Of a DNA stretch of 64,000 nucleotides, positions 1-64,000 are shown piece by piece. This stretch comes from Desulfuromonas sp. AOP6 (GTDB lineage Bacteria; Desulfobacterota; Desulfuromonadia; Desulfuromonadales; SZUA-540): NCBI RefSeq assembly GCF_009731355.2, contig NZ_AP022810.1:372001-436000 (forward strand), written 5' to 3'. The translations under genes were made by a program, and so were the position numbers. The notes beneath the pieces are model-generated. The model was given only the letters and a program-made list of their open reading frames with translations. It ran no database searches and had not been told where the DNA came from. Within the stretch, counting starts at the first letter, position 1, and every line of letters begins with the position of its first letter.

Positions 1-17
1 TGAGCGCTTGGTTAGGT
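1..17 (-). other. attC site A (partial, cut by window edge)
   Basis: Only one end is present. The core GTTAGGT at 11-17 is R'' in array orientation. Its complement ACCTAAC recurs at 280-286, the start of the same cassette, as expected for an inserted circle. Confidence 0.8.
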
Positions 18-22
18 AGCGA

Positions 23-271
23 TCAGTTCCAAAAAGGCCACCAGGGTAGTATTGCTTGCCGCCTTATTTTGACAATATCATTTGCCTGAAATGGAACTGT
101 GCCTTCGCCATTAGGGTGTGACTTCAAACCGGTAATATACCTGCCGCCTCGAACAACTACTCCACGATAAGTTCCACCAGTAGCCGTTTTTACATCGACC
201 CAGTGAATATCCATTTTCATTTCAGGACCGAGTTTGGCGCGTAAATGTTCAGGTAATTCGATCTTGTTCAT
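23..271 (-). CDS. Cassette-encoded hypothetical protein (82 aa)
   Basis: I do not recognise this protein. It is the last complete cassette gene visible in the array. The ATG lies 8 bp inside the cassette core, with only AAAGA as a possible ribosome site. The 82 residues are mixed and mostly polar, with a glycine-rich stretch (TGGTYRGVVVRGGRYITGL) and a tryptophan-rich end (PWWPFWN). The alternating hydrophobic pattern suggests a small beta-rich fold, but that is inference. There are no membrane segments. The stop lies just before the R'' core at 11-17. No function can be assigned. Confidence 0.7.
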   Translation of the reverse strand: MNKIELPEHLRAKLGPEMKMDIHWVDVKTATGGTYRGVVVRGGRYITGLKSHPNGEGTVPFQANDIVKIRRQAILPWWPFWN

Positions 272-279
272 TCTTTGCT

Positions 280-382
280 ACCTAACGGTTGAATTTAAGC
301 GGCAGGTTTGAGACCCACGCAGACCACTGAATTTTTCGAGAACCACTGCTGTCGAACTGTCCGCTTGAAATTTTGGTTAGCA
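280..382 (-). other. attC site B
   Basis: Core ACCTAAC is at 280-286 and core GTTAGCA at 376-382, 103 bp overall. Inner arms include TTAAGCGG near 295 and CCGCTT near 361. The GTTAGCA variant matches the TGCTAAC at 608-614 that starts the same cassette. Confidence 0.9.
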
Positions 383-390
383 GGCCGCCT

Positions 391-591
391 TTAAATGCGA
401 GTGAAAAGCAAGGCCATTGCAATGGAAAAACAAACTGATGCAACAATCGCCAGTATTTTGTCTTTGTTATCTAGCCTTTTTTGCATTTCTGTTGATTTAA
501 TTCCGCCCCATAAGGATGGTTTTGCCCTAATGACAATTACAAAAAGACATATGAAGGCGACCACCATGAAGGTGAACTCAACTTTTTGCAT
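391..591 (-). CDS. Cassette-encoded small membrane protein (66 aa)
   Basis: I do not recognise this protein. It has two hydrophobic segments: residues about 5-22 (FTFMVVAFICLFVIVI) and about 46-64 (ILAIVASVCFSIAMALLF). A charged loop lies between them, which fits a two-span inner-membrane hairpin. The ATG at 591 lies 16 bp from the core at 608-614. An upstream AGGA is too far away to be a good ribosome site, and an out-of-frame ATG with a 21-codon frame lies in between. Like several genes in this array it codes for a small membrane protein. Confidence 0.62.
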   Translation of the reverse strand: MQKVEFTFMVVAFICLFVIVIRAKPSLWGGIKSTEMQKRLDNKDKILAIVASVCFSIAMALLFTRI

Positions 592-607
592 TTGCTTTTC
601 ATTTTCC

Positions 608-714
608 TGCTAACGGTTTGAGATAAGCGGCGACAACGTTCCGGTTCGGCCTAGTAGAGACCTTTTCGAGAACAACCGCGCTACTTTTCGTCCGCCTTCA
701 TTTCGTGGTTAGGT
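608..714 (-). other. attC site C
   Basis: Core TGCTAAC is at 608-614 and GTTAGGT at 708-714, 107 bp in all. Inner arms GATAAGCGGCG and CGTCCGCC can pair. GTTAGGT matches ACCTAAC at 1187-1193, the start of the same cassette. Confidence 0.9.
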
Positions 715-1170
715 GGTTTGTTCAAGTTCGTCGTAAATATCTACACACCAAGTAACTTCATCGCTGAACCACCCGCCGAAAAACCAGTTTTGACCAAGGG
801 CCTGGTCTATATTCATGTCTGTGCCGTCAGACCATTTAGTGTGAGTTCTAGCGCCAGCCTTCCGCGCTTTTTGAATGGATTCGGTTGAAAGCAGTAAACC
901 ATATTGGGTCCCTATGGCAATTGCCATAATTGTCCCTGTTTTGTGATGAATGAGTGCTGGTGTTCCGTAGATTAGGCAACGAAAATCCGTTGGTAAACTC
1001 TTTCCAATTTCGTCCCAAATCCGCATCACGATGTCAGGGTGTGCACCCTGCCGCACATATGGGTTTTCAGCAGTATCGGGTGATTCGTATACGGGTGCCG
1101 CTTTTCGTTTTCCACGTGCAAGATATTTGAGAACAAGATCATTATTTTTGTTTGAATTTATGTTCTTCAT
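709..1170 (-). CDS. Cassette-encoded hypothetical protein (153 aa)
   Basis: I do not recognise this soluble protein, the largest in the array. I chose the ATG at 1170, 16 bp inside the cassette. A GTG at 1188 gives six more residues but lies inside the attC core. The first 35 residues are lysine- and asparagine-rich. The middle holds a hydrophobic strand-like stretch (IYGTPALIHHKTGTIMAIAIGTQYGLLL), followed by a tryptophan-rich, acidic C terminus. The TAA stop is formed by the R'' core of attC C, so gene and recombination site overlap by 6 bp. No function is assigned. Confidence 0.7.
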   Translation of the reverse strand: MKNINSNKNNDLVLKYLARGKRKAAPVYESPDTAENPYVRQGAHPDIVMRIWDEIGKSLPTDFRCLIYGTPALIHHKTGTIMAIAIGTQYGLLLSTESIQKARKAGARTHTKWSDGTDMNIDQALGQNWFFGGWFSDEVTWCVDIYDELEQTT

Positions 1171-1186
1171 TTTATCTATTTTTGCC

Positions 1187-1289
1187 ACCTAACGGTAGTG
1201 ATAAGCGGCGGCGACGAAGCCTGCGAGAACCACGGAACTTTTATGAGAAGCACCGCGGTTTAACCGTCCGCTTGATTTGATTGTTAGGC
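1187..1289 (-). other. attC site D
   Basis: Core ACCTAAC is at 1187-1193 and GTTAGGC at 1283-1289, 103 bp. Inner arms are GATAAGCGGCGGCGACG and CCGTCCGCTT. GTTAGGC matches GCCTAAC at 1590-1596, the start of the same cassette. Confidence 0.92.
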
Positions 1290-1583
1290 GTTGTATTTAT
1301 TTTGGTAATATTTTTCGACTTCAGCACATGCCTTAAAAAAACTTTTTGAAACGTCCCAGTCACTCACACCCTGAAGAACACCAATTCCTGAATTTGAGAT
1401 GCGTGGGAGTTCCCCTGAAATTGCCATCTCTCTTATTCCATTTAAATATTGAATTATCTTTTTACAATGTTCGGCAAGCAGATCATTTTTTGTTTTTTGA
1501 GCGGCCAGAATTTCTTTTTCAGCTTCCAAAATCGCAACATCTATTATGGAGACAAATTCTGACGTTATCTTTTCTATGTTCAT
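1284..1583 (-). CDS. Cassette-encoded hypothetical helical protein (99 aa)
   Basis: I do not recognise this protein. Residues about 1-55 are charged and heptad-like, which suggests a helical hairpin or short coiled coil. A loop follows (SGELPRISNSGIGVLQG), then an aromatic helix at the end (FFKACAEVEKYYQNKY). There is no signal peptide and no membrane span. The ATG at 1583 is 6 bp from the core and has no ribosome-binding sequence. The TAA stop lies inside the attC D core, as in two other cassettes here. Confidence 0.68.
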   Translation of the reverse strand: MNIEKITSEFVSIIDVAILEAEKEILAAQKTKNDLLAEHCKKIIQYLNGIREMAISGELPRISNSGIGVLQGVSDWDVSKSFFKACAEVEKYYQNKYNA

Positions 1584-1589
1584 TTAAAC

Positions 1590-1708
1590 GCCTAACGGTT
1601 CATGATAACCGGCGGCGACGCGAAGTTTCGGCCACCACCGCAATTTTAGATTTTGCTTTTTCGTTTAGCACAGACGTATTTTCCGTCCGGTTGATTAAGT
1701 TGTTAGGT
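1590..1708 (-). other. attC site E
   Basis: Core GCCTAAC is at 1590-1596 and GTTAGGT at 1702-1708, 119 bp, the longest in the array. Its inner arms are GATAACCGGCGGCGACG and CCGTCCGG, a variant of the AAGCGG/CCGCTT pair seen in the others. GTTAGGT matches ACCTAAC at 2033-2039. Confidence 0.9.
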
Positions 1709-2003
1709 TCGTACGCAGAATGTAAATAATAAGCGTAATCGGAAATAAGATCGTAATGAAAATGGATGAAAACGCTATGAATTTAACTTGTTGTCTGATT
1801 TTCCAAATGCATGGATCACTCTGTAAAAATGATCTGTTCTTCTTACGGAAAAAGTAGATAAATTTTTCTGGTTCCTGCTGAAATTCGAAAGCGGCCGGAA
1901 TGTCTTTTTTGGCAACTTCGGGATATTTATTTCTAAATTTATAGAACAACCGATGGCTTTGGATGAAAAGTGCTATCCAATGCAAAAGAATTAAGACAAA
2001 CAT
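1695..2003 (-). CDS. Cassette-encoded membrane protein (102 aa)
   Basis: I do not recognise this protein. The frame is open back to 2120, but that stretch lies in attC F, so I start at the ATG at 2003, which has AGGA four bases upstream. Residues 1-16 (MFVLILLHWIALFIQS) and about 78-98 (FIAFSSIFITILFPITLII) are membrane spans. Between them is a basic, aromatic loop. The frame runs through the R'' core of attC E and stops 7 bp beyond it, so its last residues come from recombination-site sequence. Confidence 0.62.
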   Translation of the reverse strand: MFVLILLHWIALFIQSHRLFYKFRNKYPEVAKKDIPAAFEFQQEPEKFIYFFRKKNRSFLQSDPCIWKIRQQVKFIAFSSIFITILFPITLIIYILRTNLTT

Positions 2004-2032
2004 TGATCCTATAAGGTTATTCAATTCTTTAA

Positions 2033-2147
2033 ACCTAACGGTCGTGATAAGCGGTGGCGACGCGAACTTGCGTGACCTGACGCTATTTGATTTTGCTTTT
2101 CGGGAAGCACCCAGCCCCATTCCATCCGCTTGATTATATTGTTAGGC
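2033..2147 (-). other. attC site F
   Basis: Core ACCTAAC is at 2033-2039 and GTTAGGC at 2141-2147, 115 bp. Inner arms are GATAAGCGGTGGCGACG and CCATCCGCTT. GTTAGGC matches GCCTAAC at 2423-2429. Confidence 0.92.
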
Positions 2148-2412
2148 CATGGATTGGAACCAGAAGAAATAGTAAGATTAATGTCGCCGCAATTGTAACT
2201 ATTGTTTTGTAATATATATTCGGAGAATATACGAGCATGACATAGGTCATGCCCCACGAAATAATTAATTTTATTATGGTGTTTAACATAAATACCGATG
2301 GAACTTCTAAAAATACCTTTTCAATGTACGTAAGGATTAAAAAGTTCACTATTAGCAGAATACACATGTAGACCTTGATTAAACATATAACTTTTCGCGA
2401 TATTTTTATCAT
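2134..2412 (-). CDS. Cassette-encoded membrane protein (92 aa)
   Basis: I do not recognise this protein. Hydropathy by eye gives three spans: about residues 8-28 (VICLIKVYMCILLIVNFLIL), 42-60 (MLNTIIKLIISWGMTYVMLV) and 68-86 (TIVTIAATLILLFLLV). The N terminus is basic. The ATG at 2412 is 10 bp from the core at 2423-2429 with no ribosome site. The frame reads through the R'' core of attC F and ends 7 bp past it. Confidence 0.62.
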   Translation of the reverse strand: MIKISRKVICLIKVYMCILLIVNFLILTYIEKVFLEVPSVFMLNTIIKLIISWGMTYVMLVYSPNIYYKTIVTIAATLILLFLLVPIHGLTI

Positions 2413-2422
2413 TATTATATTG

Positions 2423-2526
2423 GCCTAACGGTAAAGATAAGCGGCGGCGATGTAACCTGCGAGTACCACAGAACTTTTATCGAGAAGCACCGCTGTTTGC
2501 CCGTCCGCTTGATTTCTTGGTTGTAT
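2423..2526 (-). other. attC site G (degenerate outer core)
   Basis: Core GCCTAAC is at 2423-2429. The other core reads GTTGTAT at 2520-2526 instead of GTTAGGY, 104 bp overall. Inner arms AAGATAAGCGGCGGCGA and CCGTCCGCTT are intact. The odd core is matched by ATACAAC at 2697-2703, so it belongs to the cassette and is not random decay. Confidence 0.88.
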
Positions 2527-2702
2527 TGCCGTTTCTTCCTGCCAGGATCAATTCAGCAGACCCTTGGTTGATTTGCCCTTAATGCCTTTTTCCCTATTTA
2601 TATTTCAATTGAGCTGATCGTTTTCGAAGGCGCCATACATTTTCGGGAAGCTGCTCAGATCGATTTACCTAAATTGCCTCTATTTCAATTCAAGCAATAC
2701 AA
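2430..2702 (-). other. ORF-less gene cassette
   Basis: About 170 bp between attC G and attC H holds no ORF worth calling. The only minus-strand ATG I followed gives 11 codons. The stretch is AT-rich. The element still has the full architecture of a cassette: core TTGTAT at its start and a matching ATACAAC in its own attC. It may carry a small RNA or a promoter, or may be the remains of a lost gene. I see no clear promoter or terminator in it. Confidence 0.7.
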
Positions 2703-2803
2703 CGGATAAGGGTAACCGGCTGCGACGTGCCGGGACAATTTAGTAGAGGCCTATTCGGGAAGCACCCCTGTATATTCAGTCCGTGTTCACCCTGGGGTTA
2801 GCC
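2697..2803 (-). other. attC site H
   Basis: Core ATACAAC is at 2697-2703 and GTTAGCC at 2797-2803, 107 bp. Its inner sequence (GGTAACCGGCTGCGACG) differs from the AAGCGG form of its neighbours. GTTAGCC matches GGCTAAC at 3181-3187, the junction with attI. Confidence 0.88.
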
Positions 2804-3172
2804 GTCTTTTGTACTTGGAAATTTGTAACCTATTTTCGTAAATGAGAGTTTGTAGCTCAAAGGATGGGTAGGCTTTAGTACCAGGCCGCAAGAGGTACAG
2901 TTGTTCCCACGGGTACCAATCGAACCACCCCAATCAGCGCCACACTTCGGGCATGGTGCCCCTTGGTACCAGCGATGAACCCTATAGATTATTACGATAA
3001 ATACAATAAAGGACAATATGTCCGAAAAAAGGCCAAAATTGAAGATTTTTGAAATTGGCCAAGCAACTAATAGCTGATATGGGATGAATAGAAAAATTGA
3101 TGCAATCAGAATTTTCTGCCTGCGCCATATTTCGGCTTTGCCTAATTCAATGTTTTTATCTGATTGATTCAT
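2798..3172 (-). CDS. First-position cassette: membrane-anchored zinc-ribbon protein (124 aa)
   Basis: The family is not recognised. It is the cassette next to attI and so probably the latest insertion and the best expressed. Residues about 18-40 and 45-65 are two membrane spans. A cytosolic tail follows with two CxxC knuckles: CPKC at about residue 74 and CTSC at about 92, 14 residues apart, a small zinc ribbon. The final 25 residues are basic and aromatic. The ATG is 8 bp from the junction core. The TAA stop is provided by the attC H core. Confidence 0.7.
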   Translation of the reverse strand: MNQSDKNIELGKAEIWRRQKILIASIFLFIPYQLLVAWPISKIFNFGLFSDILSFIVFIVIIYRVHRWYQGAPCPKCGADWGGSIGTRGNNCTSCGLVLKPTHPLSYKLSFTKIGYKFPSTKDG

Positions 3173-3180
3173 GTTTTGGC

Positions 3181-3240
3181 GGCTAACAGGGATTAGGCGG
3201 TAACCGGTATATCGGATATGCCGGTTACCGGAATATTGCT
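3181..3240 (-). other. attI-like primary recombination site
   Basis: GGCTAAC at 3181-3187 (GTTAGCC in array orientation) is the junction between the platform and the first cassette. Next to it lies a near-perfect inverted repeat with 13-bp arms at 3198-3210 and 3218-3230 and a 7-nt loop. The only non-Watson-Crick position is one G/T. The position between the integrase start and the first cassette is that of attI. The exact integrase-binding boxes cannot be defined from one sequence. Confidence 0.65.
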
Positions 3241-3299
3241 TGAAATTTCCAGTAAATCCAGTATGTTGAAAATTAGAAAAAATTCATTGTAAATTTCAA
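3240..3299. promoter_or_regulatory. Candidate divergent promoters for integrase and cassettes
   Basis: On plus, TTGAAA (3240-3245), 16 bp, TATGTT (3262-3267) could drive the integrase. On minus, TTGAAA (3299-3294), 18 bp, TAATTT (3275-3270) could serve as the cassette promoter Pc. Both are weak and AT-rich by composition. An inverted repeat TGTTGAAA/TTTCAACA spans 3264-3301. I see no SOS-type LexA palindrome. Confidence 0.3.
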
Positions 3300-3313
3300 C
3301 ATCTGGAGGGGGT

Positions 3314-4627
3314 ATGTCTAAATCTATTGGGGGTGGTGCGTCTGAATCTCAATTCTGGCGAAACTATCAAAATATTTTGGTTCAGAAACAGGTCAATCCG
3401 CAGCATTTTCAGTGGTATGTCAAATGGTGTCAGCAGTTTACCAAATTTATTGGCGCATTGCCATTAATGGATTGCCAACCCGCACATGTCTCGGTTTTTC
3501 TCGATAACCTGAAGTCAAACAGGGATATCGAGGAGTGGCAGTATAGTCAGGCTCGTACGGCTTTGTGGTACCTGTTCCGTGATTATCTGAAGATTTCCTG
3601 GGCTGCAGATGGCCAGAGGAGTCGAGCGGTACCTCAATATCCTTCAAGACCTCCGGCTCTTTCCGAAGCCCATCAGGCAACGCTGAAGAAGCTGCGCAGC
3701 ACTCTGGTCGGCCGTCAGTATGCCAAACGCACGGTAGGTGCCTACCTGGATTGGGCGACGAGGTTTCTGGGCTACTATCCCCATCGAAAAATTGCCGATC
3801 TGGATGCCGCTGCCGTCAGGGCTTACCTGTCCGATCTGGCTGAGACGCACAACGTGGCGGTCAATACGCAGAAGCAGGCTCTCAATGCTCTGGTCTTTCT
3901 TTTTCAGGAATCGGAAAAAATTCCCTTGGGGGATTTTTCCGACTTTGCCAGAGCCAGAAAGCCCATCAAGGTGCCGGTGGTGCTCTCACGCGATGAGGTT
4001 TCGGCTTTATTGCGAGAGCTGCCCTCCCCGTTGTCTTTGATGGCCAACTTGCTCTATGGGGGTGGAATGCGTCTCATGGAGGTGATCCGCTTGCGCATCA
4101 AGGATGTGGATTTTGCGCTGGGCCAGATTGTGGTGCGCGATGGCAAGGGGCGCAAGGATCGCATCACCATGCTGCCTGAAATCTGTCTTGATCCCCTTAA
4201 GCAGCAGATTGCCGAGGCTCGCCTGATTCATGCTCAGGATCTGGACAAGAACTACGGGGAGGTTTGGCTGCCCTCGGCCCTGATAAAAAAATATCCCGGT
4301 GCCGCCCGGGACTGGCGCTGGCAGTACGTCTTTCCGGCATCGCGGATGAGCGTCGACCCCGAGAGCGGCAAGGTGAGGCGTCATCATTTTGATGAGTCGG
4401 CGGTGCAGCGCGCGGTCCGTGAGGCTGCCCGCCAGGTCGGCCTGAGCAAGACGGTGACGCCCCACACCTTGCGCCATTCCTTTGCGACCCATTTGCTTGA
4501 GTCGGGTTATGATATCCGTACGGTACAGGAGCTTTTAGGCCACGCGGATGTCGCGACGACCATGATCTATACCCATGTGCTGAGCCGGCCGGGTATCGGG
4601 GTGCGCAGCCCTTTGGACGCGGTATGA
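3314..4627 (+). CDS. intI: Integron integrase IntI with extra N-terminal domain (437 aa)
   Basis: This is a site-specific tyrosine recombinase that inserts and excises cassettes at attI and attC. The catalytic residues are visible: R253 ([13 protein letters not shown]), H384 and R387 (HTLRHSF), H410 (LLGHADV) and the nucleophile Y419 (MIYTHV). The GVRSPLD ending and the inserted patch at about residues 314-345 ([19 protein letters not shown]) mark it as an IntI rather than an XerC/D. Residues about 115-205 are the usual core-binding domain. Residues 1-110 are extra compared with the usual 320-340 aa and look like a second helical DNA-binding domain. GGAGGGGG stands just before the ATG. The gene looks intact. 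Confidence 0.95.
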
Positions 4628-4682
4628 AGCTGCTGTTTGCGACGCTTTGATGGCGAGGCCGAATCGCCGGCAAAATCCCTTT

Positions 4683-4711
4683 TTGCCAACGGCCGCGCCC
4701 TCTGGTATATT
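4683..4711 (+). promoter_or_regulatory. Sigma-70 promoter for GNAT-peptidase pair
   Basis: TTGCCA (4683-4688), 17 bp, TATATT (4706-4711), about 35 bp before the ATG at 4746. The spacing is ideal. There is no clear terminator after the integrase. Confidence 0.6.
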
Positions 4712-4745
4712 TTCTGCCTACTTCCATTTTTTCCAGAGGTTTCCC

Positions 4746-5258
4746 ATGGCTGCCGATGCTGACCAGCAAGACGACGACCTGCGTATCCGCGAGATAACCA
4801 TCGATGATTTTCCGGTGGTCTTTCATATTGGGGAAGAGTTGTTTACCTCTGATTACTCGCCCAGCATGTATCGCACCTGGGACGAGTACGAAATCACCAC
4901 CCTTTACAATTCGGACAGCGAGCTGTGCCTGGTGGCGGAATACCGGGGATTGATTCTGGGCTTTGCCCTGGGCACCACGGTGGCGAAGAGCAATTCGGCC
5001 TGGAAATACGGCTACCTGGTATGGCTGGGGGTGAAGCCGGGCATCCAGAAGGGCGGCGTAGGTTCGGCGCTATTCAAGGAGATCAAGCGGCGCATGCGCG
5101 AGCAGGGGGTGCGCATGATTATTATCGATACTGACGCCGATAACGTGGCGGGTATCCGCTTTTTTGAGAAGCAGGGTTTTGGTAATCCTCAGCAGCATGT
5201 CTACATGACCCTCAACCTTTCACGCAAGAGCAAGCGCAAGAGGATCAAACCTATATGA
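4746..5258 (+). CDS. GNAT-family N-acetyltransferase (170 aa)
   Basis: This is a predicted acetyl-CoA-dependent acyltransferase. The GNAT core is clear: a beta4 strand at about residues 85-95 (KYGYLVWLGVKPG), the pyrophosphate loop Q/R-x-x-G-x-G/A as QKGGVGSALFKEI at about 99-111, and the C-terminal strand-helix DTDADNVAGIRFFEKQGF. I start at the ATG at 4746, preceded by AGAGG, because the upstream 33 codons cover the promoter. The stop overlaps the next start as ATGA, so the two are translationally coupled. The substrate is unknown. It could be a protein or amino acid, and the coupled peptidase suggests an N-acyl compound. Confidence 0.88.
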   Translation: MAADADQQDDDLRIREITIDDFPVVFHIGEELFTSDYSPSMYRTWDEYEITTLYNSDSELCLVAEYRGLILGFALGTTVAKSNSAWKYGYLVWLGVKPGIQKGGVGSALFKEIKRRMREQGVRMIIIDTDADNVAGIRFFEKQGFGNPQQHVYMTLNLSRKSKRKRIKPI

Positions 5259-6385
5259 GTGATCGCCTGGAGCGCGTATGGCACGCCATCAACCCGGCCC
5301 GTCTGCGCACGACGTTGATGGAGATGCTGGAGATCTATTCGCCGGCGGGCAAGGAGGAGGATGTTCAGCTCTACCTGGAAGAGTTTCTGCAGCGGGCGGG
5401 ATTTGCCGTGGAGCGGCAGGAGGTGGAGGAGGACCGCTTCAACTTGCGGGTGACGATGGGGAGCGCGCCGCCGCGCCTCTACCTGGTCGGTCATGTCGAT
5501 ACGGTGCCGGCCTGGGATCTGGAAGAGTTCGAGCCGGTGGAAGAGTGGGGTGTGGTGCGTGGCCTCGGTAGCGCCGACATGAAAGGGGGCTGCGCCGCCA
5601 TGGTGGAGACCTTTTTGGCCCTGGCCTCCCTGCCGGAGACGGAGCGGCCGCCGGTAGGGCTGCTGCTGGTGGTGGGCGAGGAGGAGAACGGCGACGGCAG
5701 CGCGACTTTTTTGCAGACCGAGACGCCGCCCTGGGTGGTGATCGGCGAGCCGACCTCGCTGGCGCCCTGCTTCAGCCATTACGGTTACCTGGAGGCGGGG
5801 CTGGTTACGCGTGGCCGCCGTATCCATTCCTCACTGCCCGAGCTGGGCCACAACGCCATCGAGTCGATGCTGCGGGTGCTCCTGCACCTGGGGCGCCATC
5901 CTCTGTTCAGTCGCGAGACGCCGGAGCTGGTCTATTCCATCCGCGAGCTCAGTTCGGCGCGGGCCGGTTTCGTCGTGCCCGACCGCTGCGAGGCCTGGAT
6001 CGACATCCACCTGCCGCCCGAGGTTGATCCGGCCGCCGTGCGGCAGGAGATGGAGACACAGGTCGAGGAAGCCACGGGCTTCGTGGACAGTCTTGAGATC
6101 GAGATGACCTTCACCTTCGATTCCCGCGGCTACCGCCTGGCCGTCGACAACTGGCTGTCCGGGGTGCTGGAGGACGTCTATCCGCGCCTGAATCTGCCCC
6201 TGCAGCATGACGCCTTCCGCTCCCATTCGGACGGCAACCTCTTTTTCGAGGCCGGCGTGAAGCCCCTCATTCTCGGCCCTGGTTCCCTGGAAACGGCCCA
6301 CACGCCCGATGAACAGACGACCCTGGGACAGGTCGAGGACGCCGCCCGTATCTACGCCGCCCTCTGTCTGGCGGCGGAGTCATAG
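5255..6385 (+). CDS. M20-family zinc peptidase/deacylase (ArgE/DapE-like, 376 aa)
   Basis: This is a dinuclear zinc hydrolase of the M20 family (acetylornithine deacetylase / succinyl-diaminopimelate desuccinylase type). Visible motifs are GHVDTVP, GLGSADMKGG (bridging Asp), the general-base pair GEEENGDG, VIGEPT, the lid domain around RRIHSSLPELGHNAIESM, and the late ligand region HSDGNLF with TAHTPDEQ. The length is typical. It overlaps the acetyltransferase by 4 bp, so one enzyme may add and the other remove an acyl group, or both may act on one amino acid. I give no symbol because family members differ in substrate. Confidence 0.88.
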   Translation: MSDRLERVWHAINPARLRTTLMEMLEIYSPAGKEEDVQLYLEEFLQRAGFAVERQEVEEDRFNLRVTMGSAPPRLYLVGHVDTVPAWDLEEFEPVEEWGVVRGLGSADMKGGCAAMVETFLALASLPETERPPVGLLLVVGEEENGDGSATFLQTETPPWVVIGEPTSLAPCFSHYGYLEAGLVTRGRRIHSSLPELGHNAIESMLRVLLHLGRHPLFSRETPELVYSIRELSSARAGFVVPDRCEAWIDIHLPPEVDPAAVRQEMETQVEEATGFVDSLEIEMTFTFDSRGYRLAVDNWLSGVLEDVYPRLNLPLQHDAFRSHSDGNLFFEAGVKPLILGPGSLETAHTPDEQTTLGQVEDAARIYAALCLAAES

Positions 6386-6428
6386 AGCCTGCAGCAGACA
6401 AGGGCATGAGGGGACGGTAGCGAACCCC

Positions 6429-6457
6429 TTGCATTAGAATCATTTTTTTCTTATGCT
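6429..6457 (+). promoter_or_regulatory. Promoter for TPR gene
   Basis: TTGCAT (6429-6434), 17 bp, TATGCT (6452-6457), 65 bp before the next ATG. Confidence 0.5.
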
Positions 6458-6521
6458 CGTACAATCCGGCGATGAAGCCGGGATAAATGGCAGTTTCCCT
6501 AAATGAATAAGAGGTGAGTGT

Positions 6522-6962
6522 ATGACAGCAGAAACCAAAGACATGATCAAACGGGGGATTGACGCCGCCGAGCGCGGCAATATGGTGGAGGCGATTCACC
6601 TGCTGGAGCATGCGGCCAAGGACGCCAAGACGCCCATGGTACGGTCGTATCTGGCGTACTGTCTGGCGCGGGAGCACCGGCAGCTGAAGCAGGCGGCCAG
6701 CATGTGTCACGAGGCCATGCAGCTCGAACCGAACAACCCGGTGCACTATCTCAACCTGGGCCGCATCTACATTCTGGCTGACCAGAAGTATCGTGCCATT
6801 CAGACGTTTCGCAAGGGGCTCAAGCTGGGGCGTAATGCCCGCATCATGGCCGAGCTCAAGAATCTGGGGCTGCGCAAGCCCTCTGTCTTTCCTGCCCTTT
6901 CCCGCGACAACCCGCTCAATAAATTCCTCGGCATTTTGTCCTCTAAACTGGGAGTCCGTTGA
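6522..6962 (+). CDS. Tetratricopeptide-repeat protein (146 aa)
   Basis: This is a small protein of stacked helices. At least two TPR units are recognisable: residues about 36-70 (MVRSYLAYCLAREHRQLKQAASMCHEAMQLEP region) and 71-105 (NPVHYLNLGRIYILADQKYRAIQTFRKGLKLG region). An irregular unit precedes them at 5-35. The C-terminal 35 residues are basic and not repeat-like. AAGAGG precedes the ATG. It has its own promoter and is followed at 77 bp by glpD. TPR domains bind proteins; the partner is unknown. Confidence 0.85.
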   Translation: MTAETKDMIKRGIDAAERGNMVEAIHLLEHAAKDAKTPMVRSYLAYCLAREHRQLKQAASMCHEAMQLEPNNPVHYLNLGRIYILADQKYRAIQTFRKGLKLGRNARIMAELKNLGLRKPSVFPALSRDNPLNKFLGILSSKLGVR

Positions 6963-7038
6963 CCGGCGGCCGCTCCCTGTGGACGCAACGCTTCTTTTCT
7001 TCAACCGGTCAAGGCACCGGTGACAGGGGGACCAGGTC

Positions 7039-8685
7039 ATGACGGACAGGGATGAGTACGCCAGTGTTCGCTGGCAGCGCGATCTGACGCGTCTTGCCGG
7101 CCGGCGTTTCGACGCGCTCATTATCGGTGGCGGCATTAACGGCGCCGGGCTGGCTCGGGACCTGGCCCTGCGCGGCTTGCAGGTGGCCCTGGTGGAGAAG
7201 AGCGATTTCGCCTCGGGTACCTCGAGCACCTCGACCAAGCTCATCCACGGCGGCCTGCGCTATCTGGAAACCTACAGTTTTCATCTGGTCTTCGAGTCCC
7301 AGCGAGAGCGGCGGACTCTGCAGCATATCGCTCCCCACCTGGTGCGACCCCTTTCTTTTCTTATCCCCGTCTACCGCGGCGATCCCCGTCCGCTCTGGAT
7401 GATCCGGGCTGGCCTCACCCTCTACGATCTGCTCGCGCTTTTCCGTAACACCCATCGTCACAGCATCCTTTCCGCCCGGGAAGCTTTGCAGCAGGAACCG
7501 GTGCTGCAGGACGCCGGTCTGGTCGGCGTGGCCCGGTATTGGGACTGTCGCATGGACGACGCCCGCCTCTGTCTTGAAAACGTGCTGGCGGCCGTGGAGG
7601 CCGGCGCCGAGGCGGCCAACTACGCTGAGGTGGTGGAGTTGGTCAAACGGGAAGGGCGCACCTGCGGCGCGATTGTGCGTGATCGGGAGAGCGGCGCCGA
7701 ACTGGAGGTGGAGGCCGAGGTGGTGGTCAACACGGCCGGCCCCTGGCTGGACAAAGTCTGTGCCCTGGATGGCGACACCGACAACAAGCTGCGCCCGACC
7801 CGGGGCACCCACATCGTGGTGCCGCGCATCAGTCGGGGAGGCGAGGCGCTCTACCTGAGCTCCAAGAGCGACGCCCGTCTTTTTTTCGTCGTTCCCTGGG
7901 GTGATTATTCGCTGGTGGGCACCACCGACGTGGACTATGCCGGTGACCCTGACGCGGTGACGCCGACAGAGGACGATATCGATTATCTGCTGGCCGAGTC
8001 GGGCCGTCACCTGCGTGATCACCAGCTGCAGCGCCAGGATGTGCTGGCGGCCTTTGCCGGTCTGCGCCCCCTGGTGGCGGAAGAGTCGGTGAAGGCTTCC
8101 CGCGTCTCCCGCGAACATCGCATCTTTGTTTCCCCCTCGGGGCTGATTTCCGTCGGTGGCGGCAAATATACCACCTATCGTGCCATGGCCGCCGAGATGG
8201 CCGACCTGGTCGTCAGGCGCCTGGGGCGGGGACAGCCGGACTGCCGAACCGCCCGTCTGCCGCTGCCGGGCGGGAAGACGGGCGACTTCGACGCCTATGT
8301 TCAGGATCGCCTTGCCGCGCTCTGCGGACGCAGCGGGCTGTCGCCGCGGGTCATGGAACACCTGCTGGGCATTTACGGCAGCCGCATCGACCAGGTGCTG
8401 GCGCTGGGCCGCCGTGAGCCCGGTCTGCTGCAGCCGGTTGTCCCCGGCTCAGCGCTGCTGGGGGTACAGGTGGCTTACGCCGCTGACTTTGAGCTGGCCC
8501 GCACGCTGGAGGACGTTCTGCGCCGCCGCAGCAACCTGGCCCTGGAAGAGGGGCGTGGGCTGGCTGAAGCGGAGGCGGTGGCCGAACTGCTGGGAACCCG
8601 TCTGCAGGTGCCGGCGGCGAGGCAGCAGGAATGGCTGCAGAACTACCGTCGCGTCACTAATGGCCAAGGAAAGGAAAAAGCATGA
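7039..8685 (+). CDS. glpD: FAD-dependent glycerol-3-phosphate dehydrogenase (548 aa)
   Basis: It oxidises sn-glycerol-3-phosphate to dihydroxyacetone phosphate at the membrane and passes electrons to quinone. The N terminus has the FAD Rossmann motif IIGGGINGAGLARDLALRG, followed by the family signature SSTSTKLIHGGLRYLE. RPTRGTHIVVP, VPWGDYSLVGTTD and SVGGGKYTTYRAM follow in the usual order. The C-terminal about 130 residues are the helical cap. The length fits the single-subunit GlpD type. A GGGGGA ribosome site precedes the ATG. The stop overlaps pepA as ATGA. No glycerol kinase or facilitator is adjacent. Confidence 0.95.
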   Translation: MTDRDEYASVRWQRDLTRLAGRRFDALIIGGGINGAGLARDLALRGLQVALVEKSDFASGTSSTSTKLIHGGLRYLETYSFHLVFESQRERRTLQHIAPHLVRPLSFLIPVYRGDPRPLWMIRAGLTLYDLLALFRNTHRHSILSAREALQQEPVLQDAGLVGVARYWDCRMDDARLCLENVLAAVEAGAEAANYAEVVELVKREGRTCGAIVRDRESGAELEVEAEVVVNTAGPWLDKVCALDGDTDNKLRPTRGTHIVVPRISRGGEALYLSSKSDARLFFVVPWGDYSLVGTTDVDYAGDPDAVTPTEDDIDYLLAESGRHLRDHQLQRQDVLAAFAGLRPLVAEESVKASRVSREHRIFVSPSGLISVGGGKYTTYRAMAAEMADLVVRRLGRGQPDCRTARLPLPGGKTGDFDAYVQDRLAALCGRSGLSPRVMEHLLGIYGSRIDQVLALGRREPGLLQPVVPGSALLGVQVAYAADFELARTLEDVLRRRSNLALEEGRGLAEAEAVAELLGTRLQVPAARQQEWLQNYRRVTNGQGKEKA

Positions 8686-10187
8686 ATCTGGTTCTGAAAA
8701 AGGGTTCTCCTCTACAGCAGAAGACGGCCTGTCTGGTGCTGGGGGTTTTTGAAGGCAAGTTCAAGACGCCCTTGCTCAAGGAGCTCGATCAGGCGCTGGA
8801 TGGCGCCCTGGGGCGGGCTGTGCGGGACGGTGAATTCACCGGCAAGGTGCGCGAGACCGTTCTTTTTCATCCCGGCAAGGCCCTGCTGGCGGAAAGAGTG
8901 CTGCTGGTCGGACTGGGCAAGGAAAAGAGCGCCGGCCTCGAATATCTGCGTCAGGCGGCGGGAACGGTGGTCGGTGTCCTGCAGTCGCGCCGCGTCACCT
9001 CCTTTGCCTGCAATTTCCTCAGTCTCCCTGTGCGGGGAGGTGATCTGACGGAGCGGGCGCAGGCCGTGAGCGAAGGCTTGCTGCTGGGGACGTATCGTTT
9101 TGATCGCTTCCGCACGGAGAACGGCAAGGAGCTGCCTCCCCCCATGAAGGACGGAGTGCTGCTGGTGGAAAAACAGGCGGAGGTGACCGCTGCCCGCCGG
9201 GGACTGGATGAAGCGCGCGCCATCTGCCGGGGCGTCTGTCTGGCCCGGGATCTGGTCAACGAGCCCGGCAACGTGAAATCCCCCGAATATCTGGCCGAGA
9301 CGGCCCGCTCCCTGGCCGCGGAAGCAGGCTTCGCCGTGCGGGTGCTGGAGCGGCCGACCCTGGAACAGGAGGGTTTCGGTGGCCTGCTCGGCGTGGCGCA
9401 GGGGAGTGAACGTGAGCCCCGCTTGATCGTCATGGAGTACAGCGGCGGCAGCGCGGAAGCCAAACCGATCGTGCTGGTGGGCAAGGGCGTGGTTTTTGAT
9501 GCCGGCGGTATCTCGCTCAAGCCGGCGGAGAAGATGGATGAGATGAAGATGGACATGGCCGGAGCCGCCGCTGTGCTGGGGACCTTTCAGGCCGTGGCGG
9601 CGCTGAAGTTGCCCGTCAACCTTGTCGGCATCGTGCCGGCGGTGGAGAACATGCCCTCGGGTTCGGCCATGCGTCCGGGGGATATTCTCACCTCCCTGTC
9701 CGGTCGTACCATCGAGGTGCTCAACACCGACGCCGAGGGACGCCTGATTCTGGCTGATGCCCTGACCTGGGCCAAGCGCTACGAGCCGCGTCTGATCATC
9801 GACCTCGCCACGCTGACGGGAGCCTGCGTCATCGCTCTCGGTCACCAGGCCACGGCGGTGCTGGGCAACCACGATGGTCTTATCCGGCAGCTCATACGGG
9901 CCGGCGAAAGCAGCGGCGAGCGCCTCTGGCAGCTGCCCCTGTGGGAAGAGTACGCCGCCCAGCTCAAAAGCGAGGTGGCCGACATCAAGAATACCGGAGG
10001 GCGACCGGCCGGGACCATCACCGCCGCCGCCTTTCTGCAGAAGTTTGCCGAGGATACCTGCTGGGCGCATCTGGACATTGCCGGCACGGCCTGGGAGGAG
10101 AAGGGGCGGCCCTACGTACCCAAGGGGGGGACAGGGGTCGGCGTCCGCCTCCTCGTCCATTATCTCAAAACGGCGACAGGAGCTTAG
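8682..10187 (+). CDS. pepA: Leucyl aminopeptidase, M17 family (501 aa)
   Basis: This is a cytosolic hexameric dizinc aminopeptidase that releases N-terminal residues from peptides. The catalytic C-terminal domain shows the metal and lysine motif VGKGVVFDAGGISLKP, then DMAGAAAVLG, and the M17 signature NTDAEGRL at about residue 349. The N-terminal 170 residues form the less conserved macro-like domain. The length matches PepA. It is coupled by a 4-bp overlap to glpD, a combination with no obvious metabolic logic. Confidence 0.96.
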   Translation: MNLVLKKGSPLQQKTACLVLGVFEGKFKTPLLKELDQALDGALGRAVRDGEFTGKVRETVLFHPGKALLAERVLLVGLGKEKSAGLEYLRQAAGTVVGVLQSRRVTSFACNFLSLPVRGGDLTERAQAVSEGLLLGTYRFDRFRTENGKELPPPMKDGVLLVEKQAEVTAARRGLDEARAICRGVCLARDLVNEPGNVKSPEYLAETARSLAAEAGFAVRVLERPTLEQEGFGGLLGVAQGSEREPRLIVMEYSGGSAEAKPIVLVGKGVVFDAGGISLKPAEKMDEMKMDMAGAAAVLGTFQAVAALKLPVNLVGIVPAVENMPSGSAMRPGDILTSLSGRTIEVLNTDAEGRLILADALTWAKRYEPRLIIDLATLTGACVIALGHQATAVLGNHDGLIRQLIRAGESSGERLWQLPLWEEYAAQLKSEVADIKNTGGRPAGTITAAAFLQKFAEDTCWAHLDIAGTAWEEKGRPYVPKGGTGVGVRLLVHYLKTATGA

Positions 10188-10225
10188 AAGTCCTTAATTC
10201 CGCGACAAAATTTCGCATGAGGCCA

Positions 10226-10253
10226 TTGACAGGGCCAGCAGGCGTGCTACCTT
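10226..10253 (+). promoter_or_regulatory. Promoter for 54-aa CxxC protein
   Basis: TTGACA (10226-10231), 16 bp, TACCTT (10248-10253) with TGC before the -10, 30 bp upstream of the ATG at 10283. Confidence 0.6.
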
Positions 10254-10282
10254 TTAATTAAGATTTAAAAACGAGGTGGCCG

Positions 10283-10447
10283 ATGCTGAGATACTGCGCT
10301 TGGTGCGGAAAATACCAGGGTTACGTGGTGGGAGCCGGGTACCAGATTCGCAAGAACTTGAGCGAGATCGACACGGCGACCATCTGTGTCACCTGCATGG
10401 CCAAGGTTATGGGCGAGATACCGCGATCCTGGCGGCACAAAAGCTGA
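10283..10447 (+). CDS. Small CxxC/CxxC protein (54 aa)
   Basis: The frame runs ATG to TGA for 54 residues: it begins MLRYCAWCGKYQGY and ends RSWRHKS. Two CxxC pairs (CAWC at residue 5, CVTC at 35) make a two-knuckle zinc ribbon or a redox/metal site. The protein is basic with no membrane span. GAGGTGG stands upstream of the ATG. A consensus promoter lies before it and a 16-bp hairpin behind it, so it looks like a genuine single-gene unit. I do not recognise the family. The N-terminal CxWCxxY pattern resembles small zinc-ribbon proteins of unknown function. Confidence 0.75.
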   Translation: MLRYCAWCGKYQGYVVGAGYQIRKNLSEIDTATICVTCMAKVMGEIPRSWRHKS

Positions 10448-10470
10448 AACCCGGCCTGCATCACAATCAA

Positions 10471-10508
10471 AAAAGGGGATACGCCTCGGGGTAGGTGTGT
10501 CCCCTTTT
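10471..10508 (+). terminator. Hairpin terminator after 54-aa gene
   Basis: A 16-bp stem (AAAAGGGG.. / ..CCCCTTTT, with G-T wobbles) and a 6-nt loop. The T-run is part of the stem and the following sequence is mixed, so efficiency is uncertain. Confidence 0.55.
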
Positions 10509-10610
10509 GCGTTGTCCCCGGGGAACCCGTCACCGTGAAACAACTGTTGACACCTCAAGGAGCAACCTGTAAAGATTGGGCACATTTCAAGGGGAGGTAA
10601 AGGCCATACC

Positions 10611-12290
10611 ATGAGCAACGAAGGCAACAAAGTCATCTATTCGATGATCGGCGTCAGCAAGTTCTATAACAAGAAGCCGGTCCTCAAGGATATCTATCTG
10701 TCCTACTTCTATGGCGCCAAAATCGGCGTCCTCGGCCTCAACGGCTCGGGCAAGAGCTCGCTGCTGCGCATTCTGGCCGGGGTAGATAAAGATTTCAACG
10801 GCAAGACCATCCTTTCGGACGGCTACACTGTCGGCTATCTGGAGCAGGAGCCGCTTCTTGACGACAACCGCACCGTGCGGCAGATCGTCGAGGAGGGCGT
10901 GCAGGAAACCGTGGATCTGCTCAAGGAATTCGAAGAGATCAACATGAAGTTCGCCGAGCCGATGAGCGACGATGACATGGCGGCGCTCTGCGACCGGCAG
11001 GCCCAGGTGCAGGAAAAACTCGACGCCCAGGACGCCTGGGATCTCGACTCGCGGCTGGAGATGGCCATGGACGCCCTGCGCTGTCCGCCCGGGGAGGCAC
11101 AGGTTGCCGTCCTCTCCGGCGGGGAAAAGCGCCGCGTGGCTCTGTGCCGTCTGCTGTTGCAGAAACCGGACATCCTGCTGCTGGACGAACCCACCAACCA
11201 CCTCGACGCCGAGACCGTCGGCTGGCTGGAGCAGCATCTGCAGCGCTATGCCGGCACCGTCATCGCCGTCACCCACGACCGTTATTTTCTCGACAACGTC
11301 GCGGGCTGGATCCTGGAGCTGGACCGCGGCGAGGGCATTCCCTGGAAGGGCAACTATTCGTCCTGGCTGGAGCAGAAACAGGAGCGCCTGCGTCAGGAGG
11401 AGAAGGCCGAATCGAACCGGCAGAAGACGCTGGAGCGCGAACTGGAGTGGATCCGCATGTCCCCCAAGGGGCGTCATGCCAAGGGGCAGGCCCGCATCAG
11501 CGCCTACGAAAAACTGCTGGGCCAGGAGAACGAAAAGCGCTCCCAGGATCTGGAGCTTTACATTCCGCCGGGGCCCCGTCTCGGCAACGTGGTCATCGAG
11601 GCCCAAGAGGTCAGCAAAGCCTACGGCGAGCGTCTGCTGGTGGAGAACATGACTTTCAACCTCCCGCCCGGCGGCCTCGTCGGCGTCATCGGTCCCAACG
11701 GCGCCGGCAAGACGACTCTGTTCCGCATGATCAGCGGGCAGGAACAGCCCGATACCGGCAGTATCCGCATCGGGGATACGGTGAAGCTGGCCTATGTCGA
11801 CCAGAGCCGCACCCTTGAACCTGAAAAGACCATCTGGCAGGAGATCTCCGGCGGCCAGGAACAGATCCAGCTCGGCAAGCAGCTGATCAGCTCCCGCGGC
11901 TACGTGTCCCGCTTCAACTTCTCCGGTTCTGACCAGCAGAAGAAGGTCGGCAGCCTCTCCGGCGGCGAGCGCAACCGCGTGCACCTGGCCAAGATGCTGC
12001 GCGAGGAGGCCAACGTGCTGCTGCTGGACGAGCCGACCAATGACCTTGACGTCAACACCATGCGGGCGCTGGAAGAAGCCCTGGAGAACTACGCCGGCTG
12101 CGCCGTGGTCATCAGCCATGACCGCTGGTTTCTCGACCGCATCGCCACCCACATCCTCGCTTTCGAGGGGGACAGCCGTGTGGTCTGGTTCGAGGGGAAC
12201 TATTCGGAATACGAGGCCGACCGCAAAGCCCGCCTCGGCGCCGCCGCTGACCAGCCCCACCGCATCAAGTACCGGCAGCTCACCCGCTGA
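10611..12290 (+). CDS. ettA: Energy-dependent translational throttle protein EttA (ABC-F, 559 aa)
   Basis: This is a ribosome E-site ATPase that gates entry into elongation according to energy charge. Two ABC domains are present without membrane parts: Walker A GLNGSGKSS (about residue 43) with signature LSGGEKRRVAL and LLLDEPTNHLD, and Walker A GPNGAGKTT (about 363) with LSGGERNRVHL and LLLDEPTNDLD. The interdomain P-site linker is rich in Q, R and E (residues about 240-300). Length and ends match EttA rather than Uup or YheS. A terminator follows at once, so it is the last gene of its unit. Confidence 0.95.
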   Translation: MSNEGNKVIYSMIGVSKFYNKKPVLKDIYLSYFYGAKIGVLGLNGSGKSSLLRILAGVDKDFNGKTILSDGYTVGYLEQEPLLDDNRTVRQIVEEGVQETVDLLKEFEEINMKFAEPMSDDDMAALCDRQAQVQEKLDAQDAWDLDSRLEMAMDALRCPPGEAQVAVLSGGEKRRVALCRLLLQKPDILLLDEPTNHLDAETVGWLEQHLQRYAGTVIAVTHDRYFLDNVAGWILELDRGEGIPWKGNYSSWLEQKQERLRQEEKAESNRQKTLERELEWIRMSPKGRHAKGQARISAYEKLLGQENEKRSQDLELYIPPGPRLGNVVIEAQEVSKAYGERLLVENMTFNLPPGGLVGVIGPNGAGKTTLFRMISGQEQPDTGSIRIGDTVKLAYVDQSRTLEPEKTIWQEISGGQEQIQLGKQLISSRGYVSRFNFSGSDQQKKVGSLSGGERNRVHLAKMLREEANVLLLDEPTNDLDVNTMRALEEALENYAGCAVVISHDRWFLDRIATHILAFEGDSRVVWFEGNYSEYEADRKARLGAAADQPHRIKYRQLTR

Positions 12291-12312
12291 GGTTTCATCA
12301 TTCGCTCAACAC

Positions 12313-12353
12313 AAAACGCCCATCCCGTCGCTGCCGGGGTGGGCGTTTTTTTT
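12313..12353 (+). terminator. Rho-independent terminator of ettA
   Basis: Stem CGCCCATCCCG / CGGGGTGGGCG followed by eight T residues; 22 bp after the ettA stop. Confidence 0.92.
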
Positions 12354-12387
12354 GGGTGCGGAAGACCATCTTGGTTCGCTTGGAGTC

Positions 12388-12652
12388 TTGGCAAAGCAAT
12401 CTACCACCAAGGCACCAAGCCACCAAGAAGACCATCAAACTCCAACTGAACACAGGGTCTGGTTTCTGCCACACAAGCAAGATTTTCTTCGTGCCTTGGT
12501 GTCTTTGTGGTGAAAAGCTTTACCGTCAGGCTTCAGACGCCAGACGGTCGAGAAACTCCACCGCCAGGGGAGTAAACTTTTCCGGTTCCACCAGGAAAGA
12601 ATCGTGGCCGTAGTCCGAGTCGATGAGGTTGTCGCTAGATTCTCATGGTGCT
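12388..12652 (-). repeat. 266-bp tandem repeat, copy 1 (diverged)
   Basis: First of three direct copies with period 266 bp. It consists of a hairpin element (about 12403-12519) and a copy of the last 103 bp of metX (12526-12628). Its metX part differs from copies 2 and 3 at eight positions, seven of them silent in the metX frame. It starts in sequence related to the linker of the other copies (TTGGCAAA). Confidence 0.9.
12526..12628 (-). pseudogene. metX 3'-end fragment, copy 1
   Basis: On the minus strand it encodes the MetX C terminus from DSDYGHDSF to LDRLASEA and the stop, with one change (V to A) against the real gene. There is no start and no upstream coding part, so it is a relic. The silent pattern of change shows it was once the end of a working gene. 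Confidence 0.85.
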
Positions 12653-12918
12653 TTGGCAAAAGACATTTACCACCAAGGCACCAAGCCACCAAGAAGACCA
12701 TCAAACTCCAACTGAACATAGGGTCTGGTTTCTGGCACACAAGCAAGGTTTTCTTCGTGCCTTGGTGTCTTTGTGGTGAAAAGCTTTACCGTCAGGCTTC
12801 AGACGCCAGACGGTCGAGAAACTCCACCACCAGGGGGGTGAACTTTTCCGGCTCCACCAAAAAGGAGTCGTGGCCGTAGTCCGAGTCGATGAGGTTGTCG
12901 CTAGATTCTCATGGTGCT
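12653..12918 (-). repeat. 266-bp tandem repeat, copy 2
   Basis: Same arrangement as copy 1. Its metX tail (12792-12894) is identical to the real metX end, which points to a recent duplication. Both copies 1 and 2 end in the same linker with GTCGCTAGATTCTCATGG, which is absent from the metX gene. Confidence 0.92.
12792..12894 (-). pseudogene. metX 3'-end fragment, copy 2
   Basis: 103 bp identical to the end of metX (13058-13160), truncated at the 5' side by the linker. Not translatable as a gene. Confidence 0.88.
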
Positions 12919-13160
12919 TTGGCAAAAGACATTTACCACCAAGGCACCAAGCCACCAAGAAGACCATCAAACTCCAACTGAACACAGGGTCTGGTTTCTG
13001 GCACACAAGCAAGATTTTCTTCGTGCCTTGGTGTCTTTGTGGTGAAAAGCATTACCGTCAGGCTTCAGACGCCAGACGGTCGAGAAACTCCACCACCAGG
13101 GGGGTGAACTTTTCCGGCTCCACCAAAAAGGAGTCGTGGCCGTAGTCCGAGTCGATGAGG
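12919..13160 (-). repeat. 266-bp tandem repeat, copy 3 (contains true metX end)
   Basis: The third copy runs into the genuine metX coding region at 13160 (GTCGATGAGG then TGATAAGC). Its hairpin element at about 12935-13050 has arms built of CACCAAG-like words (CACCAAGGCACCAAGCC against GTGCCTTGGTGTCTTTG). It lies just after the metX stop, where it could act as a 3' RNA structure. Confidence 0.88.
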
Positions 13161-14179
13161 TGATAAGCGACCGGTTTGTCGAGGCGGGTGAGGACGTCGA
13201 CCACCTCTTCGGTCTGGGAGGGCGGGTAGAGCCAGTCGGAGGTGAAGGCGAACCAGAGGGAGGGGCACTGCAGGTTGGCCAGGGCTTCTTCGAGTCCGTC
13301 GAAATTCCAGGCCACGTCATAGAGATCGAGAGCCTTGGCCAGGTAGAGGAAGGAGTTGGTGTCGAAGCGGTCGACAAAGCTGCTGCCGTTGTATTCGAGG
13401 TAGCGTTCCACCTCGAAACGGCCGAAAAAGTCGAAGAGGCCGTCGCGGGCGGAGAAACGGCGGCCGAATTTCAGGTGCATGGAGGCGTCCGAAAGAAAGG
13501 AGACATGTCCCACGGCCCGGGCCAGGGTCATGCCGTCCGCCGGCGGGTGTTCGGGCTTGTAGTTCCCCTTTTTCCACATGGGGTCGTTGAAGATAGCCTG
13601 CCGGGCCAGGGAATTGAGGGCGATGGCCATGGGTGAGGTGCGGCCGGTACCGGCGATGGGGATGATGGAACGGGGGACTTTCGGGTAGAGGATGCCCCAC
13701 TCCAGCGCCTGCATGGCGCCCATGCTGCCGCCGATGACGGTAACCAGGGAAGAGATGTCCAGGTGATCGAGGAGCAGCTTCTGGGCCCTGACCATGTCAC
13801 GCACCATGAGGACGGGAAAGCTGAGGTTGTAGGGGCGTTCGGTGCGGGGGTTGAGGCTGGTCGGGCCGGTGGAACCTTTGCAGGAGCCGATGACGTTGGA
13901 ACAGAGGACGAAGTAGCGGTTGGTGTCGAGGACCTTGCCGGGGCCGATCATGTCGTCCCACCAGCCGGGCTTGCGGTCCTCTTCCGAGTGGCGGCCGGCA
14001 GCGTGGGCGTCGCCGGTCCAGGCGTGGGTGACCAGGATGGCGTTGGAGCGGTCGCGGTTAAGGGTTCCGTATGCCTCGTAGGCCAGGGTGATGGGCCCAA
14101 GGACGCGGCCGCTTTCGAGCTTCAGCTCGACATCAAAAGTGACCGATTCGGTTTTGACCAGGCCGATGGATTGATTCAA
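13058..14179 (-). CDS. metX: Homoserine O-acetyltransferase (373 aa)
   Basis: It transfers acetyl from acetyl-CoA to homoserine, the first committed step of methionine synthesis by direct sulfhydrylation. It is an alpha/beta-hydrolase: the nucleophile elbow [14 protein letters not shown] holds the catalytic Ser, and Asp and His follow in the C-terminal part (DSDYGHDSF holds the His). [11 protein letters not shown] and GPTSLNP are family motifs. I chose a TTG start at 14179 with AAAGGG upstream. The longer open frame crosses the terminator and riboswitch, so it cannot be the protein. Regulation is by the SAM riboswitch upstream. Its 3' end is duplicated twice downstream. Confidence 0.93.
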
Positions 14180-14196
14180 CGCGCGACACCCTTTGA

Positions 14197-14236
14197 TAAA
14201 AAAGGCCCCTTCCCAGGGTGACAGGAAGGGGCCTTG
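14197..14236 (-). terminator. Riboswitch-controlled terminator before metX
   Basis: Perfect stem AAGGCCCCTTCC / GGAAGGGGCCTT followed by a T-run on the minus strand, between the riboswitch and the metX start. It is the expression platform for transcription attenuation. Confidence 0.9.
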
Positions 14237-14275
14237 ACGATACGGAAAAAGATAAGAGCGTATCTTTCGGGCTCC

Positions 14276-14385
14276 GTCCTCATCTGTCCCTGTTACAGGG
14301 CAGGAATTAGCACCTGGCATCCGTTTTCACGGATCGGTTGCTGTGGCTTCACAGGGCCTTTCCCTCCACCACTCGCGATAAAGAC
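14276..14385 (-). promoter_or_regulatory. SAM-I (S-box) riboswitch
   Basis: The minus strand shows the S-box landmarks in order: TTATCGCGAGTGGTGGAGGG, GGCCCTGTGAAGCC, CAGCAACC, a variable P3 hairpin, CCAGGTGCTAATTCCTG, and ACAGATGAGGAC closing helix P1 with GTCTTTATC. S-adenosylmethionine binding is expected to favour the downstream terminator and shut off metX. Confidence 0.95.
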
Positions 14386-14403
14386 GATGCAATTGTGCTT
14401 GGG

Positions 14404-14432
14404 ACTCTAACGAATCATGGATAGTTTGTCAA
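14404..14432 (-). promoter_or_regulatory. metX promoter
   Basis: On minus, TTGACA (14432-14427), 17 bp, TAGAGT (14409-14404), about 20 bp before the first riboswitch helix. Confidence 0.8.
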
Positions 14433-14597
14433 ATGCATTCGTCGCGGGGAAAAAGAGCGTAAGGCCGGTCCGTTTGCGTCGGGGCCATCTGGGGCGTATA
14501 ATAAAAACAGATACAAGATTTGGGAGACCTGGGAAGGTTTCCCTGTTTGCCCTGGACGACTCGCCCTCCTGGTCTCCAGGGTGTTTTTTGTTCAGAT

Positions 14598-15038
14598 TCA
14601 GCGGGGAGGGCTGGTGAGTTCCTGGAGATTGTTCTTCTCCTGAAGGGCAAGGTCGGCAAAGGTGTAGCTCTTGAGTACGGCGATCATCTTATCCTGGACT
14701 TCCTGCCAGGCGCCATGAACGGGACAGAAGACGTCACGGGAACAAGCGCCGTTCTTTTCCAGGCAGAGGTTCAGATGCAGCGGCCCTTCTTCGGCTTCGA
14801 CAATGTCCAGCAGGGTCACCTGGGTAGGATCCTTAGCCAGGTAGAAGCCGCCGCCGACTCCCCGCTGCGAGCCGACGATGCCCGCCTTGATGAGGGGTTG
14901 GAGTACTTTGGTGAGAAAGGCTGGCGTGATATCCTGCGTTTGGCAGATATCCTTCTTGTAGACAATCTCTCCTTCGGGCTGCTTGGCCAGAAAAAGCAGG
15001 GCCCTGATAGCGTACTCTGTGGCGCGGGTGATAACCAA
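14598..15038 (-). CDS. Rrf2-family transcriptional regulator with three-Cys motif (146 aa)
   Basis: This is a winged-helix Rrf2 regulator. It opens with ITRATEYAIRALLFLAKQ and has the HTH and wing at about residues 25-70 (TPAFLTKVLQPLIKAGIVGS, RGVGGGFYLAK). Three cysteines, C92, C99 and C105, stand where IscR/NsrR-type members bind an iron-sulfur cluster. The start is TTG at 15038, fixed by AGGAGG five to six bases before it. A promoter and a palindrome over the start site lie upstream, which suggests autoregulation. The neighbour metX hints at a sulfur or redox role, but the target genes are not shown by the sequence. The 165 bp between this gene and the metX promoter hold inverted repeats but no gene. 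Confidence 0.9.
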   Translation of the reverse strand: MVITRATEYAIRALLFLAKQPEGEIVYKKDICQTQDITPAFLTKVLQPLIKAGIVGSQRGVGGGFYLAKDPTQVTLLDIVEAEEGPLHLNLCLEKNGACSRDVFCPVHGAWQEVQDKMIAVLKSYTFADLALQEKNNLQELTSPPR

Positions 15039-15053
15039 ATTGACCTCCTATTG

Positions 15054-15098
15054 ATAACCGTATGGGTTATGGATACCTGCCGGATGGCGTTTTGTCAA
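15054..15098 (-). promoter_or_regulatory. Promoter and palindromic operator of the Rrf2 gene
   Basis: On minus, TTGACA (15098-15093), 17 bp, TATCCA (15075-15070). The palindrome ATAACC-N5-GGTTAT at 15054-15070 covers the expected start site, the usual position of an Rrf2 repressor operator. Confidence 0.65.
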
Positions 15099-15133
15099 TG
15101 GCAAAGGCTTGCCATGCCGCAAAGGGCAATCTC

Positions 15134-15162
15134 TTGACAGGGCCTCGGCACCCGGGCATGAT
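15134..15162 (+). promoter_or_regulatory. gluQ promoter
   Basis: TTGACA (15134-15139), 17 bp, CATGAT (15157-15162). Transcription would start at about 15169, which favours the ATG at 15189 over the one at 15171. Confidence 0.5.
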
Positions 15163-15188
15163 CTTCCCTGATGCGCGATAATATATTC

Positions 15189-16127
15189 ATGAAGCCTGAC
15201 AAACTCTTGCAGACAGTCGGACGCTTTGCCCCCAGTCCCACGGGTCCTCTGCATTTCGGTTCCCTGGTAGCGGCTGTGGGCAGTTACTGCCTGGCCCGGC
15301 GTGACGGGGGTAAATGGCTGGTGCGGATCGAGGATCTGGACAGGCCCCGAGAGGTGGCGGGCGCGGCGGATCTCATCCTGTCGACGCTGGAAAGGCTCGG
15401 TTTCGAGTGGGACGAACCTCCCGTTTACCAGAGCCGGCGTATTGCCCGCTACAAAGAGGTGCTGAAGCGGCTCCAGGCGGGTGGCCATGTCTTCCCCTGT
15501 GCCTGCTCGCGACGAGAAATCCTGGCCAGCGCTCCCCATCCGGGCGAAGAAGGGCCGGTGTACGCGGGTACCTGTCGCCAGGGTTTGCCTCCCGGGCGTT
15601 CGCCCCGTTCTCTACGGTTGCGGGTTCCGGGGGATTCCCTGCTCTTTGTCGATGGCGTCTTCGGTGAGGTGGAGCAATGCCTGGCCAGTGCTGTCGGCGA
15701 TTTTGTCCTGCGCCGGGCCGACGGTCTTTTCGCCTATCAGCTGGCGGTGGTGGTCGACGATGCCGACAGCGGCGTGAACCAGGTGGTGCGCGGGGCGGAC
15801 CTGCTCCATTCCACCCCCCGGCAGATTTATCTCTATGCCTGTCTGGGCTGGCCGGTACCGCGATATGTTCATCTGCCGCTGGCATTGAATGCGGGCGGCG
15901 ACAAGATCAGCAAGCGTCAGGGCGAGGCTGCCACCCATCATGTCGGAGGCGACGGCAGGGTGCTCGCCCAGGCCCTGCGCTTTTTGGGGCAGGAGGTTCC
16001 GGCCGAGCTGACGCAGGCACCACCCGGGGAAATTCTGCGCTGGGGCGTGGAGCATTTCTGCCTGGAAGCTGTCCCCCGTGAGAACCGTATCGCCTGCATT
16101 GATGAGGCGGCAGCTGTCTGTATCTAA
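15189..16127 (+). CDS. gluQ: Glutamyl-Q tRNA(Asp) synthetase (312 aa)
   Basis: It attaches glutamate to queuosine in the anticodon of tRNA-Asp. It is a truncated class I synthetase. The HIGH-like motif is FAPSPTGPLHFGS near the N terminus, and KISKRQG is the KMSKS loop at about residue 243. Four ligands (CACS, then Y and C in VYAGTCRQG) form the zinc site. There is no anticodon-binding domain, which separates it from GltX. An in-frame ATG at 15171 would add six residues. Neither start has a clear ribosome site. Confidence 0.92.
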   Translation: MKPDKLLQTVGRFAPSPTGPLHFGSLVAAVGSYCLARRDGGKWLVRIEDLDRPREVAGAADLILSTLERLGFEWDEPPVYQSRRIARYKEVLKRLQAGGHVFPCACSRREILASAPHPGEEGPVYAGTCRQGLPPGRSPRSLRLRVPGDSLLFVDGVFGEVEQCLASAVGDFVLRRADGLFAYQLAVVVDDADSGVNQVVRGADLLHSTPRQIYLYACLGWPVPRYVHLPLALNAGGDKISKRQGEAATHHVGGDGRVLAQALRFLGQEVPAELTQAPPGEILRWGVEHFCLEAVPRENRIACIDEAAAVCI

Positions 16128-16185
16128 GAGGTGCTTTTTAAGACGTGGTTTGAAGGACTGAACGTAAAAGAAAGGGAGTAAGGCT

Positions 16186-17013
16186 ATGCGCAGGATGTCT
16201 CTGTTGTTGATCTTTGTGCTGCTGGCTGGCTGTGGTGGCGGTTATTTCAAGGTGCCCAAGGAGGAATACCAGGCACGCGTCCGTACCCTTGGCGTCCTGC
16301 CGCTCCTGGTGGACGAGAGGGCTTCGCTGCGTCACCCTGACGAGGGCCTTATCTTCGAGCTCCTTCAGCGGGAGAATGCCGGTAAGGAAGAGCTGCTCGT
16401 CGAGGAACTGCGCGCCCAAAAAGCTTATTTCGATGTGCGTCGCATCGACGGGCATCCGCAGGACCTTTTCTATGGCCTGGTAAGGGGCAGCTCCCTGGGT
16501 GGCCAGGGCAAAACGAGTTATCGGCGCTATGCTTTCGATGCCGAGGCCGTCCGAAATCTCACGGACGGACATGTGGTGGATGGCCTGCTGGTGGTTGTTC
16601 TCAATGGGTTGCAAAGGCCGGAAAAGCGCTGGGACCGGACCCGTCTGAAATATCTGGAGGCCGACTACAGCGCCATTCAGGTCTCGGCCGCTGTCGTGAC
16701 CCCGACGGGTGAGGTGATCTGGGAATATCCCAGCCCGCCGGGCAGCGAGTTTCTGCCCCTGCAGTATCCCGACTTTGATGAGGCCCATTACAACATGGCC
16801 GAGGCCGTGGCCATCAAGGACATTTCCGTCAAGGGGCTGCGACGGGCTTTGCAGGAGCGGACAGGAGGATTGCTGGGCAAGGGGAAGGACCCTCTGCTCT
16901 ACCGGAAGCTTTTCAGTGATCTCGCCGGTCAGTTGCAGCCCGCCACCTTCCAACTTCCCGGCAAAACTGCGGCTGAGCCTGCACCTCCGACGGGGAGCCA
17001 GGCACGTCCCTAG
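16186..17013 (+). CDS. Predicted lipoprotein (275 aa)
   Basis: I do not recognise the family. A short signal peptide ends in the lipobox LLAGC, so C16 should be lipidated. The mature part starts GGGYFKVPKEEY. The body has alternating strands (RTLGVLPLLVDE, VVDGLLVVVLNGLQ, AIQVSAAVVTPTGEVIWEY) like periplasmic lipoproteins with a small alpha/beta fold. The C-terminal tail is rich in P and A. The GGGAGT ribosome site is good. The gene stands alone between gluQ and rho. Its role in the envelope is unknown. Confidence 0.8.
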   Translation: MRRMSLLLIFVLLAGCGGGYFKVPKEEYQARVRTLGVLPLLVDERASLRHPDEGLIFELLQRENAGKEELLVEELRAQKAYFDVRRIDGHPQDLFYGLVRGSSLGGQGKTSYRRYAFDAEAVRNLTDGHVVDGLLVVVLNGLQRPEKRWDRTRLKYLEADYSAIQVSAAVVTPTGEVIWEYPSPPGSEFLPLQYPDFDEAHYNMAEAVAIKDISVKGLRRALQERTGGLLGKGKDPLLYRKLFSDLAGQLQPATFQLPGKTAAEPAPPTGSQARP

Positions 17014-17022
17014 GTAAAAACC

Positions 17023-17047
17023 CCCGGGAGCCCGTCGGGCTCCCGGG
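17023..17047. terminator. Hairpin after lipoprotein gene
   Basis: A perfect 11-bp stem CCCGGGAGCCC / GGGCTCCCGGG with a GTC loop. The T-run lies on the minus-strand side only (A5 before the stem on plus), so as a plus-strand terminator it lacks the U tract. Confidence 0.5.
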
Positions 17048-17088
17048 AAAGACGTGGAAAAATGACGATAGCGTATGACGATTGTGTA

Positions 17089-17442
17089 TTGACATCACCG
17101 GACAAAGATAGTAGATAGTTTGAGCAAGTTTATCCATCTAGTCTCCCCAGGTTCGCCTATACTTCGATTTTCACTCCGTCGGGACAGCCCGGTTAGCGTC
17201 ATTTTCATATAAAAAGAGGTCTGCTTCGTCCAAATTTTGAGTGTGGACATCCAGCTTTATGGAAACGTTGACGGGAGGCCCTGTCGTTCCATCCTTTTTC
17301 CCATACCATTCCTTTATTAAAAAGCTAATCCATAGATTGAAAATCACATATTTAAAACATGCTTATGCCAGTGGTGCGTTGCGGGACCTTTCCTTGTGAA
17401 GGGGCTGCTTTCTGCCGTGCGCGGTAGTGTCAAGGAGAAAAA
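17089..17442 (+). promoter_or_regulatory. rho promoter and long 5' leader
   Basis: TTGACA (17089-17094), 17 bp, TAGATA (17112-17117) is followed by about 320 nt without a gene before the rho ATG. A long leader fits the known autoregulation of rho by early termination. The leader is C- and T-containing without a strong hairpin that I can see. This accounts for the otherwise empty stretch 17048-17442. Confidence 0.6.
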
Positions 17443-18690
17443 ATGAATCTCAAGGAACTCAAGGACAAGAAGATTGCCGATCTGGCGGCGATCGGTAAGG
17501 AACTGAAAATCGAAGGGGCGGCGGGGATGCGCAAGCAGGACCTGATCTTTGCCATCCTCAACTCCACGGCAGAGAAAAACGGCGCCATCTTCGGCGAAGG
17601 GGTTCTGGAGATTCTGCCCGACGGGTTCGGGTTCCTGCGGGCGCCGGACGCCAACTATCTGCCCGGTCCTGACGATATCTACGTTTCTCCTTCGCAGATC
17701 CGTCGCTTCAACCTGCGCACCGGCGACACGGTTTCCGGCCAGATTCGGCCTCCCAAAGAAGGGGAGCGCTATTTCGCCCTGCTGAAGGTCTCCGAGGTCA
17801 ACTTTGAAAACCCCGCTGTGGCCCGCGACAAGACTCTTTTCGATAACCTGACGCCACTCTACCCGGAGGAGCGCATTCTCCTGGAGACCACCAGTGACAA
17901 CCTGCCGATGCGGGTCATGGACCTGGCGGCCCCTATTGGCAAGGGGCAGCGCGGCCTCATCGTCGCCCCGCCACGCACGGGCAAGACCATGTTGCTGCAG
18001 AATATCGCCAACTCCATCACCACCAACCATCCCGAAGTCTACCTGATCGTGCTGCTTATCGATGAGCGTCCGGAGGAGGTTACCGATATGCAGCGCTCGG
18101 TCAATGGCGAGGTTATTTCCTCGACCTTCGACGAGCCGGCCACCCGCCACGTCCAGGTCGCCGAGATGGTCATCGAGAAAGCCCGCCGCCTGGTGGAACA
18201 CAAGCGGGACGTGGTCATTCTGCTCGATTCCATTACCCGTCTGGCCCGCGCCTATAATACGGTGGTACCGCCTTCCGGCAAGATCCTTTCCGGCGGGGTT
18301 GATTCCAACGCCCTGCACAAGCCGAAGCGCTTTTTCGGGGCGGCCCGCAACATTGAAGAGGGGGGGAGTCTGACCATTATCGCCACCGCCCTTATCGACA
18401 CCGGCAGCAAGATGGACGAGGTCATTTTCGAGGAGTTCAAGGGGACGGGCAACATGGAGCTGCAGCTCGATCGTCGCCTGGTGGACAAGCGCACCTTCCC
18501 GGCCATCGACATCAACAAGTCGGGCACGCGCCGCGAAGAGCTCCTGCTCGATCCGACTTCGCTACAACGTATCTGGCTGTTGCGCAAGGTGCTTTCCAGT
18601 ATGAACGTGGTCGACAGCATGGACTTTCTGCTGGAAAAGCTGGCCGAGACCAAAAGCAACCAGGAATTTCTCGATTCCATGAACCGTTAG
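17443..18690 (+). CDS. rho: Transcription termination factor Rho (415 aa)
   Basis: This is a hexameric RNA helicase that ends transcription of untranslated RNA. The N-terminal helical part ([21 protein letters not shown]) is followed by the cold-shock RNA-binding domain ([30 protein letters not shown]). The ATPase core has the P-loop [13 protein letters not shown], Walker [17 protein letters not shown], and the Q- and R-loops near the end. Length and order match the family exactly. AAGGAG precedes the ATG. rpmE follows at 117 bp. Confidence 0.98.
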
Positions 18691-18807
18691 CCGGGTTCGG
18701 CAAGAAATCGCTTGCAGGGCAGGGGGTAAAAATGGTATGAACTCCTTTTGCCTGAAGTGCGTGAATAATACCAGCCTGTACTAAGCCAGGCTCCAAGGAG
18801 AAAAGAC

Positions 18808-19011
18808 ATGAAAGACGGAATTCACCCCAAGTACGAAGCCGTGACGGTCAAGTGCCACTGCGGCAATACCTTCGAAACCCGCTCCACCCGCAAGGACGAG
18901 ATCACCACTGAGATCTGTTCGGCCTGCCATCCCTTCTACACCGGTAAGCAGAAGCTGATCGACACCGCTGGCCGTATCGATCGTTTCCGCAAGAAGTACG
19001 GCACCAAGTAG
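18808..19011 (+). CDS. rpmE: Ribosomal protein L31, zinc-binding form (67 aa)
   Basis: This is a large-subunit protein at the subunit bridge. The start [26 protein letters not shown] is typical. Cysteines at 16, 18, 37 and 40 (CHC and CSAC) make it the zinc-containing C+ type, which can be replaced by a C- paralogue under zinc starvation. AAGGAG lies 8 bases before the ATG. rho-rpmE adjacency is common in bacteria. Two terminators follow. Confidence 0.97.
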
Positions 19012-19022
19012 TCTGCAGGAGG

Positions 19023-19048
19023 CGGCCCTGGAGGGCCGTTTCTTTTTT
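19023..19048 (+). terminator. rpmE terminator 1
   Basis: Stem CGGCCCT / AGGGCCG followed by TTTCTTTTTT. Confidence 0.88.
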
Positions 19049-19052
19049 CTCG

Positions 19053-19090
19053 GACCGGGTGGAAATCCACCCGGTCTGTTGTCGTTTTTT
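19053..19090 (+). terminator. rpmE terminator 2
   Basis: Perfect 10-bp stem GACCGGGTGG / CCACCCGGTC with AAAT loop. A six-T run follows eight bases later. Confidence 0.7.
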
Positions 19091-19168
19091 CGCCACCATT
19101 CTGTGCGCTTGGAACTCCCCGTCCCTGGCTGTCACTGGCATCGGGCGCGGCGGGGATGTTGAGGGATT

Positions 19169-19855
19169 ATGCTCGTCCAGCTGTTAACCCACACGCCTGA
19201 ACCGGAACAGGTGGTCGCCGCGGCGGCCCGACTGTGCTATTCGGCCTCTTCGGTGGCTGATCTCATGGAGAAGAGCCGCCACGACCGCGACGACCTGCTG
19301 CGTAAAATCCTCTCCCTCGGTCACTTCTCGGTCCTTGAACACGTTTCCTTCACTTTCGGGGTGGAGGGCATCAGCCGTGCCTGTTCCCACCAGCTCGTCC
19401 GCCATCGCCTGGCTTCCTACTCTCAGCAGAGTCAGCGTTACGTGTCTCACGAAAAGCGTTTCGCCGCCGTCACTCCCGACACCATTGCCGCGCAACCTGA
19501 ATTGCACCAGCGTTACGATGCCCTGTTGGAAGAGACCCATCGGGTCTACTGCGAACTGCTGGCGGCCGGCATCCCGGCAGAGGATGCCCGCTTCGTGTTG
19601 CCCAACGCGGCCGAAACCAAGATCGTGCTCACCATGAATGCCCGTGAATTGCTGCATTTTTTTGAGCTGCGCTGCTGCCGTCGGGCCCAATGGGAGATCC
19701 GCCTTATGGCCATTGACATGCTGCGGCTCGCGCGTCAGGCCGCCCCTTTGCTCTTTGCCAAGGCCGGTCCGGGCTGCCTGCAGGGGGTTTGCCCCGAAGG
19801 GAGCATGACCTGCGGCCAGATCACGGAAGTCCGGCGGGAATTCGAAGCCCTGTAA
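19169..19855 (+). CDS. thyX: Flavin-dependent thymidylate synthase (228 aa)
   Basis: It methylates dUMP to dTMP with methylenetetrahydrofolate as carbon donor and FAD/NADPH as reductant. The ThyX signature RHRxxSxxxxSxR is present as [13 protein letters not shown] at residues 78-90. Downstream are [30 protein letters not shown] and the dUMP contacts near RRAQWEIR. The length is typical. It leads a unit with prfA, prmC and murA. ThyX spares the folate that ThyA would oxidise, so a strong dihydrofolate reductase is not required. Confidence 0.97.
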
Positions 19856-19904
19856 CCCCCGCGGCCCGGGGCATGTCTCGACGCGCAAGGGCTGTCAGGA
19901 AACA

Positions 19905-20972
19905 ATGTTTACCAAACTCGAAGAAGTGGTCGATCGATTTCAGGAAGTGGAGGGTCTGCTCTCCGATCCTTCCATCATGGCCAATCAGGAGAAGTTCCGG
20001 CAGCTCACCAAGGAGCATGCCGACCTTTCCGAAGTGGTCGAAGTCTATCGTGAATACAAGAAGGTGACCGAGGAGATCGAGGGGAACCGCGAGCTGTTGC
20101 GGGATGCCGACACCGACCTGCGGGAGATGGCCCAGGCCGAACTGCCCGAACTGGAAGAGCGGCGCGAGGCCCTGGACCAGCAGTTGATGGTTCTACTGCT
20201 GCCCAAGGACCCTCGGGACGACAAGAACGTCATCCTGGAAATCCGTGCCGGTACCGGCGGAGACGAGGCCGCCCTCTTTGCCGGCGACCTCTTTCGCATG
20301 TACTGCCGCTACGCCGATCAAAAAGGCTGGCGGGTGGAAATCATGAGTGAGAGCGAGTCGGAAGCCGGCGGCTTCAAAGAAGTCATCGCCATGATCAGCG
20401 GCCAGCGTGTCTATTCGCGTCTCAAGTATGAGAGCGGTACCCATCGCGTCCAGCGGGTTCCCGAAACGGAGGCCCAGGGGCGCATTCATACCTCGGCCTG
20501 CACCGTCGCCGTGCTGCCCGAAGCCGAAGACGTCGATCTCGATATCGATCCCGGTGATCTGCGCATCGACGTCTACCGTGCCTCCGGCGCGGGCGGACAG
20601 CATGTCAACAAGACGGAGTCGGCTGTGCGCATCACCCATATTCCCACCGGTGTGGTGGTGGCCTGCCAGGACGAGAAGTCCCAGCACAAGAACAAGGCCA
20701 AGGCCATGAAGGTGCTCAAGTCGCGGATTCTCGACGCCATGCAGGCGGCGCAGGATGCCAAGATGGCGGCGGACCGTAAAAGCCAGGTTGGCAGCGGCGA
20801 CCGCAGTGAGCGCATCCGCACCTACAATTTTCCCCAAGGGCGCTGTACCGATCACCGCATCGGTCTCACCCTCTATCGCCTGGACGCCATCATGCAGGGC
20901 GATATCGACGAAATTGTCGATGCCCTCAGCACCCACTATCAGGCGGCGGGCATGGCCAACCAGGAGGGCTGA
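19905..20972 (+). CDS. prfA: Peptide chain release factor 1 (355 aa)
   Basis: It recognises UAA and UAG and triggers peptide release. The GGQ motif is in [16 protein letters not shown], the methylation target of the adjacent PrmC. The stop-codon tripeptide PxT is seen as PET in [16 protein letters not shown]. The N-terminal coiled-coil domain covers about residues 1-105. AGGAAACA precedes the ATG. Coupling with prmC, whose ribosome site lies inside the end of this gene, is the classic arrangement. Confidence 0.98.
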
Positions 20973-20974
20973 TC

Positions 20975-21823
20975 TTGTCCGAAACCTGGACGGTGCTCAA
21001 GGTGCTGCAGTGGACGACGGGATATCTGCAGCAGGCGGGCGTGGAAAATGGTCGTCTCGATGGGGAGCTGCTCCTGGCCGCCGCGCTGGGGCTGGATCGG
21101 GTCGGTCTCTATCTCAACTACGACCGACCCATGGCGCCGGCGGAGCTGGAGGGCTTTCGTGAGTTCGTCAAGCGACGGGCGCGGCGCGAGCCTCTGCAAT
21201 ACATTCTGGGCACGACGGAGTTCTGGTCGCTGCCTTTCAGGGTAAGTCCGGACGTGCTTATTCCCCGGGCCGATACCGAGATCCTGGTGGAGGAGGCTCT
21301 GAAAAGAGCGGGTGGGACCAGCACGATTCTCGATGTGGGCACTGGCAGCGGCGCCATTGCCGTGGCCATGGCCCATGAACTGCCGGAATCCCAGGTGGTG
21401 GCGGTGGACTGCAGCCCGCAGGCGCTGGCCGTCGCCCGGGACAATGCCGTTTTGAACGGAGTGGACGGTCGCATATCCTTCCAGGAGGGCGACCTTTTTG
21501 ACCTGAAATCCGCTGAGTACGATCTGATTCTTTCCAATCCGCCCTATATTCCGGCGGCGGATATTCCAGCGCTGATGCCGGAAGTGCGGGATCACGAACC
21601 CCGGAGCGCTCTTGTCGGCGGGGATGATGGCCTCGAGGCCTATCGGGCTCTGGCCCGGCAAGCGCCGGCTCTGCTCAAGGCGCGGGGCTGGCTGCTGGTG
21701 GAGGTCGGTATCGGTCAGGCCGAGGAGGTGGCCGCCTTGCTGAAGGCTGCCGCATTGACCGATATTTCGGTGCGCGCCGACTATGCCGGCATTCCCCGTG
21801 TGGTGGGCGGCCAGAAACCTTGA
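20975..21823 (+). CDS. prmC: Release factor glutamine methyltransferase (282 aa)
   Basis: It methylates the glutamine of the GGQ motif in release factors using SAM. The SAM-binding glycine motif is ILDVGTGSGAIAVAMAHELP, and the catalytic NPPY is in LILSNPPYIPAADIPALM. The N-terminal helical substrate-binding domain is about residues 1-85. The start is TTG, set by AGGAGG about 8 bases upstream within the prfA end. Spacing to prfA is 2 bp. Confidence 0.97.
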   Translation: MSETWTVLKVLQWTTGYLQQAGVENGRLDGELLLAAALGLDRVGLYLNYDRPMAPAELEGFREFVKRRARREPLQYILGTTEFWSLPFRVSPDVLIPRADTEILVEEALKRAGGTSTILDVGTGSGAIAVAMAHELPESQVVAVDCSPQALAVARDNAVLNGVDGRISFQEGDLFDLKSAEYDLILSNPPYIPAADIPALMPEVRDHEPRSALVGGDDGLEAYRALARQAPALLKARGWLLVEVGIGQAEEVAALLKAAALTDISVRADYAGIPRVVGGQKP

Positions 21824-21884
21824 GGATTAACATCCTGTCACCACAGGGCGGGTGGCGGGAAATCAACGGAAACGGAAACGGACG

Positions 21885-23138
21885 TTGCAGAAAATTATCA
21901 TAGAAGGAGGCCAGCGCCTCAAAGGAGAAGTTCGGGTCAGCGGTGCTAAAAATGCGGCGCTCCCCCTGCTCTTTGCTACCCTGTTGACGGGTGGAAGGCA
22001 CCGGATCGGCAATGTGCCCGATCTGCGGGATATCGACACGGTGGAAAAACTGCTGACGATCCTCGGCGCCGAGGTCCGTCGACAGAACGGTACTTTCGTC
22101 GTCGACTCTTCGTCAATCCAGAGCGAGGAGGCTCCCTACGACCTGGTGCGCACCATGCGTGCCTCGGTCCTGGTGCTGGGACCTCTGCTGGCTCGCTTTG
22201 GCCATGCCCGGGTCAGTCTTCCCGGCGGCTGCGCCATCGGTGCCCGGCCCATCAATCTGCATCTCAAGGGATTTGAAGCCATGGGCGCCCAGATCACGCT
22301 CGATCACGGCTATGTCGAGGCGCGGGCGAAAAAACTCAAGGGCGCGCGCATCTATCTCGACAGCCCCACCGTCGGCGGCACCGAGAATCTGATCATGGCG
22401 GCCTCGCTGGCCAAGGGAACCACCGTTATTGAAAATGCCGCCCGTGAGCCGGAGATCGTCGATCTGGCCGAGGCGCTCATCGCCATGGGTGCCCGTATCG
22501 ACGGCGCCGGCAGCGATACGGTGACCATCGAAGGGGTCGATGAGCTGCGGCCCATGGATTACCAGGTCATGCCCGACCGCATTGAGGCAGGCACCTTTCT
22601 GGTGGCCGCCGCGATGACCCGGGGCGACGTCCGCGTGGTCGGGGCGCAGGCCGCGCATCTCGAAGGGGTGCTCAGCAAGCTGCGCGAGGCAGGGGTCGAA
22701 ATTACCGAAGAGGATGGCGCCTTGCGGGCACGGGGGCCGCGCCGGTTGCAGCCCATCCAGATCAAGACGCGGCCCCATCCCGGCTTCCCCACGGACATGC
22801 AGGCCCAGTTCATGGCGATGATGGCCATTGCCGAGGGCACCAGCGTCGTGGTGGAGAATGTCTTTGAGAACCGCTTCATGCATGTCTGCGAACTGCAACG
22901 CATGGGCGCGGATATTTCCATCGAGGGGCACACCGCCACGATCCGCGGCTGCAAGACTCTCATGGGCGCGCCAGTCATGGCGACGGATCTGCGGGCCAGC
23001 GCTTCCCTTGTTCTGGCCGGCCTGGCAGCGGAAAATACCACGGAAGTCTCCCGCATCTATCATCTGGATCGCGGCTACGAGGGGATCGAAGCCAAGCTTC
23101 GGCTGCTGGGCGCCCGCATCGACCGCGTGCCGGCCTAG
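21885..23138 (+). CDS. murA: UDP-N-acetylglucosamine 1-carboxyvinyltransferase (417 aa)
   Basis: This is the first committed step of peptidoglycan synthesis, transferring enolpyruvate to UDP-GlcNAc. N-terminal [25 protein letters not shown] carries the catalytic Lys and Asn. The loop with the active-site Cys is in [15 protein letters not shown], so fosfomycin sensitivity is expected. The [12 protein letters not shown] segment and the C-terminal [11 protein letters not shown] are standard. I use the TTG at 21885 because it gives the normal N terminus; a GTG at 21852 would add 11 basic residues not seen in the family. Confidence 0.96.
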
Positions 23139-23183
23139 CGGACGGTCTTCTTTGCCGTTTCTTTTTTCAGAATAGGGTTGATT

Positions 23184-23846
23184 ATGAGCGATACCATCAC
23201 CTTTGCCCTGCCCAAAGGGCGCATCATGAAAGACTCCATGGCCCTTTTCTCCCAGATTGGCATTACCTGCCCGGAGATGGAGGAGGGGAGCCGCAAGCTG
23301 ATTTTCGAGAACAGGGAGAGTCGTTTTCGCTTTATGGCGGTGCGGGCCACGGACGTACCCACCTACGTCGAGTATGGCTGCGCCGATGTCGGCGTGGTCG
23401 GCAAGGATACGCTGCTTGAGCAGGGCAAAGATCTTTACGAGCCCCTCGATCTCAAATTCGGCTACTGCCGCATGGTGGTGGCGGAACCGAAGGAGCTGCA
23501 GCGGGAGGACGATCCGGCCAACTGGTCCAACATCCGGGTGGCTACCAAGTACCCCAATATCACCGAACGCTACTTCGCCTCCAAGGGGGTGCAGGTCGAA
23601 CTGATCAAGCTCTACGGCTCCATCGAGCTGGCACCGCTGGTGGGATTGTCCGAACGCATCGTCGATCTGGTCTCTACCGGCGCGACCCTGCGCGAGAACG
23701 GCATGGTCGAGGTGGAGACCATCACAGAGGTCACCACCCGCCTCATCGTCAACCGCGCCAGTCTCAAGACCAAGCACCAGCGCATCACGCAGATTATCGA
23801 AGGCCTGGAGAAAATCATCGGCGACGAAGCCCGCATTTCGTTGTAA
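23184..23846 (+). CDS. hisG: ATP phosphoribosyltransferase, short form (220 aa)
   Basis: This is the first enzyme of histidine synthesis: ATP plus PRPP gives phosphoribosyl-ATP. TFALPKGRIMKDS opens the protein, and the PRPP loop is DLVSTGATLRENGMVEVE. At 220 residues it lacks the C-terminal regulatory domain of the long form, so it belongs to the HisGS type that needs HisZ for activity. No hisZ is in this window. The ATG at 23184 has AATAGGG upstream; an in-frame TTG lies 6 bp earlier. It opens the his operon. Confidence 0.96.
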   Translation: MSDTITFALPKGRIMKDSMALFSQIGITCPEMEEGSRKLIFENRESRFRFMAVRATDVPTYVEYGCADVGVVGKDTLLEQGKDLYEPLDLKFGYCRMVVAEPKELQREDDPANWSNIRVATKYPNITERYFASKGVQVELIKLYGSIELAPLVGLSERIVDLVSTGATLRENGMVEVETITEVTTRLIVNRASLKTKHQRITQIIEGLEKIIGDEARISL

Positions 23847-23876
23847 AAGTTCGACGGCCGGGCAGGAGAGTTAAGC

Positions 23877-25166
23877 ATGCAGATGTTGCGATTCAGCGAT
23901 GCCGATTTCAAGGCATCCTTTCAAGCCATTCTCGATCGGGGCGAGTCGACCCAGGCGGATGTCGAAAAGGTCGTGGCCGACATCATTGCCGACGTCCGTC
24001 AGCGCGGCGATAAGGCTCTGTTCGACTACACGTCCCGCTTCGACCGTCTTACCTTGAGCGCCGACACCCTGGAGGTCAGCGCCGAAGAGATCGACAAGGC
24101 AATGGCGGCTGTCAGCGCCGAGTCCTTGCAGGCTCTGCAGCTGGCGACGGAGCGCATCGCCGCTTTCCACCGCAAGCAGAAGACGGAGACCTGGCTCTCC
24201 ACCGATGAGGAGGATGTGCTCCTCGGGCAGATGGTGCGGCCGCTGGACCGGGTGGGCATTTACGTCCCGGGCGGCAAGGCCGCTTATCCCTCTTCGGTGC
24301 TGATGAATGCCGTGCCCGCCAAGGTGGCCGGCGTGGCCGAGGTCATCATGGTCGTGCCCATGCCCGGTGGCGAGGTGAACCCCCATGTGCTGGCGGCGGC
24401 GAAGCTGGCCGGCGTCGATCGCATCTTCAAGGTCGGTGGCGCCCAGGCTGTGGCTGCGCTGGCTTACGGCACTGAAACGGTTCCCCGCGTCGACAAGATC
24501 ACCGGACCAGGCAACATCTACGTGGCCACGGCCAAGCGCCAGGTCTTCGGGCGGGTCGATATCGACATGATCGCCGGGCCCAGCGAAATTCTGGTCATCA
24601 ACGACGGTTCGGGCGATCCCGCCCATATCGCGGCCGATCTCCTCTCCCAGGCCGAACACGACGAACTGGCCTCCTCCATCCTCATCACCACGGATGAAAG
24701 CTTTGCCGGACGCGTGCGCGACGAGGTGGAAGCGCAGCTGCGCCAGCTCTCCCGCCAGTCCATCGCGCGCCAGTCCATCGACGATTTCGGTGCCATCATC
24801 CTGGCGGAGACGCTGCAGGAAGCCATTGATTTCAGCAACCGCATCGCTCCGGAGCATCTGGAGCTGGCCGTCGACAATCCTTTTGAGATTCTCCCCCGCA
24901 TCCGTCATGCCGGGGCGATCTTTCTCGGGCACCATACCCCCGAGGCCGCCGGCGACTACCTGGCCGGCCCCAACCACACCTTGCCCACTGGCGGGACCGC
25001 CCGTTTCTTTTCTCCCCTGGGCGTGGACGATTTCGTCAAGAAGTCGAGCCTGGTGGCCTTTTCCCGGCAGGGATTGCAGCGCCTGGGAGATGAAATCATT
25101 CATATCGCCGAACTGGAAGGGCTGCAGGCCCACGCCCGTTCGGTATCCATCCGTCTGAAGTCATAG
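23877..25166 (+). CDS. hisD: Histidinol dehydrogenase (429 aa)
   Basis: It catalyses the last two steps, L-histidinol to histidine, with two NAD. Motifs in order are [20 protein letters not shown], the family signature around [17 protein letters not shown] with [27 protein letters not shown] and [10 protein letters not shown] with zinc ligands, then [25 protein letters not shown] precedes the ATG. The length is standard. Confidence 0.98.
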
Positions 25167-25176
25167 GGAGTTGCCC

Positions 25177-25767
25177 ATGTCTCGACAAGCCAGTATTGAC
25201 CGCCAGACCAAGGAAACCCAGATTCAGCTGAGCCTGGAGATCGACGGGAAGGGGCAGAGCCAGATCGCCACCCCCGTCCCCTTTCTCGACCACATGCTGA
25301 CTCTGTTCGCCCGCCATGGCTTTTTCGATCTGAGCGTCGCCGCCAAGGGGGATATCGAGATCGACGCCCACCACACGGTGGAGGATCTCGGCATTTGCCT
25401 GGGCGAGGCCTTCAAGAAAGCCCTCGGTGACAAGGCGGGCATCCGCCGCTTCGGGCGTGGCACCATGCCCATGCACGAGGCCCTCGCTTCGGTCATTATC
25501 GACTTCTCCGGGCGGCCTTTCCTCGTGTTCAATGTGGATATGCCCAAGGCCCAGGTCGGCAACTTCGAGACCGAACTGGTGGAGGAGTTTTTCGTCGCCT
25601 TCTGCAATCACGCTGGCGCCAACATCCACGTCAACCTGGCCTACGGCGACAATCTCCATCACATCATCGAGGCGATCTACAAGGCCTTCGGCCGCGCTGT
25701 CGATGAGGCCACCCAACGGGACCCCCGAATCGAAGGGGTCCTCTCCACCAAAGGGAAGCTCGAGTAA
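25177..25767 (+). CDS. hisB: Imidazoleglycerol-phosphate dehydratase (196 aa)
   Basis: It converts imidazoleglycerol phosphate to imidazoleacetol phosphate. The manganese-binding motifs [28 protein letters not shown] and [17 protein letters not shown] are present. It is monofunctional: no histidinol-phosphatase domain is fused, so that step needs a separate enzyme not seen here. The ATG at 25177 has AGGGAG before it. It nearly touches hisH (1 bp between stop and ATG). Confidence 0.98.
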
Positions 25768-25768
25768 C

Positions 25769-26398
25769 ATGAGCCAGCTCGTTATTATCGATTACGGCAT
25801 GGGCAATCTGCGTTCGGCCCAGAAGGGGTTCGAAAAGGTCGGTTTTGCCGCCAAGGTGAGCGCCGACCCCGCCGACATCGCGCGCGCCGACAAAGTGGTG
25901 CTGCCGGGAGTGGGCGCTTTTCGCGATTGCATGGCCAACCTGCGGGAGGGGGGCTTTGTCGAGCCGCTGCTGGCGCATGTCGCCGCCGGCAAGCCGATGC
26001 TCGGCATCTGCGTCGGTTTGCAGCTCCTCTTCAGCGAAAGCGAGGAGTTCGGCCGTCATCAGGGTCTCGGCATTATCCCCGGCAAGGTGGTGCGCTTTCC
26101 CGCCGGCATGCGGGAAGGCGGCGAAGAACTCAAAGTGCCCCACATGGGCTGGAACAGCCTGTCCTTTACCCGGGAAGCGCCGCTGTTCAAGGGGATCGAA
26201 GCGGGAAGTTATGTCTACTTCGTCCACTCCTACTATGGCGTCCCCGAAGATGCCGCCGTGGTGACGGCAGAGTCGACTTACGGCGACGTGACCTTCTGTG
26301 CCGCCCTCTGGAAGGACAACGTCATGGCCACCCAGTTCCATCCGGAGAAGAGCCAGCAGGTGGGTCTGCGGATTCTGCAGAATTTCGGGGAAATGTAA
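25769..26398 (+). CDS. hisH: Imidazole glycerol phosphate synthase, glutaminase subunit (209 aa)
   Basis: This class I glutamine amidotransferase supplies ammonia to HisF. The triad is visible: the Cys in PMLGICVGLQLLF and the His and Glu in TQFHPEKS. IDYGMGNLRSAQKG is the usual start. The gene lies 1 bp after hisB and probably shares its transcript. A dispersed repeat element separates it from hisA. Confidence 0.98.
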   Translation: MSQLVIIDYGMGNLRSAQKGFEKVGFAAKVSADPADIARADKVVLPGVGAFRDCMANLREGGFVEPLLAHVAAGKPMLGICVGLQLLFSESEEFGRHQGLGIIPGKVVRFPAGMREGGEELKVPHMGWNSLSFTREAPLFKGIEAGSYVYFVHSYYGVPEDAAVVTAESTYGDVTFCAALWKDNVMATQFHPEKSQQVGLRILQNFGEM

Positions 26399-26403
26399 GA
26401 GCA

Positions 26404-26456
26404 GCCTCGCGCCCGCTTCTTATCAGTCGCTTGAGCTCGCGGAGGACACAGAGAAA
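26404..26456. repeat. Dispersed inverted-repeat element, copy 1 (left arm only)
   Basis: GCCTCGCGCCCG, then GTCGCTTGAGCTCGCGG and GACACAGAG, match the left arms of the elements at 28094-28205 and 28926-29067. The right arm is not recognisable here. Confidence 0.7.
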
Positions 26457-26517
26457 GACCAGGGCTTTTCTTTTTTCATTCCTCTGGCGCTTTTAACAGA
26501 TTGTAAAAGGATATTTC

Positions 26518-27249
26518 ATGATCGTCATACCCGCTATCGATTTGAAGGAAGGCCGCTGTGTCCGTCTCGAACAGGGCCTCATGGACAAAGATACTGTCTA
26601 CAGCGACGATCCTGCCGCTCAGGCTCTCATCTGGCAGGAGCAGGGAGGCGAACTGCTGCATCTCGTTGATCTCGACGGTGCCTTTGCCGGCGTGCCTCGC
26701 AACCGCGACGCCATTCGCGCCATTGTGGAGGCGGTGAGCATTCCCACCGAGCTTGGTGGTGGCATACGCGATATGGCTACGGTAGAAGCCTATATCGATC
26801 TCGGTATCGACCGCGTGATTCTGGGGACGGTGGCCAAGGAAAATCCAGCCCTGGTTGGTGAAGCCTGCCGCCATTTCCCGGGCAAAATCGTGGTGGGAAT
26901 CGATGCCAAGGATGGCCTGGTGGCTGTGCGGGGCTGGGCCGATGTCACCGAAAAGAGGGCCAGCGACCTCGCCAGGGAGATGGAGGATTTCGGGGTGGCA
27001 GCCATCATCTACACCGACATTGCCCGCGACGGCATGATGCAGGGGCCCAACATCGAGGCCACCCGCCAGTTGGCCGAATCGATCTCCATCCCGGTTATCG
27101 CCTCCGGCGGTGTGTCCAGCCTGAAGGACATCGAGAACCTTATGGCGATTGAATCCTCGGGGGTGACGGGGGTGATCACCGGCAAGGCCATCTACACCGG
27201 TGCTCTCGACCTGCGTCAGGCCGTAGCGCTGACCCGCAGCCGTACTTAA
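26518..27249 (+). CDS. hisA: Phosphoribosylformimino-5-aminoimidazole carboxamide ribotide isomerase (243 aa)
   Basis: This is an Amadori rearrangement in histidine synthesis by a (beta-alpha)8 barrel related to HisF. The catalytic Asp of the N-terminal half is in [14 protein letters not shown]. The Asp of the second half is in [16 protein letters not shown]. Phosphate-binding loops GGGIRD and ASGGVSS are present. It has no strong ribosome site (AAAGGATATTTC), and an incomplete repeat element lies upstream. Confidence 0.98.
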
Positions 27250-27313
27250 AAAGAGAACCGATGCCCTTGTAAAGGGCATGGAGCGTACTTATCTTGGACG
27301 AAATGGATCCGTT

Positions 27314-28081
27314 ATGCTGAGCAAACGCATCATTCCCTGCCTGGACGTCAAGGACGGCCGCGTCGTCAAAGGGGTGCAATTTCTGGAACTGCGCGATGCC
27401 GGGGACCCGGTGGAGGCGGCCGAAGCCTACGATGCGCAAGGGGCCGACGAGCTGACCTTTCTCGATATCACCGCCTCCAGTGACAAGCGCAATATCATTC
27501 TCGACGTGGTGGCCCGCACGGCCGAGCGGGTTTTCATGCCCCTGACCGTGGGCGGCGGCGTGCGCGAGATCGCCGACATACGCAACCTGCTCAACGCCGG
27601 CGCCGACAAAGTTTCCATCAACACGGCGGCGGTGCACCGGCCTGAATTTGTACGGGAAGCCGCCGAGCGGTTCGGCTCCCAGTGCATCGTGGTGGCCATT
27701 GATGCCCGTCGTGTCGACAGCGCCGAAGGCATGAAATGGGAAGTCTTTACCCACGGCGGCCGCAACGGCACAGGCATCGATGCCGTCGAATGGGCGGGGC
27801 GCATGCAAGCCTACGGGGCTGGGGAAATTCTGCTGACCTCCATGGACAAGGATGGCACCAAGGACGGCTATGATATCCCCCTGACCCGGACCATCAGCGA
27901 CCGCGTGAGCATTCCGGTTATCGCCTCCGGCGGTGTCGGCAATCTCGAACATATTCGCCAGGGGCTCGTCGAAGGGGGCGCCAGCGCGGCTTTGGCGGCG
28001 AGCATCTTCCACTTTCGCGAATACACCATCGCCGAATGCAAGGAATATCTGCGCGAACACGGGGTGCCCGTGCGTTTGTAA
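27314..28081 (+). CDS. hisF: Imidazole glycerol phosphate synthase, cyclase subunit (255 aa)
   Basis: It uses ammonia from HisH to close the imidazole ring, giving imidazoleglycerol phosphate and AICAR. Catalytic Asp residues are in [15 protein letters not shown] and [17 protein letters not shown]. The phosphate loops are VGGGVRE and IASGGVGN. I start at the ATG at 27314 since the 12 upstream codons do not resemble the family. It is separated from hisI by a repeat element. Confidence 0.98.
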
Positions 28082-28093
28082 CCTAAATCATCT

Positions 28094-28205
28094 CTCGCCC
28101 GCTCCTTGCCGTCGCTAGAGCTCGCAGGGCACACAGAGCGGGAATGCTTTTCCCCGTGTCCTCTGCGTGCTCAAGGGAGCGCAGCGAACGGGCGCGAGGC
28201 CGATT
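28094..28205. repeat. Dispersed inverted-repeat element, copy 2
   Basis: Left arm TCGCCCGCTCC..CTAGAGCTCGC..CACACAGAG and right arm CTCTGCGTGCTC..GAACGGGCGCGAGGC can pair imperfectly over about 40 bp each. The outer word GGGCGCGAGGCCGATT is shared with copy 3. It fills the hisF-hisI gap. Confidence 0.75.
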
Positions 28206-28220
28206 TTAAGGATTGGAAAC

Positions 28221-28913
28221 ATGTCTCTTTCCGCGCAACTGAAATTCGATGCCCACGGCCTGTTGCCGGCCATCACCCGCGACGCGGCGACCGGCGAGGT
28301 GCTCATGCTGGCTTATATGAATGCCGAAGCGGTCGACCTCACCGTCAAGTCCGGCAAGGTTCACTACTATTCCCGTTCGCGGCGGGCGTTGTGGATGAAA
28401 GGTGAGAGCTCGGGGCATGTGCAGACGGTGCGGGAGATCCGCTTCGACTGTGATGCCGACTGCCTGCTGATCACCGTCGAGCAGGAAGGGGCGGCCTGCC
28501 ATACCGGCCATCACTCCTGCTTCCACCGTATCTTCGAGGCGGGCGAGGTCCGCACCGACGGGGAGAAAGAGGTGGACGCCACGGCCCTCTACGCCAGGCA
28601 GGACATCCTCGATGCGGTTTATCACGTGATCCAGGAGCGGCGCCAGAATGCGTCGGAGAAGTCCTACGTCGCCTCTCTCTTTGCCAAGGGGCTCGACAAG
28701 ATTCTCGGCAAGATCGGCGAAGAAGCCACCGAGACCGCCGTGGCCGGCAAGGGCGGTGATCGGGATGAGGTCGTCTACGAGGTGGCGGATCTCTTTTTTC
28801 ACACCCTGATTCTGCTCGGTTACTACGACCTGCCACCGGAGAGGATCTACCAGGAACTGCGGCGTCGCTTCGGTCTGAGCGGCATCGAAGAGAAGGAAAG
28901 CCGGGACAAATAA
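28221..28913 (+). CDS. hisI: Bifunctional phosphoribosyl-AMP cyclohydrolase / phosphoribosyl-ATP pyrophosphatase (230 aa)
   Basis: HisI and HisE are fused and catalyse steps 3 and 2 of the pathway. Residues about 1-115 are HisI: the zinc and magnesium site is in [28 protein letters not shown], and [11 protein letters not shown] is typical. Residues about 125-230 are HisE, an all-helical pyrophosphatase with [18 protein letters not shown] and [19 protein letters not shown] use the ATG at 28221; upstream codons read into the repeat element. It is the last gene of the his run. Confidence 0.97.
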
Positions 28914-28925
28914 GCTGAAAAGCAT

Positions 28926-29067
28926 CCCGCGCCTGTTCGCTTTGCTCACTTGAAATCGCGGAGAACGCAGAGTTTAATCCGATATTAATACCAATTCTTT
29001 TCGATGGTCTTTCTTTCGTGCCCTCTGCGCTCTCTAGCGACGGAAAGGAGCGGGCGCGAGGCCGATT
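28926..29067. repeat. Dispersed inverted-repeat element, copy 3
   Basis: Left arm CCCGCGCCTGTTCGC..ATCGCGGAGAACGCAGAG and right arm CTCTGCGCTCTCTAGCGA..GAGCGGGCGCGAGGCCGATT flank an AT-rich loop of about 45 bp. It sits between hisI and yqeY. Confidence 0.75.
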
Positions 29068-29091
29068 CGAACTTAAAAAGGAACCGATGCC

Positions 29092-29538
29092 ATGAGTCTG
29101 CAGGAACAATTGAACACCGCCATGAAGGACGCCATGAGGGCCAAGGACAGTCTGCGCCTCAATACGATCCGCATGATCCGCACCGCCATCAAGAACCGCG
29201 AGATCGACGAGCGCAAGGAACTCGACGACCAGGGAGTGATCGCCGTGCTGTCGACGGTGGTGAAGCAACGGCGGGAGTCGGCCCAGGTCTTCCGGGAGAA
29301 CGATCGCCCCGAACTGGCCGAGAAGGAAGAGCAGGAACTTGCCGTAGTCATGGAGTTCCTCCCCTCCCAGCTCAGCGATGATGAACTGAAGACGCTGATC
29401 GAAGAGGCGGTGGCCGAGGTGGGGGCCTCCTCCATGAAGGATATGGGCAAGGTCATGAAGGTGGTAGCGGCTAAAACAACGGGACGTGCCGACGGCAAGG
29501 TCGTCAGCGAGCTGGTCAAGGCGCGCCTCTCGGCCTGA
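29092..29538 (+). CDS. yqeY: GatB/YqeY domain protein (148 aa)
   Basis: This is a small helical protein homologous to the C-terminal tRNA-binding domain of amidotransferase subunit GatB. Family features are the start LQEQLNTAMKDAMRAKDSLRLNTIRMIRTAIKN, the acidic middle, and the end SMKDMGKVMKVVAAKTTGRADGKVVSELVKARL. It has no catalytic residues. It often stands between rpsU and dnaG in other bacteria; here dnaG and rpoD are 3 kb downstream. The molecular role is not settled in the family. Confidence 0.93.
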   Translation: MSLQEQLNTAMKDAMRAKDSLRLNTIRMIRTAIKNREIDERKELDDQGVIAVLSTVVKQRRESAQVFRENDRPELAEKEEQELAVVMEFLPSQLSDDELKTLIEEAVAEVGASSMKDMGKVMKVVAAKTTGRADGKVVSELVKARLSA

Positions 29539-29570
29539 GCGCGAGCCTGCAGGGCCGGCGGAGTCATGGA

Positions 29571-30062
29571 ATGAACATTATTGACATCGCCATTCTGGTT
29601 ATCCTGGCGGGGTTTACCCTCAAGGGATTACTGCGCGGGCTGTTGAAGGAGCTGTGCTCCCTTGTTGGTCTGGTCGCCGGTGCCCTGTTCGCGCTCTATT
29701 TTCATGCGCCCCTGGCCGAGTTGCTGGTGGAATCCTTCCGGTTTCCGCTCAAGCTCGCCGTCGGCATCGCTTACGTCGTCCTGTTTGTGGTCTGTCTGCT
29801 CTTTTTCTCGCTGCTGGGCTACCTGCTCTCCCGCTTCGTCAAGCTCGTTTTTTTGGGGGGGGTAAACCGGGTCGCCGGCGGATTTTTCGGTCTGGCCCAA
29901 GGGGGTGTGCTGCTGGCTATCGGTCTTTTCGCCTTGAGTCTAGGCCCGTTGCCCGCCACTCTCGGTCCCATGATCAAGGATTCCCACCTGGCTCCTCCTT
30001 TTGTCCGACTGGGACAGGTCGTTTTTGAGGAGAGCCGGGATTTCTATTCGTCCCGCACCTGA
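29571..30062 (+). CDS. CvpA family membrane protein (163 aa)
   Basis: This is an integral membrane protein with four predicted spans: about residues 3-20, 28-46, 62-85 and 98-125. The start MNIIDIAILVILAGFTLKGLLRGLLKELCSLVG is the CvpA signature. The C-terminal tail is soluble. Family members have been linked to colicin V production and envelope stress, but the biochemical role is unknown. It lies just ahead of mutS2, a frequent pairing. Confidence 0.9.
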   Translation: MNIIDIAILVILAGFTLKGLLRGLLKELCSLVGLVAGALFALYFHAPLAELLVESFRFPLKLAVGIAYVVLFVVCLLFFSLLGYLLSRFVKLVFLGGVNRVAGGFFGLAQGGVLLAIGLFALSLGPLPATLGPMIKDSHLAPPFVRLGQVVFEESRDFYSSRT

Positions 30063-30114
30063 GGGTCTTCCCCTTGACGTGGAGGCAACACGGAGCGATG
30101 AACGAAGATTGTTA

Positions 30115-32478
30115 ATGACTGAAGAAACCCTGCGGGTGCTGGAATATGACAAGGTCAGGCAACTGCTGGCAGCGCAGGCCCTGACCGTAGCGGGCCGGAG
30201 ACTTGTCGAGGCGCTGCATCCTCTCGATGAGGCCGATGCGGTTCGTGCGGCGCTGGAGGAAGTCAGTGAGATGGTCTGGCTGCTCGACGAACGCGGTCGC
30301 CCCCCCCTGGGCGGTTGCCGTGACCTGCAGCCCTGTCTGACCCAGCTGCGAACCGAAGGGACCTGGCTGCAGCCGGAAGTTCTGCTTGATATTCGCTCTA
30401 CCCTCGAAGCCACGGTCGCCTGCCGGGGATATTTTGCCGAAGGGGAGAAGGCCCAGCGGCTTTCGCTTCTGGCCGCAGGCCTGCAGAGCTGCCGCGATCT
30501 CTATGAAGAGCTGCGCCGCAGCATCGGTCTGCGCGGTGAGATCCTCGACAGCGCCTCCTTTGAGCTGGGCACCCTGCGCCAGGACATGCTGCAGGTGCGC
30601 ACGCGCATCAAGCGGGCGTTGGAGTCCCTGCTCGGCTCCGATCGGTTGGCAGGCGTTTTTCAGGACCAGATTATCACCGAGCGTCATGGGCGTTATGTGC
30701 TGCCGGTCAAGGCGGACCATCGGGGAAGGGTCAAGGGCTTTGTTCATGACGAATCGGCCAGCGGGCAGACCCTGTTCGTCGAACCGACCTCGGTGCTGGA
30801 CGCGAACAACGAACTGCAGACCCTGCAGCGGGAAGAAAAACGCGAAGAAGAGCGGATTCTGCGTCGTCTGGCCGATTCCGTGCGGCGACAGGCCGAGGTT
30901 CTGAGGGAAAACCAGCGGATTCTTGCCCATCTCGACGGCAGGACGGCGGCGGCCCGCTTATCGCTGCTCATGGACGGCGTCGCTCCCGAATTAGTGGAGA
31001 CGCCTGTGCTGGAGCTGCGGGCGGCCCGGCATCCTCTCCTGCTCTTTCATGCGGATGGAAGCCGGCGGGACAAGGGGGCTGTCCCCGTGGATATCCGCCT
31101 GGGCGAGCAGCGCGGCGCCCTGATTATCAGCGGACCCAATACCGGCGGCAAGACGGTGGCCCTCAAAACCGCCGGGCTGCTGCTGTTGATGGCCAAGTCG
31201 GGATTGCACATCCCCTGTCATGCCGACAGCCGGGTCTACCTGTTCCGCCATGTCTTTGCCGATATTGGCGACGAACAGAGCATCGAAGCGGATCTTTCCA
31301 CCTTCTCCGGGCATTTGCAGCGGGTCCGGCGGCTGCTGGAACAGGCCGATGACGATTCGCTGGTGCTTCTTGACGAGGCCGGCACGGGCACGGACCCCGC
31401 AGAAGGGGGCGCTCTGGCGCTGGCCGTGCTGGATACGCTGCGCGAGCGAGGAACACGGGTCCTGGTGACCACGCACCTCAATGTTGTCAAGCACTATGCC
31501 TGGCAGCGGCCCGATGTGGAAAACGCCGCGGTGGAGTTCGACCGACAGACCCTGCGCCCGACCTACCGGCTGCACTACGGCATGCCGGGCGCCAGCAGCG
31601 CTTTTACCATCGCTCGCTGTCTCGGCCTGCCCGAGGAGGTCCTGCAGCGTGCCGAATCCTATCTCGGTGTCAAAGAGCGGGAAGGGGAGCAACAGCTTGA
31701 AGCCCTCAATCGACTGAGTCACAGCCTGGAGCAGGAGCAGGACGAGCTCAGGTCCCTGCGGGTGGCCGCCGAACAGGACCGGGAGAAACGCCGCCGGCTG
31801 CTGGCCGAACTGGAAACGCAAAAGCGGAGTATAATCGAAAAGACCACGCGACGGGCGGAGCAGAAGGCCAAAGAGGCCGAGCGCCAACTCAGGGTCATCC
31901 TGAAAGAAGCCCGTGGCGCCGGGGTCGACGCTCGCGAGCAGGCCGAGTTGAACCGTCAGCTGCGTGAGGTGAAAGAGGCTCTGGGGCGGGCGGCTCCAAC
32001 ACCTGCTGTCGGCGCTGCGCCAAAGCAGGTGGCGGTCGGCGAAATTTTACGCGTACCCGCTCTCGGTGCCGAGGGTGTGGTGGTCAGGGCCATGGACGAC
32101 GAGGCGGAGCTGAACGTGCAGGGGAAGAAGATCCGCCTGCCCCTGGTCCAGCTGGAGGCGTTCAGCCCACGCCGATTCGAGGAAAAACAGGCCAAAAAGA
32201 GCAAGATCCAAAGCCGGGTGGAGCGCGATCGCTTTTCTCCCCGGCTTCTGCTGGTGGGACAAAGGGCGGAAGAGGCTCTGATTGCCTTGGATCGCTTTAT
32301 TGATGATGCGCTGCTGCAGGGCGTGCGCGAGGTAGAGGTCGTCCATGGCAGTGGAACGGGTATTCTGCGCCGCGTGGTGCGGGATTTCCTCGCCGGGCAT
32401 CGAGGCGTGCAAGCCTTTCGCGGCGCCGACCTGGCCCAGGGCGGGGATAATGTGACCCTTGTCGAATTGAGACGCTGA
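30115..32478 (+). CDS. mutS2: Endonuclease MutS2 (787 aa)
   Basis: This is a MutS-family ATPase lacking the mismatch-reading domain, implicated in recombination control and in rescue of collided ribosomes. It starts EETLRVLEYDKVRQLLAAQ. The ATPase has Walker A IISGPNTGGKTVALKTAGLL and Walker B LVLLDEAGTGTDPAEGGALA. A charged coiled coil covers about residues 520-640. The C-terminal Smr nuclease domain ends VEVVHGSGTGILRRVVRDFL. I use the ATG at 30115; the upstream frame overlaps cvpA. It is coupled to dnaG through TGATG. Confidence 0.95.
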   Translation: MTEETLRVLEYDKVRQLLAAQALTVAGRRLVEALHPLDEADAVRAALEEVSEMVWLLDERGRPPLGGCRDLQPCLTQLRTEGTWLQPEVLLDIRSTLEATVACRGYFAEGEKAQRLSLLAAGLQSCRDLYEELRRSIGLRGEILDSASFELGTLRQDMLQVRTRIKRALESLLGSDRLAGVFQDQIITERHGRYVLPVKADHRGRVKGFVHDESASGQTLFVEPTSVLDANNELQTLQREEKREEERILRRLADSVRRQAEVLRENQRILAHLDGRTAAARLSLLMDGVAPELVETPVLELRAARHPLLLFHADGSRRDKGAVPVDIRLGEQRGALIISGPNTGGKTVALKTAGLLLLMAKSGLHIPCHADSRVYLFRHVFADIGDEQSIEADLSTFSGHLQRVRRLLEQADDDSLVLLDEAGTGTDPAEGGALALAVLDTLRERGTRVLVTTHLNVVKHYAWQRPDVENAAVEFDRQTLRPTYRLHYGMPGASSAFTIARCLGLPEEVLQRAESYLGVKEREGEQQLEALNRLSHSLEQEQDELRSLRVAAEQDREKRRRLLAELETQKRSIIEKTTRRAEQKAKEAERQLRVILKEARGAGVDAREQAELNRQLREVKEALGRAAPTPAVGAAPKQVAVGEILRVPALGAEGVVVRAMDDEAELNVQGKKIRLPLVQLEAFSPRRFEEKQAKKSKIQSRVERDRFSPRLLLVGQRAEEALIALDRFIDDALLQGVREVEVVHGSGTGILRRVVRDFLAGHRGVQAFRGADLAQGGDNVTLVELRR

Positions 32479-34268
32479 TGCATGGTCGCATACCGGAAGA
32501 AAAGATTCAGGAGATCCGCGACCGCAATGACATCGTCGAGGTCGTTTCCTCCTATCTGCCGCTGAAAGCGACGGGGCCCAACAACTTCGGCCTCTGCCCT
32601 TTTCACCACGAGAAGTCGCCGTCTTTCAACGTCAATGCGGCGCGGCAGATTTTCCACTGCTTTGGCTGCGGCGTCTCCGGCAATGTCTTCTCTTTCCTTA
32701 TGCGCATGGAGGGTCTCTCCTTTGTCGAGGCTGTGCGACGACTGGGCGACAGGGTGGGGGTTCAGATCGAACGGGAGACTCTGTCGCCGGAAGAACAGCG
32801 GCGGCGGCACCAGCAGGTGCTCTACTACCGGATCAATGAAGCCGCCTGCGACTTCTTTCACGCCAACCTCATGCGGTCGGAGGAGGGAAAGGCGGCGCGG
32901 GATTATCTCAAGAAGAGAGGATACGGGCACGAAATAGCGCGGGAATTCCGTCTTGGTTACGCCCTCGATCGTTGGGACGGGCTGACACGCAATCTGGCGG
33001 AGAAGGGTTTTGAAGGCAAGGATATCCAGACCCTCGGCCTGACCCGGCCCGGTCAGCAGGGGCGGGGGGACTACGACCTCTTCCGGGGGCGGCTCATTTT
33101 TCCCATTCTCGATCTGCACGGTCAGGTGCAGGCCTTCGGGGGGAGGGTGCTCGGCGATGAACTCCCCAAGTATCTGAATTCGCCCGAATCGCCGATCTAC
33201 CACAAGGCGCGCATTCTCTACGGCCTCTACCAGGGGCGAGAAGAGATGCGACGCACCGGCGAGGCGATCGTGGTCGAGGGTTATTTCGATCAGCTCGCCC
33301 TGCATCGCGCCGGTTTTCCGCAGGCCGTGGCCACCTGCGGCACCGCTCTGACCGAAGAGCATGCTCAGCTGCTCAAACGCTACGCCAAAAAGGCCCTCCT
33401 CCTTTTTGATCAGGACGAGGCGGGCCGACGGGCCACCTTCAAGGCGATGGATGTGCTGCAGGCCGCCGGACTCCCCGCTGCCGTCATTACCCTGGATGAG
33501 GGGGACGACCCCGATTCCTTTCTGGCCGGCAAGGGGGCGGAAGCTTTCCGCCACCGTTTGCAGGCGGCCCGGCCGGTCATGGAGGTGTTCATCGATGACG
33601 CTCTGGCCCGGCATGGAGCCAGCGTGGAAGGCAAGGCGAAGGCGGTGGAGGAGATTGCCGCCAAGCTGCGCGGCCTGACGGATGCAATCGAGCGCAGCCT
33701 TTACGTACGCGCAGTGGCGCAAAAGGTGGGGTTCGACGAGAGTCTGCTGCAGGCCAAGGTCTCGGGACGCCGCCCTTCGCCGCCGGCCCAGCGGCAGGAA
33801 GTACGAGCCAAACGACCATCTTCGGCGACACCATCGGCCCCAGCCTCGGGTTTGCGGGCCCAGATGATGCTCCTCTATCTGCTGCTGCGTGAACCGCAGG
33901 CGCAGGTCCGGGTGAAGGAGGAGGGAGTTGAAAATCTGTTTTTAGATGCCAATATAAAGGAACTCGCAGAAAAAATTCTGAATCTGCCCGCACAGGAAAC
34001 GCCATCGGCCGAAAGCCTATTGTCCCTGGCTGTCGATGAAGCCCAGAAGGATATTGTGCGGGGGGTTCTGCGCGAAGATGCGGCCGCATTCGCCGAAGAG
34101 GAGGAAGCCATTTTTGTCGATTGCCGCCAGGCGGTGGCCAAGGAAAAACTCCGACGCCGCCGGCAGGAATTAAATCAGCTCGTCCAGAGAGCCGAAAGCT
34201 GCGGCGACCAGCCGGAGATGGCCAGATTGCAGGCGGAGCTTATGCAGGTCAACCGTCAACTGAAATAA
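32478..34268 (+). CDS. dnaG: DNA primase (596 aa)
   Basis: It makes RNA primers at the replication fork. The N-terminal CHC2 zinc finger is CPFHHEKSPSF..FHCFGCG (residues about 40-64). The TOPRIM catalytic core shows the Glu in IVVEGYFDQLALH and the Asp pair in LLLFDQDEAGRRATF. The C-terminal helicase-binding domain (about 460-596) is less conserved and helical. The ATG overlaps the mutS2 stop by one base. Together with rpoD 69 bp on, it forms the macromolecular-synthesis pair. Confidence 0.98.
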   Translation: MHGRIPEEKIQEIRDRNDIVEVVSSYLPLKATGPNNFGLCPFHHEKSPSFNVNAARQIFHCFGCGVSGNVFSFLMRMEGLSFVEAVRRLGDRVGVQIERETLSPEEQRRRHQQVLYYRINEAACDFFHANLMRSEEGKAARDYLKKRGYGHEIAREFRLGYALDRWDGLTRNLAEKGFEGKDIQTLGLTRPGQQGRGDYDLFRGRLIFPILDLHGQVQAFGGRVLGDELPKYLNSPESPIYHKARILYGLYQGREEMRRTGEAIVVEGYFDQLALHRAGFPQAVATCGTALTEEHAQLLKRYAKKALLLFDQDEAGRRATFKAMDVLQAAGLPAAVITLDEGDDPDSFLAGKGAEAFRHRLQAARPVMEVFIDDALARHGASVEGKAKAVEEIAAKLRGLTDAIERSLYVRAVAQKVGFDESLLQAKVSGRRPSPPAQRQEVRAKRPSSATPSAPASGLRAQMMLLYLLLREPQAQVRVKEEGVENLFLDANIKELAEKILNLPAQETPSAESLLSLAVDEAQKDIVRGVLREDAAAFAEEEEAIFVDCRQAVAKEKLRRRRQELNQLVQRAESCGDQPEMARLQAELMQVNRQLK

Positions 34269-34337
34269 AAACCGTTTCGATAATAGAAATAAATCCACCA
34301 GGCCCCGTCAGGCAGGGGCAAGAGGAGAAGAGGTTAC

Positions 34338-36095
<1,758 letters not shown>

Positions 36096-36115
36096 ACGAA
36101 AAAAGGAAAATGGCC

Positions 36116-36144
36116 TTGACACGCATGTATCCAGGCCATAAACT
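36116..36144 (+). promoter_or_regulatory. tRNA promoter
   Basis: TTGACA (36116-36121), 17 bp, TAAACT (36139-36144), about 20 bp before the mature tRNA. Confidence 0.8.
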
Positions 36145-36164
36145 AAGCGCTTGTTCAACGCAAC

Positions 36165-36240
36165 GGGCCTATAGCTCAGTTGGTAGAGCCACCGGCTCAT
36201 AACCGGTTGGTCCCAGGTTCGAATCCTGGTGGGCCCACCA
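36165..36240 (+). tRNA. tRNA with CAU anticodon (probably tRNA-Ile2)
   Basis: A 76-nt cloverleaf with CCA encoded. Acceptor GGGCCTA pairs with TGGGCCC, the anticodon loop is CTCATAA, and the T arm is CCAGG-TTCGAAT-CCTGG. The D loop is one base shorter than in many elongator tRNAs. CAU means either Met or the isoleucine tRNA whose C34 becomes lysidine. The pairs C4-G69 and C5-G68 are those known to mark tRNA-Ile2 for TilS, and the anticodon stem resembles the B. subtilis Ile2 tRNA as I recall it, so Ile2 is favoured. It is not the initiator, because the anticodon stem lacks the three G-C pairs. Confidence 0.95.
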
Positions 36241-36313
36241 ACAAGGAAGCGCATGAGACGAACGCTCATATTGCATATAAAACGGTTAGAAAAAGCAAAA
36301 CCATAAGTTCCCA

Positions 36314-36350
36314 GGAGTGCAACCAGACCCAGAGTTGCACTCTTTTTTTT
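36314..36350 (+). terminator. Rho-independent terminator after tRNA
   Basis: Stem GAGTGCAAC / GTTGCACTC with a 10-nt loop and eight T residues. Confidence 0.92.
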
Positions 36351-36375
36351 GGTATTTAAACGCAATAAGCGGAGC

Positions 36376-37500
36376 ATGAAGAAAGAACAGATCGTTCGCA
36401 TACAGGATCTTGTCGGCCTGATACATGCCCTCTACCCCTCGGCCCTGGCCGAGGAGTGGGACAATGTCGGCCTGCAGGTTGGGGATCCGGCGGCCGCCGT
36501 GAAGACCGCGCTGATCTGTCTGGACCCCTCCGAAAAGGCCCTTGCCGCCGCTCGCTCGGCGGGGGCCCAAGCCATCATCTCCCACCACCCGCTCATATTT
36601 CGCCCCCTTAAAAACATACAGCCCACTGACGAAACCGGCCGCATTCTGTTTCAGGCGATCCGCGACGGTATCGCCGTTTTCAGCGCGCATACCAACCTGG
36701 ACAGGGGACGTGACGGCCTAAACGATTGGCTCGCCCGCACCCTGCAATTGACGCAGGTCCTTCCCCTCGCCTTGGGGGGCAGTCTGGTCAAGCTCGTGGT
36801 TTTTGTGCCCAGTGGCCATGAAGAGGTGGTTTCGGAGGCTCTCTTCGCCGCCGGTGCCGGTCAGGTCGGACGCTATGACCGTGTCTCTTTCCGCAGTGCA
36901 GGGCAGGGCAGTTTCCGCCCGGGTTCAGGCGCGCAGCCTTTCATCGGTACCCTCGGCGAGACCGCGCGGGTCGATGAACTGCGACTGGAAGTCGTGCTGC
37001 CCCGGGAGTCGGTGAACAAAGTCGTCAGCAAGATGATCAAGGCCCATCCCTATGAGGAGGTGGCCTATGATCTTGTTCCGCTACTTAACAGCCCGGCGGA
37101 CATCGGGCTGGGCCGGATCGGGCGCCTGTCGGAACCGGCCACCCTCGCGAGTTTGGCTGAACGCGTCAAGCAGGGCCTTGGCCTCTCGTCGCTACGTCTC
37201 GTCGGTCACGCCGAGCACCGCATTGTCAAGGTCGCGGTCTGTGGCGGCAGTGGGGCTTCCCTGCTCAGCGAGGCCAAACGCCAGGGGGCCGACGTGCTGG
37301 TGACGGGTGATGTGAAGTATCATGAGGCGCGCCAGGCCGAAAGTCTGAATATGGCGCTCATTGATGCCAGCCACTTCGGCACCGAACGGATTATGGTGCC
37401 GAATCTGGCCAGGGTACTCAAAGAGGAAGCGATTAAGAAAAAACTGGAAGTCGAATTCATAGAAATGGAGGGGGAGGGGGATCCGTTTACCACGGTCTGA
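36376..37500 (+). CDS. Nif3-like dinuclear metal centre protein (DUF34, 374 aa)
   Basis: A hexameric ring-forming protein of the Nif3/YbgI/YqfO family, often mislabelled GTP cyclohydrolase I type 2. Metal ligands are visible: ISHHPLIF, SAHTNLD and, at the end, DASHFGTE. The two family halves are split by an inserted PII-like domain at about residues 130-235, as in the longer members (about 370 aa). I use the ATG at 36376 (GCGGAG upstream), since the ORF before it begins in the terminator. It is followed by the zinc-ribbon protein, a pairing common in this group. The reaction is unknown. Confidence 0.93.
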   Translation: MKKEQIVRIQDLVGLIHALYPSALAEEWDNVGLQVGDPAAAVKTALICLDPSEKALAAARSAGAQAIISHHPLIFRPLKNIQPTDETGRILFQAIRDGIAVFSAHTNLDRGRDGLNDWLARTLQLTQVLPLALGGSLVKLVVFVPSGHEEVVSEALFAAGAGQVGRYDRVSFRSAGQGSFRPGSGAQPFIGTLGETARVDELRLEVVLPRESVNKVVSKMIKAHPYEEVAYDLVPLLNSPADIGLGRIGRLSEPATLASLAERVKQGLGLSSLRLVGHAEHRIVKVAVCGGSGASLLSEAKRQGADVLVTGDVKYHEARQAESLNMALIDASHFGTERIMVPNLARVLKEEAIKKKLEVEFIEMEGEGDPFTTV

Positions 37501-37570
37501 CTCCCCTTCCCTGTCTCAGCCGTTTCGCCGTCAAGAAACAACCTGAAGTCTCAACCGGGAGGTAAGGAAG

Positions 37571-38278
37571 GTGCAAGAAAAGATGGAAAAGCTTAAAGAT
37601 CTGCAGGAGCTGGATCAGGAACTCATTGGTATTCGCCATAAGCGTCAGGTGCTCGCAGACGAGCAGCAGGTCAGTGGCGAGGAGCTGGCTCGTATCCAGG
37701 CCATGGTGGACAAACTCGACGGCGATATCGACGCCCTCAAGAAGGAGCGGGCCGCTTTGCAGCAGGCGCTTGCTCAGGAGCAGGACAACGTGCAGAAGGC
37801 CGAAGGCCGTCTGCCGGCCATCAAGACCCAGAAGGAGTACGTGGCCGTCCTTAAGGAGGTCGATACCGCCAAGAAGATGAACAAGGAACTTCTTGACAGT
37901 ATCCAGCGCAAGGACGCCGAGATCGACGTGCTCGCCAGGGACCAGGAAGAAAAGACGGAGGAACTGGGCTCCCTGCAGGAGAAAACCAGTGCCCGCAATG
38001 CCGAAATCGATGCCGCCATGGCCGAGTTCGACGGCGTCCTCCAAGAAAAAGGAGTCCAGCGGGAAGCCTTGCTCAAAGGACTCTCCACCACCGTGCGCAA
38101 GCGCTACCAGATGCTGCTTGAACGGCGGGGCGGTATTGCCGTCGTGGAAGCACGCAACGAGACCTGCCTGGGCTGCAACATGCATCTGCCGCCGCAGCTT
38201 TTCAACAACCTGTATACGGCCGCCGAGATCCAGAGCTGTCCCCACTGCAATCGCCTCCTGTACGTCTTGCCCAGATAA
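37571..38278 (+). CDS. Coiled-coil protein with C4 zinc ribbon (235 aa)
   Basis: Residues about 1-190 form a long charged coiled coil with heptads (LKDLQELDQELIGIRHKRQVL and onwards). The C terminus is a C4 zinc ribbon: CLGCNMHL at about residue 199 and CPHCNRLLY at about 224. The start is GTG, with GGGAGG eight bases before it; an in-frame ATG four codons later is too far from that site. The family is annotated only as C4-type zinc-ribbon protein and may bind nucleic acid. It sits between the Nif3-like gene and rnpB. Confidence 0.9.
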   Translation: MQEKMEKLKDLQELDQELIGIRHKRQVLADEQQVSGEELARIQAMVDKLDGDIDALKKERAALQQALAQEQDNVQKAEGRLPAIKTQKEYVAVLKEVDTAKKMNKELLDSIQRKDAEIDVLARDQEEKTEELGSLQEKTSARNAEIDAAMAEFDGVLQEKGVQREALLKGLSTTVRKRYQMLLERRGGIAVVEARNETCLGCNMHLPPQLFNNLYTAAEIQSCPHCNRLLYVLPR

Positions 38279-38318
38279 CGTCTTGTCATTTCGGGAAAAG
38301 ACATCGATAATGGCAAAC

Positions 38319-38705
38319 GGCTGGAGAAGGACAGATGATCGCTGGCTCCTTCGGGAGCGGGAGGAAAGTCCGGGCTCCGCAGGGCAGGATGGTCCCTAAC
38401 GGGGACCGGGGGTGACCCCAGGGAAAGTGCCACAGAGAGGAGACCGCCCGTCCGCGCTTCGGCGAAGACGGGTAAGGGTGAAAGGGTGAGGTAAGAGCTC
38501 ACCAGTTCCGGCGGTGACGTCGGAAGCTCGGTAAACCCCATCCGGAGCAAGACCAAATAGGGGAGCGTTTGAGGGCGGCCCGTCCGAAGCTCCCGGGTTC
38601 GGTTGCTTGAGACTGTCGGCAACGGCAGCCCTAGAGGAATGATCATCACCCTGCCGCGGGGAACCGCCGCAGGGAACAGAACCCGGCTTACGGCCTTCTC
38701 CAGCC
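38319..38705 (+). ncRNA. rnpB: RNase P RNA (class A)
   Basis: This is the catalytic RNA that trims tRNA 5' ends. Helix P1 is a perfect 12-bp match of GGCTGGAGAAGG (38319-38330) with CCTTCTCCAGCC (38694-38705). Universal core blocks are GAGGAAAGTCCGGGCT, GCCACAGAGA, the AGAGGAATGATCATC block and ACAGAACCCGGCTTA. The length of about 387 nt is normal. TATTTTT follows the last helix. This fills the gap between the zinc-ribbon gene and the next CDS. Confidence 0.97.
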
Positions 38706-38764
38706 TATTTTTAAGTAAACGGCACGTCCTTTTCCGGCCGTGTCGTTTCTTTTTCAGGACGAAG

Positions 38765-39313
38765 ATGACTTCCTGCTCCGACATGTATCCGCGCTGGTCC
38801 CTTATTGTCGACACAGTTCAGGCAGAGTTTTCCCAACTTTCCCCCCAGGAGCGGGACTGGATGGACAGCCGTCTGCAGCGCATCGCTTATCTTCAGGAAC
38901 AGCTCCAGGTCCTTTTTCTCCAGGCTGGGGGTGCGCAGTGCTGTACCGATTGTCTGGGGGCCTGCTGCGACTGCGGCAAAAATCATCTCACCCTGGTCAA
39001 TCTGCTGGGACTCCTGCGGGCGGAGAGACCTGTCCCCCATCCGGATTTTACGGCTCCCTGCCCTTTTTTAGGCCAGACCGGCTGTCTGTTGCCAGCGGGC
39101 TTTCGACCGTTCAATTGTGTGACTTTCAATTGCGAACGGGTCGAGGACCGCATGACTCCTGGGGATCGGGAGCAGTTCTACACTATTGAAAGCCGTTTGC
39201 GCGATCTCTATAATGAGTTCGATGTGCGTTATGCCGGCGCCAGTCTGCGCGGACTTTTTATTCGGCAGGAGCGCCTGGCGGGCCAGGCCTTCCTGGCCCG
39301 CAAGACCTCTTAA
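38765..39313 (+). CDS. YkgJ-like cysteine-cluster protein (182 aa)
   Basis: A cytosolic protein with a conserved set of cysteines that likely bind zinc or an iron-sulfur cluster. They are CCTDCLGACCDCGKNH at about residues 62-77, then the CPFLGQTGCLLPAGFRPFNC run and a last NCE. I choose the ATG at 38765 (AGGACGAAG upstream); the open frame extends back into rnpB. The family has no established function. A second member of the same kind lies at 51216-51770. Confidence 0.82.
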   Translation: MTSCSDMYPRWSLIVDTVQAEFSQLSPQERDWMDSRLQRIAYLQEQLQVLFLQAGGAQCCTDCLGACCDCGKNHLTLVNLLGLLRAERPVPHPDFTAPCPFLGQTGCLLPAGFRPFNCVTFNCERVEDRMTPGDREQFYTIESRLRDLYNEFDVRYAGASLRGLFIRQERLAGQAFLARKTS

Positions 39314-39365
39314 CTGGTCAGGGCGTTAATTTTTAAAGGCCCCGTCGGGCCGAGGAGGGATACTG

Positions 39366-40394
39366 ATGGAATTACATTTCAGCCGCGCCAACGGCGAGGT
39401 GGACGACATGATTGATGATCTGCTCCGCCGTGTCGATGTGCATCACCCCGGGCTGGTTCGCGAGATGATTCTCAGCTCCCTGATGGCCGGGCAGGAGACT
39501 GATTACCTGGCCGATCTCAAACTCATGCGCACCACCATGAAGGAGATGCGCTACACCAACAAGGTCTTTGGTCCCTACCGCCAGCGTAAGAAGGTGACCA
39601 TCTTCGGTTCGGCCCGCACCGAGCCCAGCGAACCGATCTATCAGAAGTGCGTCGAGTTTTCCCGACGACTGGCCGAGCTCGGCTACATGGTCATCACCGG
39701 CGGTGGCGGCGGCATCATGCAGGCCGGCAATGAAGGGGCCGGAGCGGAGAACTCCTTCGCTGTCAATATCCGCCTTCCTTTCGAGCAGGACACCAATCCG
39801 GTAATGGAGAACAGTAAAAACGTCATCACCTATAAATATTTTTTCAACCGCAAGGTCGCTTTTCTCAAGGAAGCCCAAGCGGTGGCCCTCTTTCCCGGCG
39901 GCTTCGGCACCCTCGATGAGGCCATGGAGACTCTGACCCTGGTGCAGACGGGCAAAAATCCCCCCATCCCCCTGGTGCTCATCGACGATGACAACGGTGA
40001 TTATTGGGAACACTGGTTCCAGTTTATCAAAAAAATCCTCCTCAAGCGCGGCCTTATTTCCGGTGAGGATTTCAGCCTGTTCACCATTACCCGTGATGTC
40101 GAGGAGGCCGTGCAGGTTATTGACGAATTCTATCGGGTCTACCACTCCAGCCGCTTCGTCAAGGACACCCTGATCATCCGTCTGAACAAGACCCTCAGCG
40201 AAGAGCAGCTCGCCACGCTTCAGGGCGAGTTCAGCGAGATCATCGAACCCGGCAGTTCGCTGCGCCTGACCGAGGCTTTTCCAGAGGAAAAGGACGAGCC
40301 GGATCTTCTCAGTCTGCCCCGCCTGGCCTTCGAGTTCAATCGGCGCAGTTTCGGCCTGCTCAAAGCCTTCATCCGCCGCATCAATTCCTTCTGA
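39366..40394 (+). CDS. LOG-family Rossmann-fold protein (342 aa)
   Basis: Predicted nucleotide 5'-monophosphate nucleosidase (LOG/TIGR00730 type, sometimes mislabelled lysine decarboxylase). The family signature PGGFGTLDEAMETLTLVQTGK is present with the catalytic Glu, and the loop GGGGGIMQAGNEGA binds phosphate. The core is about residues 75-265. The N-terminal 70 and C-terminal 70 residues are extra compared with short LOG proteins. GGAGGGA precedes the ATG. It may recycle AMP or related nucleotides. The substrate is unproved. Confidence 0.88.
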   Translation: MELHFSRANGEVDDMIDDLLRRVDVHHPGLVREMILSSLMAGQETDYLADLKLMRTTMKEMRYTNKVFGPYRQRKKVTIFGSARTEPSEPIYQKCVEFSRRLAELGYMVITGGGGGIMQAGNEGAGAENSFAVNIRLPFEQDTNPVMENSKNVITYKYFFNRKVAFLKEAQAVALFPGGFGTLDEAMETLTLVQTGKNPPIPLVLIDDDNGDYWEHWFQFIKKILLKRGLISGEDFSLFTITRDVEEAVQVIDEFYRVYHSSRFVKDTLIIRLNKTLSEEQLATLQGEFSEIIEPGSSLRLTEAFPEEKDEPDLLSLPRLAFEFNRRSFGLLKAFIRRINSF

Positions 40395-40416
40395 TCCTTC
40401 CGCTCCCCGGCCCCAG

Positions 40417-40450
40417 AGGCGTTTCTATAGCCTTTGGGGCTCTTTTTTTG
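40417..40450 (+). terminator. Terminator after LOG gene
   Basis: Stem GCCCCAGAGGC / GCCTTTGGGGC with an 8-9 nt loop followed by TCTTTTTTT. Confidence 0.85.
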
Positions 40451-40475
40451 CCAAAATCAGCTCATCCGTTATACT
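40448..40475 (+). promoter_or_regulatory. Promoter of TAXI-TRAP operon
   Basis: TTGCCA (40448-40453), 16 bp, TATACT (40470-40475); its -35 overlaps the T-run of the preceding terminator. About 110 nt of leader follows. Confidence 0.55.
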
Positions 40476-40588
40476 GAAAAAGTTTTCCGACGCGTTGTGG
40501 TCGCCCGTCACGAGGAATGGAGGCGATCGGCGCGAGGCCCTTCTTTGTCCTGACGCATGTCTAAAACCCATCAAGGAGGAAAAGCGGT

Positions 40589-41557
40589 ATGAAAAAACTG
40601 TCCGTGTGGATTCTTGCCCTGGCGCTGCTGGTTTTTGTCGGGGGCGATGCCTTGGCCGTCCAGTATGTCACCATTGGAACCGGAGGAGTTACCGGAGTTT
40701 ACTACCCGACGGGGGGTGCCATCAGCAAGCTGATCAACAAGAAGCGCCGGGAATACAACCTGCGCATGACCGTCGAGTCCACCGGTGGTTCGGTTTTCAA
40801 TGTCAACGCCCTCATGAACGGTGATCTCGAGATGGGAGTGGTCCAGTCCGATCTGCAGTGGCAGGCTTATAACGGCAAAGGGGAGTGGGATGGTGTTCCG
40901 CAGAAGAAGCTGCGCGCCATGTTCGCCATCCATCCCGAGGCGGTGACCATTCTGGCCGCAGAGGACAAAAACATCCGCTCCGTGGCCGATCTCAAAGGGA
41001 AGATCGTCAATATCGGTGCTCCCGGCACCGGCCAACGCGTGAATGCCATGGACTTTTTCAAGGCGGCGGGCATTGATGTGGACAAGGATCTCCAGGCCGA
41101 AGGGATCAAGCCTGCCGAAGCGGCCAGCATGTTGCAGGACGGTCGCATCGACGCTTTCTTCTATACCGTGGGGCATCCCAACGGGTCGATCAAGGAGGCC
41201 GTCGCCGGCGCCCGCAAGGTCAATTTCGTGCCCGTCGATGAGGCCCTGGTTGCCAAGCTGACCGCCGACCAGCCCTACTATGCTCCAGCGACGATTCCGG
41301 TGGGCCCCTATCCCGGCGTCGTCAATAAGGAGGACGTGCCCACCTTCGGTGTCAAGGCCACTATCTGTACCTCCGCAGATGTGCCGGCAGACATCATCTA
41401 CACCATCACCAAAGAGGTCTTCGAAAATATCGATGAACTGCGCGACCTTCATCCGGCTCTGGGCGTTCTGACTCGTGAAAACATGCTGCAGGGGCTCTCG
41501 GCGCCTCTTCACCCGGGCGCCGAGAAGTATTTCAGGGAAGTCGGTCTGCTTCAGTGA
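40589..41557 (+). CDS. TAXI-family TRAP transporter solute-binding protein (322 aa)
   Basis: A periplasmic binding protein that delivers a carboxylate or amino acid to the TRAP permease. The signal peptide is MKKLSVWILALALLVFVGGDALA. The mature part starts VQYVTIGTGGVTGVYYPTGGAISKLINKK, the TAXI signature. VQSDLQWQAYNGKG and FYTVGHPNGSIKEA are family segments. AAGGAGG precedes the ATG. In TAXI systems known ligands include glutamate-like acids, but the ligand here cannot be told from sequence. Confidence 0.95.
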   Translation: MKKLSVWILALALLVFVGGDALAVQYVTIGTGGVTGVYYPTGGAISKLINKKRREYNLRMTVESTGGSVFNVNALMNGDLEMGVVQSDLQWQAYNGKGEWDGVPQKKLRAMFAIHPEAVTILAAEDKNIRSVADLKGKIVNIGAPGTGQRVNAMDFFKAAGIDVDKDLQAEGIKPAEAASMLQDGRIDAFFYTVGHPNGSIKEAVAGARKVNFVPVDEALVAKLTADQPYYAPATIPVGPYPGVVNKEDVPTFGVKATICTSADVPADIIYTITKEVFENIDELRDLHPALGVLTRENMLQGLSAPLHPGAEKYFREVGLLQ

Positions 41558-41565
41558 TCTGTTAC

Positions 41566-41596
41566 GGCCGGAACCGGGTATAATCGCGTTCCGGCC
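41566..41596 (+). other. Intercistronic stem-loop in TRAP operon
   Basis: A perfect 9-bp inverted repeat GGCCGGAAC / GTTCCGGCC with a 13-nt AT-containing loop. It has no T-run, so it fits mRNA stabilisation or processing after the abundant binding-protein message rather than termination. Confidence 0.6.
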
Positions 41597-41654
41597 GCTG
41601 CCCTTGCCGACAGGGGATGGTGAAGGACATCTCTATTCATGAGCGAGTGAATCT

Positions 41655-43733
41655 ATGACGGAAACTCCCCAGGAAGTTCATGACGAAGGCTTGGCCGCGG
41701 CCCAGCGCATGAAGGAAGAGGAGGAACTCGGTCTGCGCCGTCTGCAGGGGTGGACCCTCTATCTGGTACCGGCCATCGCCTTGGCCTGGTCCCTCTTTCA
41801 GCTCTCCCTGTCGAGCTGGCTGCTGCTCGATTCCACCTACATCCGCGCCATTCATCTGGCCTTTGCCATGGCCATCGTCTTTCTGTCCTATCCGACCTTC
41901 CGTCGCGATATCGACGTGCCCGGGTTGCGCTGGCTGGGTGAAAAGCACAAGATTCCCGTCGGCGATTTTATCATCGCTCTGCTGGCCACCCTGGCGGCCC
42001 TCTACATTGCCCTGGATTACGATGGGATAGCCAATCGGGTGGGCCGCCCCAGTCAGCGCGACATCGTGGTTGGTATCTTTCTGGTCCTCATCCTGCTGGA
42101 AGCAGCGCGGCGGGTGATTGGCCCGGCCCTGCCGGTAATTGCCTCGGTCTTTACTGCCTATGTCTTTTTCGGGCAGTATATGCCGGACTTCCTTGCTTTC
42201 AAGGGGGTCAGCGTTTCCCGCTATGTCAGCCAGATTTCCCTGACCACCGAGGGGATTTACGGCATCCCTCTGAGCGTCTCGGCGCGCATCGTCTTTTTGT
42301 TTGTTCTGTTCGGAGCCATGCTGGAAAAGGCGGGGGCCGGCAAGTTCTTCATCGACCTCGCCATGAGCCTGCTCGGCCGCTATAAGGGAGGGCCGGCCAA
42401 GGCGGCGGTTCTGGCCAGCGGTCTCACGGGTATCGTCTCCGGCTCCAGTATCGCCAACGTCGTCACCACCGGTACCTTCACTATTCCCCTGATGAAAAAA
42501 GTCGGCTATCCGGCTAAAAAGGCGGCGGCCATCGAGGTGGCCGTATCGACGAACGGCCAGTTGATGCCGCCGATCATGGGAGCAGCGGCCTTTATTATCG
42601 CCGAGTACGTCAATATCTCCTACCTCGAAGTCTGTAAGGCCGCGGCGGTACCCGCCTTTGCCTCCTACGCCGCCCTGTTCTGGCTGACCCATCTGGAGGC
42701 CGGCAAGTTGGGCATGCGGGGGCTGAGTAAAGAGGAATTACCGGTCTTCTTCCAAATCCTGCGTCAGGGTCTGCACTACCTCATCCCCATCTTCATGCTC
42801 CTCTATGAGCTCATCATCCCGAGGCATTCCCCCGATCTGGCTGCCTTTCGAGCCATCCTGGTGCTGATGGTGATCATGCTCTTCCAGCGTGCCATCGGCC
42901 GCAAGAAGCTTGGTATCAGCTTTGGGCAGGGGATAAGGCTCGGCGTCCTGGAAATCCTGGGGGGGATGGTCTCCGGCGCTCGCAATATGGTCAGCGTGGC
43001 CATTGCCACCGCCGCGGCCGGTATCATCGTCGGGGTGGTCACCATGGGACTCGGCGGTCTGATTACCGACATTATCGATACCCTGAGTATGGGCAATATC
43101 TTCCTCATGCTGCTGATTACGGCTGTGGCCAGCCTTATCCTGGGTATGGGACTGCCGACCACAGCCAATTACATCGTCATGGCTTCCCTGACGGCTCCTG
43201 CCCTGGTGACCATTGCCGATTGGCAGGGTTTCGAGGTGCCTCTGATCGCGGCCCATCTCTTTGTCTTCTATTTCGGCATCCTGGCCGATGACACGCCACC
43301 TGTCGGTCTTGCCGCCTATGCCGCCAGCGCCATCGCCAAGTCGGATCCCATACCGACGGGGCTACAGGGATTCATGTACGATATCCGCACGGCGATTCTC
43401 CCCTTCATGTTCATCTTCAATACCGACATGCTGCTGATCGGGGTGGACGGCATCGGCCTTTCCCTCTACATCTTCGGGATGACCTGTGTCGGCATGTTTG
43501 CCTTTGCTTCGGCCACACAAGGCTGGTTTCTGGTGCGGACCCGCTGGTATGAAATCATTCTTTTGCTCGGTGTGGCGCTCATCATGTTCCGCCCCGGCTT
43601 CTTTGCCAGCTACGTCGGCATAAGCAATCATTATATGAGTTATCTCGTGGGCCTGGCTCTGTGGGGAGGGATTTTTGCCCTGCAGAAAATACGCGTTCCC
43701 AAGGTGTCGGCGGCAGGCAAGGAGGCGTTATGA
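41655..43733 (+). CDS. TRAP transporter permease, fused small and large subunits (692 aa)
   Basis: A sodium- or proton-driven uptake permease. DctQ-like and DctM-like parts are fused, as usual for TAXI systems. Hydropathy by eye gives about 16 spans from residue 30 to 685. Conserved stretches are GSSIANVVTTGTFTIPLMKK, STNGQLMPPIMGAAAF, ILGMGLPTTANYIVMA and ADDTPPVGLAAYAASAIAKS. The N-terminal 30 residues are cytosolic and acidic. The stop overlaps the next ATG as ATGA. Confidence 0.95.
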   Translation: MTETPQEVHDEGLAAAQRMKEEEELGLRRLQGWTLYLVPAIALAWSLFQLSLSSWLLLDSTYIRAIHLAFAMAIVFLSYPTFRRDIDVPGLRWLGEKHKIPVGDFIIALLATLAALYIALDYDGIANRVGRPSQRDIVVGIFLVLILLEAARRVIGPALPVIASVFTAYVFFGQYMPDFLAFKGVSVSRYVSQISLTTEGIYGIPLSVSARIVFLFVLFGAMLEKAGAGKFFIDLAMSLLGRYKGGPAKAAVLASGLTGIVSGSSIANVVTTGTFTIPLMKKVGYPAKKAAAIEVAVSTNGQLMPPIMGAAAFIIAEYVNISYLEVCKAAAVPAFASYAALFWLTHLEAGKLGMRGLSKEELPVFFQILRQGLHYLIPIFMLLYELIIPRHSPDLAAFRAILVLMVIMLFQRAIGRKKLGISFGQGIRLGVLEILGGMVSGARNMVSVAIATAAAGIIVGVVTMGLGGLITDIIDTLSMGNIFLMLLITAVASLILGMGLPTTANYIVMASLTAPALVTIADWQGFEVPLIAAHLFVFYFGILADDTPPVGLAAYAASAIAKSDPIPTGLQGFMYDIRTAILPFMFIFNTDMLLIGVDGIGLSLYIFGMTCVGMFAFASATQGWFLVRTRWYEIILLLGVALIMFRPGFFASYVGISNHYMSYLVGLALWGGIFALQKIRVPKVSAAGKEAL

Positions 43734-44227
43734 TACCCCAGTACAAAAGCATCCTTTACGCGACAGATCTGACTTCCAATGCAACGCTGGCTTTCCGCCA
43801 TGCGGTCGGCATCGCGCGTTGTCACGACGCCCGTATTCACCTGCTGCATGTCATGCCCGAGATGGATCCGGCGGTGCTCAACTATGTTTCCACGGTCATG
43901 GGAGAGAGTAAACTGGCGGATTTAGAACTGGAGCACAAGCAGGAGGTGAGCGAGACGATTCGCCAGAAGCTGAAGATCTTTGCCGAAGAAGAGCTGGCCG
44001 ACCATCCGGAAGACCTTGAACGGATAGCCGCCATCGAAATCCATCACGGCCATGCCGTGGGGCTTATCCTGGAGACATCGGACCGCATGGACGCCGATCT
44101 CATTGTTCTGGGCAGTCATGGCAAGGGTGCGCTGAAGTACACCTTTTTGGGGAGCGTGGCCGAGAAGGTCCTGCGCAAGTCAACGCGACCCGTCCTGGTG
44201 ATTCCCCTCAGTCAGGCACACGATTAG
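43730..44227 (+). CDS. Universal stress protein, TRAP-coupled (165 aa)
   Basis: A UspA-domain protein. The ATP-binding motif G-2x-G-9x-G-S/T is present as GSHGKGALKYTFLGSVAEK, so nucleotide binding is likely. The N terminus YKSILYATDLTSNA is typical. It is translationally coupled to the permease with GGAGG inside its end. In Halomonas the USP TeaD controls the TeaABC TRAP transporter, so a similar regulatory role is a reasonable inference. Confidence 0.93.
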   Translation: MIPQYKSILYATDLTSNATLAFRHAVGIARCHDARIHLLHVMPEMDPAVLNYVSTVMGESKLADLELEHKQEVSETIRQKLKIFAEEELADHPEDLERIAAIEIHHGHAVGLILETSDRMDADLIVLGSHGKGALKYTFLGSVAEKVLRKSTRPVLVIPLSQAHD

Positions 44228-44320
44228 AAATGCAGCCGTGCCTTGCCAAGACAGAAATTGCCGCTAGTATGTAATTCTGCCGGCGATAAAGTCTTACTAA
44301 ATGAAAATGAGGGTAGAGTG

Positions 44321-44770
44321 ATGATCCGTTCAGAAGCATTGGTCGATTATGAGAAGTTTCGCAGTGCCAAGGTAGCCATCTTCGTCGATATCGGCGACAC
44401 GGGGCGCTCTTACGAAACCATGGGCCGCCATCGCGAGGCCATTGAACGTCTGGCGGGGATGTTCGGTGCCCGCATTCTGCTGGTGGAGCAGAAGAAGCTC
44501 CTGTGCGATGCCATAGTGGAGAGTGACTATGCCGATGCCTGGGTTCTGCTCGTGTCCGATGGGCCCAACCGCTCCATGACCACCAAAAAGAATCCCCAGC
44601 GGATCAATGTCGATGCAAAATCCCCTTGGGAAGGTTGCGCCTTCAAAGAGCTGGTTCGCCAGGTCAAGGAGTCGACCCGTATTCTCGAAGACATGACGGA
44701 CTACTACAGCCGTTTCTCCTCTGCCTCTTCCCGCCTGGGCTTAACCTCTGTGCCGACGAGCCCGAACTAA
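44321..44770 (+). CDS. Hypothetical protein downstream of TRAP operon (149 aa)
   Basis: I do not recognise the family. The start ATG at 44321 has GAGGGTAGAGTG before it. Residues 15-60 look like an alpha/beta unit (SAKVAIFVDIGDTGRSYETMG, ERLAGMFGARILLVEQ). DAWVLLVSDGPNRSMT is a further strand and loop. The last 25 residues are rich in Ser. There is no signal peptide or span. It follows the stress protein by 93 bp and converges on lpdA with only 29 bp between, so it is the last gene of this plus-strand run. Confidence 0.7.
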   Translation: MIRSEALVDYEKFRSAKVAIFVDIGDTGRSYETMGRHREAIERLAGMFGARILLVEQKKLLCDAIVESDYADAWVLLVSDGPNRSMTTKKNPQRINVDAKSPWEGCAFKELVRQVKESTRILEDMTDYYSRFSSASSRLGLTSVPTSPN

Positions 44771-44799
44771 CGGTTGTCGCCCTCAGAGCTCCCAGCCGA

Positions 44800-46224
44800 T
44801 CAGGCATGAATAGCCGCGCCGTTGGCGGCCAGGGCCGCTTCTTTTACCGCCTCCGACAGGGTGGGGTGGGCGTGAATCATCAGGGCGATATCCCGGCTGC
44901 TGCCGCCGAAAGCCATGACTGCCGTTGCTTCGGCGATCAGATCGGAAGCCCTGGGGCCAACGATGTGGATGCCGAGAATTTTTCCACTGTCCGGCTTGGC
45001 CAGCACCTTGACGAAACCGTCCGTTTCGTCAAGGCAGCGGGCGCGGCCGTTGGCTGAAAAAGGAAACTTTCCCACCGCATAGTCGATGCCGGCTTCTTTC
45101 AGTTCTTCCTCCGTCTTGCCCACCGACGCCATTTCCGGCCAGGTGTAGATGACCCCAGGGATTTCATCATACTCGATCCGGGACTGCTGCCCGGCCAGGC
45201 GTTCGGCAAAGACCACACCCTCTTCTGAAGCCTTGTGGGCCAGCATGGGTCCAGGTATGAGGTCGCCGATGGCGTAGATGCCAGGCACGTTCGTCTGGTA
45301 GTCGTCATCCACCTTGATGCGGCCGCGCTCGTCCTGCTCCACACCGACCTCGTCGAGTCCCAGGCCTTCCGTGAGTGGTCGGCGTCCTACGGCCACGAGG
45401 ATGCGGTCGCAAAGAACCTCTTTTGGTCCTTTCTTGCCCTCGATGGTGGCAGTAGCCCGCCCATGCTTCTCTTTAATCTCGACAATTTTGCTCTCCAGCA
45501 GAAACTCCATCCCCTGCTTTTTGAGGGATCTCAGGATCTGGTCGGCCGATTTGCGGTCTGAATGGGGCAGGATGTGGGGGAGCATTTCCACCACGGTGAC
45601 CTTGGCGCCAAGGCGCAGCCAGACGGAACCGAGTTCAAGGCCGATGAAGCCGGCGCCCACCACCAGCAGATGTTCGGGAATCAGGCCGAAGGACAGCGCT
45701 TCGCGGGCGCTGACAACGAGATCGTCGTCGAAGGGGAGGTCGGGGAGTTCTGTGGCGGTGCTGCCGGTAGCGAGCAACACTTTCTGGCCGCGTATCTGCT
45801 GAGCCTCGTCTTTCCCTTCGCCCTCAACGCGAACCTGGTGTCCGGCAGCGCCATCCTCGGTTTCCAGCAGACGACCTTTGCCCCTGAAACGCTTGATCTT
45901 GTTCTTCTTAAACAGAAAGGCGACGCCGTCGGTGAGTTTTTGCACCACCTCATCCTTACGGGCCATCATTTTTTCCATATCGAGCTTGGGCGGTTGAATC
46001 TCGATGCCGTGGTCGCCAAACCGGTCCCGGGCCAGGGCAAAGAGTTCGCTGGACTCGAGCAGGGCCTTGCTGGGGATGCAGCCTTCGTTCAGGCAGACGC
46101 CACCAAGGGTGTCCCGACTTTCCACAACAGCGACTTTAAGGCCGAGCTGGCTAGCGCGGATGGCGGCCACGTAACCGCCGGGGCCGGCGCCGATAACGAT
46201 CAGGTCAAACATATCTTCACTCAT
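44800..46224 (-). CDS. lpdA: Dihydrolipoyl dehydrogenase (474 aa)
   Basis: This is the E3 component, which reoxidises the lipoyl group of E2 with NAD. FAD motif VIGAGPGGYVAAIRASQLG, redox disulfide GGVCLNEGCIPSKALL, NAD-binding VVGAGFIGLELGSVWLRLG and the catalytic His-Glu in HAHPTLSEAVKEA are all present. It is the third gene of sucA-sucB-lpdA (47 bp after sucB), so it likely serves the 2-oxoglutarate dehydrogenase complex first. Confidence 0.97.
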   Translation of the reverse strand: MSEDMFDLIVIGAGPGGYVAAIRASQLGLKVAVVESRDTLGGVCLNEGCIPSKALLESSELFALARDRFGDHGIEIQPPKLDMEKMMARKDEVVQKLTDGVAFLFKKNKIKRFRGKGRLLETEDGAAGHQVRVEGEGKDEAQQIRGQKVLLATGSTATELPDLPFDDDLVVSAREALSFGLIPEHLLVVGAGFIGLELGSVWLRLGAKVTVVEMLPHILPHSDRKSADQILRSLKKQGMEFLLESKIVEIKEKHGRATATIEGKKGPKEVLCDRILVAVGRRPLTEGLGLDEVGVEQDERGRIKVDDDYQTNVPGIYAIGDLIPGPMLAHKASEEGVVFAERLAGQQSRIEYDEIPGVIYTWPEMASVGKTEEELKEAGIDYAVGKFPFSANGRARCLDETDGFVKVLAKPDSGKILGIHIVGPRASDLIAEATAVMAFGGSSRDIALMIHAHPTLSEAVKEAALAANGAAIHA

Positions 46225-46271
46225 GAATCATTTCCTTATGGGGCTCTCGGGTTACGGGATGCAAAGACGGT

Positions 46272-47498
46272 TCAGAGCTCGAAGAGCAGCTCTTCGGGCT
46301 CTTCGAGAACCTCCTTGATCTTGCGCAGGAACTGGACCGCCTGTTTCCCGTCGATGATGCGATGATCATAGCTCAGGGCCAGGTACATGATGGGCCGGAT
46401 GACGACCTTGCCATCGCATACCACTGCCCGCTCTTCGATGGCGTGCATGCCGAGAACGCCGCTTTGCGGGGGGTTGAGAATGGGGGTGCTGAGCATGGAG
46501 CCATAAATGCCCCCGTTGCTGATGGTGAAAGTGCCCCCTTCCAACTCGTCGAGGGTGATGCGGTTGTTCTGAATGCGGTCGACCAGCTCCTGGATGCCCT
46601 GCTCGATGCCGGCAAAGCTGAGCCCGTCGGCATGGCGCAGGACTGGCACAATAAGGCCTCGCTCAGAGCCGACGGCGATGCCGATATCGTAGAAGTGCTG
46701 GAAGACCATGTCCTCACCATCGATGCGGGCGTTGACCTCGGGGAAGGCTTTGAGAGCCTCGACGCAGGCTTTCACGAAAAAGGACATCAGCCCCAAAGAG
46801 ACCCCGTGTTTTTCACGGAAGGCTTCCTTGTGCTTCTGGCGCAGAGCGTCAATGCGGCTCATGTCCGCTTCGTTGAAGGTGGTGAGCATGGCTGTCTGCT
46901 GTCGCACGGCAACGAGCCGTTCCGCGATCTTCTTGCGGAGCGGGCTCATGCGCTTGCGGGTGGTGCGTCCGCTCTCTTCGGGCTCGGCGGCGGGTTCCTT
47001 ACGGGGAGCGGCGGCTGGTTCTTTTTTGGGAGGCGAAGGCGCCTGCTCCTTTTTATTCTCGTTGCTGGCCTGCAGGACGTCGTCGACGGTGATGCGGCCG
47101 TTCCGGCCACTGCCGGAGACGGTGTCGAGGTCGATGCCTCTCTCTCTGGCCATCTTGGCGGCGGCCGGATTGACCGCAGGCGGTTTGTCCTCCGCTGCCT
47201 TGGGTTTTTCTTCCTTTTTCTCTTCGTCGTCCGCAGAGGTTTCCTGATCGGTCTTCGGCGGTGACGAAGCCTTCTCATCGATGTTGCCCAGGGCGCCGCC
47301 GACCTTCACCGTTTCCCCTTCCTGGGCGCCGATAGCCAGGGACCCATCAGCTTCCGCCTGGATTTCAAGATTGATTTTGTCGGTCTCCAGTTCAAGCAGC
47401 ACCTCGTCTTTGCGGACGAAGTCCCCGTCTTTTTTGTGCCATTTGCCAACGACCGCTTCAAACACGGATTCGCCTATTTCGGGAACTGTAATTTTCAT
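46272..47498 (-). CDS. sucB: 2-oxoglutarate dehydrogenase E2, dihydrolipoyl succinyltransferase (408 aa)
   Basis: It moves the succinyl group from E1 to CoA on a swinging lipoyl arm. One lipoyl domain is at about residues 1-75, with the lipoylated Lys in [19 protein letters not shown] linker rich in K, E and P follows. The E3-binding domain is at about 110-150 ([33 protein letters not shown]). The catalytic domain starts at about 178 ([18 protein letters not shown]) and ends with the active-site block [23 protein letters not shown] precedes the ATG at 47498. The partner genes sucA and lpdA flank it. Confidence 0.97.
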
Positions 47499-47559
47499 GG
47501 GAATCTCCGGGAGTGCGTGGTTGAAATCATAACAGTCTGGCCGAGGGTGCGTCTGCCGT

Positions 47560-50253
<2,694 letters not shown>

Positions 50254-50328
50254 GAATATCCGCCGGGATTAAAGGGACGCTATTGTTGGGAGCTGAAGGA
50301 ACCTGTGTAGGGCACGGTCAATTCCAGA

Positions 50329-50356
50329 ATTATAACAGGCGGCAAAAGGCATGCAA
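50329..50356 (-). promoter_or_regulatory. sucA operon promoter
   Basis: On minus, TTGCAT (50356-50351), 16 bp, TATAAT (50334-50329), a perfect -10. About 70 nt of leader follows before the sucA ATG. Confidence 0.75.
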
Positions 50357-50410
50357 ACGCTTCGACCCCAAAACCCTGGAGTGATGCGGCAAGATCTAGA
50401 AAGGGACGTT

Positions 50411-51016
50411 TTAAGGGCTCAGTATCGGCCTCAGATACTGGCTGACACCACCCATGATCATCTGTACAGCTAGGGTTGTCAGGATCATGCCCATCAGTCG
50501 TTCAATCGCGATAATCCCCCTTTTACCCAGCCAGCGGTTGAGACTGGTAGAAAAAGAAAGGATGGTGCCGGTGATGAGCCAGGCCATGAAAATCGCCAGC
50601 AGCCATTCGGGCCAGCGCGTGCTGTCCCGGTTCATGATGAAGACTACGGAGGCCAGGGCTGAAGGGCCAGCTATAAAAGGAATGGCCAGGGGCACGATGA
50701 AAGGCTCGCCGTCGATAGCGATAGGCACCTCATAGAGTCCGCTGGGCGAGGGAAAGACCATGCGGATGGCGATCATGAACAGGATGATGCCGCCGGCCAC
50801 GGTCAGCGTTGGATCCGAGATGTTGAGCGCGTGCAGCAGAAACTTACCGAGAAACAGAAAAAGCACCAGAACCAGCAGGGCGATGAACAGCTCCCGGATG
50901 ATGACCTTCTTCTGCCGCTCGGGGGGGACATCCTTGAGAGCCGTAAGGAAAAGGGGGATGTTGCCGATGGGGTCCATGACAAACAGGAGCAGCAGGGTGG
51001 CTGACAGGATAGTCAC
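50411..51016 (-). CDS. MarC family membrane protein (201 aa)
   Basis: An integral membrane protein with six spans, beginning ILSATLLLLFVMDPIGNIPLFL, the family start. The conserved PFIAGPSALASVVFI lies at about residue 110 and a positively charged loop follows the fourth span. The start is GTG at 51016. MarC was named from a drug-resistance locus, but the transported substrate is not known. It is the last of a run of minus-strand genes from the trxB side. Confidence 0.92.
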   Translation of the reverse strand: MTILSATLLLLFVMDPIGNIPLFLTALKDVPPERQKKVIIRELFIALLVLVLFLFLGKFLLHALNISDPTLTVAGGIILFMIAIRMVFPSPSGLYEVPIAIDGEPFIVPLAIPFIAGPSALASVVFIMNRDSTRWPEWLLAIFMAWLITGTILSFSTSLNRWLGKRGIIAIERLMGMILTTLAVQMIMGGVSQYLRPILSP

Positions 51017-51215
51017 GGCAAGTACCTCGTCCTAACACGTAGTGGATTTCTGGTCGGGAATCGAAGGCGAGTCAGAGCGCCAAAGTAGCATGAAAACCTA
51101 TCTGCGTCCAGCCTGTTGCCGGGGTGCCTTCTGCCAGGAATTAAGAGAGTATGAAAATTGTGAACAAATGAAAAAAATGAACGGGCCGGTTTTGTTCCCC
51201 GCTGTGTGCGCCAGG

Positions 51216-51770
51216 TCAGGAGGATGTTTTGCCCGCCGCACGGGGTGGCCATGGCAGCCGCAGGGCCTCTCCTATGGCGATGCGGTCAGGTAGTGCCTGC
51301 GGTCCGAAGTTTCGGGTGACGAAGTCGTGATTGATGGCGGCCAGCAGCTCGTTGAGGCGTTCCAGGTCAATGAGGGAACTGCCGGTGAGGCTGTCGTACC
51401 CAACAAAGTTGAGAGGGCAGAAATCAACGCGTGTTCCCTCGGGTTCGCGTAGGAGGATTGGCAGGCCATGGGTGCGACAGATGATGGGGCGATCGCCATA
51501 GAGAAGGCAATGTCCCTCTTCCAGAAGCGGGCAAGCCCCATTGTCGCCAACTTTGCGTCCCCGCCCGCGTAGTCTTTCCCGGACAGTCTCCGGTTGGGCA
51601 GCGACTGCCTTGGCCAGGGCATAGGCCTCCACGGGAAAGAGGGTCAATGCCAGGCAGCAGCTATCGCAACCAGCCTGGCAGGAGATGGCGTCGGTGTGAG
51701 CCTTTTCAATCTGTCGGCAAAGGGTGTCGACCTTGTCGCGCAGTTGCAGATAGGTATCAAAAGGGGACAT
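51216..51770 (-). CDS. YkgJ-family cysteine-cluster protein (184 aa)
   Basis: A putative metal- or iron-sulfur-binding protein. The CxxxCxxCC motif CQAGCDSCCLALTLFPVEA lies at about residues 31-49, and further Cys residues are in CPLLEEGHCLLYGDRPIICRTHG and FCPLNF. This is the typical YkgJ pattern. Function is unknown. It is the second protein of this kind here (compare 38765-39313), but the two differ in length and cysteine spacing. Confidence 0.88.
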   Translation of the reverse strand: MSPFDTYLQLRDKVDTLCRQIEKAHTDAISCQAGCDSCCLALTLFPVEAYALAKAVAAQPETVRERLRGRGRKVGDNGACPLLEEGHCLLYGDRPIICRTHGLPILLREPEGTRVDFCPLNFVGYDSLTGSSLIDLERLNELLAAINHDFVTRNFGPQALPDRIAIGEALRLPWPPRAAGKTSS

Positions 51771-51803
51771 GAGTTCGATCCTTGGATGGGTGGGGGATGG
51801 GTA

Positions 51804-52427
51804 TCAGCTGTGGGTAGCTTTGGAACCGGCGGCCCTCTGGGCAAGGTCAGGATGATGGTCGAGCAGGCGCTTGAGTAATTGTTTAACCATGCGAAAGGTC
51901 AGGCCCCAGAGCACCGGACGTCCCTCGCCCAGCAGATCGATGGAGGGCACAGCCCGGTTGCGCGCATTCCAGCGGATGTTGGTTTGGGTATGGCGCCGCG
52001 GGTTGACCAGTTCGGTGATGGGGAACCAGAAAACTTCTTTGACCTCGTGGTTGAGCGTGAAAGGGCCGGCATGGGGAAGGTGGTAAACGAAGCAGGCGAC
52101 TTGTACGGGAAGAACCGCTCCGGTGACATCGTCAAGGCGTCCGAGGAACTCCGCCTCTGACAGATCAAGCCCGATCTCTTCCAGCGTCTCACGCTCGGCG
52201 GCATGGCGCAGGTCGCGGTCGTTAGGATCAAGGCGTCCGCCGGGAAAGGCGATATTCCCTGACCAGGGGTCGCGCTCATGCCGAGCCCGTTCGATGAAAA
52301 GAATTTTGAGTCCTTCCCGGCTCTGCCAGAGAAGGAGGGCGACGGCGGCCTGGGTTTTCTCTCCGGCAGCGCAGAGTTTGGGCTGATAGGGAGCCAGGGC
52401 GTCGCGGACTTGAGCGATGGATATCAT
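51804..52427 (-). CDS. Nudix hydrolase, CoA-pyrophosphatase-like (207 aa)
   Basis: A pyrophosphohydrolase. The Nudix box G-x5-E-x7-REUxEExGU is complete in GGRLDPNDRDLRHAAERETLEEIGLDL at about residues 63-89. Preceding RDPWSGNIAFPGG and following PVQVACFVYHL are characteristic of the NudL/CoA-diphosphatase subgroup. An upstream segment ALLLWQSREGLKILFIERA is the first strands. The substrate may be CoA or a related nucleotide. Confidence 0.9.
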   Translation of the reverse strand: MISIAQVRDALAPYQPKLCAAGEKTQAAVALLLWQSREGLKILFIERARHERDPWSGNIAFPGGRLDPNDRDLRHAAERETLEEIGLDLSEAEFLGRLDDVTGAVLPVQVACFVYHLPHAGPFTLNHEVKEVFWFPITELVNPRRHTQTNIRWNARNRAVPSIDLLGEGRPVLWGLTFRMVKQLLKRLLDHHPDLAQRAAGSKATHS

Positions 52428-52520
52428 AACGAAAGGAACCCCTGCGTTTTTTTCTCATTGTAACGGCAGCAGGCTGCCGTGGTCCAGTCTCCTGTGAGTT
52501 ATGCTGGTAAAGTTTCAATC

Positions 52521-53492
52521 CTATGTGCACTGGCGGGAGCAAAGTTTCTGCCGGTCGTTGAGGTCCTCCAGGTAGCGCTGGGCCTGAAGGGCGGCCATGG
52601 CTCCCGTACCTGCGGCAGTGATGGCCTGACGGAAATGGGGATCCTGCACGTCTCCGGCGGCAAAGACTCCCGGGATGTTGGTCTCGGTGAAATTGCGGGT
52701 GACCAGAAAACTTTCCTTGTCCATGTCGAGCTGGCCTTTGAAGAGCTCCGTGTTGGGATGGTGGCCGATGGCGATAAAGAGGCCGTCACAGTCCAGCGCG
52801 TCTTCGCGGCCGTCGGTAAGGTTGCGGATGTTTACGCCCGTTACTCCCCGCGTTTTGTCGCCCTGGATGGCGGTAATGACCGAGTTCAGGCGGAAGCTGA
52901 TCTTGTCGTTGTCCTGGGCGCGCCGCTGCAGAGGCGGTGAAGCACGTAGGCTGTCGCGGCGGTGAACCACGGTGACCTTGCGGGCGAAGCGGGTGAGGAA
53001 AGAGGCTTCTTCCATGGCGGTATCGCCGCCGCCGACGATGACGACCTCCTTGTCGCGGTAGAAAAAGCCGTCGCAGGTGGCGCACACGGAGACACCGCGG
53101 CCGTAAAGGTCCCATTCGTTGGACAGCCCCAGCATTTTGGGGGAGGCGCCCGTGGCAATGATGAGAGCGCGACAAGTGAGTTGATCTTCGCCGACCCAGA
53201 GGCGAAAGGGGCAGCAGCCCACTTCGACCCTGGTGACCTGCCCCTGCAGAAATTCAGCGCCGAACCGCTGCGCCTGCGCTTCAAACCTCTGCATCAGCTC
53301 ATTGCCGTCTATCCCCTCGGGAAACCCGGGGAAGTTGTCGATATTGGTCGTGGTCGTGAGTTGGCCCCCCGGCTGCTGTCCATAAACCAGCAGCGGCCTG
53401 AGATTGGCGCGGGCGGCATAGGTGGCGGCGGTCAGTCCGGCCGGGCCGGAACCGAGGATGATGACATCACGAATATCAGGGGATGCGGACAT
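52521..53492 (-). CDS. trxB: Thioredoxin reductase (323 aa)
   Basis: A low-molecular-weight flavoprotein disulfide reductase. FAD motif ILGSGPAGLTAATYAARANL, redox-active CATC in GVSVCATCDGFFYRDKEV, NADPH motif VIVGGGDTAMEEASFLTRFA, and C-terminal GVFAAGDVQDPHFRQAITAAGTG are present. The last 20 residues (LEDLNDRQKLCSRQCT) carry two Cys and extend past the usual end. The ATG at 53492 lies inside the end of lipA (17-bp overlap). It is probably the last gene of the rubredoxin-lipBA unit. Confidence 0.95.
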   Translation of the reverse strand: MSASPDIRDVIILGSGPAGLTAATYAARANLRPLLVYGQQPGGQLTTTTNIDNFPGFPEGIDGNELMQRFEAQAQRFGAEFLQGQVTRVEVGCCPFRLWVGEDQLTCRALIIATGASPKMLGLSNEWDLYGRGVSVCATCDGFFYRDKEVVIVGGGDTAMEEASFLTRFARKVTVVHRRDSLRASPPLQRRAQDNDKISFRLNSVITAIQGDKTRGVTGVNIRNLTDGREDALDCDGLFIAIGHHPNTELFKGQLDMDKESFLVTRNFTETNIPGVFAAGDVQDPHFRQAITAAGTGAMAALQAQRYLEDLNDRQKLCSRQCT

Positions 53493-54357
53493 GCAGCGAC
53501 TCCTCGAACTGTTCTTCAGCGTGATAGGATGAGCGCACCAGGGGACCGGCCTCGACATGGGCAAAGCCGAGAGCGGTGGCGGTCTCTTTCCAGGCGGCGA
53601 ATTCCGCCGGCGGCACATAACGCCGCACGGGGTGATGGTTGCGACTTGGCGCCAGGTACTGGCCGATTGTCAGCAGTTCGACGCCGCAGTCACGCAGGTC
53701 GCGCAGCACAGCGACCACTTCCGCCTCCTCTTCACCCAAGCCGAGCATGATCCCCGTTTTAAGGGGGGTCTGAGGTGCCTTTCCAGTAACTTCACGTAAA
53801 AGCTGCAAGGAACGGCTATAGGAGGCGCCCTGCCGGACCTCGGGATAGAACCGCGGTACCGTTTCAATGTTGTGGCCGAGGATGTCCGGCCCCGCGGCCA
53901 GGATGGTGTGCAGCGCCGCCAAATTGCCGCCCAAATCCGGAATCAGCAATTCGACGCGACAGCCCGGCGCCAGAGAGCGAAAGGCTTCAACCAGCGCGGC
54001 AAAGTGAGCGGCGCCGCCATCGGCCAGGTCGTCCCGGGTGACGGAGGTGACCACGGCGTGTTTCAGACCGAGTTCGGCGGCGGCACTAGCCACCTTGAAC
54101 GGTTCTTCGGCATCGACGGGCAAGGGGGGGGCACCGGCCACATTACAGAAAGTACAGTTTCTGGTGCAGCGGTCGCCCAGAATCATAAAAGTGGCGACGC
54201 CGCGGCTCCAGCACTCGCCCTGGTTGGGGCAGGCGGCACTGCGGCAGACAGAGTGAAGCCCCTGCTGGCGGTGGTAGCGGTCGATGCGGGCGTACTGAGG
54301 CCCGGCGGGGAACCGGACTTTGAGCCAGTCAGGTTTGCGTTCAGGTCGTTGCTTCAT
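53476..54357 (-). CDS. lipA: Lipoyl synthase (293 aa)
   Basis: A radical-SAM enzyme that inserts two sulfurs into protein-bound octanoate. The auxiliary cluster ligands are CRSAACPNQGEC (C-x4-C-x5-C) at about residues 38-49. The radical-SAM cluster is CTRNCTFC (C-x3-C-x2-C). RSSYHAEE near the end provides the serine ligand. The ATG at 54357 has CAGGAG upstream within the lipB end. It overlaps lipB by 17 bp and trxB by 17 bp. Confidence 0.98.
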   Translation of the reverse strand: MKQRPERKPDWLKVRFPAGPQYARIDRYHRQQGLHSVCRSAACPNQGECWSRGVATFMILGDRCTRNCTFCNVAGAPPLPVDAEEPFKVASAAAELGLKHAVVTSVTRDDLADGGAAHFAALVEAFRSLAPGCRVELLIPDLGGNLAALHTILAAGPDILGHNIETVPRFYPEVRQGASYSRSLQLLREVTGKAPQTPLKTGIMLGLGEEEAEVVAVLRDLRDCGVELLTIGQYLAPSRNHHPVRRYVPPAEFAAWKETATALGFAHVEAGPLVRSSYHAEEQFEESLHVRIP

Positions 54358-55006
54358 AGGCTCCTGCGTGCGTGCTGTCAAAGACCCTGGCAAAGGCCGG
54401 AATCAACTGCTCCTCGACCTCAGACAGGGCGATTCTGCGGCCAAGCAACTGTTCCATCGAGGTCATGGCCACCCCGGTCAGCCCGCAGGGGACGATGTGG
54501 GAGAAACCGGCGGTCTGCTCGCTGACATTGAGGGCGAATCCGTGCCAGGTCACCCACTGGCGTACACCCACGCCGATGGAGGCGATTTTTTTTTCACCGA
54601 CCCACACCCCCGTCTTTCCTTCAACCCGCCGGCCCGTGATGGCGAAGGCCGCCAGAGTGTCGATCAACATCTCTTCCAGGCGTCGCAGATAGAGATGCAG
54701 GTCCCGGTTGAGGGGCTGCAGATCGACGATGGGATAGCCGATGAGCTGTCCCGGGCCATGGTAGGTGACATCGCCGCCGCGACCGGTGTGAAAAACCGCG
54801 AGGCCCATACTTTCAAGATCGGCGGGGGCAGTCAGCAGATGACTCTCCTGGCCGCGGCGTCCGAGCGTAATAACCGGTGGATGTTCGAGCAGCAGCAGGA
54901 TGTCCTCCTGTCCCTCTCGCCGGGCGAGCAGGAGCTGCTCCTGAATAGAGAGGCCCAGGCGGTAGCTGACCCGCCCGGGCCTCAGGGTAAAGAATCGTCT
55001 CATCAT
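54341..55006 (-). CDS. lipB: Octanoyl-ACP:protein octanoyltransferase (221 aa)
   Basis: It moves octanoate from acyl carrier protein to the lipoyl domain lysine. Motifs are LEHPPVITLGRRG, FHTGRGGDVTYHGPGQLIGYPIVDL, the catalytic Lys in EKKIASIGVGVRQWVTWHGFALNV and the acyl-accepting Cys in IVPCGLTGVAMTS. There are two adjacent ATG codons at 55006 and 55003. Its products serve SucB, encoded 7 kb away on the same strand. Confidence 0.97.
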   Translation of the reverse strand: MMRRFFTLRPGRVSYRLGLSIQEQLLLARREGQEDILLLLEHPPVITLGRRGQESHLLTAPADLESMGLAVFHTGRGGDVTYHGPGQLIGYPIVDLQPLNRDLHLYLRRLEEMLIDTLAAFAITGRRVEGKTGVWVGEKKIASIGVGVRQWVTWHGFALNVSEQTAGFSHIVPCGLTGVAMTSMEQLLGRRIALSEVEEQLIPAFARVFDSTHAGAYEATT

Positions 55007-55030
55007 AAAGGACGTGCAGAGATGAGGATT

Positions 55031-55189
55031 TCAGGCCTTTTCAAAGCTGGCTTTGCCGGCGCCGCAATCGGGGCAGACCCAATCGTCTGGGAGATCATTG
55101 AAAGAAGTACCGGCGCTTATTCCCCCACTCGGGTCGCCCAGAGCGGGGTCATAGACGTAGCCACAGATGGTGCAGATGTATCTATCCAT
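55031..55189 (-). CDS. Rubredoxin 2 (52 aa)
   Basis: A small iron protein with one Fe bound by four Cys: CTICGY (residues 6 and 9) and CPDCGA (39 and 42). The rest ([27 protein letters not shown]) matches rubredoxins exactly. AAGGAG stands before the ATG. It lies 24 bp before lipB and 24 bp after the first rubredoxin, so all are likely on one transcript. Confidence 0.97.
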
Positions 55190-55213
55190 TGAAGCAAATC
55201 TCCTTTGGCGGGA

Positions 55214-55372
55214 TCACATTTTTTCAAATTCGGACTTGTCGGCGCCACACAGGGGGCAGACCCAGTCCTCCGGCAGTTCTTCAAAGGGGGTGCCCGGATC
55301 GACGCCGTTTTCCGGATCGCCGGCGGCGGGGTCATAGATGTAATCACAGATAAGGCAACGGTATTTGTCCAT
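55214..55372 (-). CDS. Rubredoxin 1 (52 aa)
   Basis: The second rubredoxin in tandem: CLICDY (residues 6 and 9), [12 protein letters not shown], and [14 protein letters not shown] (39 and 42). It is the same length as its neighbour and differs from it at about a third of positions, so the duplication is not recent. GGAGGATC precedes the ATG. It is the first gene after a strong promoter and so opens the rubredoxin-lipBA-trxB unit. Confidence 0.97.
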
Positions 55373-55430
55373 AATACGATCCTCCGAAGCAAGGGTTTTG
55401 TTTGGCGGGGCCGATAAAAATCTCCCATCT

Positions 55431-55458
55431 ATTCTAGACGAAATCCTCGTCTTGACAA
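55431..55458 (-). promoter_or_regulatory. Promoter of rubredoxin-lipBA-trxB operon
   Basis: On minus, TTGTCA (55458-55453), 16 bp, TAGAAT (55436-55431), in the gap after gltB. Confidence 0.75.
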
Positions 55459-55463
55459 GGGGT

Positions 55464-58400
55464 CTATTCCGTCATGGTCGCGGGGCGAAGGGGCGTTCCC
55501 TCCGGCACGATCTTGACGAAACGGGTACGGCAGTGGGAAACGACGCGGCTCACCCAGTCGGCCTCCTCCATCTGGTCCGAGTGGAGCAGTTCGCGGTGAT
55601 ACTGCATCAGCAGTTCATTGATGTGGTTGACGTCCTCTTCTTCGAGGCTGCGAATTTCCACACCAGAGCCCTGGGCCAGCCGCCGCCGCAGTGCTTCGCG
55701 GGTCATGTGCATTTCGGCGTCGAGATGGCAGTAGACGACGCCGCCAGTCATGCCCGAGCAGATCCAGGGTCCGGGGTCGCCGAGAACAACAACGCGACCG
55801 GCTGTCATATATTCGAAGGCAAATCCCTTGAGGTTGGCCCGCCCGGCGATATTGCCGGCGCTGTCATCGAGGGGACGACGGATGCGGCCTCCCAGGACCA
55901 CATCGGCCCCCGACAGGCGAATGCAGGCCCGGCTGTCGGCGTCCCCCTGGATGAGGAAGGTGCCGCCGAGGGCGCCGTAAGCCAGCCCTTTGCCGACGGA
56001 GCCGCCGACGCGGAAGCCGTTGCGGTTCTCTCCTTTCAGAATGACGATCTTGCCGCCGCGAGCGGATTTGCCGAGACCATCCTGGGCGCCTCCCTCGACC
56101 CGGTAGTTGATGCGCGGGATATTGAAGGCAGCCAGGCCGTTGCCGGGGATGGAGTCACGGCGGAAATGAAGAAGGACTTCCTTTTCAGGGCCGTAGCGGT
56201 CCTCGGTGGTACCCCGGGTCATGGCGCCAGCCAGATAGGTACCCAAAGCCCGGTCCGAACTGCTGGCGCTGTCGTCGTTGTAGCGCACCCGATTTTCGCC
56301 CTCGTCAAAAGCCTTGGTGACGAGCGACGAGATGAGGGAGGTCAGGTAGTTGAGAGGTTTTCGAATGATGCGCACCTTGTTGAGAACGTCCGGCGTGGGG
56401 TCGCTCGGCGTCGGCGCTAGCAGCGCGTCGAGATCGAGCTGGTCCTGGCCCCGGTTCTGTGCCAACAGCTCTGCCCGGCCAACCAGGTCCTGGGTGCGGT
56501 GGAAGCCAAGCTTGGCCGTGATGATCTTGATCTCCTGCCCGAGGGCACGGAAGAAAGTTGTTTCGTAAATGATACCATTCTCGAGGACGCGAGGGACGAA
56601 GCGTTTGAGTCCCCGCTGTTCGGCCTCCGCCGCACTCTCGATCTGGGTGGCGATGCCGACATGGCAGGTGTCGAGATGGCAGCCACGACAGGTGGTGCAG
56701 CCGATGACCACCATGGCCAGGGTGCCGAAGCCGACTCGATTGGCCCCCAGAAGCATGAGCTTGACCACGTCGCGTCCGCTGCGGGCGCCGCCGTCGGCCC
56801 AGATTTCCAGGCGGTCGCGCATGCCGGCGCTTACCAGGGCTCGATGGGCTTCGCGGACGCCGATCTCCGCCGGCAGGCCGACGAACTTGATGGCGTGCTT
56901 GCGGGCGGCGCCGGTGCCACCGCTGTACCCGCTGACGGTGAGGATGTCGGCGCCGGCCTTGGCGACGCCCATGGCGATGGTGCCGATACCGGCCACGGCC
57001 GGCACCTTGACCGAAATACGGGCCCGCGGATTGGCGGTGCGCAGTTCCTCGATGATCTGGGCCAGATCCTCGATGGAGTAGATATCGTGATTGTTGGAGG
57101 GCGAAATCAGGGCCACACCCGGCGTGGCATTGCGGGCGGCGGCAATCTTGGCCGTGACCTTGAAACCGGGCAGATGACCGCCTTCGCCCGGCTTGGCCCC
57201 CTGGCCCACCTTGATTTCGAGAAAGTCGGCGGAATTGAGCAGATCCATGTGCACGCCGAAACGGCCCGAGGCGATCTGCTGACCGCGATTGGCGCGATAG
57301 CGCCCCAGCATGTCGGCAATTTCTCCTCCTTCACCATTCATGCAGATGATATTGAGACGCTTGGCCGCTTCGGCGTAGATGCGGAAAGGGGTCTCCCCCT
57401 GCGAGCCGAAACTCATGGCGGAGATGAGGATGGGCAGATCATGGTGGCCGATGGTCGCGTCGACCTCTTCGGGATCAACGGTCAGCTCCGGGGTAAAACG
57501 GAAATCGACGAGATGGCGGATGGCAAGGGGATTTTCCGTTTCCAGTTCACGAATAAGCCGGGAGAGGTCGGCATAGCTCTCCTCCATCTTGGCGACGGCG
57601 CCGACCATTTTCCAGATGCGTGGATAGAGGCGAAACTGGGCGGGTACCGGCTGTTTTTGCTGGCTGCGGGCGACAGTGCCGCGTTGGCGGTTGTCCTCTT
57701 CCAGCCTGGCCAGGGTCAGACCTCCCTTAGCGGTCCCGCAAAAATCGGGTGTTTCAAAGATGGCAGCGATCTCGGGAGACAGGCCGATGGAGGCGAAATA
57801 TTTGCCGTAGCCGCCAATCTCGTGTGTCCCCATGGTGGAAATGACTTTTTCCAGCCCTTTACTCAGGACATCCAGCAGGTGGACAAGGCCCTTTTCTTCC
57901 TGGGTGGCGATTTCCCACATGAGGTAGGGGCAGAGAGCGTCGGCACCCATGCCCAGGGCCAGAATAAGGTCATGCAGGTTGCGCATTGCGCCGGAGCGCA
58001 ACACCAGGGAGACCTGGCTTCGCAGGGAGACCCCGCCGCGGCTGCGGTTTTCTTTGAGCGCCTTGTGCAGACTGGCGACGACGAGATAGGGGTCGAGAAA
58101 GCTCCGGGTGGAAGAAAAGACCAGGGAGTCGTCGATGAGCAGCAGCAGTTTGCCACCGTTGGCGGCGGCCAGCGCTTCCTGAGCCAGCCTCTCCAGGGCT
58201 TGCTGCACCGTTTCTTCCCGACGCAGGCTACAGGAGAGGGCCCGATAGCGGGGACGCTGACCGCCGAAGTGATGCAGCAGCGCTTCCAGGGTGCAGGTGC
58301 CATGCTCCTTGGCTGCTTCTTCGTCGGCAGAGGTCGGCGCCTGTCGCCCTCCCCCTGTCAATAGGGGCGAGTCAAGTTCGACAGCCGGTCCCTTGCGGCC

Positions 58401-60002
58401 GCCGAGGCGGGGACGGGCACCAAGATAGACCCGAGTGGAAAAATGCTCCGACTCCCGCTCCCGGTCAATGGCCGGATTGGTAACCACGGCCACCTGTTCC
58501 TTGAAGTAGTCGGAGAGATTCTGACGGCCGCTGGCCAGAGCCGCCAGAGGTCCGTCATAGCCGAGGGAGGCGATGGGGTCCTGGCCGCTGCGGGCCATGT
58601 CGTCCAGATTGCGCAGATCGCTCTTTTTCCAGGCCAGGGCAGTCAGCAGGTTCTCCTGCACGAAGCTGCGGCTGCGGGCAAAGGAGACCGCCTCTTTCAC
58701 CGGAGCGGTCTGCAGGTCCCGAGCCCGGGTCAACAGTTGCCCATGCTCATTTAGACGGGTTCTGCGGCTGAAAAGCCGGTAGACTTCCTGCCGCAAGATG
58801 TCGTGTTCCAGCAGCTCGACCTGCTGTCCGGCTTTAACCTGGAGGGCGACCTTTTCACCGGGTGCCAGTACCTTGGGGTCGGAGAGGATTTCCTCCTGCG
58901 GGACCACGCCGACCTCGGAAGAGACGAAGTATTCTTTTTCCGTCTCGCCGACCCAGAGGGGGCGCAGACCCATGGCGTCGACGCTGAAAACGCAGCTATC
59001 CTGGTGCCTGGCTATGATGGCAGCCGGTCCCTGGGCGCTGGCGGTGAGCAGGCGCCGAAAGACCCGATACATGTCCTGCAAGGGCTCAGGCAGGGTCTCC
59101 ATGATGCTGAAGATCGGCGGAAAAACCATCTCCATGGCCTCGGCCAGGGTCAGGCCGACCTGGTGAATGAGGCCTTCGAGGAGGCGGTTGAGATCCTGGG
59201 AATCGCTGCCTCCCGGCGGCAGCGGGATGCCGAGGATGGCGGCCTCTTCGCGCAGACGGGCGATGGTGTTGATCTCGCCGTTGTGCCCGAGCAGGCTGAA
59301 GGGCTGGGCCCGCAGTACCGTCGGTAGCGTGTTGGTGGAAAAACGGCTGTGCCCGATGGTGACTGCCGACAGAAAATCACGGCGCTTGAGCTCCGGGTAG
59401 TAGCGTGGCAGGATTTCCGGAGCACCATGCACTTTGTAGGAAGCGATTTGGGTGGAGAGAGAGGCGACGTGTACCGGAAAGCGCTCTTCGATGTCGGCAT
59501 GCAGCCGATAGAGGGTCGCTGGCGCTTTGTTTGGTTGAGGAAGCAGCAGCGCCACCTGCCAGAAACGGGGTTCGGTGCGCCGCGCCATGGCCGAAAGAAG
59601 CTCGTTGCGCACCGGGCCAGGCCGCTCGACCAGGATTTGGGCCCCAGCTTCGCGAAAGAGAGTCAGAATTTTTTCCTGCAGCTCGGGATCGTCGGCGAGA
59701 GCCTCTTTGGGCAGGAGGAAATGGCCGATGGCAAACCCTTTCGCATCGACAAGGTCCCCGTTGTGGCCAGCCCCCTTCAGAATGTCATGCCAGAGACGTC
59801 GCGGAATGTCGGTCAGGATGCCGCAGCCGTCCCCTTCACCGCTGATTTCGCCGGCCCGGTGTCCCATCTTGATGAGAGCCTCGATGGTTCGCTGCACGTT
59901 GCCATGGGTGGGGTGACCGGCCTTGTTGATGTAGGAAATAATGGCGCAGGCGTCCCTTTCGGGTGGCATCAGGCCGGAAGGATCATGGCTGGCGTTTTTC
60001 AT
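55464..60002 (-). CDS. gltB: Glutamate synthase, large subunit (1512 aa)
   Basis: It makes two glutamates from glutamine and 2-oxoglutarate. The class II amidotransferase domain begins at about residue 19, the nucleophilic Cys in [16 protein letters not shown], so about 18 residues would be removed. Central and FMN domains follow ([50 protein letters not shown]-type loop as [15 protein letters not shown]). The 3Fe-4S cysteines are in [19 protein letters not shown]. The C-terminal GxGxG beta helix carries [18 protein letters not shown] precedes the ATG. No small subunit gltD is adjacent. Confidence 0.96.
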
Positions 60003-60047
60003 GGGGACTCCCTTCAGGACGGTCGCTCAGTTAACCAGGCAGGCGAC

Positions 60048-60076
60048 AAAAAAAGCGGGCACCGCCGGTGCCCGCC
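60048..60076 (-). terminator. Terminator after elbB
   Basis: Minus-strand stem GCGGGCACCG / CGGTGCCCGC followed by seven T residues, between elbB and gltB. Confidence 0.88.
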
Positions 60077-60112
60077 CGGAGCGGATCGGGGGGAAAAGTC
60101 AGGGCGGCCGCC

Positions 60113-60775
60113 TCAAATCATGTCGATGAGGCTCTTTACCGCCTTTTCGATCCCGTCAGCAGCTTCGCTGATGTGTCCTGCCAGCATGTAGGCCGGCGTG
60201 GTGATGATTTTGTTTTTTTGGTCGATGACGATTTCCCGCACGGGGCAGGTCACGTGCTTGCCCCCCATGGCCTCAAGGGCCTGGGCGGTTCCCTGGTCGC
60301 TGCCGATGGTGATTTCGGGTAAAAGACGGTCTTCCCCGAGAACCTTGGCGACAAGCGCCGGGGCGATGCAGATGGCCGCCAGGGGTTTTTTAGCCTGGAC
60401 GATTTCCCGCATCAGCCGCGCCACTTCGGGGTTGACGGTGCAGTCGGACCCCTTGACGGCAAAATCGCACAGGTTCTTCGCTGCGCCGAAACCACCTGGT
60501 ATGACGAGGGCGTCGATGTCCGCGGCCTTGACGTCCTTGAGGTTGCTGATTTTACCGCGGGCGATGCGGGCGGCCTCCTGCAGGACATTGCGCTGTTCGC
60601 CGGCGACGGGTTCGCCGGTGAGGTGGTTGATGACATGCATCTGGGGGATGTCGGGTGCCATGCAGACGGCTTCGGCTCCAGCTCGATCGATGGCCAGCAG
60701 GGTGAGGACGGTTTCGTAAATTTCGCTGCCGTCATAGACACCGCAACCGGAAAGAATGACGCCAATTTTTGCCAT
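60113..60775 (-). CDS. elbB: ElbB/ES1-type DJ-1/PfpI-like protein (220 aa)
   Basis: A DJ-1/PfpI superfamily protein of the ElbB subgroup, reported to have glyoxalase activity and named for a link to isoprenoid synthesis. Motifs are IGVILSGCGVYDGSEIYE at the start, DIDALVIPGGFGAAKNLCDFA, and the nucleophile elbow AAICIAPALVAKVLG with the Cys. The ATG at 60775 has a strong AAGGAGG; the ORF before it adds ten codons without support. A promoter with an inverted repeat lies upstream. Confidence 0.93.
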   Translation of the reverse strand: MAKIGVILSGCGVYDGSEIYETVLTLLAIDRAGAEAVCMAPDIPQMHVINHLTGEPVAGEQRNVLQEAARIARGKISNLKDVKAADIDALVIPGGFGAAKNLCDFAVKGSDCTVNPEVARLMREIVQAKKPLAAICIAPALVAKVLGEDRLLPEITIGSDQGTAQALEAMGGKHVTCPVREIVIDQKNKIITTPAYMLAGHISEAADGIEKAVKSLIDMI

Positions 60776-60863
60776 GGGACACCTCCTTTGTATGAACATA
60801 TCCATTTTATGAACAGAAAAGTGGGCGATCGGTAGTCTGCTCTGGACTTTGTGTCTGGCCTGA

Positions 60864-60898
60864 CTTGACAGCTTAGAAAAAATCCGGCGATTGTCAAG
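60864..60898 (-). promoter_or_regulatory. elbB promoter with inverted repeat
   Basis: On minus, TTGACA (60897-60892), 16 bp, TAAGCT (60875-60870). The words CTTGACA (60864-60870) and TGTCAAG (60892-60898) form a 7-bp inverted repeat that brackets the promoter. Confidence 0.5.
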
Positions 60899-60931
60899 CC
60901 AACCTGCGATGAAACCGGAACGGTTTCCTGG

Positions 60932-61525
60932 TCAGCTTCGGGAGTAGAGCACCGCCACGGCTCGGGTGGGAAGATCGGTGGTGGCGATGTAGCCATGGGG
61001 CTCGGAGGAGTCGTAGTAGACCGAATCGCCGGGGTTGAGCTGCATGACCTGATCGCCGTAGCGGAATTCCAGCTGTCCCTCCAGTAGAAACAGGAACTCC
61101 TCGCCATCATGGTTTACCTGCAGATCGTCCCGCCACTGTCTGGCCTCAAATTCTACCACAAAGGGTTCCAGATGCCGGTTCTTTTTGCCGTAGGCCAATG
61201 AATGATAGCTGTAGGGGGGGCGTGGGTCACCGTGCTTGCTCCACTGGCGCAGTTGACGGCTTTCCCCCGCCCTGACCAGGATGCATTTTTCCGTATCGCC
61301 CTCTTCCTGAAAAAAGGTGTGGATTTCCACCTTGAAGGCCTTGGAGATGCGCAGCAGAGTCGCCAGCGGCGGGATGACCTGCTCGTTTTCAATCTGGGAA
61401 AGCAGGGGCTTGGACAGACCAGTGCCTTCGGCCAGATCCTGCAGGGTCATGCGGCGTTCCTGACGCATGCGGCGAATCTTCAGGCCGATTTGAAGCTCTT
61501 TCACCTCATCCCGGATGTTTTCCAT
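60932..61525 (-). CDS. XRE-family regulator with cupin domain (197 aa)
   Basis: A transcription regulator with an N-terminal lambda-type HTH at about residues 12-70 (IGLKIRRMRQERRMTLQDLAEGTGLSKPLLSQIENEQVIPP) and a C-terminal cupin at about 110-190 (HDGEEFLFLLEGQLEFRYGDQVMQLNPGDSVYYDSSEPHGY). Such proteins sense small ligands; in PuuR-like members the ligand is a polyamine or related compound. Here the ligand is unknown. It is followed by elbB and is divergent from the HAD gene. Confidence 0.92.
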   Translation of the reverse strand: MENIRDEVKELQIGLKIRRMRQERRMTLQDLAEGTGLSKPLLSQIENEQVIPPLATLLRISKAFKVEIHTFFQEEGDTEKCILVRAGESRQLRQWSKHGDPRPPYSYHSLAYGKKNRHLEPFVVEFEARQWRDDLQVNHDGEEFLFLLEGQLEFRYGDQVMQLNPGDSVYYDSSEPHGYIATTDLPTRAVAVLYSRS

Positions 61526-61672
61526 AGAGCAGTTTACCTCACTGTTTTTGCACAGATTTTTACCCCCTGAATCCTGCGCAAGTCAAGGTATTTGTGATTC
61601 CGGCGCCAGGAAGAGCCCGGCGGGAACATAAACCCTTACGGCGGTCGCGCCATTTATGTTACTCTTGGCGCT

Positions 61673-62455
61673 ATGAAAATGCCTGTAACGACCCCTATGG
61701 AAGCCTTTCCCGACACAGCCGAGCTCGTTGATGTCCGCGGGATATTTTTCGATCTAGACGGTACCCTGCTGGATGTGGAGATGTCCGCCTTTATCCCGGC
61801 CTACCTCAAGGGTCTGGCGGCGAGTTTCGCCGATGTGGCAACGCCGGAAAAGCTGGTCGACGTACTGCTGGGCACGACCTGGAGCCTTTTGGGCGGCAAT
61901 GACGGCAGCCGTACTAACGAAGAGGCGTACCTTTTTGCCGTTCAAGAGAAGCTGGGCATCTCCCCTGATCTCTATCGTCATCGCCTGGCCGGGTATTTCC
62001 AGGAGGGGCTAGGTCACCTGGAAGAGCATGTACGACCGCTTCCCGTCGCCCGCGATATTCTGCAGGTCTGTTTCAATAAAGGGCTGACGGTCGTGGTCGC
62101 CACCAATCCCGTCTTCCCCCGACCCGTCGTGGATGCCCGCCTGGCCTGGGGGGGACTTCTCGGTTTCCCTTTCCAGCAGGTGACCAGCTACGAAAACAGC
62201 CGCTATTGCAAGCCTAATCCTCGTTATTTCACCTCTCTGCTGGAGGAGTTGGGGCTGCAGCCCTGGGAAACAATCATGGTTGGCAACGATACGGAGCATG
62301 ACCTGGCGGCCAGGCAGGCGGGGATCCGCACCTTTCTGGTCGACACCTGGCTGGAGGACAGGACCCAAAACGGCTTTGTCACCGATTTTCGCGGCAGTCA
62401 CGAGGACCTGCTGGATTTCGTGGAGGGGTTGGGCGCAAAAGCTGACAATAATTGA
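61673..62455 (+). CDS. HAD-superfamily phosphatase (260 aa)
   Basis: A hydrolase with the Asp nucleophile in GIFFDLDGTLLDVEMSAF (about residue 27). Motif II is VVVATNPVF. The Lys is in RYCKPNPRYFTSLLEELG and the motif III Asp pair in ETIMVGNDTEHDLAARQAGI. A helical cap sits between motif I and II (about 38-110). The ATG at 61673 lacks a ribosome site; a second ATG follows two codons later. Substrate is unknown. Confidence 0.88.
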   Translation: MKMPVTTPMEAFPDTAELVDVRGIFFDLDGTLLDVEMSAFIPAYLKGLAASFADVATPEKLVDVLLGTTWSLLGGNDGSRTNEEAYLFAVQEKLGISPDLYRHRLAGYFQEGLGHLEEHVRPLPVARDILQVCFNKGLTVVVATNPVFPRPVVDARLAWGGLLGFPFQQVTSYENSRYCKPNPRYFTSLLEELGLQPWETIMVGNDTEHDLAARQAGIRTFLVDTWLEDRTQNGFVTDFRGSHEDLLDFVEGLGAKADNN

Positions 62456-62480
62456 CAGCATACCTGATTTTAGCTACTCT
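62452..62480 (+). promoter_or_regulatory. Promoter of the HtrA-type protease
   Basis: TTGACA (62452-62457) overlaps the end of the HAD gene; 17 bp, then TACTCT (62475-62480). Confidence 0.7.
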
Positions 62481-62497
62481 GCCGGAGACTCCTGCCG

Positions 62498-63931
62498 ATG
62501 AAAGGAATGATCATGGGGATGATCGGAAGGTTGCTTTTTTTCCTGCTTTGTCTCCCCTTGCTGGCGGTGCTTCTGGCCGCCTGCGGAGAGAAGGAAAGGG
62601 AGACCCGCATCGCGACCTCGGTGCGCGACCAGCAGGCCAGACCGCCGGTGGAAGAGCCGGCCCCGGAGCTTCTCTCCACGCAGGCCTCTTTTATTGAAGT
62701 CTCGCAGAAGGTCACCCCCTCCGTCGTCAACATCAGCACGGCCCGGACCCGTTCGACCGAGGTTCTGCCACCCTTTTTCGAAGATTTTTTTGGGGAGTTC
62801 TTCCGGAGTCATCCCCCTGTCCAGCGCAAGGAGCAGAGCCTTGGCTCTGGCGTCATCATCAGTGCCGATGGCTTTATCCTCACCAATGAACATGTTATTC
62901 GCGGGGCCGAAGAGATCAAGGTCAAGCTTTCAGATCAACGTGTCTATGACGGTACTGTTATCGGCGGTGATCCCCGTACGGATGTCGCTGTTGTTAAAAT
63001 TGACGCCAATGAGGATCTGCCGGCCGCCGTCCTCGGTAATTCGGATGACCTGAAGGTTGGGCAGTGGGCTTTGGCCATCGGCAATCCCTTCGGGTTGGAT
63101 CGCACCCTGACGGTGGGCGTTATCTCGGCGACCGGCCGCACCAACGTCGGCATCGAGGACTATGAAGATTTCATCCAGACGGATGCCTCCATCAATCCGG
63201 GAAATTCGGGTGGACCTCTACTCAATATTTATGGAGAAGTGGTGGGGGTCAACACCGCCATCGTCGCCTCCGGGCAGGGAATCGGTTTTGCCATCCCGAT
63301 CAACCTGGCTCGTTTGATTGCCGACCAGCTCATCGAAAAGGGTGAGGTGACACGCGGCTGGTTGGGTGTCAGCCTGCAGCCCCTGACAACGGAGCTGGCC
63401 CAATCCTTTGGTCTAAACAAGATCGGCGGCGCCCTGGTCAACCAGGTCTTTGATGATTCGCCGGCAGCCACAGCGGGAGTAAGGCGTGGCGATATTCTGC
63501 TGACCTTTGCCGGCAAGGAAATCCGCGGCGTGCGGGAACTTCAGCTCCTGGTCGCCAGCACCCCAGCCGGCAAAACCGAAATATTGGAGGTGCTGCGCGA
63601 CGGCAAGATCATTGAGCTTGAGGTCAGACTCGCAGCCCAGAATGAAGGGTCGGCTCCGAAAATAGCCGCCGGGCAGAGCCGGGGTCTGGGGATGACCGTC
63701 ACGTCCAATGCCGCTGCGCCGGGCGTGAAAGTGGTCAAGGTCGATGAAGGCAGCGCCGCGGCTCAGGCCGGTATCCGTGAAGGGGATGTCGTCCTCGCGG
63801 TGAATCACGAAGAGGTTAAAGATGCGGCAGCTTTCGAACGGACCGCGAAAAAGGTGACGGGAAGCAAGAATGTGGTTCTGCTGGTACAGCGTGGTCAAAC
63901 CACCCTCTATCTGGCCTTCCCGGCGCCTTGA
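62498..63931 (+). CDS. Do/HtrA-type serine protease, predicted lipoprotein (477 aa)
   Basis: An envelope protease for misfolded proteins. The catalytic triad is H132 (LTNEHVI), D162 (RTDVAVVKID) and S237 (NPGNSGGPL). Two PDZ domains follow at about 285-370 and 385-470. The N terminus is a signal with lipobox LLAAC, so C29 is probably lipidated and the protein is membrane-anchored, unlike the soluble DegP/DegQ. The open frame has four Met codons near the start. The ATG at 62513 has AAAGGA at a better distance and may be the true start. Confidence 0.93.
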   Translation: MKGMIMGMIGRLLFFLLCLPLLAVLLAACGEKERETRIATSVRDQQARPPVEEPAPELLSTQASFIEVSQKVTPSVVNISTARTRSTEVLPPFFEDFFGEFFRSHPPVQRKEQSLGSGVIISADGFILTNEHVIRGAEEIKVKLSDQRVYDGTVIGGDPRTDVAVVKIDANEDLPAAVLGNSDDLKVGQWALAIGNPFGLDRTLTVGVISATGRTNVGIEDYEDFIQTDASINPGNSGGPLLNIYGEVVGVNTAIVASGQGIGFAIPINLARLIADQLIEKGEVTRGWLGVSLQPLTTELAQSFGLNKIGGALVNQVFDDSPAATAGVRRGDILLTFAGKEIRGVRELQLLVASTPAGKTEILEVLRDGKIIELEVRLAAQNEGSAPKIAAGQSRGLGMTVTSNAAAPGVKVVKVDEGSAAAQAGIREGDVVLAVNHEEVKDAAAFERTAKKVTGSKNVVLLVQRGQTTLYLAFPAP

Positions 63932-63993
63932 TGGACCCGGTGACGCACTGATCGCCCTGAACTTTTAAAAAAGACACTTTTGAGGAGATAGCC

Positions 63994-64000
63994 ATGGCCA
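63994..64000 (+). CDS. Start of next gene (cut by window edge)
   Basis: ATGGCCA follows GAGGAGATAGCC, a strong ribosome site. Only two codons are visible, so nothing can be said of the product. Confidence 0.5.

Follow-up and report, generated by a model that had tools for sequence, protein, structure and literature searches.

The integron and its arrays

The window, that is the whole stretch of 64,000 nucleotides analysed here (G000:C1:372001-436000), belongs to the complete 3.27-Mb genome of Desulfuromonas sp. AOP6. It contains an integron integrase gene, intI (3314..4627, plus strand, 437 aa), that is transcribed away from a cassette array. The nearest relatives of the integrase come from Desulfuromonadales: a Desulfuromonadaceae MAG (79% identity) and Malonomonas rubra (71% identity). 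The protein has about 120 residues ahead of the Pfam N-terminal domain (residues 124-206), and many of its relatives align only from residue 107-134 onward. The attI side lies at 3187..3250 on the minus strand, with the recombination G at 3187; the extent of attI is approximate. The main array also lies on the minus strand and runs from attI through window position 1 to about 362.9 kb of the genome. As delimited in this genome, it consists of at least 27 cassettes.

A second array of 16 cassettes occupies 2953.8-2960.8 kb. Together the two arrays contain 43 cassettes, 28 of them distinct. No integrase was detected adjoining the second array (locus L010, G000:C1:2947001-2967000), and the genome has a single match to IntI. 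Thirteen distinct cassettes are common to both arrays and form blocks in a similar order, as if copied from the main one. Two cassettes, A5 (window 1193-1595) and A7 (286-613), are repeated inside the main array as A21 and A14, respectively, both located in L009, and occur again in the second array. A genome of the same genus, G108, encodes a 97% identical IntI next to the same attI flank, followed by different cassettes. Near the front of its array (L092, G108:C1) there is a GC-rich insert with a long ORF in it.

The first cassette (2703..3186, minus strand) contains a 124-aa ORF at 2798-3172. Its attC (2697..2803, minus strand), placed by the delimitation of the array and the attC alignment, is unlike the main attC type. 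It is 91% identical to an attC in G135 (L095 5187-5284), from another family, and 87% identical to an attC further down its own array.

A gene-less cassette at the second position

The second cassette after attI, A2 (2429..2702, minus strand, 274 bp), is bounded at the G^TT of two attC R' boxes. It starts with the core GTTGTAT (2697..2703, minus strand), the G of which belongs to the preceding attC. Its own attC in the array form (2423..2526, minus strand) extends from the R'' box ATACAAC to the R' box GTTAGGC (2423-2429), of which only the first base is not part of the next cassette. In an alignment of 25 attCs this site has the R'' and R' boxes, the GTT recombination point and the L boxes typical of the array. 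It scores 104 bits against the attC model R1, as expected by construction, since R1 was built from the same alignment. An earlier, sequence-only reading had placed the element at 2423-2703; the element is real, whereas the cassette proper is 2429-2702 on the minus strand. It had also described an attC with the R box GTTGTAT replacing GTTAGGC. That GTTGTAT, at 2520-2526 of the plus strand, is R'', and R' is GTTAGGC.

Between the matching cores lies a non-coding body of 170 bp (2527..2696, minus strand), in agreement with the roughly 170 bp devoid of a usable ORF noted earlier. The longest ORF overlapping A2 has 24 codons on either strand; an antisense gene was considered and rejected for this reason. 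On ORF length, A2 is gene-less in the sense of PMC11014356 (no ORF longer than 210 bp). The purine content of the body on the array strand, 0.62, is the highest among the 28 distinct cassettes.

The start of A2, GTTGTATTGC (2694-2703), and its own R'' side, GCAATACAAC, match over 10 bp. The boundaries, the attC alignment and this match bear out the earlier statement that the cassette ends are complete. Both ends had been said to have changed together, which is true. However, this is no special sign: taking the two arrays together, 24 of 28 distinct cassettes have ends that agree with each other at all four variable core positions (R'' was chosen as the best-matching 7-mer among about 90 positions, and a full match by chance is rare). 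When a start is paired with the R'' of another cassette, a full match occurs in 41 of 756 cases, and between an R'' and the start of the next cassette in none of 26 cases in the main array and none of 15 in the second. The same agreement in 61 of 63 cassettes of a wider set is not evidence, because matching ends were the criterion by which that set was selected. Self-pairing of 9-11 nt for most gene cassettes is described in PMC2727003. Both ends agree on folding because in the circle R' consists of the first six bases of the cassette itself. Thus the end match of A2 is far beyond chance yet general; it is textbook behaviour and matters little. Other cores of the main array include GTTAGCC, GTTATAA, GTTGGGT, GTTGTAC, GTTGTGC and more, so that GTTGTAT is one of many. 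Matching ends, being normal for cassettes, are therefore silent on when the core of A2 varied. The choice offered earlier, between circularisation with the variant core and birth with it, falls away, as the two alternatives do not exclude each other.

A family of gene-less cassettes and a proposed looser class

A 293-bp ORF-less cassette in G063 starts with the same ten bases as A2. Its close relatives were found at three places in G070 and in G080, with family model scores of 82-106 bits. The resulting five-member family (L096c, L097c, L118c, L119c and L125) spans two genera (G063, G070, G080), other than that of the host of A2. L118c and L119c are situated directly at attI and both are cut by contig ends. 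The 17-base family word was also seen in 65 stretches of viral contigs. These are read as chance, because the family model gives at most 16 bits there compared with 103-106 bits for true members. G050:C48 scores 16.3 bits (E 0.009) with the same model.

The five members, with the self-matching 10 nt trimmed, were fixed as a yardstick. The similarity of a cassette to it was measured as the sum of strict local alignment scores, expressed as a z-value against shuffles. In this genome, z is high for three of the 28 distinct cassettes, B2 (5.9), A15 (4.4) and A2 (3.8, in the 100-shuffle run), and at most 1.8 for the other 25. The sense ORFs of these three are 40, 14 and 24 codons long, respectively. 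By the best single score rather than the summed one, A2 and the coding cassette A1 both have 2.7. The wider test covered 60 distinct cassettes, that is the 63-cassette set from 34 loci without the three yardstick members in it. Four exceed z = 3: L220 of G080 (8.2), B2 (4.5), A15 (3.7) and A2 (3.4). None of the four has a sense ORF longer than 40 codons, and the fifth-ranked cassette (z 2.8) has an ORF of 300 codons. On the antisense strand, 0 of 60 cassettes exceed z = 3, and the reverse complement of A2 is at background. The score of A2 was reached by 2 of 300 shuffles in one run and by 0 of 500 in another; by 2 of 600 GC-matched windows; and by 2 of 800 windows matched for both GC and purine content. 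A gene-less cassette from a further family, G095c of G095, found by its 3' end, has z 10.3.

A2 itself is not listed by the five-member profile (nhmmer, model R2). Against the four gene-less cassettes outside the yardstick (A15, B2, L220, G095c) its z is 2.8, reached by 3 of 500 shuffles and only slightly above the 19 coding controls compared with the same four (up to 2.5). A2 therefore is not assignable to the five-member family. Rather, it appears to share signs with a looser gene-less class of the order, above shuffles and weakly so when compared with the non-yardstick members. The similarity consists of short words. B2 and L220, both lacking a sense gene, match each other by BLAST in both directions (E about 1e-5), and no other genome of the 136 had a comparable match. 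An antisense frame of 106 codons that extends from the attC of L220 was taken for chance.

The only other of the 60 cassettes that has no sense ORF longer than 40 codons is A9 (L009 15631-15914). It seems ORF-less, but has a reversed 54-codon ORF preceded by the Shine-Dalgarno-like GGGAGG, as judged by eye. It was rejected as a member of the class, its score being unlike those of the members. A9 and G080:C4 (L240) have GTTGTAC cores, come from different families and were both read by eye as carrying reversed genes. They also end alike by eye, with ACCTC-CTCGAAAA shortly ahead of CCGTACAAC. Three short cassettes of L093 were likewise read by eye as reversed genes.

Shared words and the 5' layout

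The gene-less cassettes contain variants of a AAAGGCAT-like word, present on the sense strand only and located about 20 nt from the cassette start. AAGGCAT or AAAGGCA occurs 11 times in the sense and 0 times in the antisense orientation in seven gene-less bodies (1332 nt), and 6 times in 28.7 kb of coding cassettes. In A2 the first copy, AGAGGCAAT (2673..2681, minus strand), lies 22 nt from the cassette start. A2 also has a further copy, AAAGGCATTAA (2579..2589, minus strand), and a weaker third one, AAGGGCA (2574..2580, minus strand, 8.2 bits). Just inside the core A2 has TTGAA (2689..2693, minus strand), which is also present in 5 of 9 other gene-less or hybrid cassettes and in 3 of 54 coding ones.

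AGGCA at 16-34 nt from the start was found in 8 of 10 gene-less or hybrid cassettes and in 1 of 54 coding cassettes, where five of the ten are close relatives from which the signature was partly learned. For TTGAA at 7-20 nt the counts are 6 of 10 and 3 of 54; since the layout was first noticed in some of the counted cassettes and half of the ten are closely related, Fisher values overstate both contrasts. Taken together, the gene-less cassettes seem to share a layout in which the core, often of the GTTG type, is followed by TTGAA and then by the AAAGGCAT-like word about 20 nt in.

This layout bears on the possibility that A2 is neutral or selfish filler, in which any DNA with a good attC persists and the words merely reflect descent. 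The free turnover of the array, exemplified by the different cassettes of G108, agrees with it, and a selfish role is among those named for the Vibrio non-coding cassettes in PMC1382264. Plain decay, however, would not preserve words at a similar place near the 5' end and confined to the sense strand, as is seen here. We consider filler improbable.

Searches for coding remains, promoters and structured RNA

One rival explanation is that A2 is a decayed coding cassette, whose gene was lost to stops and deletions while the attC and the ends stayed. At least one published Vibrio gene-less cassette does contain a truncated gene, according to PMC11014356. L125 agrees with the rest of the family over the 5' 130 nt and with L096c over the last 30 nt, and a deletion could convert one into the other. 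However, no remains were found in A2. A six-frame Pfam search with X at the stops produced one match, with E 0.97, and the translated search of the collected loci had nothing besides A2 itself (best 0.066). At the DNA level, neither BLAST nor the model matched A2 in any of the remaining 135 genomes of the order, and plasmids, phages and E. coli were likewise negative. A search of 395 genomes from the phylum added only 11 with matches, all of them scraps of 24-38 bases (E 0.001-0.01). The body has no DNA match in its own genome beyond itself, except for the attC, and no exact 29-mer of A2 occurs in viral contigs. Thus the refuting case named in the sequence-only reading, this DNA occurring elsewhere as what is left of a frameshifted coding cassette, was looked for at both the DNA and the translated level and did not turn up. 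In the relatives, a 72-nt block of four family members has changes spread evenly over the codon positions (28/36/23), against what a former gene would leave. A small coding frame in this block, open in four of five members, was rejected on the same grounds and because it is broken in the fifth, as seen by eye. Decay of a gene therefore looks rather unlikely, and what the comparisons suggest instead is non-coding DNA of a recurring type.

In L125 (1481-2034, G070:C71) the family 5' 130 nt and 3' 30 nt flank small ORFs of 67 and 34 codons. Either these ORFs were inserted into a gene-less cassette, or L125 represents the form from which a deletion would have produced the gene-less one. The last ORF (34 aa), searched in the order, matched only itself plus weak matches with E 0.04-0.09.

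Another candidate function is that of a small regulatory RNA, as in a Xanthomonas integron cassette. The precedent, sRNA-Xcc1, is likewise a cassette with non-coding DNA; it differs in that it is reported with symE (PMC6557892, PMC12444791), and in that no structured RNA was seen in A2. The restriction of the common words to the sense strand would fit a transcribed strand. However, Rfam had no match in window positions 1-5000 or in the loci of five relatives. The RNA of A2 folds no better than shuffles (z +1.0 sense, +1.9 antisense), and six relatives range from -1.8 to +0.8. Covariation is scarce: in the five-row consensus, 1 of 22 pairs has changes on both sides. A structured RNA in A2 or its relatives was rejected on these grounds, and we regard a small-RNA gene as decidedly improbable.

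No sigma-70-like site was found in A2 at the scan threshold; promoter prediction in gene-less cassettes was found to be unreliable, according to PMC11014356. The sequence-only suggestion of a promoter or small RNA thus has published precedent, while A2 offers no promoter site, Rfam match or structure in its favour. Since there is no promoter-like site and the RNA folds no better than shuffles, any function of A2 would have to be argued by analogy.

GTTG cores and stop codons

Beyond what had been noted earlier, variant GTTG cores and the absence of genes go together in this order. In the 63-cassette set a sense ORF of 60 codons is absent in 5 of 10 cassettes with GTTG cores and in 3 of 53 others (p 0.0016, with homologues counted apart). 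The R'' pattern RTACAAC was found across the order (136 genomes) at 19 places with at most one mismatch, of which 8 are exact; genes at the exact GTTGTAY-core sites were called by ORF and by eye. Four of the eight are gene-less (L096c, L097c, the cassette of G095, and A2) and one is the hybrid L125. Two have a gene read as reversed (G069:C92, G080:C4), and one has a sense gene. The last, G069:C79, has the core GTTGTAT and yet a sense ORF of 195 codons, which counts against the link. Of 55 sense ORFs, 18 end with the TAA that lies within R'', by far the commonest position, and all 18 have GTTA cores. The GTTG core may be linked to the absence of a gene because a GTTA core puts a TAA stop into R''.

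Comparison with known gene-less cassettes

Non-coding cassettes of Vibrio were described in 2006 (PMC1382264) as families that recur across species. They were not regarded as pseudogenes, and the roles proposed for them were those of a promoter, an RNA or a selfish element. A2 resembles them as described there, having no ORF longer than 150 bp; the pattern expected at synonymous sites is likewise absent. In contrast, homologues in Vibrio are more than 80% identical over the whole length, whereas A2 shares only words and layout and its host belongs to Desulfuromonadales. Neither BLAST nor the family model found a homologue similar to A2 over its whole length, and so A2 is not part of a family in the Vibrio sense; whole-length homologues of that type were found among L096c, L097c, L118c and L119c. 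The case looks like the same kind of element, further diverged and in a different order.

Promoter activity of gene-less cassettes in Vibrionaceae was published in 2024 (PMC11014356). These cassettes, like A2, have no ORF longer than 70 aa and a complete attC, and may act on their neighbours. They differ in being 491-666 bp long and tested in vivo, compared with the 274 bp of A2, which is known from sequence. Promoter activity was also proposed for ORF-less cassettes of oral Treponema (PMC6557892). The likeness, drawn from the description, is a cassette without an ORF, and the difference is that the integrons there are reverse ones. The open-licence literature yielded no report on non-coding cassettes of Desulfuromonadales.

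Discussion

We interpret A2 as an ordinary mobile gene-less cassette belonging to a loosely conserved non-coding class of Desulfuromonadales integrons, with a probability of about one half. By analogy with other integrons, the integrase would move it as a folded single strand, and its ends would agree since the R' of the circle derives from its own first bases. A GTTG core would be tolerated, as no gene requires the TAA stop that GTTA gives to R''. It is less certain what the cassette would do. The unstructured, purine-rich sense strand may be kept for its effect on the transcription or translation of downstream cassettes. A2 might then be a promoter or leader cassette, rather than a gene for a protein or a folded RNA, similarly to the published promoter cassettes.

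A broader interpretation is an order-wide mobile non-coding class whose members share the 5' layout, favour GTTG cores and act as portable expression leaders, sometimes also as a chassis for genes. The chassis part draws on L125 of G070, read as a gene-less cassette in which small ORFs lie between the conserved 5' and 3' ends. This interpretation is speculative and we think it quite unlikely to hold as a whole. If the chassis reading were true, it would bear on the birth of gene cassettes.

If GTTG cores, absent genes and TAA in R'' are linked in this way, core variation has a simple reason. Comparison within the class yields elements that can be tested, the AAAGGCAT-like word and the TTGAA leader, in a situation where promoter prediction fails. 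Filler is the usual verdict on gene-less cassettes. Should they recur as classes outside Vibrio with a fixed layout on the sense strand, they are likely to be useful to the array.
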